This document shows positions 1 through 33,247 of a stretch of DNA of 33,247 bases, one piece after another. How positions within the stretch are numbered: position 1 is the first letter of the stretch; the number at the start of each line of letters is the position of its first letter. Both the position numbers and the translations under genes were made by a program. The stretch spans positions 1 to 33,247 of the forward strand of contig SVJR01000014.1 in the NCBI GenBank assembly GCA_015068845.1, read 5' to 3'. Below the pieces are notes generated by a model. It did not search any database. It saw only the letters and a program-made list of their open reading frames with translations, and had not been told where the DNA came from. Source of the DNA: Oscillospiraceae bacterium (GTDB taxonomy: Bacteria > Bacillota > Clostridia > Monoglobales > Monoglobaceae).

Positions 1-639
1 AGGGTAAATCTGAGTACCTATTTCACCGGCATAGCCTTTGACTTTTAAACCGATTTCGCCGGGAACTGCCTTGAGTCCGTCGATTATAAACTTAAAGAGT
101 GCCGCAAAGCCCATACCCGCAAATACGGTTGAAGCATTTGCACCGCCTTCCTCTCCTGCCAGAAGAACTTCAGCACAAGCCGTACCTTCGGGGTACGGGA
201 GAACGCCGTGTTCCCTCACAATAAGAGCATTGCGGAGGGGCACCATAAAGAATACACCTAAGAGTCCGCCAAGAAGTGCGATAACAGTAATCTCAACAAT
301 ACCGGGCTTGTCCATTTTGCCTTCTGCCGCCCACAAGAATAGTGCCGGAAGGGTAAAGATTGCACCCGCAGCCAGAGATTCACCGGCTGAGCCGATTGTC
401 TGAACGATATTGCTTTCGAGAATTGAGTTCTTTTTCATTATAACTCTGATTACGCCCATTGCGATAACAGCAGCAGGGATTGATGCCGAAACGGTCATAC
501 CCACTCTGAGGCCGAGGTACGCATTGGCCGCACCGAATACTACAGCAAGCAGGATACCCATAATTATTGATGTAACAGTAATTTCGGGAGTAACCTTATC
601 CGCCGGAACATACGGCTTAAAATTGTTGTTTTTTTCCAT
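1..639 (-). CDS. OPT family oligopeptide transporter, N-terminal part (cut by window start)
   Basis: Membrane transporter of the OPT family, which in bacteria is thought to import small peptides or metal chelates. The 213 visible codons begin with a short cytoplasmic tail and then run through several hydrophobic helices (roughly 20-40, 50-68, 90-104, 114-133, 171-187). Family-typical motifs are visible: NIVQTIGSAGESLA (about 77-90) and LPYPEGTACAEVL (about 147-159). The reading frame is open to base 1, so the rest of the protein (the family is usually 600 residues or more) lies outside. I chose the ATG at 639 because GGAG sits 6 bases upstream of it; an in-frame ATG at 651 has a poorly spaced ribosome site. 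The gene has its own promoter and is separated from rnmV by a terminator. The family call is firm, the substrate unknown. Confidence 0.9.
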   Translation of the reverse strand, partial: MEKNNNFKPYVPADKVTPEITVTSIIMGILLAVVFGAANAYLGLRVGMTVSASIPAAVIAMGVIRVIMKKNSILESNIVQTIGSAGESLAAGAIFTLPALFLWAAEGKMDKPGIVEITVIALLGGLLGVFFMVPLRNALIVREHGVLPYPEGTACAEVLLAGEEGGANASTVFAGMGFAALFKFIIDGLKAVPGEIGLKVKGYAGEIGTQIYP

Positions 640-708
640 AGATTTCTCCATAGCCTTTCTGCCCACGATTTTAACCTGACGCTTTGCCGTGGACAGACAA
701 AACGCAAT

Positions 709-752
709 GTGAAATTATTAACGAAATTTCACGCACATATGGTGAAATTATA
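709..752 (-). promoter_or_regulatory. Promoter and operator-like inverted repeat before the OPT gene
   Basis: Read on the minus strand, TGGTATAAT (extended -10; TATAAT at 747-752) lies about 110 bases before the start codon; no good -35 is visible. Just downstream, GTGAAATT (709-716) and AATTTCAC (725-732) form a perfect 8-bp inverted repeat with an 8-base spacer. A third GTGAAATT (742-749) overlaps the -10. The positions suggest a repressor site; the protein that would bind is not known. Confidence 0.55.
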
Positions 753-763
753 CCACAGTTAAA

Positions 764-803
764 CAAAAAAAGCAACAATAAACTTTTGGAATATTGTCGC
801 TTT
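764..803 (-). terminator. Intrinsic terminator after rnmV
   Basis: On the minus strand AGCGACAATA (792-801) pairs with TATTGTTGCT (771-780) with one G-U pair around a loop of about 11 bases, followed by a run of seven T. It begins right at the rnmV stop codon and separates the long nadD-leuS-rnmV operon from the OPT gene. Confidence 0.85.
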
Positions 804-1388
804 TTATAGTTTTTTTATTGCTTCCTTATATTCATCGTAGCCGATTGCCGAGTTCAGCACTTCTAAAAGCGCGTTTGCAGAAATACGCACCGGAAGTCCG
901 AGTTTTTGTGCTAGTTTTTTCCGTTTTGCAGCACTTTCCGCGCCACCGCTCAATCCATCCTCATAGAGCATTGCCTTTGTAATTTTCAGTTCGCCGATAC
1001 ACTCCGCATCAGCAACCTCGGTCACGGTCTTTAAGATTTCTGAAAGCAATTCCTCGGTCATTCCCTCAACGCCAATGAGTCCTTCCTTACCGCCTACGGT
1101 TTTTCGTTTTTCCTTACCTTTTACCGATGGAATATATGCGTGCTTCACCGTACCGTGGTCGCCCACACATTGCTTGATGTAGCTACGTATTCTGAATCCC
1201 GCACTGTCGGAATCGGTCAGCACAATCACGCCCGTTTTCTGTGCCATTTTCCGGATTGCGGTTATTATACTTTTATCGGTATAAAGAGTAAATCCGCCCG
1301 TGCAGATAACGGGTGCATCGGTTACTTTTTTAAGCTGTTCCTTGTCGAACTTGCCCTCGACAACTATTGTTTCTTTTATATGAAGCAT
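804..1388 (-). CDS. rnmV: Ribonuclease M5
   Basis: RNase M5 performs the final maturation of 5S rRNA in low-GC Gram-positives, cutting the precursor with help from a ribosomal protein. The 194-residue length fits the family. The Toprim core is visible: VVEGKFD at residues 9-15 supplies the conserved glutamate (E11), and DSDSAG at 59-64 is the metal-binding DxDxxG. The sequence around 86-105 (KGKEKRKTVGGKEG) is basic, as expected for RNA contact. It is the last gene of a long minus-strand run, 56 bases after an HD-domain gene, with a 10-bp hairpin in the gap and a terminator directly after the stop. Recognised from motifs; high confidence. Confidence 0.93.
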   Translation of the reverse strand: MLHIKETIVVEGKFDKEQLKKVTDAPVICTGGFTLYTDKSIITAIRKMAQKTGVIVLTDSDSAGFRIRSYIKQCVGDHGTVKHAYIPSVKGKEKRKTVGGKEGLIGVEGMTEELLSEILKTVTEVADAECIGELKITKAMLYEDGLSGGAESAAKRKKLAQKLGLPVRISANALLEVLNSAIGYDEYKEAIKKL

Positions 1389-1407
1389 ATCTCACACCTA
1401 TACAAGT

Positions 1408-1433
1408 GGGCGGAGAATAAAAGTTCTCCGCCC
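1408..1433 (-). other. Perfect 10-bp hairpin in the rnmV 5' gap
   Basis: GGGCGGAGAA (1408-1417) and TTCTCCGCCC (1424-1433) form a perfect stem with a 6-base loop, between the HD-domain gene and rnmV. On the minus strand it is not followed by a T run, so it does not look like a working terminator for this operon. A mRNA processing or stability element is possible but unproven. Confidence 0.6.
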
Positions 1434-1444
1434 GTTTTGTTGTT

Positions 1445-2029
1445 TTATTCCTTACCTTCCAGAAAATATGTCGCCTCCATATCTGCTGTTGAAAGAGCAA
1501 ATGCCAGAGGGAACATCTCAAAGGCGCTACCTACATTGCCTGCAGGCTCTGTCCCCGAAAAACCCATATGGTACCTGATAGCAAATGCCTCCTCACGGGT
1601 GAGACGCATAAATCCCGAAATCATATACACCGACTTTTCGCCGTGGCCGTAGGGAAGCTTATCATCAATCTCATAGGTCGGAACCTTTTGCCATACTCCG
1701 TTTGCGTCTTTCACATTACGAAAGCCGGGCTTGTAAAAGTTCATTTTGCAGATATCGTGAAGAAGTGCCACGATTGCAACCGTCTCCTCACTTGCCTCGA
1801 TACCGTAAAGCTCCTGAACCCGTTCACGGGCAAGGTAGTCGCACAAGCACTCATAAACATTGAGGCTGTGCTCCACCAGACCACCCTCATACGAGCCGTG
1901 AAAGCGTGTGCTTGCCGGAGCTGTAAAGAAATCACTTGCCGGCGAAAGAAGGTGCTGAAGCAGCTTGTCCGCTCCCTCACGCTTTATGCACCGGTTATAT
2001 ATTTCAATAAATTCGTCCTTGAAATTCAT
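1445..2029 (-). CDS. HD-domain phosphohydrolase
   Basis: Small metal-dependent hydrolase of the HD superfamily, 194 residues. The motif order is H54 in GGLVEHS, H91-D92 in LLHDICK, then GHGEKS and RYHMGFSG further on, all likely metal ligands. The arrangement resembles the HD part of the YhaM-type 3'-5' exoribonucleases, but no N-terminal OB fold is present, so it could equally act on a nucleotide. The start used is the ATG at 2029, with AGAGG 8 bases upstream overlapping the leuS stop; a TTG two codons earlier is too close to the ribosome site. Only 12 bases separate it from leuS, so it is surely co-transcribed. Substrate unknown. Confidence 0.8.
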   Translation of the reverse strand: MNFKDEFIEIYNRCIKREGADKLLQHLLSPASDFFTAPASTRFHGSYEGGLVEHSLNVYECLCDYLARERVQELYGIEASEETVAIVALLHDICKMNFYKPGFRNVKDANGVWQKVPTYEIDDKLPYGHGEKSVYMISGFMRLTREEAFAIRYHMGFSGTEPAGNVGSAFEMFPLAFALSTADMEATYFLEGKE

Positions 2030-2041
2030 AACCAAGACCTC

Positions 2042-4456
2042 TTACTTAACAACGATGTTGATGAGCTTTTTAGGAACTGCAATAACCTTAACCACCTGCT
2101 TGCCCTCAATCAAAGCTTTTACCTTGTCAGAGTCAAGAGCAACCTCCTGCATAGCCTTGGGGTCAAGGTCTGCCGAAATCATCATCTTGTCACGGATTTT
2201 ACCGTTAATCTGAACAACAACCTCAATTTCATCATCAACAGTTTTTGCTTCATCATACTCGGGCCACTTTGTATCAGACAAATTACCCTCAAAGCCGGCA
2301 ATCTGCCAAAGCTCCTCGGTAATATGCGGAGCAACAGGGTTTAAGAGTGTGATAAATGTCTTGAATTCAGCCTTATTGATTCTTTCAACCTTCATTACAT
2401 CATTGATAAACGCCATAAGTGCCGCAATACCGGTATTAAACTTCATTCTGTCGTAATCATCTGTTACCTTTTTAATTGTTTTATGAAGTGCTGTTTCAAG
2501 TTCCTTTGAATAGCTATCTCCATCAACAAGGATATTCTGCAAATTCCAAACTCTTTCAAGGAATTTGTAGCAGCCCTTAACACCGTTCATAGACCACGGT
2601 GTAGCCTGATCGAAAGCACCAATAAACATTTCGTAGGTTCTGAAGGTGTCAGCGCCGTATTCATTAACAACATCGTCAGGATTAATTACATTGCCCCTTG
2701 ACTTGGACATTTTCTCACCGTTTTCGCCTAAGATCATACCGTGCGAGGTTCTCTTCTGATACGGCTCTTTTGTGGGAACAACGCCAATATCATAGAGGAA
2801 CTTATGCCAGAATCTTGAGTAAAGAAGATGTAGAGTGGTGTGCTCCATACCACCGTTATACCAGTCAACCGGCAACCAATATTTAAGTTCCTCCAAACCT
2901 GCAAGGAAGTCCGAGTTATTCGGGTCGATATATCTTAAGAAATACCAGGAAGAGCCTGCCCACTGAGGCATAGTATCAGTTTCACGCTCTGCTTTGCCGC
3001 CGCATTTGGGACAAGTTGTTTCAACCCAGTCTCTGATTTTAATAAGCGGTGATTCGCCTGATTCGCCAGGTTCAAAGTTCTTTGTATCGGGAAGCTGCAA
3101 GGGAAGCTCGCTTTCCGGAATTGCTACCCATCCGCACTTGGGACAGTTAACAAGCGGAATAGGCTCGCCCCAGTAACGCTGACGGGAGAATACCCAGTCA
3201 CGGAGCTTATAATTTACCTTGCGTTTACCGATTCCCTCTTTTTCAAGATAGTCGATAATCGCTTTCTTCGCATCCTCAACCTGCATACCGGTAAGTAAGC
3301 CCGAATTCACCATTACACCGGTTTCAACATCGGTAAAGGCTTCTTTTTGAACATCCTCGCCACCGGCTACAACCTCAATAATGGGCATATCAAACTTCTT
3401 GGCAAACTCCCAGTCACGGGTATCGTGTGCAGGAACTGCCATAATTGCGCCTGTTCCGTAAGTTACAAGCACGTAATCCGAAATCCAGATGGGAATTTCA
3501 GCATTGTTTACGGGGTCAATTGCAGTTATGCCTTTAAGCATAACACCGGTTTTATTCTTGTCAAGCTCAGCTCTTTCAAAATCACTCTTTTTTGCAGCCT
3601 CAAGCTTGTATGCTTCAACTTCCGCATAATTTTCTATCATATCCTTATATTTTTCAACATAGGGATGCTCCGGCGCAAGTACCATATATGTAGCACCAAA
3701 AAGAGTGTCGGGGCGTGTTGTGTAAACTCTGATTTTATCGTCTGTGCCCTTAATTTTGAAATCAACTTCTGCGCCTTCGCTTCTGCCAATCCAGTTTGTC
3801 TGCTGAACCTTTACTCTATCAATATAATCAAGGTCATCAAGGTCATCTATAAGGCGTTGTGCATACTCGGTAATCTTAAGCATCCACTGGCTCTTTTCCT
3901 TCTGCACAACCTCGCTGCCGCAACGCTCACAAACGCCGTTTACAACTTCCTCGTTCGCAAGTCCGACTTTACAGCCCGTGCAGAAGTTAATCGGCATCTT
4001 TGTTTTATACGCAAGACCTTTTTCGAAAAGCTTAAGAAAAATCCACTGCGTCCATTTGTAGTAGTTGGGGTCTGTTGTGTTTACTTCTCTTGACCAGTCA
4101 AACCCAAAGCCCAGCATTTTGAGCTGTCTTTTGAAATTTTCAACATTCTTTTCTGTAACAATTGCAGGATGAATATTATTCTTTATAGCAAAATTCTCGG
4201 TAGGTAAACCAAATGCATCCCAGCCCATCGGGAACAATACATTGTAACCCTCTAAGCGCTTTTTACGGGTAACAATATCGATTGCCGTATATCCTCTCGG
4301 ATGACCTACATGGAGTCCGTGTCCGGACGGATAGGGGAATTCCACAAGTCCATAGAACTTAGGCTTTGACTTATCCGTATTGGAAGCTTCAAAGGTCTTG
4401 TTTTCGTCCCATTTCTTCTGCCACTTTTCCTCAATTGCTTTAAAATCGTATCTCAT
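2042..4456 (-). CDS. leuS: Leucine--tRNA ligase
   Basis: Class I aminoacyl-tRNA synthetase that charges tRNA-Leu in the cytoplasm. At 804 residues it has the usual bacterial length. The signature HVGH (49-52, in place of HIGH) and KMSKS (582-586) are both present. Two CxxC pairs that may hold zinc are seen at the start of the insertion (CTGCKVG...CERCG) and in [10 protein letters not shown]...CPKCGG. Between them lies the editing (CP1) domain, with the threonine-rich stretch [20 protein letters not shown]. No T-box leader precedes it; it sits 34 bases after rsfS inside the nadD operon, an order common in Clostridia. AAAGGA lies before the ATG. Confidence 0.98.
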
Positions 4457-4490
4457 TTATAATCAATCCTTTCGGTAATTTTTAACTAAC

Positions 4491-4850
4491 TTATTCACTC
4501 AGAAGGTCCTTGATATCAACGTCAAGGCCGTCCTTCCAGATATGCTCCAGCTTATAGAATTCTCTCGGCTCTGCCTGGAATATATGAACAATCACATCGT
4601 CATAGCCCAGAAGCACCCATTCTGCATTGTTGTAGCCTTCCTTGTTCCAGAGCTTTGCGCCTTCATCACGCATCTTTTCCTCGATATTGTCGCATATAGC
4701 CTGGATATTTGACGGGGCACCGCCCGTAATTATTACAAAGTAGCTTGTAAGTGTTGTCAGCTCGCGAACATCAAGCACGGTTATGTCCTTGCCGAACTTT
4801 GCGTCCGCAGCCTTAACAATTGTATTTACAAAATTATTTTCACAACTCAT
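4491..4850 (-). CDS. rsfS: Ribosomal silencing factor RsfS
   Basis: RsfS (DUF143/Iojap family) binds ribosomal protein uL14 on the 50S subunit and blocks subunit joining when nutrients are short. The 119-residue protein carries the family core: LTSYFVIITGG (about 33-43), KLWNKEGYNNAEWVLLGYDDVIVHIF (about 66-91) and a closing EPREFYKLEHIW. It lies 17 bases after the LCP gene and 34 bases before leuS; AAGGAG precedes the ATG. Its position between the LCP gene and leuS matches the conserved Firmicute order. Confidence 0.95.
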   Translation of the reverse strand: MSCENNFVNTIVKAADAKFGKDITVLDVRELTTLTSYFVIITGGAPSNIQAICDNIEEKMRDEGAKLWNKEGYNNAEWVLLGYDDVIVHIFQAEPREFYKLEHIWKDGLDVDIKDLLSE

Positions 4851-4867
4851 TCGCGTATCTCCTTATA

Positions 4868-6103
4868 TTAAGATATAAAATCTGCACCGACAACCAGCGT
4901 GACATCCGGCTCCTTTTCGCCTTCGTCAGCCACAAAAAGCTCAAGGCCGTCCTGAATTTCAATGCCGCTGTATACCGCCTTTAAAAGCTCTGCCGCGTTT
5001 TTGTTATTATGATTAATCAGCTTTGACTTATCCTGAATGCGTTCAGACTTCTCGGTGCTTATCACCTTGAACTTGTACTCGCCGAGCAAATCCGAAACCA
5101 CTTTGATTACATCAGCTTCCTCGGTTTGTATTCCCGTTGCATCAACAATCTTAACCTTTACATATTTATTTTTGGGGGAGATTGTTTTAGTCGCACCGGT
5201 GAGCTTTTCCATAGTCTTAAAGTTTTCCTTGACCAGAAGCTCTGTTTCCTTTTTGTCGTGGAAGAAATACGAAACACCGTTCTCGCCGTAACCACCCTCG
5301 CCCGGCAGGGTAAGGATCTTCACCTTTTCCATACTGAACGACGGGATTTTGCTTATATACTTCATAATCTCTTCACCGGTGAAGTCGGTTTTTACATTAT
5401 CGCTTATAATACTCATTATCTTGGGAACTTTGAGTATTGTGCTGCCGCTGAGCAGCTTGTTCATTGCCGCCTGATAGAAGCCTTTTTGTGCCGCAATCCG
5501 GTCAATATCGCCATTGGGGTAGCCTGAACCGTCGTTATTATAGCGGAATCTCATAAACATCTCGGCGCGTCTGCCGTTCAGCACCTGTAGACCGGGATAG
5601 AGGTCTATGGTCAGGTTCTGCACCGGGTCGGTGTAGTACATTCTTATGGGAACATCCACCTCAACGCCGCCGATAGCGTCAATAAGTTCACGAAAAGCTT
5701 TGAAGCTGACAATTACATATTTTTGGGGACGGATTCCGACCACCTGCTCGACCTCATCAAAGAGCCGTTGCTCCTTTTCTGCAGTTCCATAAGCCGAATT
5801 GATTTTTTTGTCATATCGGTTTGTTTCAACCAGAGTATCACGGGGTATCTGGAGCGCCGTTATAGCATTGTCGGTAAGGTTATATCTGCAAAACAGGATA
5901 AGATCGGTGCGGATTCCGTCTTCGTCAGTTCCCGCCACAATGAAGTCCTGAATTTTTTCGGCTCTGGCACCGCTGCGGCTCCAGAACCCGAACTGCATAG
6001 GTCTACCTGTTATTATGGAAATCGCTCCGGCGATGCCTGTGTAAACCAACATAAGAAGTATAAGTATTGCAACTGTCAACCGAAGCGGCGATTTAACTTT
6101 CAT
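4868..6103 (-). CDS. LytR-CpsA-Psr (LCP) family cell wall glycopolymer ligase
   Basis: LCP enzymes transfer undecaprenyl-linked polymers (teichoic acids or capsule) onto peptidoglycan outside the membrane. The 411-residue protein has an N-terminal membrane helix (about 7-30), then the LCP catalytic domain: IPRDTLV, the phosphate-contacting MRFRYNN...GDIDRIAAQKGF stretch, and VDVPIRMYYTD. The last 100 residues (from about KYVKVKIVDATG) resemble the LytR C-terminal domain. I start at the ATG at 6103, with AGAGG 8 bases upstream; an in-frame start 13 codons earlier would lie further inside yqeK. The chosen start still overlaps the yqeK stop by 11 bases. Which polymer it attaches cannot be told. 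Confidence 0.93.
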   Translation of the reverse strand: MKVKSPLRLTVAILILLMLVYTGIAGAISIITGRPMQFGFWSRSGARAEKIQDFIVAGTDEDGIRTDLILFCRYNLTDNAITALQIPRDTLVETNRYDKKINSAYGTAEKEQRLFDEVEQVVGIRPQKYVIVSFKAFRELIDAIGGVEVDVPIRMYYTDPVQNLTIDLYPGLQVLNGRRAEMFMRFRYNNDGSGYPNGDIDRIAAQKGFYQAAMNKLLSGSTILKVPKIMSIISDNVKTDFTGEEIMKYISKIPSFSMEKVKILTLPGEGGYGENGVSYFFHDKKETELLVKENFKTMEKLTGATKTISPKNKYVKVKIVDATGIQTEEADVIKVVSDLLGEYKFKVISTEKSERIQDKSKLINHNNKNAAELLKAVYSGIEIQDGLELFVADEGEKEPDVTLVVGADFIS

Positions 6104-6680
6104 CTGTCTTACCTCTTTTAAATAGCATACTGTTTCGGGCAATAATCGTGTCGGTATGTACCGGCCTGCCCTTGTCGATTGTAAATTTTATTACAGCGTC
6201 GGCCTCAGCAAGAACCGCCGTATCAATATCTGCCATTGAAATTTCACGGACTTCAGTCGATTCCCGGTATTTACGCCCCGGCTCGGTAAAGTCTGCGACA
6301 TAAACAATTTTTTCAAGCAGAGTCATATCTTTTCTGCCTGTTGTGTGGTATCTGACCGCGTCAAGCACCTCACAGTCCGTTATCCCAAACAGTTCCTCTG
6401 CCATATACGCACCGAGCGGAGCGTGGAGAAGCGCCGGAGCCCGGGACTCAATACTATCCGGAACATATCCGTAATTTCTAAGTCTTTTCACCGATTCGTC
6501 TGTCGGGATTTCCTTGGCACAATCGTGCACAAGCCCTGCAAGAAATGCCTTGTGCGAATCCGCACCCCATCTCTCTGCAAGGCTTTTTGCTGTTTCGGCC
6601 ACGCCCATTGTGTGGGCAAACCGTTTTTCACTTAAATTTTCTTTGAGATACTTTGTTATTTCATCAATAGTCTGCATCAT
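6093..6680 (-). CDS. yqeK: HD-domain symmetrical Ap4A hydrolase YqeK
   Basis: YqeK-type HD proteins cleave diadenosine tetraphosphate to two ADP and influence stress tolerance and sporulation. The 195-residue protein shows H22 in KRFAHTMGV, the H-D pair in AGLVHDCAKE (about 45-54), ALLHAPLGA (about 83-91) and RYHTTGR (about 110-116), all metal or substrate ligands of the family. It starts inside the nadD stop codon (ATGA overlap), a typical coupled pair. The following LCP gene overlaps its end. Confidence 0.93.
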   Translation of the reverse strand: MMQTIDEITKYLKENLSEKRFAHTMGVAETAKSLAERWGADSHKAFLAGLVHDCAKEIPTDESVKRLRNYGYVPDSIESRAPALLHAPLGAYMAEELFGITDCEVLDAVRYHTTGRKDMTLLEKIVYVADFTEPGRKYRESTEVREISMADIDTAVLAEADAVIKFTIDKGRPVHTDTIIARNSMLFKRGKTDES

Positions 6681-7291
6681 TCAATGCTTTCCTTATATAA
6701 TTCATTTTCGCGGATATATTCAAGAACCTTTTCGGGAACAATACCCGAAAGTTCAGCGCCGTCTTTAAGCCGCGCACGGATATCCGTTGCCGAAATCTCG
6801 ACCGGGTTTATATCAATGACCGTGATACAGGCTCCATACAATTGTCTGTATTCTTCCACCGCCGCATCAATCCGCACCGAATCCACGCCGCCACGGTTTG
6901 CAACTATTACTTCAGCTCTTTTAAAAATTTCTTCGGGTTTATACCAGCCCCTCATATCAATCAGGGAATCGCCGCCAACCAAAAAGCACAGCCGGTCATC
7001 CGGGTACAGCCTTTCAAGAATTTCCAGAGTTTCAGCCGTGTAGCTTGGTTTTGCCGACCTCACCTCAATATCGCTGATTTCAAAATCCGGCTCGTTCTCA
7101 ATCGCAAGACGCACCATATCAAAGCGATGCTTTACATCAACCGGTGCGGTTTTTGGCTTGTGATACGGGTTGCCGCAGGGAATAAAAATCATTTTGTTGA
7201 GTTTGGCTTTTTGCATTGCCTCACGGGCTATATATATATGCCCCATATGAGGCGGACTGAATGTTCCGCCGAAAATTCCGATTCTAAGCAT
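6677..7291 (-). CDS. nadD: Nicotinate-nucleotide adenylyltransferase
   Basis: NadD adenylates nicotinate mononucleotide to deamido-NAD, an essential step in NAD synthesis. The 204-residue protein has the nucleotidyltransferase signature GIFGGTFSPPHMGH near the N-terminus (about 5-18), with the catalytic HxGH as HMGH, and the second motif ISATDIRARL near residue 165. It follows the zinc-ribbon gene by 11 bases and overlaps yqeK by 4 bases, so translation is probably coupled. Length and motifs match well. Confidence 0.96.
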   Translation of the reverse strand: MLRIGIFGGTFSPPHMGHIYIAREAMQKAKLNKMIFIPCGNPYHKPKTAPVDVKHRFDMVRLAIENEPDFEISDIEVRSAKPSYTAETLEILERLYPDDRLCFLVGGDSLIDMRGWYKPEEIFKRAEVIVANRGGVDSVRIDAAVEEYRQLYGACITVIDINPVEISATDIRARLKDGAELSGIVPEKVLEYIRENELYKESIE

Positions 7292-7302
7292 TGCTTCTCC
7301 TT

Positions 7303-9519
7303 TTAGTTCAGAAGTTCAGCCACTGCCGTGTCGATATCTAGCATCCTTTTACCGCTGCGCTTCATACTCAAATCAAAGCTTCCGTCCTCAGTGTTGAGAT
7401 TCTTATAGCAAAGGATGTCCTCGTCACGGAGAGCGAAGCCGAACACCGCTGTTGCAAGCTCCTCACTCTCGCCCTTGAGATTAACTTTTTCAAGGGTGCC
7501 AAAGTTGCCTTCAACGCCGTAGCCTGTAACGCAGAATATATTATCCCCCGTTTTTGAAACTTCAAACATTGAGGGGTAGATTTCTTCCTTGATAACGGTC
7601 AGCTCGCCCTTTTTCAACAGGTAGCTGTCGAACACCTTGCGTGAAGGACTGTAGTCCTTGTTGACAATAAAGTTGCCGTCTTCGGCACGGTATACCGAGT
7701 ACACATCCTCGGACACCTGCTCGTCGGAAATAACCCGTCCGTTTTTATACTCGCAAAGGCGAAGTGTTCCGCCACCCTTGAAGGCCTCAAACTCGGAAAT
7801 ATAAAGTATCTTTGAACAATCCTCAGAAATTGCCATCTGGGGCTTGCCGCCGACTGCTTCGTACGAAACAACAACATTTCCCGCCACCTTGACAGGCTGC
7901 TTACCCTTGGTGTAAGCATAGTAATCTGCCAGCTTGCCGGTGTAAACCTTGTCGTAGATAACTGTTTTTTCGTCCTTGGAGAGCATCAGGATTTCATTCG
8001 CACCAGATGCAATCTTCTCCTTTTTGCCCGAATCGATTTCAACCGAATAAATGTTGCTTGTGCCGTCGTCTGCCATACCGTAAACAAAGATTTTGTCCTT
8101 TGTCTTCTGCATAAGCGGAGCCTTTTTGGTTCTTTCACCAAGGCGGATGCTGCGGCCTTTTTTGTTCATTGCATAGATATCAAATGAGCTGTCCGATGTA
8201 TCGTAATCCTTAGCGTAGATATATGCCTTACCGCCCGGGTTGGTTCCAAACAGCGTGCAGACATTTGAATCAATCTTGATTTTCTCAGCCTTTAAATCCT
8301 TAAGGCTCTTTACAAACATATCGCCCTGCATCTGAACTCTGTTAAGGTTCTGGAGGAACATTACATATTCGTTTTCGCCTGCAAAGGTGAATGTTCCGTG
8401 GTCGATATCCGACGCAACCACAAAGGGCTCGTCCATCTTATCGTTCCAGTAGCAAAGAACGCCCATATCACCGTTTTTGTCGGTTGTGGAAAGGAACAGA
8501 ATATCCTCGCCGTCGGGTGAAATAACCAAAGAGTTATGAACCGCCGGTGCAATCTGCTTAATCTTTTTCGCCTTGCCCTTGTTGATAACTTTCAGTATAC
8601 CGCTTCCGGTTTCGGGGTCGAATTCCTCAAAGAAGAATGTTCGCTTACCGTTCTTTGAAGTTTTAACAATACCCGCATTCTTTGCAGCACGCTCTGCCGA
8701 GGCAAGCGTGTCATTCTCCTCAACCGCTCTTAAATAACTGTCAGTAACAACCGTCTCAGACAGCTTAACGGTTTTGGTTTTGTATATCATATACATCGTA
8801 TTATCCTTGATGTATGTATACGGCATAAGAGCATCGGAATTTGATACCGCACTTGAAATTGCAGATATTCCGATAATGAGCGCAAGAACACAAAGCACAG
8901 CCGCACCCAGAGCAATAATCGCCTTTTTGTCAAGCTTGAATGCAGGCTTTTTCTCTTTAGCTTTGCTTCTGCGTTCCCTGACAGGCTTTGGTGCTTTGTC
9001 TGAAGCCTCAGGTTTATTTATCTTTTCAGGCTTCTTCGCCGGCTCAACCTTTTTTTCAGGCATTTGCTGTGCCGGAACATCTTCAATAACTGCAACAGGT
9101 GCCGGTTCGGGCTGCTTGGGCAGAATTTCGTTTCCGTCCATACCTCTCACAGTGTATCTCGCAAGACCCTCGGGTACAAATTCAGCCGCTCTCTGGGATG
9201 CACTTTTGGCAAATTCCCTCGCCTTTGCATCGGCATCGAGTACGGGTTCTGTCACCGGTCTGACGGGCGACGGAGTAAAGTCGCCGTTCTTTCTCTTGAT
9301 TGTGTTCAGATTAAGCCAGGGCTTGGATTTTTTTGCATCTGCAGATACTCCACCCCTTGCGGTATCCTCGATTTTTTTAGTATCGGACACAGAAATGGTA
9401 TATTTAAAGTCAAAGTCCTTGAACTTTCCTTCGTCTTCACCTGCTCCGGTGAGTGTTTTGCAGTACGGGCATTTTTTTACGCCCTCGTAAATGTCAACTC
9501 CGCATTTTGGACACTTCAC
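7303..9519 (-). CDS. Zinc-ribbon membrane protein with a large beta-propeller-like outer part
   Basis: A 738-residue protein of unknown function. Residues 1-20 form a zinc ribbon (C3, C6, C17, C20). A long, charged, proline- and lysine-rich linker follows to about 195 and is likely disordered. One membrane helix (about 199-225) then leads into roughly 500 residues outside. That part has recurring blade-like units with a hydrophobic strand, a turn and a charged loop (SLVISPDGEDILFLS, MAISEDCSKILYISE), resembling TolB/WD-type propellers. The start is a GTG with AGGAGGG six bases upstream. The gene has its own promoter and leads the nadD operon. Membrane-tethered zinc ribbons of this sort are frequent in Clostridia; the role is unknown. 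Confidence 0.75.
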   Translation of the reverse strand: MKCPKCGVDIYEGVKKCPYCKTLTGAGEDEGKFKDFDFKYTISVSDTKKIEDTARGGVSADAKKSKPWLNLNTIKRKNGDFTPSPVRPVTEPVLDADAKAREFAKSASQRAAEFVPEGLARYTVRGMDGNEILPKQPEPAPVAVIEDVPAQQMPEKKVEPAKKPEKINKPEASDKAPKPVRERRSKAKEKKPAFKLDKKAIIALGAAVLCVLALIIGISAISSAVSNSDALMPYTYIKDNTMYMIYKTKTVKLSETVVTDSYLRAVEENDTLASAERAAKNAGIVKTSKNGKRTFFFEEFDPETGSGILKVINKGKAKKIKQIAPAVHNSLVISPDGEDILFLSTTDKNGDMGVLCYWNDKMDEPFVVASDIDHGTFTFAGENEYVMFLQNLNRVQMQGDMFVKSLKDLKAEKIKIDSNVCTLFGTNPGGKAYIYAKDYDTSDSSFDIYAMNKKGRSIRLGERTKKAPLMQKTKDKIFVYGMADDGTSNIYSVEIDSGKKEKIASGANEILMLSKDEKTVIYDKVYTGKLADYYAYTKGKQPVKVAGNVVVSYEAVGGKPQMAISEDCSKILYISEFEAFKGGGTLRLCEYKNGRVISDEQVSEDVYSVYRAEDGNFIVNKDYSPSRKVFDSYLLKKGELTVIKEEIYPSMFEVSKTGDNIFCVTGYGVEGNFGTLEKVNLKGESEELATAVFGFALRDEDILCYKNLNTEDGSFDLSMKRSGKRMLDIDTAVAELLN

Positions 9520-9571
9520 GGTTATCCCTCCTGTTTTTCGGTATAATTTGAATATGTCAAGTTTTGAGTGT

Positions 9572-9588
9572 AATTTCTGTCAGAATTT
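9572..9588. other. Near-palindrome in the leader of the zinc-ribbon gene
   Basis: AATTTCTG (9572-9579), one central T, then CAGAATTT (9581-9588): an 8-bp dyad with one mismatch, within the roughly 100-base 5' leader. It faintly resembles the AT-rich CodY box (AATTTTCnGAAAATT) but does not match it well. A regulatory role is a guess. Confidence 0.3.
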
Positions 9589-9623
9589 TGTCTGTATTCA
9601 TTCAAAAACATTTATTCAGTATC

Positions 9624-9652
9624 AGTATATCATAAAAAAGTATAAAAAACAA
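9624..9652 (-). promoter_or_regulatory. Sigma-A type promoter for the zinc-ribbon / nadD operon
   Basis: On the minus strand TTGTTT (9647-9652) and TATACT (9624-9629) are spaced by exactly 17 bases. This would start transcription near 9617, giving a leader of about 100 bases before the GTG start. No terminator was found between trmD and this promoter, so read-through from upstream is possible. Confidence 0.6.
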
Positions 9653-9682
9653 CATATATCGCATATAATTTTGACCAAATTT

Positions 9683-10420
9683 TCAGCGTTCTTTTTGTTT
9701 CAAATCCTCTACGAACTCACGCTCTTTTTTGCTGAGCCGCGCACGGCTTAGCATACCTCTGCGTTTTTTGAACGTATTTTCAATTGCGCTCCTGCGTTTC
9801 CATTCCTCAATCAGCTTGTGATTGCCGCTTTGAAGAACCTCCGGCACACACGCCCCGTGCCACTCGGCAGGGCGTGTGTATTGCGGGAATTCCAACAGCC
9901 CATCAAAATGCGATTCCTCGGAAAACGCCACCTCGGACGCAAGCACACCGGGAATCATTCGGGCAGTCGCGTCAACTACCGCCATTGCCGCAATCTCGCC
10001 GCCGGTCAGCACAAAGTCGCCGATAGAAATTTCCATATCGACGATTTCATCCAGTATTCTTTGGTCAACACCTTCGTAATGACCACAAAGCAGAACTATA
10101 TGCTTTTCCCTTGCCAGCCGTTTTGCCATTGACTGACGGAAGGTTTTGCCCTGAGGCGACATATAGATTGTCTTTGGCTTGTAATCAAGACCCTCTGTCA
10201 CACTTTTATATGCCTGAAAAATTGGTTCTGCCTGCATAACCATTCCCTGACCGCCGCCATAAGGATAATCGTCCACCTGACGGTGCTTATTGAAGGCAAA
10301 GTCCCGGATTTGCACACAGTTTATCGAAAGCAAACCATTCTCCTCGGCTCTGCCGATAATAGAAGTTTTGAGTGCCGCCTCCATCATTTCGGGAAAGAGG
10401 GTAAGTATATCAATTTTCAT
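9683..10420 (-). CDS. trmD: tRNA (guanine-N1-)-methyltransferase
   Basis: TrmD methylates G37 of tRNAs that read CNN codons, preventing frameshifts; it is a SPOUT (knotted) S-adenosylmethionine enzyme. The 245-residue length is normal. Conserved motifs are MKIDILTLFPEM at the start, DDYPYGGGQGMVMQAEP (about 51-67), LLCGHYEGVDQRI (about 114-126) and the knot segment SIGDFVLTGGEIAAM (about 136-150). The start codon overlaps the rimM stop by one base (TGATG). It closes the ffh-rpsP-khpA-rimM-trmD cluster. Confidence 0.97.
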   Translation of the reverse strand: MKIDILTLFPEMMEAALKTSIIGRAEENGLLSINCVQIRDFAFNKHRQVDDYPYGGGQGMVMQAEPIFQAYKSVTEGLDYKPKTIYMSPQGKTFRQSMAKRLAREKHIVLLCGHYEGVDQRILDEIVDMEISIGDFVLTGGEIAAMAVVDATARMIPGVLASEVAFSEESHFDGLLEFPQYTRPAEWHGACVPEVLQSGNHKLIEEWKRRSAIENTFKKRRGMLSRARLSKKEREFVEDLKQKER

Positions 10421-10917
10421 CAGTCAATCAATCCTTTTAGGGGTTCAATAACTATCCGTTTCTCGTCTATGCTGACAGACTTTATGACCTCGTCAATAAC
10501 AGGGATAAGAACCTGCTTTTTTGTTATGTCTTCAACAACATAAACATCGTTACTTCCGGTTTTGATAATATCACAAATTTTGCCTAAATTTCTGCCGTCT
10601 ACGGTCTCAACGCTGCAGCCAAGCAGGTCGCAGATATAATATGTGCCCTCAGGCAGCTCGCCCAGCTCCTCGCGCGGGATTTTTAAAACCTTGTTGCGGT
10701 ATAATTCGGCATTATTGATGTGGTCAATGCCTTTGAGTTTAAGAAGCACCGCATTTTTATGGAGTGAGGACTTCTGAATTTCAAATTCCTCACCATCTAT
10801 TAAAACATACGCAAGCTCGTGGAAGATTTCGGGGTCATCGCACCAGGGCATAACCTTGACATCGCCGCGGAGGCCGTGCGTATTAACTATTTGTCCTATT
10901 TCAAGTAAATTTTCCAT
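10420..10917 (-). CDS. rimM: 16S rRNA processing protein RimM
   Basis: RimM helps 30S head maturation by binding ribosomal protein S19. The 165-residue protein shows the N-terminal family signature IGQIVNTHGLRGDVKVMPW (about 7-25) and the PRC-barrel half beginning YYICDLLGCSVETVDGR (about 92-108), ending near LIPVIDEVIKSV. It is placed directly before trmD, as in most bacteria. The AAAGGATAAATATT upstream gives a ribosome site. A 7-bp stem lies in the gap before it. Confidence 0.95.
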   Translation of the reverse strand: MENLLEIGQIVNTHGLRGDVKVMPWCDDPEIFHELAYVLIDGEEFEIQKSSLHKNAVLLKLKGIDHINNAELYRNKVLKIPREELGELPEGTYYICDLLGCSVETVDGRNLGKICDIIKTGSNDVYVVEDITKKQVLIPVIDEVIKSVSIDEKRIVIEPLKGLID

Positions 10918-10937
10918 AATATTTATCCTTTAAAAAG

Positions 10938-10995
10938 TAAGACTGTACCACAAGGTGAGCTACGGCAAATCCCGCCCTTCCCGATGATACAGTCC
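10938..10995 (-). other. Hairpin between khpA and rimM, possible attenuator
   Basis: GACTGTA (10988-10994 read on minus) pairs with TACAGTC (10941-10947); the stem extends by two weaker pairs and encloses an inner AAGG/CCTT. On the minus strand the 3' arm is followed by TTACTTTTT, which looks like a weak terminator. It could reduce rimM-trmD expression relative to rpsP, as expected for ribosomal protein versus modification genes. Not tested. Confidence 0.45.
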
Positions 10996-11002
10996 TGTTC
11001 TC

Positions 11003-11230
11003 TTATACAATATCAACCGTAACTTTTTTGTTTTCGTGGCTGGCTGCGGCCTTAACAACGGTACGGATAGCCTTTGCTATTCTTCCCTGCTTGCCGATAA
11101 CCTTGCCCATATCGTGCTCGCCTACATAAAGTGTGAGCACAACGCTGTTTTCCTGAACTGCTTCCTCAACAGAAACCGCATCAGGGTCTGAAACCATTGA
11201 TTTTGCAATAAATTCCAAAAGGTCTTTCAT
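11003..11230 (-). CDS. khpA: KH-domain RNA-binding protein KhpA (YlqC)
   Basis: A single KH domain of 75 residues. The RNA-binding GxxG loop is GKQG within MGKVIGKQGRIAKAIR (about 42-57). In Gram-positives KhpA partners with KhpB/Jag and affects cell division and RNA metabolism. It sits between rpsP and rimM as in Bacillus and Clostridium, with GGAGG five bases or so before the ATG. Both flanking gaps contain hairpins. Confidence 0.95.
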   Translation of the reverse strand: MKDLLEFIAKSMVSDPDAVSVEEAVQENSVVLTLYVGEHDMGKVIGKQGRIAKAIRTVVKAAASHENKKVTVDIV

Positions 11231-11256
11231 TCTCTTCCTCCATAGGCAAAACAGTC

Positions 11257-11282
11257 TGCAATCCGGAGAAATCCCGGATGCA
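11257..11282 (-). other. Hairpin between rpsP and khpA
   Basis: ATCCGG (11261-11266) pairs with CCGGAT (11274-11279) and the stem continues as TGC/GCA past a one-base bulge, with a 7-base loop. No T run follows on the minus strand, so it is more likely a processing or stability element than a terminator. Confidence 0.45.
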
Positions 11283-11317
11283 ATGACCGATTTCGCTTAT
11301 TCTGCTTAGGGCTTTAA

Positions 11318-11560
11318 TTAGATAATGCCCTTGTTCTTAAGAAGACGCTTAACTGTGTCTGTGGGCTGTGCGCCGTTTGCAATCCACTTTGTAACCTTTT
11401 CTGCATCAAATTCAACTGCTGCAGGCTCGGTCATGGGGTTGTAAGTACCAACCTGTTCAATGAATCTGCCATCTCTGGGGTATCTTGAATCTGCAACTAC
11501 TACACGGTAGTAAGGAGCCTTCTTTGCACCCATTCTTCTTAAACGAATTTTTACTGCCAT
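11318..11560 (-). CDS. rpsP: 30S ribosomal protein S16 (bS16)
   Basis: An 80-residue ribosomal protein of the 30S body. The N-terminal [19 protein letters not shown] and [18 protein letters not shown] are the family signature, and the protein ends after [13 protein letters not shown] precedes the ATG. It lies between ffh and khpA as in many Firmicutes. Confidence 0.98.
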
Positions 11561-11618
11561 AATAAATTACCTCCAAAAAATTTTTCATAAGATATATAAA
11601 TTTAATAATTTTACAAAA

Positions 11619-12986
11619 TTAAAACGGAAAGTTCATTCCGCCGAATCCGCCCATATTGCCCATCTTTCCGAACTTCTTCATCTTTTTTGCCATATTGCCG
11701 CCGGTCATCATCTTCATCATCTTCTGCATTTGCTCAAACTGCTTGACCAAAGCGTTTACATCAGCAACGGTCACACCGCTGCCCCTGGCAATTCTCTCAC
11801 GGCGTTTCGGGGTCAGCTTATCGCGGTTCTCCCTTTCGCCAATTGTCATTGACTTTATCATAGCCTCGGTATGAAGCATCTTTTTTTCGTCAATCTCGAC
11901 ATTTTTCAGCGCACTTGCATTAACTCCCGGAATCATTCCAAGAATCTGTTCCATAGGCCCCATCTTCTTCATCTGTTCCATCTGGTCAAGGAAGTCGCTG
12001 TAAGTGAATGTCGCGCTGCGCATCTTTTTCTCAAGTTCAAGCGCCTTTTTCTCGTCGATTGCCTGCTCCGCCTTTTCAATAAGGCTCAGCACATCGCCCA
12101 TTCCTAAGATTCGGGACGCCATACGCTCGGGGTGGAACACCTCAAGGTCGGTGAGCTTTTCGCCCATACCGCAGAACTTGATTGGCTTGCCCGTGACCGC
12201 ACGGACAGAAATCGCCGCACCGCCTCTGGTATCGCCGTCAAGCTTGGTGAGAACAACACCGTCAATCTCGAGGTTGTTATTAAAGCTCTCCGCCACATTA
12301 ACCGCGTCCTGACCCGTCATCGCATCGACAACAAGCAGAATTTCGGTCGGCTCTGTTGCATTTTTAATGTTTCGGAGCTCTTCCATAAGCTCCTCGTCAA
12401 TATGCAAACGACCTGCTGTATCTATAATAAGTATATCATTGGAATGTAGTTTTGCGTGTTCCAGAGCCTTGGTTGCAATATCAACGGGGTCCTTTGACTC
12501 CTCAATGGCAAATACCGGAAGTCCCAGCTGACCCGCCACCACCTGAAGCTGTTTTATCGCCGCAGGACGGTACACATCGCAGGCACAAAGAAGCGGGCGC
12601 TTGCCCTGTTTTTTGAGAAGTCCGCCAAGCTTTGCAGCCGTGGTGGTTTTACCTGCACCCTGGAGACCTGCCATCATAATTACCGTGGGAGGCTTTGAGG
12701 AAATCTTTATCTTCTCCTCACTGCCCATCAGGGCAATAAGTTCCTCATTAACTATCTTGATAACCTGCTGACCGGGAGTGAGGGATTCCATAACCTCGGC
12801 ACCCGCCGCACGCTCTGAAACGCTGTTTACAAAATTCTTTACAACCTTGAAGTTAACATCCGCTTCCAAAAGTGCAAGCTTAACTTCACGCATTGCTTCC
12901 TTCAAATCAGCTGCGGAAACCTTACCCTTGCCACGCAGCTTTTTAAAGGTTCCCTGCAGTTTGTCCGCTAAACTTTCAAACGCCAC
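11619..12986 (-). CDS. ffh: Signal recognition particle protein Ffh
   Basis: GTPase of the signal recognition particle; with SRP RNA it delivers nascent membrane proteins to FtsY at the membrane. The 455-residue protein has the N domain (1-95), the P-loop GLQGAGKT (107-114), DTAGRLHID, TKLDGD and the M domain. The methionine-rich C-terminus (QMQKMMKMMTGG...) is the signal-sequence groove and ends in a glycine/phenylalanine tail. The start is a GTG with AGGAG nine bases upstream, 24 bases after ylxM. The SRP RNA gene is not in this window. Confidence 0.97.
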   Translation of the reverse strand: MAFESLADKLQGTFKKLRGKGKVSAADLKEAMREVKLALLEADVNFKVVKNFVNSVSERAAGAEVMESLTPGQQVIKIVNEELIALMGSEEKIKISSKPPTVIMMAGLQGAGKTTTAAKLGGLLKKQGKRPLLCACDVYRPAAIKQLQVVAGQLGLPVFAIEESKDPVDIATKALEHAKLHSNDILIIDTAGRLHIDEELMEELRNIKNATEPTEILLVVDAMTGQDAVNVAESFNNNLEIDGVVLTKLDGDTRGGAAISVRAVTGKPIKFCGMGEKLTDLEVFHPERMASRILGMGDVLSLIEKAEQAIDEKKALELEKKMRSATFTYSDFLDQMEQMKKMGPMEQILGMIPGVNASALKNVEIDEKKMLHTEAMIKSMTIGERENRDKLTPKRRERIARGSGVTVADVNALVKQFEQMQKMMKMMTGGNMAKKMKKFGKMGNMGGFGGMNFPF

Positions 12987-13010
12987 CCGGCACCGCTCCT
13001 TTGCTGAAAA

Positions 13011-13382
13011 TTACTTCTCTTCATCGTTGATTTCGGCAACAATCGTAAGAATCCGGTTGATTTGTTTTTTTATGTATACGGGAAGACTTTTCGCCTCGGG
13101 CGACCTTTCAATCTCTGCAATGATTTCGTCAATCTCGCCAAGGCTCTCCTTAATTCCGAGAAACCTTTTTGCAAGACCCAGCCGCTCCTCGGTATCATAA
13201 AGAATCGCCTCGGCACGCTTTAAATTATCACGCACTCCCTGACGGCTGATACCAAGCTCTGCGCCAACCTCTGCAAGGGACAAATCCTCGTTGTAGTAAA
13301 GCTCCACCGTGTCCGCCTGTCTGTCGGTAAGCATCTTTCCGTAAAACCCAAAAAGCAGAGAAACTTCAACATTCTTTTCCAT
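13011..13382 (-). CDS. ylxM: YlxM-type putative helix-turn-helix protein, SRP-associated
   Basis: A 123-residue protein of the UPF0122 family, almost always next to ffh and reported in streptococci to stimulate Ffh. Residues 1-70 resemble sigma-70 region 4: LTDRQADTVELYYNEDLSLAEVG followed by GISRQGVRDNLKRAEAIL, a helix-turn-helix. I start at the ATG at 13382, with GGAGAG upstream; a TTG eight codons earlier would swallow the ribosome site. It is the first gene of the ffh operon and has a clear promoter and dyad just before it. Confidence 0.92.
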   Translation of the reverse strand: MEKNVEVSLLFGFYGKMLTDRQADTVELYYNEDLSLAEVGAELGISRQGVRDNLKRAEAILYDTEERLGLAKRFLGIKESLGEIDEIIAEIERSPEAKSLPVYIKKQINRILTIVAEINDEEK

Positions 13383-13406
13383 TTTGAACTTCTCTCCTTT
13401 CCGCAA

Positions 13407-13465
13407 TGTAAAGTGTTTTTACTTTACAACTCAACCATTGTACATTATTATTCGCTTCTTGTCAA
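13407..13465 (-). promoter_or_regulatory. Strong sigma-A promoter with operator-like dyad before ylxM-ffh
   Basis: On the minus strand TTGACA (13460-13465) and TACAAT (13437-13442) are 17 bases apart, a near-consensus promoter. The -35 overlaps the lgt stop region. The predicted start (about 13430) abuts a perfect 8-bp dyad, TGTAAAGT (13407-13414) and ACTTTACA (13421-13428), with a 6-base spacer. The dyad could be a repressor site or a hairpin at the very 5' end of the mRNA. Confidence 0.75.
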
Positions 13466-14251
13466 GTGTTTTTTATAATTTTTTATTATCAAAATCAATC
13501 CCGCAACAACAAGCAACGCAGAAAGCACTTGAGACACCCTTAAAGGGCCCAGCATCAGTGAATCCGCACGAAGCCCCTCAATCATAAATCTGCCCAGGCC
13601 GTACCAGACCATATAGCAGCAGGCAAGCTCACCCTCGAATACCTTTTTGCGTTTGAGAAGCAGCAAAACGCCTACACCCGCCGCATTCCAGAGCGACTCA
13701 TACAAAAACGTGGGATGAACCGACTCCGCAATAGTGCGTGTCCCCCTCACAATTGTCATAGTCCAGGGCAGGTTGCACTCTGCGCCAAAAGCCTCGCCGT
13801 TTACAAAGTTGCCCCAGCGACCGACCGTCTGGCCGATTAGAAGTCCCACCGCCAATATGTCAAGAACACTGCCGACCGACAGCTTTTTTACTCTGCAATA
13901 GATAAGTACCGAAAGCGCCGCGCCGATAACGCCGCCATAGATTGCTAGACCTCCGCCGCGGAGGTTAAGTATCTGCCACAAATCGTCCTTATACGAATCC
14001 CAGCTGAATATGCAGTAGTAAAGCCGGGCACAGACTATTGCCACAGGCAGACCGATTATGAACATATTTAAAAAATCGTCCTGAGTAATATTCGACCGTT
14101 TAACCTCTCTTACCGCATAGAGGAACGCAAGGCATACACCCAGGGCAATCAAAAGCCCATAGGTGTATACCGGAACGCCGAACACCGAAAAAAGTGAACG
14201 GCTGACCTCAAACGAGAGCCCCAGTCCCGGGAAAGAAATCCCATTTTTCAT
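13448..14251 (-). CDS. lgt: Prolipoprotein diacylglyceryl transferase
   Basis: Lgt is an integral membrane enzyme that attaches diacylglycerol from phosphatidylglycerol to the lipobox cysteine of prolipoproteins. The 267-residue protein has about seven membrane segments and the Lgt signature GRWGNFVNGEAFG (about 144-156), plus the early VYTYGLLIALGV stretch and the late GLGRFMIEGLR. It starts two bases after ymfH, at the end of the znu-M16 run. Its client in this window is the ZnuA lipoprotein. Confidence 0.96.
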   Translation of the reverse strand: MKNGISFPGLGLSFEVSRSLFSVFGVPVYTYGLLIALGVCLAFLYAVREVKRSNITQDDFLNMFIIGLPVAIVCARLYYCIFSWDSYKDDLWQILNLRGGGLAIYGGVIGAALSVLIYCRVKKLSVGSVLDILAVGLLIGQTVGRWGNFVNGEAFGAECNLPWTMTIVRGTRTIAESVHPTFLYESLWNAAGVGVLLLLKRKKVFEGELACCYMVWYGLGRFMIEGLRADSLMLGPLRVSQVLSALLVVAGLILIIKNYKKHLTRSE

Positions 14252-14253
14252 CC

Positions 14254-15546
14254 TTATCCCTCCAGCGGTTCTATAACCGAAAGAACCGAGTTTTCTTCTG
14301 TAAAGTGTTCTTCAAGACGGGCTTTAAGCTCACTCATTTTAACAACCTCTGCCGTGTGCTGGAACTCAAAGGGATTAATTCCATTCATAAAGCATCTGAT
14401 GAAGTTGTTACCTATCTTTTCCACACTGTTGTAGTCACGAAGGTTCTTGCCTATAAGCACACGCTTTGCACGGCTTACATCCGCCTCAGAAAGACCTTTC
14501 GCCTTCACCTCTTCAAGATGCTTCAGCACTCTGCGGTAAACCTCGTCGGGGTCCTTTGACTCACCTGTAACGGTTGAAAAGCCGTACTTCTTTTCCAGCT
14601 CGCAGTCAGCGCCAAAGGTTCCGTCAATCAGGCCTTCGGAGTATAGCGACATAAAGAATTCGCTACTCTTGCCGAAAAGAACTTCCGTCAGGATTGATGT
14701 TGTAATCTGTTTTTTAAGCAGTTCTCTGCCTTCAACATCTACCTCGTTTTCTTTAAATCCGACAATAAACATCGGCTTGGATACACTCATCTTCTGGGTA
14801 ATCTTCTTTTTCACCACTTCGCCGGGTTCTTCCACCGGCATTCTTTCAATTCTGCCTCTGTCCTTTTCAGCACTTACATTGCGGTCAATGCATTCTGCCG
14901 CAAGTTCTGCGTCAATATCACCCACAAGGACAAGGAACATATTCGACGGGTTATAATATGCGTCGCAGCATTTATAGAGAAGGTCGGGGGTTATATGACT
15001 GATACTTTCAACCGTGCCGGCAATATCCGTTTTAACAGGGTTGTTATGAAACATTGCCTGAAGCATATTGAAGAACAGGCACCATTCGGGGTCGTCGTCG
15101 TACATTTTGATTTCCTGACCGATTATTCCCTGTTCCTTGCTTACATTCTCGTCGGTGAAATACGGATGGTTTACAAAGTCCAGAAGAATATCGAGATTTT
15201 CATAAAAGTTATCAGTGCAGGAATACAGATACGCAGTCATATCAAAGCTGGTGAACGCATTACTGCTTGCACCGGTAAGAGCAAAGCGGTCAAAGGCATT
15301 GCCACCGTCCTCTTCCTCGAAAAGCTTGTGTTCAAGAAAATGTGCTATACCGTCGGGAAGCTTTATACTTTCATCCGTACCCGGAACATTGAGAACATTG
15401 TCAAGAGAGCCGTATTCCGTCCCATAAATCGCATAGTATTTGCAAAATCCCTTTTTCGGTATGATATAAACCCGAAGTCCGCTTTCGTGAACGCCGTGGA
15501 GAATTGTTTCCTTCAGCGTGCTGCTGTCAAGTCTGTTAATCTTCAC
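14254..15546 (-). CDS. ymfH: M16-family zinc peptidase, YmfH-like (active-site subunit)
   Basis: A 430-residue M16 peptidase. The inverted zinc motif HxxEH is present as AHFLEHKLFE (about residues 69-78), with a downstream glutamate-rich helix (QGIIGQEIKMYDDDPEW) that should provide the third ligand. The C-terminal half is the inactive M16 repeat. YmfF and YmfH are usually encoded as a pair and may form a heterodimer with one active site. The start is a GTG at 15546 that overlaps the ymfF stop by 11 bases, so translation is probably coupled. The physiological substrate is unknown. Confidence 0.9.
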   Translation of the reverse strand: MKINRLDSSTLKETILHGVHESGLRVYIIPKKGFCKYYAIYGTEYGSLDNVLNVPGTDESIKLPDGIAHFLEHKLFEEEDGGNAFDRFALTGASSNAFTSFDMTAYLYSCTDNFYENLDILLDFVNHPYFTDENVSKEQGIIGQEIKMYDDDPEWCLFFNMLQAMFHNNPVKTDIAGTVESISHITPDLLYKCCDAYYNPSNMFLVLVGDIDAELAAECIDRNVSAEKDRGRIERMPVEEPGEVVKKKITQKMSVSKPMFIVGFKENEVDVEGRELLKKQITTSILTEVLFGKSSEFFMSLYSEGLIDGTFGADCELEKKYGFSTVTGESKDPDEVYRRVLKHLEEVKAKGLSEADVSRAKRVLIGKNLRDYNSVEKIGNNFIRCFMNGINPFEFQHTAEVVKMSELKARLEEHFTEENSVLSVIEPLEG

Positions 15547-16822
15547 TGCTGCCTACCCCCTTTAAAAAGTATACTGTATCAAGCTGAACGGCATTTGCCG
15601 CAGCTTGTATTTCGTCACGGCTCACCGCGTTCAGACATTCGGTCAGGCTGTCAATCGTTTCGTTACTGCCAAGCAAAATCTGACCCATATAGAAGTCCTC
15701 GGTCGCACCCATACTGTCTTTAATCGAGCCCATACCCGTTGCAAGGTATTTTTTCGCAGAGGTTATCTCATTTTCCGTGAAGTCGCCCGTCTTCATTTTT
15801 TCAAGCTGAAGCATAATTTCGTCATACGCTGCACCGAATTTATCCGCCTCGATTCCGGCGCTTATCTTCATACAGCTTTTCTGGCGGTCAAGGGCCGAGA
15901 ACACATAATATGCAAGGCTCAATTTTTCACGGACATTGTTAAAAAGCTTTGAGAACGGACTGCCGCCGAAAATACAGCTAAACATCATAAGTGCATAATA
16001 TTCACGGCTCGTTGGCTCTATACCGCAGTTAAAGCCCATAACAAGCTTGCTTTGCGATGTGGGCATTTCCTCTGTAACACGCTTTACCTCAATTCCGTCC
16101 TCACGCACGGCAAGACCGCTTTTGACACTTTTAGCGCATCTGTCACCTAAGGCTGCACCAAACTTCTGTTCCAATGCCGTCTTAATTTTGCCGGCGTCAA
16201 AGCTGCCGCTGGCAAAAACTTCAACTGCGGAACTTTTAATCATAGTCTTATAAAAATCATAAAGATTCTTTTCGTCTATATCCTCTAAATCCTCAACATA
16301 GCCGTATTCACAAATGCCGTAGGGGTCTCCCTCAAACATTACTTCGTTGCATCTTGCTGCAGCATAGGCCTTTTTATCGTTTATCAACCCATCAATAAAG
16401 TTCTTCAGGTTTGTCTTTTCCTGCTTTACAAACTCTCTGTCAAATCCGCCGTCTACGGTTTTGGGATTAAGCACAAACTCCGCAAGCAAATCGGCAACCT
16501 CGTTGGTTATTGTTCCGGAGATAAAGCTGTCGCTTACGAACTGAACCGTAAACACAATAAGTTGATTATCACCTTTTTTCATCGCTCCGGCAGATATACT
16601 TGCACCGTACAGCTCCTCAGCTTTTTTAGAGATATCCGCAAGAGTTGGATATTTTTCCGTTCCCCTTTTAAGAACTCTGGGGACAAGCGCCGCACGGGTA
16701 GCAGTTTCACGACATAGCGGCAGCCTCAGCACCAGACTTATCATATTGGTTTTGAATTTTTCGGTTTTTAAAAAGTGCAAGTTTACACCCTTTGATAGCT
16801 CTGTTTTTTCATTTATACTCAT
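15536..16822 (-). CDS. ymfF: M16-family peptidase-like protein, YmfF-like (non-catalytic partner)
   Basis: A 428-residue M16 homologue that lacks HxxEH: the region that should carry it reads ATRAALVPRVLKRGTEKYPT, so it is probably catalytically inert and acts as the partner of YmfH. Conserved M16 features remain, such as FGGSPFSKLFNNVREKLSLAYYVFS in the second half. The ATG at 16822 is chosen, with GGGAAG upstream; a longer in-frame reading would run 59 codons back into znuB. It begins 38 bases after the znuB stop. Confidence 0.88.
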   Translation of the reverse strand: MSINEKTELSKGVNLHFLKTEKFKTNMISLVLRLPLCRETATRAALVPRVLKRGTEKYPTLADISKKAEELYGASISAGAMKKGDNQLIVFTVQFVSDSFISGTITNEVADLLAEFVLNPKTVDGGFDREFVKQEKTNLKNFIDGLINDKKAYAAARCNEVMFEGDPYGICEYGYVEDLEDIDEKNLYDFYKTMIKSSAVEVFASGSFDAGKIKTALEQKFGAALGDRCAKSVKSGLAVREDGIEVKRVTEEMPTSQSKLVMGFNCGIEPTSREYYALMMFSCIFGGSPFSKLFNNVREKLSLAYYVFSALDRQKSCMKISAGIEADKFGAAYDEIMLQLEKMKTGDFTENEITSAKKYLATGMGSIKDSMGATEDFYMGQILLGSNETIDSLTECLNAVSRDEIQAAANAVQLDTVYFLKGVGSSED

Positions 16823-16860
16823 AATTTCACTTCCCTTTGATTTCCTGTTATTTTTACCCT

Positions 16861-17697
16861 TTATACCGGCTTTAATACAGAGAATACTGCAAAGCACAGA
16901 ATGTTTACTATAACTATCGACGGGCCAACCGGTGTTGAGCAAAGCACCGATGCCACAATTCCTAAAGCGGCACATCCTACCGAAACAATTGCCGCGCAAA
17001 CGACCACCGAGCGAAAGCTCCTATATACCCGCATTGCCGAAAGCGCCGGGAACACAATAAGTGCCGAAATGAGCAGTGATCCCACAAACTTCATTGCTAG
17101 TACGATTATCACAGCCGTAACAACCGCAATTACCGTATTTAAAAGCTCAGTTCTGACACCCGTACCCTCGGCAAAGTTCTCATCAAAAGTAACCGCAAAT
17201 ATCCGGTTATAAAACAGCACAAACAATAATATAACCAATGCCGAAAGCACAGCGCAGACCGTGACATCAAGTGGGGTTAGTGTGAGAATTGATGTTGCCC
17301 CGAAAAGTGTGCTGCACACATCCCCTGAAACATTGGCAGATGCCGGAAAAACATTAAGTAAGAGATAGCCAATAGCAAGCGCGCCCACAGACACCATTGC
17401 AAGTGCCGCATCGCCTCTTACTTTTCGTTTTTGCCCTGCACGAAGTAAAATTACCGCAAGCACTGCCGTAACAGGCAGAACAACATACAGCTCATTGGAC
17501 ACACCTAAAACCGTAGAAACAGCAAGCGCACCAAAGGCGGCATGTGAAAGTCCGTCACCTATAAACGAAAACCGGCGGAGAACCAAAATTACACCAAAAA
17601 GAGCCGAGCAAAGGGCAACAAGCACCCCAACAATAAGAGCATAACGGACAAACGGAAAGCTGAAATAATACGAAAGCGAAGTAATTATACTGCTCAT
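16861..17697 (-). CDS. znuB: Zinc/manganese ABC transporter permease
   Basis: Integral membrane permease of the ABC-3 family (ZnuB/MntB/TroC). The 278 residues contain about eight hydrophobic segments, and the typical early motif FIGDGLSHAAFGALA (about 45-59) is present. The start overlaps the znuC stop (ATGA). With ZnuA and ZnuC it forms a complete importer. Metal choice, zinc rather than manganese, is inferred from the histidine-rich loop of the binding protein. Confidence 0.94.
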   Translation of the reverse strand: MSSIITSLSYYFSFPFVRYALIVGVLVALCSALFGVILVLRRFSFIGDGLSHAAFGALAVSTVLGVSNELYVVLPVTAVLAVILLRAGQKRKVRGDAALAMVSVGALAIGYLLLNVFPASANVSGDVCSTLFGATSILTLTPLDVTVCAVLSALVILLFVLFYNRIFAVTFDENFAEGTGVRTELLNTVIAVVTAVIIVLAMKFVGSLLISALIVFPALSAMRVYRSFRSVVVCAAIVSVGCAALGIVASVLCSTPVGPSIVIVNILCFAVFSVLKPV

Positions 17698-18416
17698 TCT
17701 TCACACCTCCCGCATTTTCCGGAATTAAGAAACGCCTTGCCTACCTTACTCATAACATACTCTGCAGTAGTCCCGAAAAACACCTCTGCGTTTCCAAGAT
17801 GCAGTATATGCTTTGCATGATTAACCGCCGCCTTGATATCGTGCGAAACCATAACAACGGTCAGACCCTCCTGCTTGTTTAAATCCATTATCATATGATA
17901 CATTTCGTTTGTTGCAACAGGGTCTAAACCTGCTGCCGGCTCGTCGAGCAAGAGCAGCTTTTTTGCCGCACAAAGCGCCCGTGCAAGCAGAACCCTTTGC
18001 TGCTGACCTCCGGAAAGGTTGCGGTAACAACTGTTTTTAAGTCCGTCAATCCCCAGTTTTCTGAGATTTTCACTTGCCAATCTTTTTTCAGCCGCACCAA
18101 AGAATGGCTTTATTCCACAGCTGCCAAGACAACCCGAAAGCACAATTTCCCATACCGTTGCCGGAAAGTCTCGTTGCAGCTCCATTTGTTGCGGCAGATA
18201 GCCTATTTCCTTGCGGGAAACTCCACCCGAAAGCTTAACTTCTCCACTGACCGACTTTGAAAGACCCACAAGGGTTTTCATAAGAGTGCTTTTCCCTGCA
18301 CCGTTTTCGCCAACAATGCAAAGATAGTCGCCCGACTCGACCGAAAACGAAAGGTCCTCCAAAATAATTTTCCCATCATAACCCAAAGCGATATTATTAC
18401 ATTTTATATATTCCAT
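17694..18416 (-). CDS. znuC: Zinc/manganese ABC transporter ATP-binding protein
   Basis: Cytoplasmic ATPase of the ZnuABC importer, 240 residues. Walker A is GENGAGKSTLMK (about 37-48), a Q-loop is in GYLPQQMELQ, the ABC signature is LSGGQQQRVLLARAL (about 134-148), Walker B is LLLLDEPAAGLD, and the switch histidine lies in VVMVSHD. The C-terminal end carries a CGRCEE tail with two cysteines. It lies 14 bases after znuA and overlaps znuB. Confidence 0.96.
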   Translation of the reverse strand: MEYIKCNNIALGYDGKIILEDLSFSVESGDYLCIVGENGAGKSTLMKTLVGLSKSVSGEVKLSGGVSRKEIGYLPQQMELQRDFPATVWEIVLSGCLGSCGIKPFFGAAEKRLASENLRKLGIDGLKNSCYRNLSGGQQQRVLLARALCAAKKLLLLDEPAAGLDPVATNEMYHMIMDLNKQEGLTVVMVSHDIKAAVNHAKHILHLGNAEVFFGTTAEYVMSKVGKAFLNSGKCGRCEE

Positions 18417-18430
18417 AGGTTCACCCCTGT

Positions 18431-19429
18431 TTAATCAAGTGCCTCTTTAAAGGCATCTAAGTTTTTTGTCATTATTTCAATGTAATCTGCACCGTCCGCC
18501 AAATCCTTGCCCTGAATTTTTTTGGTTTCGGCATCCTGAACCGACTTCGGTGCAATTGACTGGCACGAATCCATAACCGCAATTTGTATGTCCCGATTTC
18601 CTGATGCACCGATTACCGCACTTGCAACCGTTCTGTCTGAATTTTCAAGCACCAGAACCGTTTTCTTTCCCAACTCTTTCGCCTTCTCCGAGAGTCTTGC
18701 GACTGTCTCAAAGCTTGCATTGGTATCGGTGGAACAGCCGGGAAACGCCGCAACGCACTCCACACCGTAATCCTGAGTCAGATACAAAAACGGGAATCTG
18801 TCTGCAAAAATAATCGTCTTATTCTCCGACTCAGTGGCCGCCTTTTTATATTCGGCATCAAGGGCTTTGAGTTTTTTGATATATTCATCGGCATTTTTGC
18901 GATAGGTTTCCTCGCCTGGCTTATCCAATATAGAAATCTCGTCGCAGATTGCATTGACCATTCTTTCAGCAAGACGTAGCGACAGCCAGATATGCTCGTC
19001 ATACTCGTTATCCGAATGACCCTCGTGGTCAGCATCGTGATTGTGACCGCCATCTGCTGTCAGTTTTTCGCCTTCGGAAACGCTGTCAAAAAGTCTGAGG
19101 GTCCGTATCCCTCTGTATTTAACAACATCATCTATCCATTGCTCGGATACACCGCCAATACACACAAGCAGGTCTGCAACATGAATTTTCACCATATCCG
19201 CTGCAGCCGGCTGAAAGTTATGGATATCCCCGTTTCGGGCAAGCAGGCTTACATTGAACAAATCGGCATTTTTGCCTATTATCTCATTGACCCAATCGTA
19301 TATTGGGAAGCTTGTGCATACAATATCTATTTTGTCGTCGCTCTTTTTTTTCGGCGGCTGTGCCGTGCAGCCAAAAAGTGTAAGGCAAAAAATTGCCACA
19401 AGGAATATTGATATAATTCTTTTTTTCAT
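18431..19429 (-). CDS. znuA: Zinc-binding ABC transporter lipoprotein
   Basis: Extracytoplasmic solute-binding protein of the cluster A-I metal importers, 332 residues. A lipoprotein signal peptide (1-21) ends in the lipobox LFGC. The histidine-rich insertion HNHDADHEGH (about 130-139), followed by DEHIWLSLR, is characteristic of zinc rather than manganese binding proteins. Further expected ligands are the histidine in GDIHNFQPA and the late aspartate region. First gene of the znuACB-ymfFH-lgt run. AAAGGAG precedes the ATG. Confidence 0.94.
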   Translation of the reverse strand: MKKRIISIFLVAIFCLTLFGCTAQPPKKKSDDKIDIVCTSFPIYDWVNEIIGKNADLFNVSLLARNGDIHNFQPAAADMVKIHVADLLVCIGGVSEQWIDDVVKYRGIRTLRLFDSVSEGEKLTADGGHNHDADHEGHSDNEYDEHIWLSLRLAERMVNAICDEISILDKPGEETYRKNADEYIKKLKALDAEYKKAATESENKTIIFADRFPFLYLTQDYGVECVAAFPGCSTDTNASFETVARLSEKAKELGKKTVLVLENSDRTVASAVIGASGNRDIQIAVMDSCQSIAPKSVQDAETKKIQGKDLADGADYIEIMTKNLDAFKEALD

Positions 19430-19491
19430 AAAGCACTCCTTTCGTTAAGCCAAGAAGCGTTGTTTACCCCTAAAGTCTTAAACTCGATTAA

Positions 19492-19497
19492 ATTATA
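19492..19497 (-). promoter_or_regulatory. Possible -10 element for the znu operon
   Basis: TATAAT on the minus strand about 65 bases before znuA. No convincing -35 is seen 16-18 bases further up, and no clear Zur/Fur-like dyad was found, so this is a weak call. Some expression may come from the azl genes upstream. Confidence 0.3.
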
Positions 19498-19510
19498 CTC
19501 TTTCCGCTTA

Positions 19511-19822
19511 CTACATATTCACAATCAATCCGGCGAGAAACGCAACTAATGCCGATGCCGCAGCAACTGTAAGAAGCGACTTACGCATAAACGCGAGCAA
19601 AAACGCAACCGCTGCTCCGGCAATACCGGTAGCAAGGCTCCCCGTAGAGTAGAATATATACGGAAATGTCATTGCTCCCAAAACCGCATACGGAACATAA
19701 AAGAGGAAACTTTGTATGTAAACTGATTTGATTTTGCCGCGGACAAGGGTAAACGGAATCATTCGCACAGCATAGGTCACGCCTGCCATTGCCGCAAGGT
19801 ATAGGAAAAATTCTTTTGTCAT
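19511..19822 (-). CDS. azlD: Branched-chain amino acid exporter small subunit AzlD
   Basis: A 103-residue membrane protein with four hydrophobic segments (about 5-20, 37-55, 58-80, 84-102) and the family start YLAAMAGVTYAVRMIPF. AzlC and AzlD together export branched-chain amino acids or analogues. It begins three bases after azlC. No terminator is obvious between it and znuA. Confidence 0.92.
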   Translation of the reverse strand: MTKEFFLYLAAMAGVTYAVRMIPFTLVRGKIKSVYIQSFLFYVPYAVLGAMTFPYIFYSTGSLATGIAGAAVAFLLAFMRKSLLTVAAASALVAFLAGLIVNM

Positions 19823-19825
19823 TGT

Positions 19826-20539
19826 TTAGTCCTCCATCGTTCTGGGTACAACCCAAGCCATAAGCCCTGCTGCCACAAATGCACATATTATTATCGAAAA
19901 TCCCTGAGAAAGTCTGTTTAAATACGGAACATAATAGAATATGCAACTGAGTAGCGACGCTATGGCAACCGTAACAAGTACGCCTTTGTCATCCCTTGAC
20001 GGAGGAATGATTATCGCCATAAACATACTGTATATTGCAATTCCCAGTGCCGCACACACGCTCGGCGGCAAAATCTGATTGGCATATACACCAAGGGTTG
20101 TGCCAAGCGTCCAGCCCACTATGGGCAGAGTTATCAGCCCGTACATAAACCGCCTGCCGATAAGCCCTTTTTCCGCCGCCGCAACACCAAAGTTTTCGTC
20201 GGTTATCCCGAATGCCGTAACAAATCGGTGCAGAGTGGTAAAACTTCCGTCCAGCTTTTGGGTAAGTGCCAGTGCCATAAGGCAGTAGCGGATATTGATA
20301 ATAAGCTGAGTAAGTATCATTTCAATCAGCGTTCCGCCCGCCGCCATAATCGCAACGCCTGCCACCTGTCCGGCAGAGGTCAGGTTGGTCAGGGATATGA
20401 GGATTGTCCCAAGCGGGTCTATCCCCTGACCTACGGCGGTAATTCCAAACCCGAAGGATACCGAAAGGTAGCCGAGAGCAATAGGCAATCCCTTGCCCAG
20501 ACCGTACATATATGAATTCTGTGATTTTTCGTTGGTCAT
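19826..20539 (-). CDS. azlC: Branched-chain amino acid exporter large subunit AzlC
   Basis: Large subunit of the AzlCD exporter, 237 residues with about six to seven membrane segments. Family motifs are GLPIALGYLSVSFGFG near residues 14-29, SAGQVAGVAIMAAGG (about 55-69), LIINIRYCLMALALTQKL (about 78-95) and the FGITDENF box (about 109-116). AGGTGA precedes the ATG. It follows the WG/SLH gene by only 15 bases, so the pair is probably co-transcribed although functionally unrelated. Confidence 0.93.
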   Translation of the reverse strand: MTNEKSQNSYMYGLGKGLPIALGYLSVSFGFGITAVGQGIDPLGTILISLTNLTSAGQVAGVAIMAAGGTLIEMILTQLIINIRYCLMALALTQKLDGSFTTLHRFVTAFGITDENFGVAAAEKGLIGRRFMYGLITLPIVGWTLGTTLGVYANQILPPSVCAALGIAIYSMFMAIIIPPSRDDKGVLVTVAIASLLSCIFYYVPYLNRLSQGFSIIICAFVAAGLMAWVVPRTMED

Positions 20540-20554
20540 AATTTCACCTGAGTT

Positions 20555-23392
20555 TTATTTAAGATTGTTGTAAATTCTCAATACTGTCGCAATTGCCTGT
20601 TCGGTGGAGTAACCCTCCTGCGGAGCAAATCTATTATCGCCCACACCGTTCATAATCCCGGCATTCTTCATTGCATAAGGAACGCCTGTTGCCCAATCCG
20701 AAATCTCGTCGTGGTCAGCAAATCTTTCCTCGGTATAATCTGCAATTTTGCCCGACATAACCCATATTCTCAGCAAAATTGTTGCCGCCTGTTCACGGGT
20801 GAGGTACTCGTCGGGGGCAAACCTGTTCTGTCCAACCCCCTGTATTATGCCGACCTCTGCCAGAAACTTCACCTTTTCGTCATCACAGTCGGTATAATCA
20901 ATATTTTCCAATCTCTCCATAGACTTTACAAACGGCAGTTCATATACCAGCTTGCAGAAGTTTTCACGGGTGATGTTTTTACGGTATCTGTTTTGCAGTT
21001 CCTCCGGCAACAAGCCAAGCTCCTTTGCCTCTTCTATCGTTTCTGCTGCCCAATCCGACGGATTGTCATAAAGGCATCTTAAAACATTGTAGTATCCGGG
21101 GCCTGCCTTACCGACACCTCTGCCAACCATTGCGATACCATTTTTAAATTCAGTACCGATTGACCATTTATAGCCGCTGTTGTCATTTCTGAGTAGTGCC
21201 GTTTCGCCGGTTTCTGTTATGTACTTGATTTCGCCGTAAGGACGGTAAACCAAATCCTTTACTACCGATGCAAGCCCCTCGGAAAACGCACTCTGAATGT
21301 GCCAGCCATTAGAAAGTGCAATAACATAATCGCCCTCGGTGTTTATAAATCCCTCAAAAGCATTTGTAGAAATGCCTAAAAGTCCGTTATCCCCAACATT
21401 GGTCAGGTAGTTGTAATTTGCCGCAATCACCTTACCGTCACGGTTTATAAGCCTTGAGCCAAAGCTGTCACGGACATCAAACAGGCCCTCACCAATATGA
21501 CCTATGTCACCTAAAGACTCGGCAATCACTTTTCCGTCAAGGTTTATGATTTTGTAGGTTGAAGTTTTGGAATCGTATATTTTAACCAATCCGTCCTTAT
21601 GAATAAACGATACTTCAACTCCGCTAAGCTCAAGCAATAAATTAAAATCCCTATCAAAAATCTTCTTTGCATTGCCGCTCATAATTAACACATAATCTTC
21701 CGCGCCCATAAAAATCTCTGCATCGCCCGCAAAGCTTTTCAGTACCTTGCCTGTTTCGTCAAGAATACGGCAATTTACACCGTCATACACCTTGTATAAC
21801 CCTCTGCCACACGGAAACACTTTGTTTTCGCCATACTTTGCTTTAAGCTCTGTTAAAAACTCATCCTCAACATCAGTCCATCCCTTAACAAGCGCCTCGT
21901 CCTCGGTTTCGTTACCAAAGCTGTCGATATATTTAACCTCTCCGTTTTCAAGAGTGAATGAATATCCGTTCTGCCATTTCTCCAAATACTTGACATTGCC
22001 GTAGTCTATGTATTCATAATCCCAAATTGGCTCGTCCTCGGGCAAATCGACCTTGATAATGCCGTAATTTTCCCCATCGGTCACACGGAAATATCCGGCA
22101 TCCAGATTGTCCCACCGATAATCACCGACAATTTTAATTCCGCTGTCCTCTAAGTCAAGAATAGTTTTTCCGTTTTTATCAATTATTTTAGTTAAATTAA
22201 TGCAAGCAATACCGCCGTAAAAGCCACCAAGTGAATAGTTTTCAACATTGAACACAACCTCACCCTTTAAATTGATTACATCGTGTTTCCAGCTTCCATC
22301 CGTATTGCAGCTGCTTGCAAAAGCAAGCCCCTCGTTAAAGCCAAAAACCATACGGTAGTCAAAGCTTGTCAGCTCGTTGCCGAAAACATCGTAATATCCA
22401 CCTTTATCATAAGCTTTTCTTGCGGCAATTCTACCCTCGGAAATATCCGCAATCCAAATATGCTCCATCGGCAGAATCTCGTTTCCGTCAAAGTCAACCA
22501 CGCCGTATAAACTTGCATACTCATCCTTATCTTCACGGGTATTTTCCTTTTCAATAATTATAAGACGGTTATCGGGATAAATGTTTTGAGGCTCATATTC
22601 AAGAATGGGCTGCATAACAACCACACCCTGTCTGTTTGCAAGACCGAACTTTCCGTCTTTCTTCAAAACGTAAAAAATATCATATCCGTCATATATGGAG
22701 TATATGTAATCATATTCAAAGTCGATAATTGTATGTCCCTCATAATTAAAAACGCCATATTTCCCGTCACGCCCTGCCACTATATTGTAATCATTTTCAG
22801 ACAGCTGCACATCATCATATACGGCTGGAATTACCTCTTCAAGAGAATTGTTTACCACACCGATTTTGTCATTTTCAAAAAACAACATTTTGTTCTTAAT
22901 TAAGGTAAGGCATTGATAATTATCCCGACGCAAAAACTTGCTGTACGGAGCTTTTGCAATCAACTCACCATTTCTGTAAATACCGAACTCACCCTCGTAG
23001 TACATACGGGGTCTGTCATCGTTATTATTCGAGATATCTACTATCTCTGAGTTGTTATAGCTTTGCAAAACTCTGCCAGGTACATCAAAATCATATTCCA
23101 TACCATAATGGTTTATTTTATATTGTTTTCCATCTTTTACCGCAACAGCAAAATGGTCATTATACTCGCTTATACTGTCATAATCGGCAGATTTTTTATT
23201 TCCCTCTGCATCATAAACAGCGTAACTATCGCCCTTTTTTGCGACATAAATACCATACGGCATTTCACGTCGTATTTCGCTGAATTCCACGGGCAGCACT
23301 ATGTCATACCCTGCAGAGCCTGATTCTGCACCAAATGCCATACAAGGCAACACCATTGCTGCAATCAATACTAAACTTACTAATTTTTTCAT
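20555..23392 (-). CDS. Secreted WG-repeat protein with C-terminal SLH domains
   Basis: A 945-residue exported protein. A signal peptide occupies about 1-22. The middle 750 residues are degenerate WG-type repeats, recognisable by units such as GKYGVFNYEGHTIIDFEYD, GKFGLANRQGVVVMQP and YGVVDFDGNEILPMEH. The last 140 residues hold two clear SLH motifs (GIIQGVGQNRFAPDEYLTRE and GIMNGVGDNRFAPQEGYSTE) and a weaker first one, which in Clostridia anchor proteins to pyruvylated cell wall polymer. AAAGGAGG precedes the ATG. It is a likely surface-anchored protein; WG repeats have no settled biochemical role. It lies 16 bases after truA. Confidence 0.88.
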   Translation of the reverse strand: MKKLVSLVLIAAMVLPCMAFGAESGSAGYDIVLPVEFSEIRREMPYGIYVAKKGDSYAVYDAEGNKKSADYDSISEYNDHFAVAVKDGKQYKINHYGMEYDFDVPGRVLQSYNNSEIVDISNNNDDRPRMYYEGEFGIYRNGELIAKAPYSKFLRRDNYQCLTLIKNKMLFFENDKIGVVNNSLEEVIPAVYDDVQLSENDYNIVAGRDGKYGVFNYEGHTIIDFEYDYIYSIYDGYDIFYVLKKDGKFGLANRQGVVVMQPILEYEPQNIYPDNRLIIIEKENTREDKDEYASLYGVVDFDGNEILPMEHIWIADISEGRIAARKAYDKGGYYDVFGNELTSFDYRMVFGFNEGLAFASSCNTDGSWKHDVINLKGEVVFNVENYSLGGFYGGIACINLTKIIDKNGKTILDLEDSGIKIVGDYRWDNLDAGYFRVTDGENYGIIKVDLPEDEPIWDYEYIDYGNVKYLEKWQNGYSFTLENGEVKYIDSFGNETEDEALVKGWTDVEDEFLTELKAKYGENKVFPCGRGLYKVYDGVNCRILDETGKVLKSFAGDAEIFMGAEDYVLIMSGNAKKIFDRDFNLLLELSGVEVSFIHKDGLVKIYDSKTSTYKIINLDGKVIAESLGDIGHIGEGLFDVRDSFGSRLINRDGKVIAANYNYLTNVGDNGLLGISTNAFEGFINTEGDYVIALSNGWHIQSAFSEGLASVVKDLVYRPYGEIKYITETGETALLRNDNSGYKWSIGTEFKNGIAMVGRGVGKAGPGYYNVLRCLYDNPSDWAAETIEEAKELGLLPEELQNRYRKNITRENFCKLVYELPFVKSMERLENIDYTDCDDEKVKFLAEVGIIQGVGQNRFAPDEYLTREQAATILLRIWVMSGKIADYTEERFADHDEISDWATGVPYAMKNAGIMNGVGDNRFAPQEGYSTEQAIATVLRIYNNLK

Positions 23393-23408
23393 AAATACTG
23401 ACCTCCTT

Positions 23409-24146
23409 TTACTGATAAAAGACCTCTATGAGTTTAAGTCCACACGCCGGAAGCGTTGTTCCGGCAGCCTCACGGCACTTTGTTTCAAAAACCTCTGAAA
23501 TTACCCTTTCATCAAGCTTGCCTGTGCCGATTTCATAGAGTGTCCCCGAAATAATGCGTACCATATTATAAAGAAATCCGCTCCCGTTAATGCGAATTGT
23601 TATAATGCCGTCTTCTTCAAATATTTCAATATAATTGATTGTTCTCACGGTTGACTTCTTTGTTTTTCCAACCGAGCTGAAGCCTTTGAAATCGTGTGTT
23701 CCCACAATTTGCTTTGCAGAAAGCCGCATTTTTTCAACATTGGGCACATCATCTGCAAAATATACAAATTTACGGATAAACACATCCGGCTTTCGTGTCG
23801 CAATTTTGTATTCATAGGTTTTTGATACTGCATTAAGTCTGCTATGAAACCGCTCGTCTGCCTCTGTAACAGAAGTTACCAGTATATCCTGCGGCAAATA
23901 CTGATTAAGATATTCCTTTATTTCCTCAGCGGACAGCTCGGTATCGCATTTAAAGTTGGCTGTTTGAGCCTCGGCGTGGACTCCGGCATCGGTTCTACCG
24001 GATGCAAAAACCTCAATATTTTTGCCGCACATTTTTGACAGGACATTTTCAAACCGCTCCTGAATAGTATTCTGCGTATTCCCCTGTCGTTGCCAGCCGT
24101 TATATCTCGTGCCGTCATACTGGACGGTGATTTTATAGTTCTTCAT
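23409..24146 (-). CDS. truA: tRNA pseudouridine synthase A
   Basis: TruA makes pseudouridine at positions 38-40 of tRNA anticodon stems. The 245-residue protein carries YDGTRYNGWQRQGNT near the start and the catalytic ASGRTDAGVHAEAQ (about 48-61, aspartate D53) as well as GSGFLYNMVRIISGTL near residue 193. GAGG lies 8 bases before the ATG. It starts three bases after the cyclo-ligase gene. Confidence 0.96.
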   Translation of the reverse strand: MKNYKITVQYDGTRYNGWQRQGNTQNTIQERFENVLSKMCGKNIEVFASGRTDAGVHAEAQTANFKCDTELSAEEIKEYLNQYLPQDILVTSVTEADERFHSRLNAVSKTYEYKIATRKPDVFIRKFVYFADDVPNVEKMRLSAKQIVGTHDFKGFSSVGKTKKSTVRTINYIEIFEEDGIITIRINGSGFLYNMVRIISGTLYEIGTGKLDERVISEVFETKCREAAGTTLPACGLKLIEVFYQ

Positions 24147-24149
24147 TGC

Positions 24150-24713
24150 TTAGTCCTCACACTTTTTAAGTCCGCTTTCGGTCAGCAAAAAGTCCATTTT
24201 TATATCGTGTTCCTCTGCCTGAATTTCGCTCTGCAACTGAAAGTCATAGCAAACACCGATTTTAATTCCGTTATACCGCTCCAAAAGCATATCGTAGCAA
24301 CCCTTACCAAAGCCGACTCTTGCTCCGCTTTTGTCAAAGGCAATTCCCGGAACTAAAACCACATCCGTTCTTGCCATATCAGCAATATCCGTACTTTGCG
24401 GTTCCATAACCGAGAAATTTCCTTTTGCAAACACAATCTCTTCATCTACGCAAATCGGGGTTATAATGCCGCTGTTTCGCTCAGTCACGGGAAGCACAAC
24501 TCTTTTCCCATCAGCAAGTGCTACATTCTTAACCTTTATTAAATCCACCTCGTTACCAAGCGGCATATACAGCATAAGCTGCCGTGATGTCTTATACAGT
24601 TCACTTTCCAAAAACAGCTTTGCCGCGGCCTGACTTTTCTTTTCCGCATCAATGCGGCTCATTTGTCTGCGCAAAGCTTTGTTTTGTTCGCGAATTTCGT
24701 TTTTTTTCATCAT
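24150..24713 (-). CDS. 5-formyltetrahydrofolate cyclo-ligase
   Basis: Converts 5-formyl-THF to 5,10-methenyl-THF with ATP, recovering folate for one-carbon reactions. The 187-residue protein (186 if the second ATG is used) has the N-terminal NEIREQNKALRRQM helix with the conserved basic residues and the signature LVPGIAFDKSGARVGFGKGCYD (about 119-140). The usual GxGxGYYD ends here as GFGKGCYD, with C for the first Y. It directly abuts the preceding gene's stop codon. The ribosome site is weak, so coupling to ydcF translation is likely. Confidence 0.93.
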   Translation of the reverse strand: MMKKNEIREQNKALRRQMSRIDAEKKSQAAAKLFLESELYKTSRQLMLYMPLGNEVDLIKVKNVALADGKRVVLPVTERNSGIITPICVDEEIVFAKGNFSVMEPQSTDIADMARTDVVLVPGIAFDKSGARVGFGKGCYDMLLERYNGIKIGVCYDFQLQSEIQAEEHDIKMDFLLTESGLKKCED

Positions 24714-25454
24714 TTATTCAAACACCCACAGTCTGAGAATTGCAAGGCTCTCCCTTATGTAAGACGGTATAATATTATACCATTTTATGCCGCCGCCGAG
24801 GTGCGTCACCTCGCCTAAGCCCTCCATTCGAGCATAGGTCACACCACGATATGTATGGAATTTATTGGTTATAATAACTGTTTTATAGTCTCTCTCAAAA
24901 ACCCCGTCAAGAATTTTCTTTGAAAACCGCATATTTTCACGGGTAGAAGTGGCTTTTTCCTCCTTTATTATTTTATTCCTCGGGACACCCTGTGAGAGCA
25001 GGTATTTCTCCATTGCATAGGCTTCGGTTACAACCTCGCCATTACCCTGACCCCCAGTCACTACAATAACCGCATCGGGGTTCTTTTTGCTGTATTCAAC
25101 AGCCCGGTCAAGACGGGTTTTGAGCGGATATGTCACCCATTCACCACGAATTCCGGCACCCAGAACAATTACGCAGTCCTCATCATAGGTCGCCGTATCC
25201 GTTCTTCCGTATCCCGCAATAAATCCCATAAAGGCAAGCTCTGCGCAAAGCAGACTAATCACTGTAATCTTTATTGCCTTACCCACACCTTTTTGAGTAA
25301 TCATAGCTATTTTCTTATAAAACACGCCCCAACAAATCAGAAAAAGCCCGAGCAGAACCGTCAGAACAATACCAAATGTCATATTGGCAAGAACACACAT
25401 AAATGCACCGTTGAGAAAAATTACAATACCCGCCAGAATAAGAATAATTGCCAT
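24714..25454 (-). CDS. YdcF/SanA-type DUF218 membrane protein
   Basis: A 246-residue protein with two to three N-terminal membrane segments (about 2-22, 25-45, 60-85) and a DUF218 domain. The domain begins DCVIVLGAGIRGEWVTYPLKTRL and includes VVTGGQGNGEVVTEAYAM and EEKATSTRENMRFSK, the conserved acidic and asparagine residues of the family. DUF218 proteins are linked to cell envelope metabolism and vancomycin sensitivity (SanA); the reaction is not established here. The ATG at 25454 has AGAGGTGA upstream; the alternative start ten codons earlier does not. It leads the folate-truA run from a good promoter. Confidence 0.85.
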   Translation of the reverse strand: MAIILILAGIVIFLNGAFMCVLANMTFGIVLTVLLGLFLICWGVFYKKIAMITQKGVGKAIKITVISLLCAELAFMGFIAGYGRTDTATYDEDCVIVLGAGIRGEWVTYPLKTRLDRAVEYSKKNPDAVIVVTGGQGNGEVVTEAYAMEKYLLSQGVPRNKIIKEEKATSTRENMRFSKKILDGVFERDYKTVIITNKFHTYRGVTYARMEGLGEVTHLGGGIKWYNIIPSYIRESLAILRLWVFE

Positions 25455-25474
25455 AATCTCACCTCTTTGAAAGT

Positions 25475-25503
25475 ATTTTATCACAAACTGCCCGATTTTT
25501 CAA
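25475..25503 (-). promoter_or_regulatory. Sigma-A promoter for ydcF-like - cyclo-ligase - truA
   Basis: On the minus strand TTGAAA (25498-25503) and TAAAAT (25475-25480), 17 bases apart, with TG one base before the -10 (extended -10). It lies about 20 bases before the start codon, giving a very short leader, and just after the terminator of the CofE-like gene. Confidence 0.7.
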
Positions 25504-25516
25504 CCGCTAACAAAAT

Positions 25517-25562
25517 AAAAGGCACTGTTTAAAAAACATAGCTTTTTAAACAGTGCCTTTTT
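25517..25562. terminator. Bidirectional intrinsic terminator
   Basis: A perfect stem, AAAAGGCACTGTTTAAAAA (25517-25535) with its complement (25544-25562 region), around a short loop, flanked by A on one side and T on the other so it works both ways. It ends the CofE-like gene on the minus strand. Confidence 0.9.
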
Positions 25563-25595
25563 GCGCTCTGGACTATTTTAACATCACCTTTGGTT

Positions 25596-26786
25596 TTAGT
25601 CGGTCATATTATCAAAATAACCCTGAACGAGAACGATTGGTGTGCCCTTATCTCCCGAACCACTTGTAAGGTCACAAAGCGAGCCGATAAGGTCGGTCAG
25701 GCGGCGAGGTGTTGTTCCCTGAGATGCCATATTACCAACAAGGTCGCCGTCCTTTTTGCGGATTGCTGTTTCAATTGCTTTTTTCAGTTCCTCGCCCTTG
25801 AGGTCCGCAAAATCGTTATCCGCAAGGTACTTGAGCTTAAGCTCGTTGGGTGTACCCTCAAGTCCTGATGTGTATGCCGGTGATACTACCGGATCTGCAA
25901 GCTCCCATATTTTGCCTACCGGGTCACGGAATGCACCGTCGCCGTACACCATAACCTCAATAGTTTTGCCGGTGCGTTCTTTCAGCTGTGCCTGAATATC
26001 ATTCACCATCTCAAAGCATTCCTGCGGAAACAGCTTAACAGCTTCTTCTGTTGACTTGTTAGAGCCAAGCAGACCATACTTTGAGTTAAAACCGCTGCCG
26101 TCAACAGATTCTGTAAGTATATCGTCAAGGCCGACAACACACTTTGCACCTGCATCACGGAGAATTCTCTTTGTGCGGGCACGGCTGTGGATATCACAGT
26201 TAAGAACGCAGTCTGTATATTTAAGAATTGTTCTGGGGTCGTTTGCAAGAATAATTTCTGCCTCTGCACCACAGGAACGGATTAAATCACCATAGTAAGT
26301 GATATAGTCAACGCCTGTGAACGGATGGGGGTTCTCACCGAAAAGCTCACGATACTTTGCTTCAGTCAGAACATCAGAATAGGGGTTGATGCCTGCCTCG
26401 TCAAGCTGATCGAGAGAAACCAAAGCATTACCTACCTCATCGCTGGGATAGTTCAGCATAAGAACAATCTTTTTTGCACCCTTTGCAATTCCGCGAAGGC
26501 AAATCGCAAAACGATTACGGCTGAGAATCGGGAAAATAACACCAATTGTCTCGCCGCCAAGCTTTGCCTTTACATCCTTTGCAATCGCATCAACCGATGC
26601 GTAGTTACCCTGTGCACGGGCAACAACCGACTCGGTAACCGCAACAACATCACGGTCACGAAGCTCAAACCCTTCAACCTGAGCCGCCTCTATAACACTA
26701 TTAACTACAATCCCTGCAATATCGTCACCCTCACGGATAATCGGGCAACGAACGCCTCTTGAAATTGTACCAACTCTTCTTTCCAT
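25596..26786 (-). CDS. CofE-like protein (coenzyme F420-0:L-glutamate ligase family)
   Basis: A 396-residue protein of the F420 gamma-glutamyl ligase family (COG1478). The N-terminal part shows [30 protein letters not shown] and [18 protein letters not shown], and the middle has [16 protein letters not shown] and [14 protein letters not shown], which align with the nucleotide/metal region of CofE as I recall it. Length exceeds archaeal CofE (about 250), with an added C-terminal region ending near [10 protein letters not shown]. Clostridia are not known to make F420, so the real amide-forming reaction is unknown. It is monocistronic, with a divergent LysR regulator and its own terminator. AGGAGG precedes the ATG. 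Confidence 0.75.
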
Positions 26787-26824
26787 AACAAAAAACCTCC
26801 TGCTTTTCGTTTCACTTTTTGTTA

Positions 26825-26874
26825 TTGACTTTTTATGTCATAATTATTATAATACAATTATAGTTATTAGTAAA
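26825..26874. promoter_or_regulatory. Overlapping divergent promoters of the lysR and cofE-like genes
   Basis: Plus strand: TTGACT (26825-26830), 17 bases, TATAAT (26848-26853). Minus strand: TTTACT (26869-26874), 17 bases, TATAAT (26846-26851). The two -10 elements share bases, so only one polymerase can bind at a time. ATAATT (26840-26845) and AATTAT (26856-26861) form a dyad across both -10 sites and would suit a LysR-type regulator, though the AT-rich sequence weakens that reading. Confidence 0.7.
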
Positions 26875-26911
26875 GCAGATAAAACTTACAACAGTGATAA
26901 GGAGAACTTAT

Positions 26912-27787
26912 ATGAAAACAAAGCTTGACTATTACCGGATTTTTTATGAAACGGCGCGGTTTGCATCGTTCTCTAAAGCTGCAGAACATCTTTATATTTC
27001 CCAGTCCGCCATATCCCAATGCATTCGTCAGCTTGAACAGGACCTTGGAACAAAGCTTTTTGCCCGTTCACGACGGGGGGTTTCTTTAACCAAGGAAGGC
27101 GAGCTTTTATTTCAAAAAATTGAAGGTGCAATGCAAGCAATCGAGCAGGGTGAAACTCTCCTTGCAAGGCTTCATCATTTGGAAAGCGGCTCGCTTGTTA
27201 TTGCGGCCGGTGACTCAATCACAAGCCATTATCTTTTGCCGTACTTGGAGAAATTCCACGAGACCTATCCCGGAATACGAATTGAAATGGCAAACTCATA
27301 CTCGTCCCGAACACTTCAGTTTGTAAAAGATGGTAAAGCAGAGCTTGCATTTGTCAATCTGCCCGTAGAGGATGACGAACTTTGTATCAGACCTTGCCTT
27401 GAGATACACGATATATTTGTCTGCGGTGCTGACCACAAGCCAAAGGCAAGCTATTCGTGGCAGGATATTGCGGCAGAACCGCTGATTTTGCTTGAAAAGA
27501 ACTCGTCATCACGCCGGTATATCGATAAAAAATTTGCCGAAAGCGGCATATCCCTCGAGCCTCAGATTGAGCTTGCCGCATACGACCTGCTTATCCGTTT
27601 TGCGTCGATACATCTTGGCATTTCCTGTGTAGTTGAGGAATTTTCAAAAGAAAGCCTTGACAGCAAAATTATTCACAAGCTCAACCTCAATCCGCCTCTG
27701 CCGCCCCGAAGCATTGGTTGCGCATATATGCGTCACAGTCCATTATCCCTTGCCGCTCAGGCATTTTTGAAATTGATACAGGAATAA
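26912..27787 (+). CDS. LysR-family transcriptional regulator
   Basis: A 291-residue LysR regulator. Residues 1-60 form the winged helix-turn-helix: DYYRIFYETARFASFSKAAE, then ISQSAISQCIRQLEQDLGTKLF. From about 90 onward is the periplasmic-binding-protein-like effector domain (GSLVIAAGDSITSHYLLPYL). The ATG at 26912 has AAGGAG 7 bases upstream; an in-frame GTG six codons earlier would remove the ribosome site. It diverges from the CofE-like gene with interlocking promoters, so it most likely controls that gene in response to an unknown small molecule and represses itself. Confidence 0.92.
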   Translation: MKTKLDYYRIFYETARFASFSKAAEHLYISQSAISQCIRQLEQDLGTKLFARSRRGVSLTKEGELLFQKIEGAMQAIEQGETLLARLHHLESGSLVIAAGDSITSHYLLPYLEKFHETYPGIRIEMANSYSSRTLQFVKDGKAELAFVNLPVEDDELCIRPCLEIHDIFVCGADHKPKASYSWQDIAAEPLILLEKNSSSRRYIDKKFAESGISLEPQIELAAYDLLIRFASIHLGISCVVEEFSKESLDSKIIHKLNLNPPLPPRSIGCAYMRHSPLSLAAQAFLKLIQE

Positions 27788-27792
27788 AGTAT

Positions 27793-27818
27793 AAAAGGCA
27801 TCCTTACGGATGCCTTTT
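27793..27818. terminator. Bidirectional terminator shared by convergent lysR and Pr6Pr genes
   Basis: AAAAGGCATCC (27793-27803) and GGATGCCTTTT (27808-27818) pair around the loop TTAC. It begins 6 bases after the lysR stop. On the minus strand the Pr6Pr-type gene's stop codon (27804-27806) lies inside the loop, so its last codons are part of the stem. Confidence 0.9.
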
Positions 27819-28505
27819 ATTTCTGAGTTTATTTATTATAACTTTTATGGCTGTAAGTAAAAAAGATATTACAAATACAATTCCGCCAATGAGAAGAATC
27901 CACCACAACACACCTATCTTCCCGTCTTCAAAAGTTGTCCAGCCTAATGTGCGGTAATCCAGGAAATAATACGGGAAGTTTGAACCATTGGAATATGTTA
28001 TACCCTTTATTGATATCAGCAATGTAACCACAAGATAAGCTGCAGGGATGACAAAACCCAGACAACAACTCCACATTCTGCATTTAAACTGTTTGTCAAA
28101 TACAATAAAGTCAATAACAGCCGCCAACGGCGCAAATATATGCACGCTTAAATTTCTTAGTGAAAATAAATACGCCTGACTTTTAAATGGGGCAAGTAAC
28201 GCAAGTGATACAACCAACGTAACAGTCATTGCAGTTACAAACATAAACCTAAGCACAAGTAGCCAATGTGGTGTAAGCCTTCTTCGCGTAACTTTTTCAA
28301 AAATGCCCAGCACCACAAGTAAGCCCGAGATTATTGCTATACCCATATTGCTGAAAATGGTAAAGTATAAAAAAACATAGGTTTTGAACAGTCCGCCATC
28401 AAGCTTTGCCTGAAGATATACGCCAATAGACGCAAAAACGATAACCACAAGCTTCCATAAAAGCGAGATAACTGACGGGCCTTTATATATGCGGTTTAAC
28501 CTCAT
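27804..28505 (-). CDS. Pr6Pr-type integral membrane protein
   Basis: A 233-residue membrane protein with six predicted segments (about 13-32, 40-68, 85-107, 120-137, 147-168, 200-222). The FLYFTIFSNMGIA stretch, the NLSVHIFAPLAAVIDFIVFD segment and the NFPYYFLDY motif are typical of the Pr6Pr family of unknown function as I recall it. GGAGG precedes the ATG. It is the last gene of the ECF-NhaC run, 21 bases after nhaC, and its stop lies in the terminator loop. Confidence 0.75.
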   Translation of the reverse strand: MRLNRIYKGPSVISLLWKLVVIVFASIGVYLQAKLDGGLFKTYVFLYFTIFSNMGIAIISGLLVVLGIFEKVTRRRLTPHWLLVLRFMFVTAMTVTLVVSLALLAPFKSQAYLFSLRNLSVHIFAPLAAVIDFIVFDKQFKCRMWSCCLGFVIPAAYLVVTLLISIKGITYSNGSNFPYYFLDYRTLGWTTFEDGKIGVLWWILLIGGIVFVISFLLTAIKVIINKLRNKRHP

Positions 28506-28526
28506 AACTTTACCTCCGTTTGTAAA

Positions 28527-29840
28527 TTAGTCTTTTTCCTTTGCCGGAACGGCAAAAATAAATATCAGCGAGCTTATAAGGAGCAGATACGGATAGAACA
28601 GCTTGGGGATAATATCAAAAGCTGAAATTTCAAAGCCCAACGCATTAACCGCCGAGATTGCCACAAGCATCTGAGCACCGTATGGGATTATACCCTGAAA
28701 TACACAGGAAAATGTATCAAGAATTGACGCTGTTTTCTTTGCAGAAATTCCGTACTCTGTCGCAATTTCCTTTGCAATGGGGTTTGCCATAACTATTGCC
28801 ACGGTATTGTTAGCTGTTGCAATGTCAAGTGCACCCACAAGCACGCCCATTCCAAGCTGACCGCCTTTTTTACCTCTGAATACTTTTTTAATTCCGCTTA
28901 AAAGCGCATCAAAGCCGCCGTGTTCACGGATAAGCGCACATATCGCCGAAACAAGCACGGCTACCATTGTAGTTTCAAACATTCCGGCAGCACCTGTGCC
29001 CATATTTCCAAGAAGTGCCGTTGCGGTTGTTCCGCCCGTCGCAAGCATTATCACCGAACCTGATACAATACCGATTAAAAGTACTACAAAAACATTTATA
29101 CCGGCAATTCCGCCTATCAGAACAAGCAGATACGGAATTATTCTTATCAGGCTGTAATCATTCAATAACGCACCCTTTATGTCACTATTCAGCGACAAAA
29201 CAAGAATTAATACAAGTGTTGCAATCGCCGCCGGAAGTGCAATAAAGAAATTCGCACGGAATTTGTCCTTCATCTTACAGCCCTGACCATTGCAAGCCGC
29301 AATTGTTGTATCGGATATAAACGACAGATTATCGCCGAACATTGCTCCGCCGATAACAGATGCAACACAAAGCGCCATATCAAAGCCCGAAGCGTTGGCT
29401 ACCGCTACCGCAATCGGGGTCAGGAGTGTTATTGTTCCAACAGAAGTACCCATAGCAAGTGACACAAAACAGCCGACCACAAACAAAACCGCAACGGCGT
29501 ACTGTGCCGGGATTATCGACAGCATAAAATATGCAACACTTTCCGCACTTTCTCTGCCAACAACACCGACAAATATTCCGGCTTCAAGGAATATCAGAAT
29601 CATAGTAACAATATTCTTATCGCCAACGCCCTTGCCCATAAGCTCGAGCTTTTGGTCAAAGCTGAGCTTGCGGTTCTGGAGACACGCTACCAGAAGCGCA
29701 GCAAGGAATGTCACCACAATCGGGATATTATAAAAGCCCATAGGGATTTTGAGGATATACTCAAATGTAATACCAAACCCCAGATATAAAACCAAAAATA
29801 CTCCAATTGGCAAAAGTGCCCATACATTTCCTTTTTTCAT
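28527..29840 (-). CDS. nhaC: NhaC-family Na+/H+ antiporter
   Basis: A 437-residue membrane transporter of the NhaC/ion transporter superfamily with about 11-12 segments. Typical features are MILIFLEAGIFVGVVGRE, SLAMGTSVGTITLLTPIAVAVA (about 135-156), GGAMFGDNLSFISDTTIAA and LVGALDIATANNTVAIVMANP. Members exchange sodium for protons, and some exchange organic acids or amines. I start at the ATG at 29840, with AAAGGA nine bases upstream. It follows the ECF S-component by 41 bases, an association that could mean the pair handles a common solute, but this is not shown. Confidence 0.88.
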   Translation of the reverse strand: MKKGNVWALLPIGVFLVLYLGFGITFEYILKIPMGFYNIPIVVTFLAALLVACLQNRKLSFDQKLELMGKGVGDKNIVTMILIFLEAGIFVGVVGRESAESVAYFMLSIIPAQYAVAVLFVVGCFVSLAMGTSVGTITLLTPIAVAVANASGFDMALCVASVIGGAMFGDNLSFISDTTIAACNGQGCKMKDKFRANFFIALPAAIATLVLILVLSLNSDIKGALLNDYSLIRIIPYLLVLIGGIAGINVFVVLLIGIVSGSVIMLATGGTTATALLGNMGTGAAGMFETTMVAVLVSAICALIREHGGFDALLSGIKKVFRGKKGGQLGMGVLVGALDIATANNTVAIVMANPIAKEIATEYGISAKKTASILDTFSCVFQGIIPYGAQMLVAISAVNALGFEISAFDIIPKLFYPYLLLISSLIFIFAVPAKEKD

Positions 29841-29881
29841 AAGTAAAATTCCTTTCATATGTATATTTTATTACATTTTAG

Positions 29882-30400
29882 TTAATGAAGCAACCCTCGT
29901 CGTTTCACCACAGTGATTACTGCAGGAATTAGCACAAGTTGAATAATTATTCCGGGGACTGCATCCAGAATTGCTCCGGATATAAATACATAAAATGTAA
30001 ACTTCTCCATTCCAAGCAATATTGTTTGTACCGCACCCCACACAAGTCTGCCAAAAACCATTGCAATAATTAACGCGCTATACAGATCCTTCCAATCTTT
30101 AGACTTGGAACGGTAATATATGTATCCTGCCATAAACCCGTATGCGGCAAGTTCAAATGCCATTGCAACCGCCTTGGGGTACATTGGCGGCATACCAAAC
30201 ATTACCGAACGCAAAAGCGGTAATATAAACCCCACCGCCAGTCCGCACTTCCAACCGCATATAAAGCTGCACAGCAAGACGGGTATGTGCATCGGCAACA
30301 GCATATTGCCAATCCGTTGAATCTGTCCGGTCAGAAACGGCAACACAAGCCCGATTGCCAGAAACATCGCCGCAAGAACAGAATTTCTTAGATTTTTCAT
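29882..30400 (-). CDS. ECF transporter S (substrate-binding) component
   Basis: A 172-residue membrane protein with about six helices. The N-terminal LAAMFLAIGLVLPF and IGNMLLPMHIPVLLCSFICG motifs are typical of ECF S-components, which bind a vitamin or metal in the membrane and share an ATPase-transmembrane module. No EcfA/EcfT genes are in this window, so it would use a module encoded elsewhere. The ligand is not evident. AGGTGATAATAAA precedes the ATG. It is 23 bases after a small membrane protein gene with no terminator between, so it may be read from the promoter at 31388. Confidence 0.82.
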   Translation of the reverse strand: MKNLRNSVLAAMFLAIGLVLPFLTGQIQRIGNMLLPMHIPVLLCSFICGWKCGLAVGFILPLLRSVMFGMPPMYPKAVAMAFELAAYGFMAGYIYYRSKSKDWKDLYSALIIAMVFGRLVWGAVQTILLGMEKFTFYVFISGAILDAVPGIIIQLVLIPAVITVVKRRGLLH

Positions 30401-30423
30401 TTTATTATCACCTGATTGTATTT

Positions 30424-30831
30424 TTAATAATTATAGAATTTGTGCACGATTTGGATGCTATTGATTTTTCTTTTTATGAGAAAATGTTTGATTAAAAACT
30501 CTATACTCATAATTACCAAACAACTAATAAAGTGAATAGTGGTTGATATAAAATATGTTAAATCTCCCTCTAAATCATACCATATTTGTTTATCATCCAA
30601 GCTACGAAAATATAGTTGCCCATTTATGTACATTCCTATTGAAGATGCGAACAAAAGAAGCAAGCAGTAAACAAATAATTCTTTTTTACTTCGGCTTAAA
30701 ATTAAATTCACTACCGACAACCCAAAGGTAATTACCCATATTATTATCATGAATTTTGTTCCGACATTTCCCAATATTATACAAGGGAGAATTATTATAA
30801 GGTTCAAAATAAATAAAATCCAATTTCTCAT
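30424..30831 (-). CDS. Small four-segment membrane protein, not recognised
   Basis: A 135-residue protein with four hydrophobic helices (about 3-23, 27-46, 50-70, 96-118) and a basic C-terminus (KHFLIKRKINS). I do not recognise a family. I use the ATG at 30831, with GGAG 9 bases upstream, 14 bases after the four-helix-bundle gene; a longer reading would overlap that gene. The DNA is visibly richer in A and T than its neighbours, with codons such as ATA, TTA and AAA prominent, which suggests it came from elsewhere with the preceding gene. Function unknown. Confidence 0.65.
   Translation of the reverse strand: MRNWILFILNLIIILPCIILGNVGTKFMIIIWVITFGLSVVNLILSRSKKELFVYCLLLLFASSIGMYINGQLYFRSLDDKQIWYDLEGDLTYFISTTIHFISCLVIMSIEFLIKHFLIKRKINSIQIVHKFYNY
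30430..30435 (-). promoter_or_regulatory. Possible -10 for the ECF S-component gene
   Basis: TATAAT on the minus strand 30 bases before the ATG, overlapping the end of the upstream gene. No good -35 is visible. If active, the ECF-NhaC genes could be expressed without the upstream cassette. Confidence 0.3.
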
Positions 30832-30845
30832 CTTATGTATCTCCA

Positions 30846-31202
30846 CTATTTTAAATTTTCTTTCACTGTGTTGATTGACGAAATCAACATCCTGCGAATC
30901 TGTCCGCAATTATTTATTGTTAATTTATATTGCTCGTTGTCTATATATCCTGTTCTGTTTAGAAGTTCCAACCAATATTCTGACTCATAACATTCTTTTA
31001 AAGCTATTTGCATTTTTGAAATAAAATCAGCAGTCCCATGAGCATATTTTGATTCGTGAATATTAGCACCGATTGATGTGCCTGAACGCATCAGTTGATT
31101 TGTTAATACACACTCTCTTTTTGTTTCTTTTATGTTCTTACACATATTTATAATTTCAACTGCAAAATCTTTTGCTTTATCAAGCATAATGCTTTCTGCC
31201 AT
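30846..31202 (-). CDS. Four-helix-bundle protein (S23 / 23S rRNA intervening-sequence protein family)
   Basis: A 118-residue helical protein. The segment TNQLMRSGTSIGANIHES (about 37-54) followed by DFISKMQIALKECYESEYWLELL is the signature of the S23/IVP family. Its best-known relatives are ORFs within rRNA intervening sequences and the Avd accessory proteins of diversity-generating retroelements; the pentameric bundle has a basic face that can bind nucleic acid. Here it is not in an rRNA gene and no reverse transcriptase is nearby. The ATG at 31202 has AGGA nine bases upstream; a TTG start six codons earlier is less likely. The gene follows a 180-base hairpin-rich leader. Role unknown; RNA or DNA binding is plausible. 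Confidence 0.85.
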   Translation of the reverse strand: MAESIMLDKAKDFAVEIINMCKNIKETKRECVLTNQLMRSGTSIGANIHESKYAHGTADFISKMQIALKECYESEYWLELLNRTGYIDNEQYKLTINNCGQIRRMLISSINTVKENLK

Positions 31203-31228
31203 ATACTCACATCCTACCAATTTCTTTT

Positions 31229-31362
31229 AGCTAAATTTTGCAACAAGTTGCAAAGCTAAATTATTTCGCTTTGCCCCATAGCTAAATAACTCCTTCGGAG
31301 TAGCTAAATTAAATTCGCCATTAGCGTGCGAAGCACATTTAGCTGCCGCAGGCAATTTAGCT
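31229..31362 (-). other. Hairpin array in leader of the four-helix-bundle gene
   Basis: Reading minus, the word AGCTAAAT or GCTAAAT occurs twice and then its complement ATTTAGCT four times. Between these constant words sit different short stems: TGCC/GGCA (31344-31354), GTGC/GCAC (31327-31336 region), ACTCC/GGAGT (31289-31301) and TTTGCAAC/GTTGCAAA (31237-31254), plus one decayed module (31263-31279). The constant words can also pair with each other, giving a nested multi-branch fold. It ends 26 bases before the start codon. Confidence 0.8.
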
Positions 31363-31416
31363 GAATAGATTTAACTATGTTAAATCTATTCTACCACGAA
31401 CGGCATAATTTGACAA
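31363..31416 (-). promoter_or_regulatory. Promoter with overlapping 13-bp dyad before the hairpin leader
   Basis: Minus strand: TTGTCA (31411-31416), 17 bases, TAGAAT (31388-31393) with TG one base upstream (extended -10). A perfect 13-bp inverted repeat, GAATAGATTTAAC (31363-31375) and its complement (31379-31391), with a 3-base centre, covers most of the -10 and the predicted start near 31381. This is the geometry of a repressor site; a hairpin role is also possible. Confidence 0.75.
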
Positions 31417-31457
31417 TATAATTATTTAATCTGCACAACTTTACTCTTATACTCCCA

Positions 31458-31498
31458 AGCAAAAAAGATATCCTCATATAAGGATATCTTTTTTTGCT
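31458..31498. terminator. Terminator after the 42-codon gene (works both ways)
   Basis: AGC, a run of A and GATATCCT (31458-31474) pair with AGGATATC, a run of T and GCT (31481-31498) around CATATA. On the minus strand it directly follows the stop of the 42-codon gene. Its sequence closely resembles the hairpin at 32661-32707. Confidence 0.88.
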
Positions 31499-31500
31499 AT

Positions 31501-31629
31501 TTAATTTCCGCCCGGGCCATCCTTGCGTTCACGAGTATCGTGAACATCAATCTTGCCCTTTATCTTACCGGCATTTGTCAGCTTTTTTGAACATTTGTCA
31601 CAATCTTTTTTGATATCTTTTTCTTCCAT
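31501..31629 (-). CDS. Small 42-residue protein ending in DGPGGN
   Basis: A short gene of 42 codons plus stop. It starts MEEKDIKKDCDKCSKKL, has one CxxC pair (C10, C13), a lysine-rich middle and ends TRERKDGPGGN. The ribosome site AAAGGGGAG stands 6-7 bases before the ATG, and a terminator follows the stop within three bases, so the unit is complete. Small clostridial proteins with a similar RKDGPGG tail are known to me from memory only; no function is assigned. A related leader lacking the gene lies at 32701-32770. Confidence 0.65.
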   Translation of the reverse strand: MEEKDIKKDCDKCSKKLTNAGKIKGKIDVHDTRERKDGPGGN

Positions 31630-31690
31630 TTTATATCTCCCCTTTCGTGCTTAGTATGTGTAACTTGGTAGAAATATATAATAATTTTTA
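31621..31690 (-). repeat. Leader of the small gene, copy 1 of a duplicated unit
   Basis: Aligned without gaps to 32701-32770 (exact offset 1080), 54 of 70 bases match by my count, including the start codon, ribosome site and ATTACACA-like block. It carries the expressed-looking gene at 31501-31629. Confidence 0.75.
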
Positions 31691-31775
31691 AATCGTATAA
31701 AAGAAGAATTAACAAAAAATGGCTTAATATCAATCAACAAAGCCGTCCTCATTATTGCCCATTGTTGTGCCATTC

Positions 31776-31804
31776 TTCACAGATTTATATTTCCAAAATA
31801 TACT
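31776..31804 (+). promoter_or_regulatory. Promoter of the ZIP transporter gene
   Basis: TTCACA (31776-31781) and TATACT (31799-31804), 17 bases apart. The start would fall near 31811, so the leader is only about 12 bases including GGAGG. No metal-regulator box was recognised. Confidence 0.6.
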
Positions 31805-31822
31805 AAATATTGGAGGTGCTTT

Positions 31823-32626
31823 ATGGATAATTTTGTCTTAATGGCACTGATTGCAACTTTAGGTACATGGTTTCTGACTGCTCTGGGTGCTGCAACAGTT
31901 GCCTTTTTCAAATCTCCCAATCCAAAAATACTGAATTTAATGCTGGGGTTTGCCTCGGGAGTTATGATTGCGGCAAGCTTCTGGTCGCTTTTACAACCCG
32001 CAATTGAGAGAGCGGAAGCGGTTTCTTCTCTTCCTGCATATTTTGTTGCAACAACCGGATTTTTGTTCGGCGCCGTCTTTATGTGGGTATCTGATAAAAC
32101 CGTTTCTTTTGCAAGAAGAAATGTAAACAGTTCGCAAGGAAAATCATACGAAAGACTCAACCGGATTATTATGCTTATTTTGTCAATAACCCTTCACAAT
32201 ATTCCAGAGGGTCTGGCGGTAGGCGTTGCATTTGGCGCTCTTCAAAATGTAGGGTTCAGCACCGAAGGTCTGATGGGAGCTATTACAATCGCAATCGGGA
32301 TAGGTCTGCAAAACTTTCCCGAAGGTGCAGCGGTTTCTCTGCCTCTAAGGCGGGAAGGTTATTCAAGAAAAAAGAGCTTTTTCTATGGTCAGGCATCAGG
32401 AATGGTTGAACCTATAGCCGGAGTAATTGGCGCATTGCTTGTCGTTTATATCGAAAAGATTTTACCCTACGCCCTTTCATTTGCCGCCGGAGCAATGATT
32501 TTGGTCGCTGTACATGAACTAATTCCCGAATGTCAACAAAATCAGGAAAAACAACCCTACTTTTCCACCTCAGGAATTATAGCCGGCTTTGCAACAATGA
32601 TGCTACTTGATGTAATGCTCGGATGA
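31823..32626 (+). CDS. ZIP-family metal transporter
   Basis: A 267-residue ZIP permease that imports divalent metal (zinc, iron or manganese). Eight membrane segments are predicted. The binuclear metal motifs are HNIPEG (residues 125-130) and NFPEG (164-168), with a further VHELIPE near the end. The N-terminal GFASGVMIAASFWSLLQPAIE and PAYFVATTGFLFGAVF segments are typical of the GufA-like branch. GGAGG sits six bases before the ATG. It is alone on plus with its own promoter and terminator. It complements the ZnuABC importer in the window. Confidence 0.93.
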   Translation: MDNFVLMALIATLGTWFLTALGAATVAFFKSPNPKILNLMLGFASGVMIAASFWSLLQPAIERAEAVSSLPAYFVATTGFLFGAVFMWVSDKTVSFARRNVNSSQGKSYERLNRIIMLILSITLHNIPEGLAVGVAFGALQNVGFSTEGLMGAITIAIGIGLQNFPEGAAVSLPLRREGYSRKKSFFYGQASGMVEPIAGVIGALLVVYIEKILPYALSFAAGAMILVAVHELIPECQQNQEKQPYFSTSGIIAGFATMMLLDVMLG

Positions 32627-32660
32627 ATGGCTGAGATTGTGCCCAAGTTTTTTGGAGTGA

Positions 32661-32707
32661 GAAATAGCGAAAAAGACATCCAAAATGGATGTCTTTTTCG
32701 CTATTTC
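32661..32707. terminator. Bidirectional terminator after the ZIP gene
   Basis: Perfect 21-bp stem (32661-32681 with 32687-32707) and a 5-base loop, with A and T runs inside the arms. It lies 35 bases after the ZIP stop and would end that transcript. It also abuts the leader copy 2 start codon on the minus strand. Confidence 0.9.
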
Positions 32708-32770
32708 ATTTTATATTTCCCCTTTCGGGGTTAGTCTGTGTAATTTTGAGAGAATGTATATTTATTTTTA
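32701..32770 (-). pseudogene. Leader copy 2 with the small gene missing
   Basis: Homologous to 31621-31690 (54 of 70 identical). Its ATG at 32709 reads only ATG AAA TAG, then enters the terminator. The sequence AAATAGC just before the terminator also occurs after the stop codon in copy 1, so about 125 bases holding the gene body look deleted. Unlike copy 1, the bases before the start form a CCCC-GAAA-GGGG hairpin that would hide the ribosome site. It could be a remnant or a small RNA gene. Confidence 0.6.
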
Positions 32771-32771
32771 A

Positions 32772-32820
32772 GTTTTAAGGAAAAACCTTACAGGACGCAG
32801 GGACCGTCCCCCTGTCTTAA
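32772..32820. repeat. GC-rich palindromic intergenic repeat
   Basis: TAAGG/CCTTA (32776-32790) is followed by CAGGACGCAGGGACCGTCCC (32791-32810), whose core GGGAC-C-GTCCC is a hairpin, and by CCTGTC. GC-rich relative to the AT-rich surroundings. Repeats with a GGGACGGTCCC core are, to my memory, widespread between genes in Clostridia. Confidence 0.6.
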
Positions 32821-32857
32821 AAAATTTAAGGGATTGCGTTAATCACCGCAACCCCTT
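32815..32857 (-). terminator. Terminator of the PepSY-domain gene
   Basis: On the minus strand AAGGGGTTGCG pairs with CGCAATCCCTT (one G-U) around an 8-base loop, followed by AAATTTTTT. It begins 8 bases after the stop codon. Confidence 0.85.
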
Positions 32858-32864
32858 GAGTGTA

Positions 32865-33247
32865 CTAGTTATTATCTACTTCCCATTTTAAAATCGAACC
32901 GTCAATCGCATTAATCTCCGCATCATACTCGGTTGTATCCTTTTTAAAATCCACTTCATATCGCCATACTCCGTTATCGTGGTCAAGCTCAACTTTATCA
33001 AAAATTACACTTTCTGTCGTCACATTTGCTTTTTTCAAAGCGATTTCTTTTGCCTTTTCCTCGCCTATGAACTTGGATTTTTCTTCATTTGTGAGACTGG
33101 ACCCATCCTGGTTTACCCTATCTCCTTGAAGCATTTCTTTTCCTTCATTCAGCATAGCCTTTTCGTCATTCATCAAAGACGAAGTACCCTCTTCCACTTG
33201 TTGTACGCCTTGTTGTACACCTTGCTCTACGGCTCTTTCGCCACTTT
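32865..33247 (-). CDS. PepSY-domain protein, C-terminal part (cut by window end)
   Basis: The visible 126 codons run open to the window edge; the true start lies outside. A PepSY domain occupies the last 65 residues: IGEEKAKEIALKKANV, then VELDHDNGVWRYEVDF, YDAEINAIDGSILKWEVD. Upstream is a glutamine/valine repeat (VQQGVQQ) and an acidic stretch, probably a flexible linker after an N-terminal membrane anchor. PepSY domains are often found in secreted proteins and may inhibit peptidases. An internal GTG at 33197 has no good ribosome site and is not the start. A terminator follows. Confidence 0.8.
   Translation of the reverse strand, partial: SGERAVEQGVQQGVQQVEEGTSSLMNDEKAMLNEGKEMLQGDRVNQDGSSLTNEEKSKFIGEEKAKEIALKKANVTTESVIFDKVELDHDNGVWRYEVDFKKDTTEYDAEINAIDGSILKWEVDNN

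Follow-up and report, generated by a model that had tools for sequence, protein, structure and literature searches.

The window, as we call the whole stretch of 33,247 nucleotides that was analysed, carries on its minus strand an S23 (23S rRNA-IVP) four-helix-bundle gene (30846..31202) encoding 118 aa from its ATG. A preliminary description of this DNA had placed an S23-family gene here, and the product is a clear member of the family, scoring 98.8 bits against PF05635 (curated cut-off 33.8) and 114.4 bits against TIGR02436 (cut-off 24); searched against PDB, the family profile matched 2RLD (E 2e-43) and 2GSC (0.001). On the same strand, 3' of S23, lies a small hydrophobic ORF (30424..30831; 135 aa from ATG, 161 aa from TTG), which had no match in Pfam, NCBIfam or PADLOC and is probably cargo. 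Small, mutually different ORFs (hydrophobic proteins, a kinase-like ORF) were also seen directly 3' of S23 at loci L016, L192, L195, L204 and L205; these ORFs, unrelated among loci, look like cargo. A putative right end or outward promoter (..AGCATCCAAATCGTGCACAAATTCTATAAT; 30430..30462, minus strand) is placed ahead of an ECF transporter gene and resembles, by a blastn match, the right flank of the gene-less copy L012.

Upstream of the S23 gene, the minus strand reads in order: promoter, dyad H0, two copies of AGCTAAAT, apex, four copies of ATTTAGCT, S23 gene. The promoter is sigma-70-like (TTGTCA-17-TAGAAT, 31388..31416), with 10 of 12 consensus bases and an extended TG. The last four bases of its -10 fall within the 5' arm of H0, a perfect dyad with 13-bp arms (GAATAGATTTAAC-ATA-GTTAAATCTATTC, 31363..31391) at the foot of the first word; both the promoter and the dyad burying its -10 are found where the preliminary description had put them. 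A -10 box (TAGAAT or TATAAT) abutting H0 recurs at L012, L050, L081, L202, L192 and L205, and the H0 of L050 and L081 is nearly identical to that of the window.

What follows is a palindromic hairpin array (31229..31362, minus strand) of two left words GCTAAAT, an apex and four right words ATTTAGC. AGCTAAAT occupies 31355-31362 and 31337-31344, and ATTTAGCT occupies 31302-31309, 31280-31287, 31254-31261 and 31229-31236. On this strand, the words are separated by hairpins TGCC/GGCA (31345..31354) and GTGC-TTC-GCAC (31326..31336), the apex GCTAATGGCGAATTTA (31310..31325), hairpin ACTCC-GAA-GGAGT (31288..31301), an imperfect hairpin with GA-rich internal mismatches (31262..31279) and, at the right end, hairpin TTTGCAAC/GTTGCAAA (31237..31253). 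All words and stems previously reported were recovered, and the imperfect hairpin adds a fifth spacer absent from the earlier list. The RNA fold prediction proposed there as a check gave a z-score of -2.88, one of 200 shuffles being equally stable. Further out, strong bidirectional terminator-like hairpins flank a ZIP transporter gene (31461-31494 and 32666-32706, the second recognised by eye).

The canonical element, about 170-180 nt long, has four GCTAAAT words to the left of the apex and four ATTTAGC words to its right, and every interval between neighbouring words holds a hairpin of its own. In full copies, the complement of the apex is found in word 1 together with the 5' arm of hairpin 1; in the window, hairpin 1 has been deleted. 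With six words and two left modules missing, the window copy is a deletion derivative of the eight-word form.

Dispersal and genomic position of the arrays

The window leader is one copy of a repeat widespread in gut Clostridia. In the source genome, 52 AGCTAAAT words were counted on both strands versus 16 for the control, most of them in six clusters, and at least six array copies are present, yet only two S23 genes. Of 60 related genomes, 8 matched a three-word pattern and none matched its reversed control, so that the arrays exceed chance expectation; a genome-wide pattern scan yielded at least 118 stretches, to which Clostridia of the rumen and gut contributed many. Four Bacteroidota loci (L087, L088, L090 and L139) were set aside, their alternating ATTTAGCT/AGCTAAAT words marking a different repeat. 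A viral origin was likewise dismissed: in each of the 77 stretches picked out by the pattern scan of viral contigs, the pattern matched just once, on one strand, which was judged to be chance. At the Rfam gathering threshold, only tRNAs were detected in the window and in L009-L013, so that the array was not recognised as a known structured RNA family.

For comparison, we used 68 oriented full or partial arrays from gut and rumen Clostridia, taken from among the matches listed after removal of alternating repeats. Within this set, the majority of copies are gene-less and their flanks are unrelated. Like repeats of the REP/REPIN type, they are dispersed and consist of hairpins that have a constant word at the foot. 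Ten of these 68 listed arrays begin 31-43 nt behind a tRNA gene, all on the same strand as the gene, and in none of the 68 does the array lie on the opposite strand to the tRNA or precede it. Where a copy is of the tRNA type, the terminator hairpin of the tRNA is its H0; one array (L180) is placed behind tmRNA, and others come after a promoter whose -10 abuts H0. Several word families may occur within one genome, and at L037 and L101 arrays with different words stand side by side. At L092 (5926-6398), behind a tRNA-Val terminator, a tandem duplication of the array plus a truncated S23 adjoins an intact array-S23 unit.

The fixed same-strand place after tRNA terminators recalls BIME/REP repeats, which likewise follow genes, and might mean that S23 genes have adopted as their leader a host repeat that serves the chromosome by insulating terminators, in tRNA 3' end metabolism or as nucleoid or gyrase sites. 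We consider this very improbable, as the arrays are patchy across related genomes, several word families share one genome and each word follows an S23 lineage (see below).

Conservation of hairpins, words and apex

For each of six hairpins, pairing was scored as the Watson-Crick fraction of the four outermost pairs; exchanging arms among copies served as the control. For hairpins 2-6 this fraction was 0.86-0.93, versus 0.46-0.66 for swapped arms; hairpin 1 is nearly invariant (0.96 versus 0.91) and therefore uninformative on pairing. In an alignment of 33 sequences, 22 of 48 predicted pairs had changed on both sides. The stems thus covary strongly among homologues, and a lack of such covariation, named in the preliminary description as grounds for giving up its reading, was not observed. 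The earlier statement that the stems are conserved in structure rather than in sequence is thereby supported. The constant words hardly vary and are conserved in sequence. Pairing of word with word into a nested ladder was rejected: within the AGCTAAAT family, mutated words are uncompensated, and the ladder is therefore unproven. Taken together, word 1 and the 5' arm of hairpin 1 are matched exactly, as reverse complement, by the apex over 9-12 nt in 48 AGCTAAAT arrays and over 10-12 nt in 13 CGATAT arrays, whose letters differ from those of the AGCTAAAT family. Apex complementarity was seen by eye in other word families as well.

Near-perfect stems with rare wobble pairs, together with uncompensated mutations in the words, would also agree with quasipalindrome correction, that is, template switching during replication. 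Covariation would then be unselected, and only the words would be functional, as double-stranded binding sites. To us this is the least credible of the explanations considered; the order of hairpins, the complementarity between apex and hairpin 1 in two word families and the recurring loop classes all suggest a selected structure.

The loop classes and mismatches bear on whether the array works as DNA or as RNA. Triloops are mostly closed by C-G. Right-half loops follow R-N-A (R = purine, N = any; mostly GNA) and left-half loops are their complements, TNY; the loops of the two halves mirror each other, which gives each half the same reading when followed outwards from the apex. In DNA, C(GNA)G is an unusually stable type of loop. 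Among 1020 pairs, G-T and A-C mismatches were equally rare (16 and 12); G-U is thus in no excess over A-C, on which ground selection on RNA only was rejected. That the hairpins act as DNA is favoured by the two-fold symmetry, by the equality of G-T and A-C mismatches and by the C(GNA)G loops. In the right half, however, GA/AG mismatches outnumber TC/CT by 51 to 3. This excess and the fixed orientation to tRNA genes, both strand-specific, could point to RNA, and they speak against a purely symmetric DNA site.

Association of arrays with S23 genes

Among 30 S23 genes chosen by protein family alone, the 400 nt upstream contained a two-sided word array in 12 cases, versus one of 3000 dinucleotide shuffles. 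Downstream of 35 S23 genes no array was detected, and 11 of 192 neighbouring ORFs had one, the loci having been selected in part for their arrays. That related arrays might be missing upstream of other S23 genes was the second objection foreseen in the preliminary description, and it falls away with their recurrence. The strict detector passes over AGTGATATT arrays and truncated ones; these were assigned by eye. Inspected in this way, five more S23 genes from the order of the source genome have variant or truncated arrays, and a different palindromic leader is present at eight, of which seven stand behind a tRNA. At some S23 genes (e.g. L179, L181) the array is absent. In the wider phylum, an array-like leader was found at one of 30 S23 genes, the other leaders examined being low-complexity or rRNA/RNase P-like by eye.

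Several other settings of S23 were noted. At L189, L190, L191, L193, L194, L196 and L206, a tRNA and its terminator are followed by a long low-complexity palindrome (e.g. acttattacctattcac...gtgaataagg) and then S23. RNase P RNA-like sequence directly upstream of S23 at L228 and L231 (by eye) suggests an insertion outside rRNA resembling an intervening sequence (IVS). Apparent 23S rRNA sequence precedes S23 at L221, L226, L230 and L235, as in classical IVS (by eye). In Spirochaetota, Bacteroidota and other Bacillota (L378, L382, L218, L215), S23 comes after short tandem repeats (e.g. gtgattagtgatta), which are not arrays.

Arrays of the same build but with other words (TCGATAT, GCGATAT, AGTGATATT, TGAAATA) accompany other S23 lineages. 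Two unrelated gut scaffolds show the pairing in independent data: MT835815 carries a tRNA, a AGTGATATT array and S23, and MT835590 carries a TGAAATA array and S23. In the S23 tree, the proteins associated with the three best-sampled words, AGCTAAAT, TCGATAT and GCGATAT, each form one supported clade (support values 97/89, 100/97 and 100/98). Ten changes of word label are needed on the tree versus 26.8 for shuffled labels (0 of 200 shuffles as low), and the words of the two sister clades are one base apart. Two S23 lineages with different words coexist in the source genome. From this co-diversification of word and protein we infer that the S23 protein binds the array, which is thus its candidate ligand.

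The preliminary description had considered autoregulation. As an RNA leader, the structured 5' UTR would bind the S23 protein, which would thereby control its own translation; dispersed copies would then be decoys or relics. The alignment of promoter, array and Shine-Dalgarno in the window, the co-diversification of word and protein and the strand-specific GA mismatches would all fit such a leader. Most arrays, however, do not stand before an S23 gene, the words do not covary and G-U is in no excess, leaving simple autoregulation through an RNA leader unsupported; the two-fold symmetric build and the ten listed arrays (of 68) just behind tRNA terminators argue against it as well. We regard it as distinctly improbable.

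A proposed S23-associated mobile element

The other proposal of the preliminary description, that the array belongs to a mobile element carrying the gene, fits best, since most copies are gene-less and dispersed. Within the AGCTAAAT lineage, S23 proteins are 75-89% identical between hosts, different families among them. Together with the dispersed gene-less copies, the side-by-side arrays with different words and the variable ORFs, this identity suggests a mobile element with cargo. We therefore think it probable, though well short of certain, that array and S23 make up a small mobile element, the array being its cis part, S23 the matching trans part and the gene-less copies non-autonomous.

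According to this model, the cis part would comprise H0, hairpins joined by a constant word, the apex and hairpins joined by the complementary word, in two-fold symmetry. The trans part would be the four-helix-bundle S23 protein, encoded directly 3' of the array and optionally followed by small cargo ORFs. The S23 protein of each lineage would recognise arrays with its own word, while the hairpins would count as structure, and gene-less arrays would spread in trans like REP or MITE repeats. Preferred landing sites would be the 3' feet of hairpins behind tRNA/tmRNA terminators, or promoter-proximal dyads. The working form may be single-stranded or cruciform DNA, and the replication or recombination machinery of the host would exchange the strands.

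As for direct traces of movement, a direct repeat of the left boundary flanks 7 of 65 copies versus 5 of 322 controls, several of the seven being tandem duplications. Searches with neighbouring proteins (the ECF transporter, the L009 neighbour) gave no close orthologous locus and hence no clean empty site.

Dependence on two kinds of enzyme was considered and rejected. No reverse transcriptase (PF00078) match was found in the source genome (79% complete) or in most array-rich relatives, these genomes being incomplete. Y1 transposases are present in the source genome and some others; no match was found in the array-rich but incomplete genomes G003, G007, G009, G042 and G049. As both enzymes are inconsistently present, we propose that S23 confers specificity and that enzymes of the host carry out strand exchange. 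Alternatively, the array might owe its movement to an unrelated transposase or to recombination by the host, with S23 as a hitchhiker or an accessory (in annealing or regulation) that does not determine specificity. S23 has no recognisable catalytic site and is not known to be catalytically active; the Y1 transposases just mentioned and genome G056 (85% complete), with arrays and no S23 match, would also agree with a passenger role. The array-rich genomes devoid of Y1 matches stand against it, as do the match between word and S23 clade and the fact that no other gene was seen recurring at the 3' edge of the array. We find such a role for S23 unlikely.

A more far-reaching version of the mobile-element model can be offered only tentatively. 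A non-enzymatic ring of four-helix-bundle S23 proteins might read the lineage-specific word in a symmetric DNA hairpin array while host replication or repair exchanges the strands, which would make this a new class of minimal mobile element, and the same principle might explain the mobility of rRNA IVS.

Comparison with known systems

Together, array and S23 seem to form a small mobile element of a kind not yet described; no description of an S23 hairpin-array element was found in the open-access papers searched. Hairpin ends, gene-less derivatives and small size are shared with IS605/IS200 and MITE-like non-autonomous elements, but no HUH transposase is linked to the array element, which has up to eight words. 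The accessory protein Avd of diversity-generating retroelements (DGR) is a four-helix pentamer with a fold related to S23 and has a nucleic-acid role alongside a retroelement, from which the present case differs in the lack of reverse transcriptase matches described above.

The nearest known kind is the rRNA IVS with S23. As in the S23-encoding IVS of 23S rRNA (e.g. in Coxiella burnetii, PMC4990558), an S23 gene is part of a structured insert that lies within or next to a gene for non-coding RNA, and mobility has been proposed. Some S23 loci elsewhere in the phylum look rRNA-embedded by eye. IVS, however, are located within rRNA and excised by RNase III, whereas the array element is found behind tRNA/tmRNA terminators or promoters and has an eight-word hairpin array, gene-less copies and lineage-specific words; with Rfam, no rRNA was detected in the window or around the five other copies in the source genome. 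Both the function of S23/IVP proteins, which were discovered in rRNA intervening sequences, and the origin of those sequences have been described as unclear (PMC4990558). The pairing with arrays offers a function to test for the S23 family, which has none assigned: the lineage word and hairpin array are a concrete candidate ligand, with several natural specificity variants as controls in binding or mobility assays.

Finally, the arrays resemble REP/REPIN repeats and their RAYT (Y1) proteins (for REP families, see PMC3733652) in being dispersed hairpins with a constant foot word, mostly gene-less and apparently served in trans by one protein. They differ in that no Y1 enzyme is linked to the array, the partner is a four-helix bundle, and each unit contains many different hairpins in two-fold symmetry. 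If the proposed model is true, it would describe a partnership of protein and repeat like that of RAYT and REP, built on a protein without known transposase chemistry.
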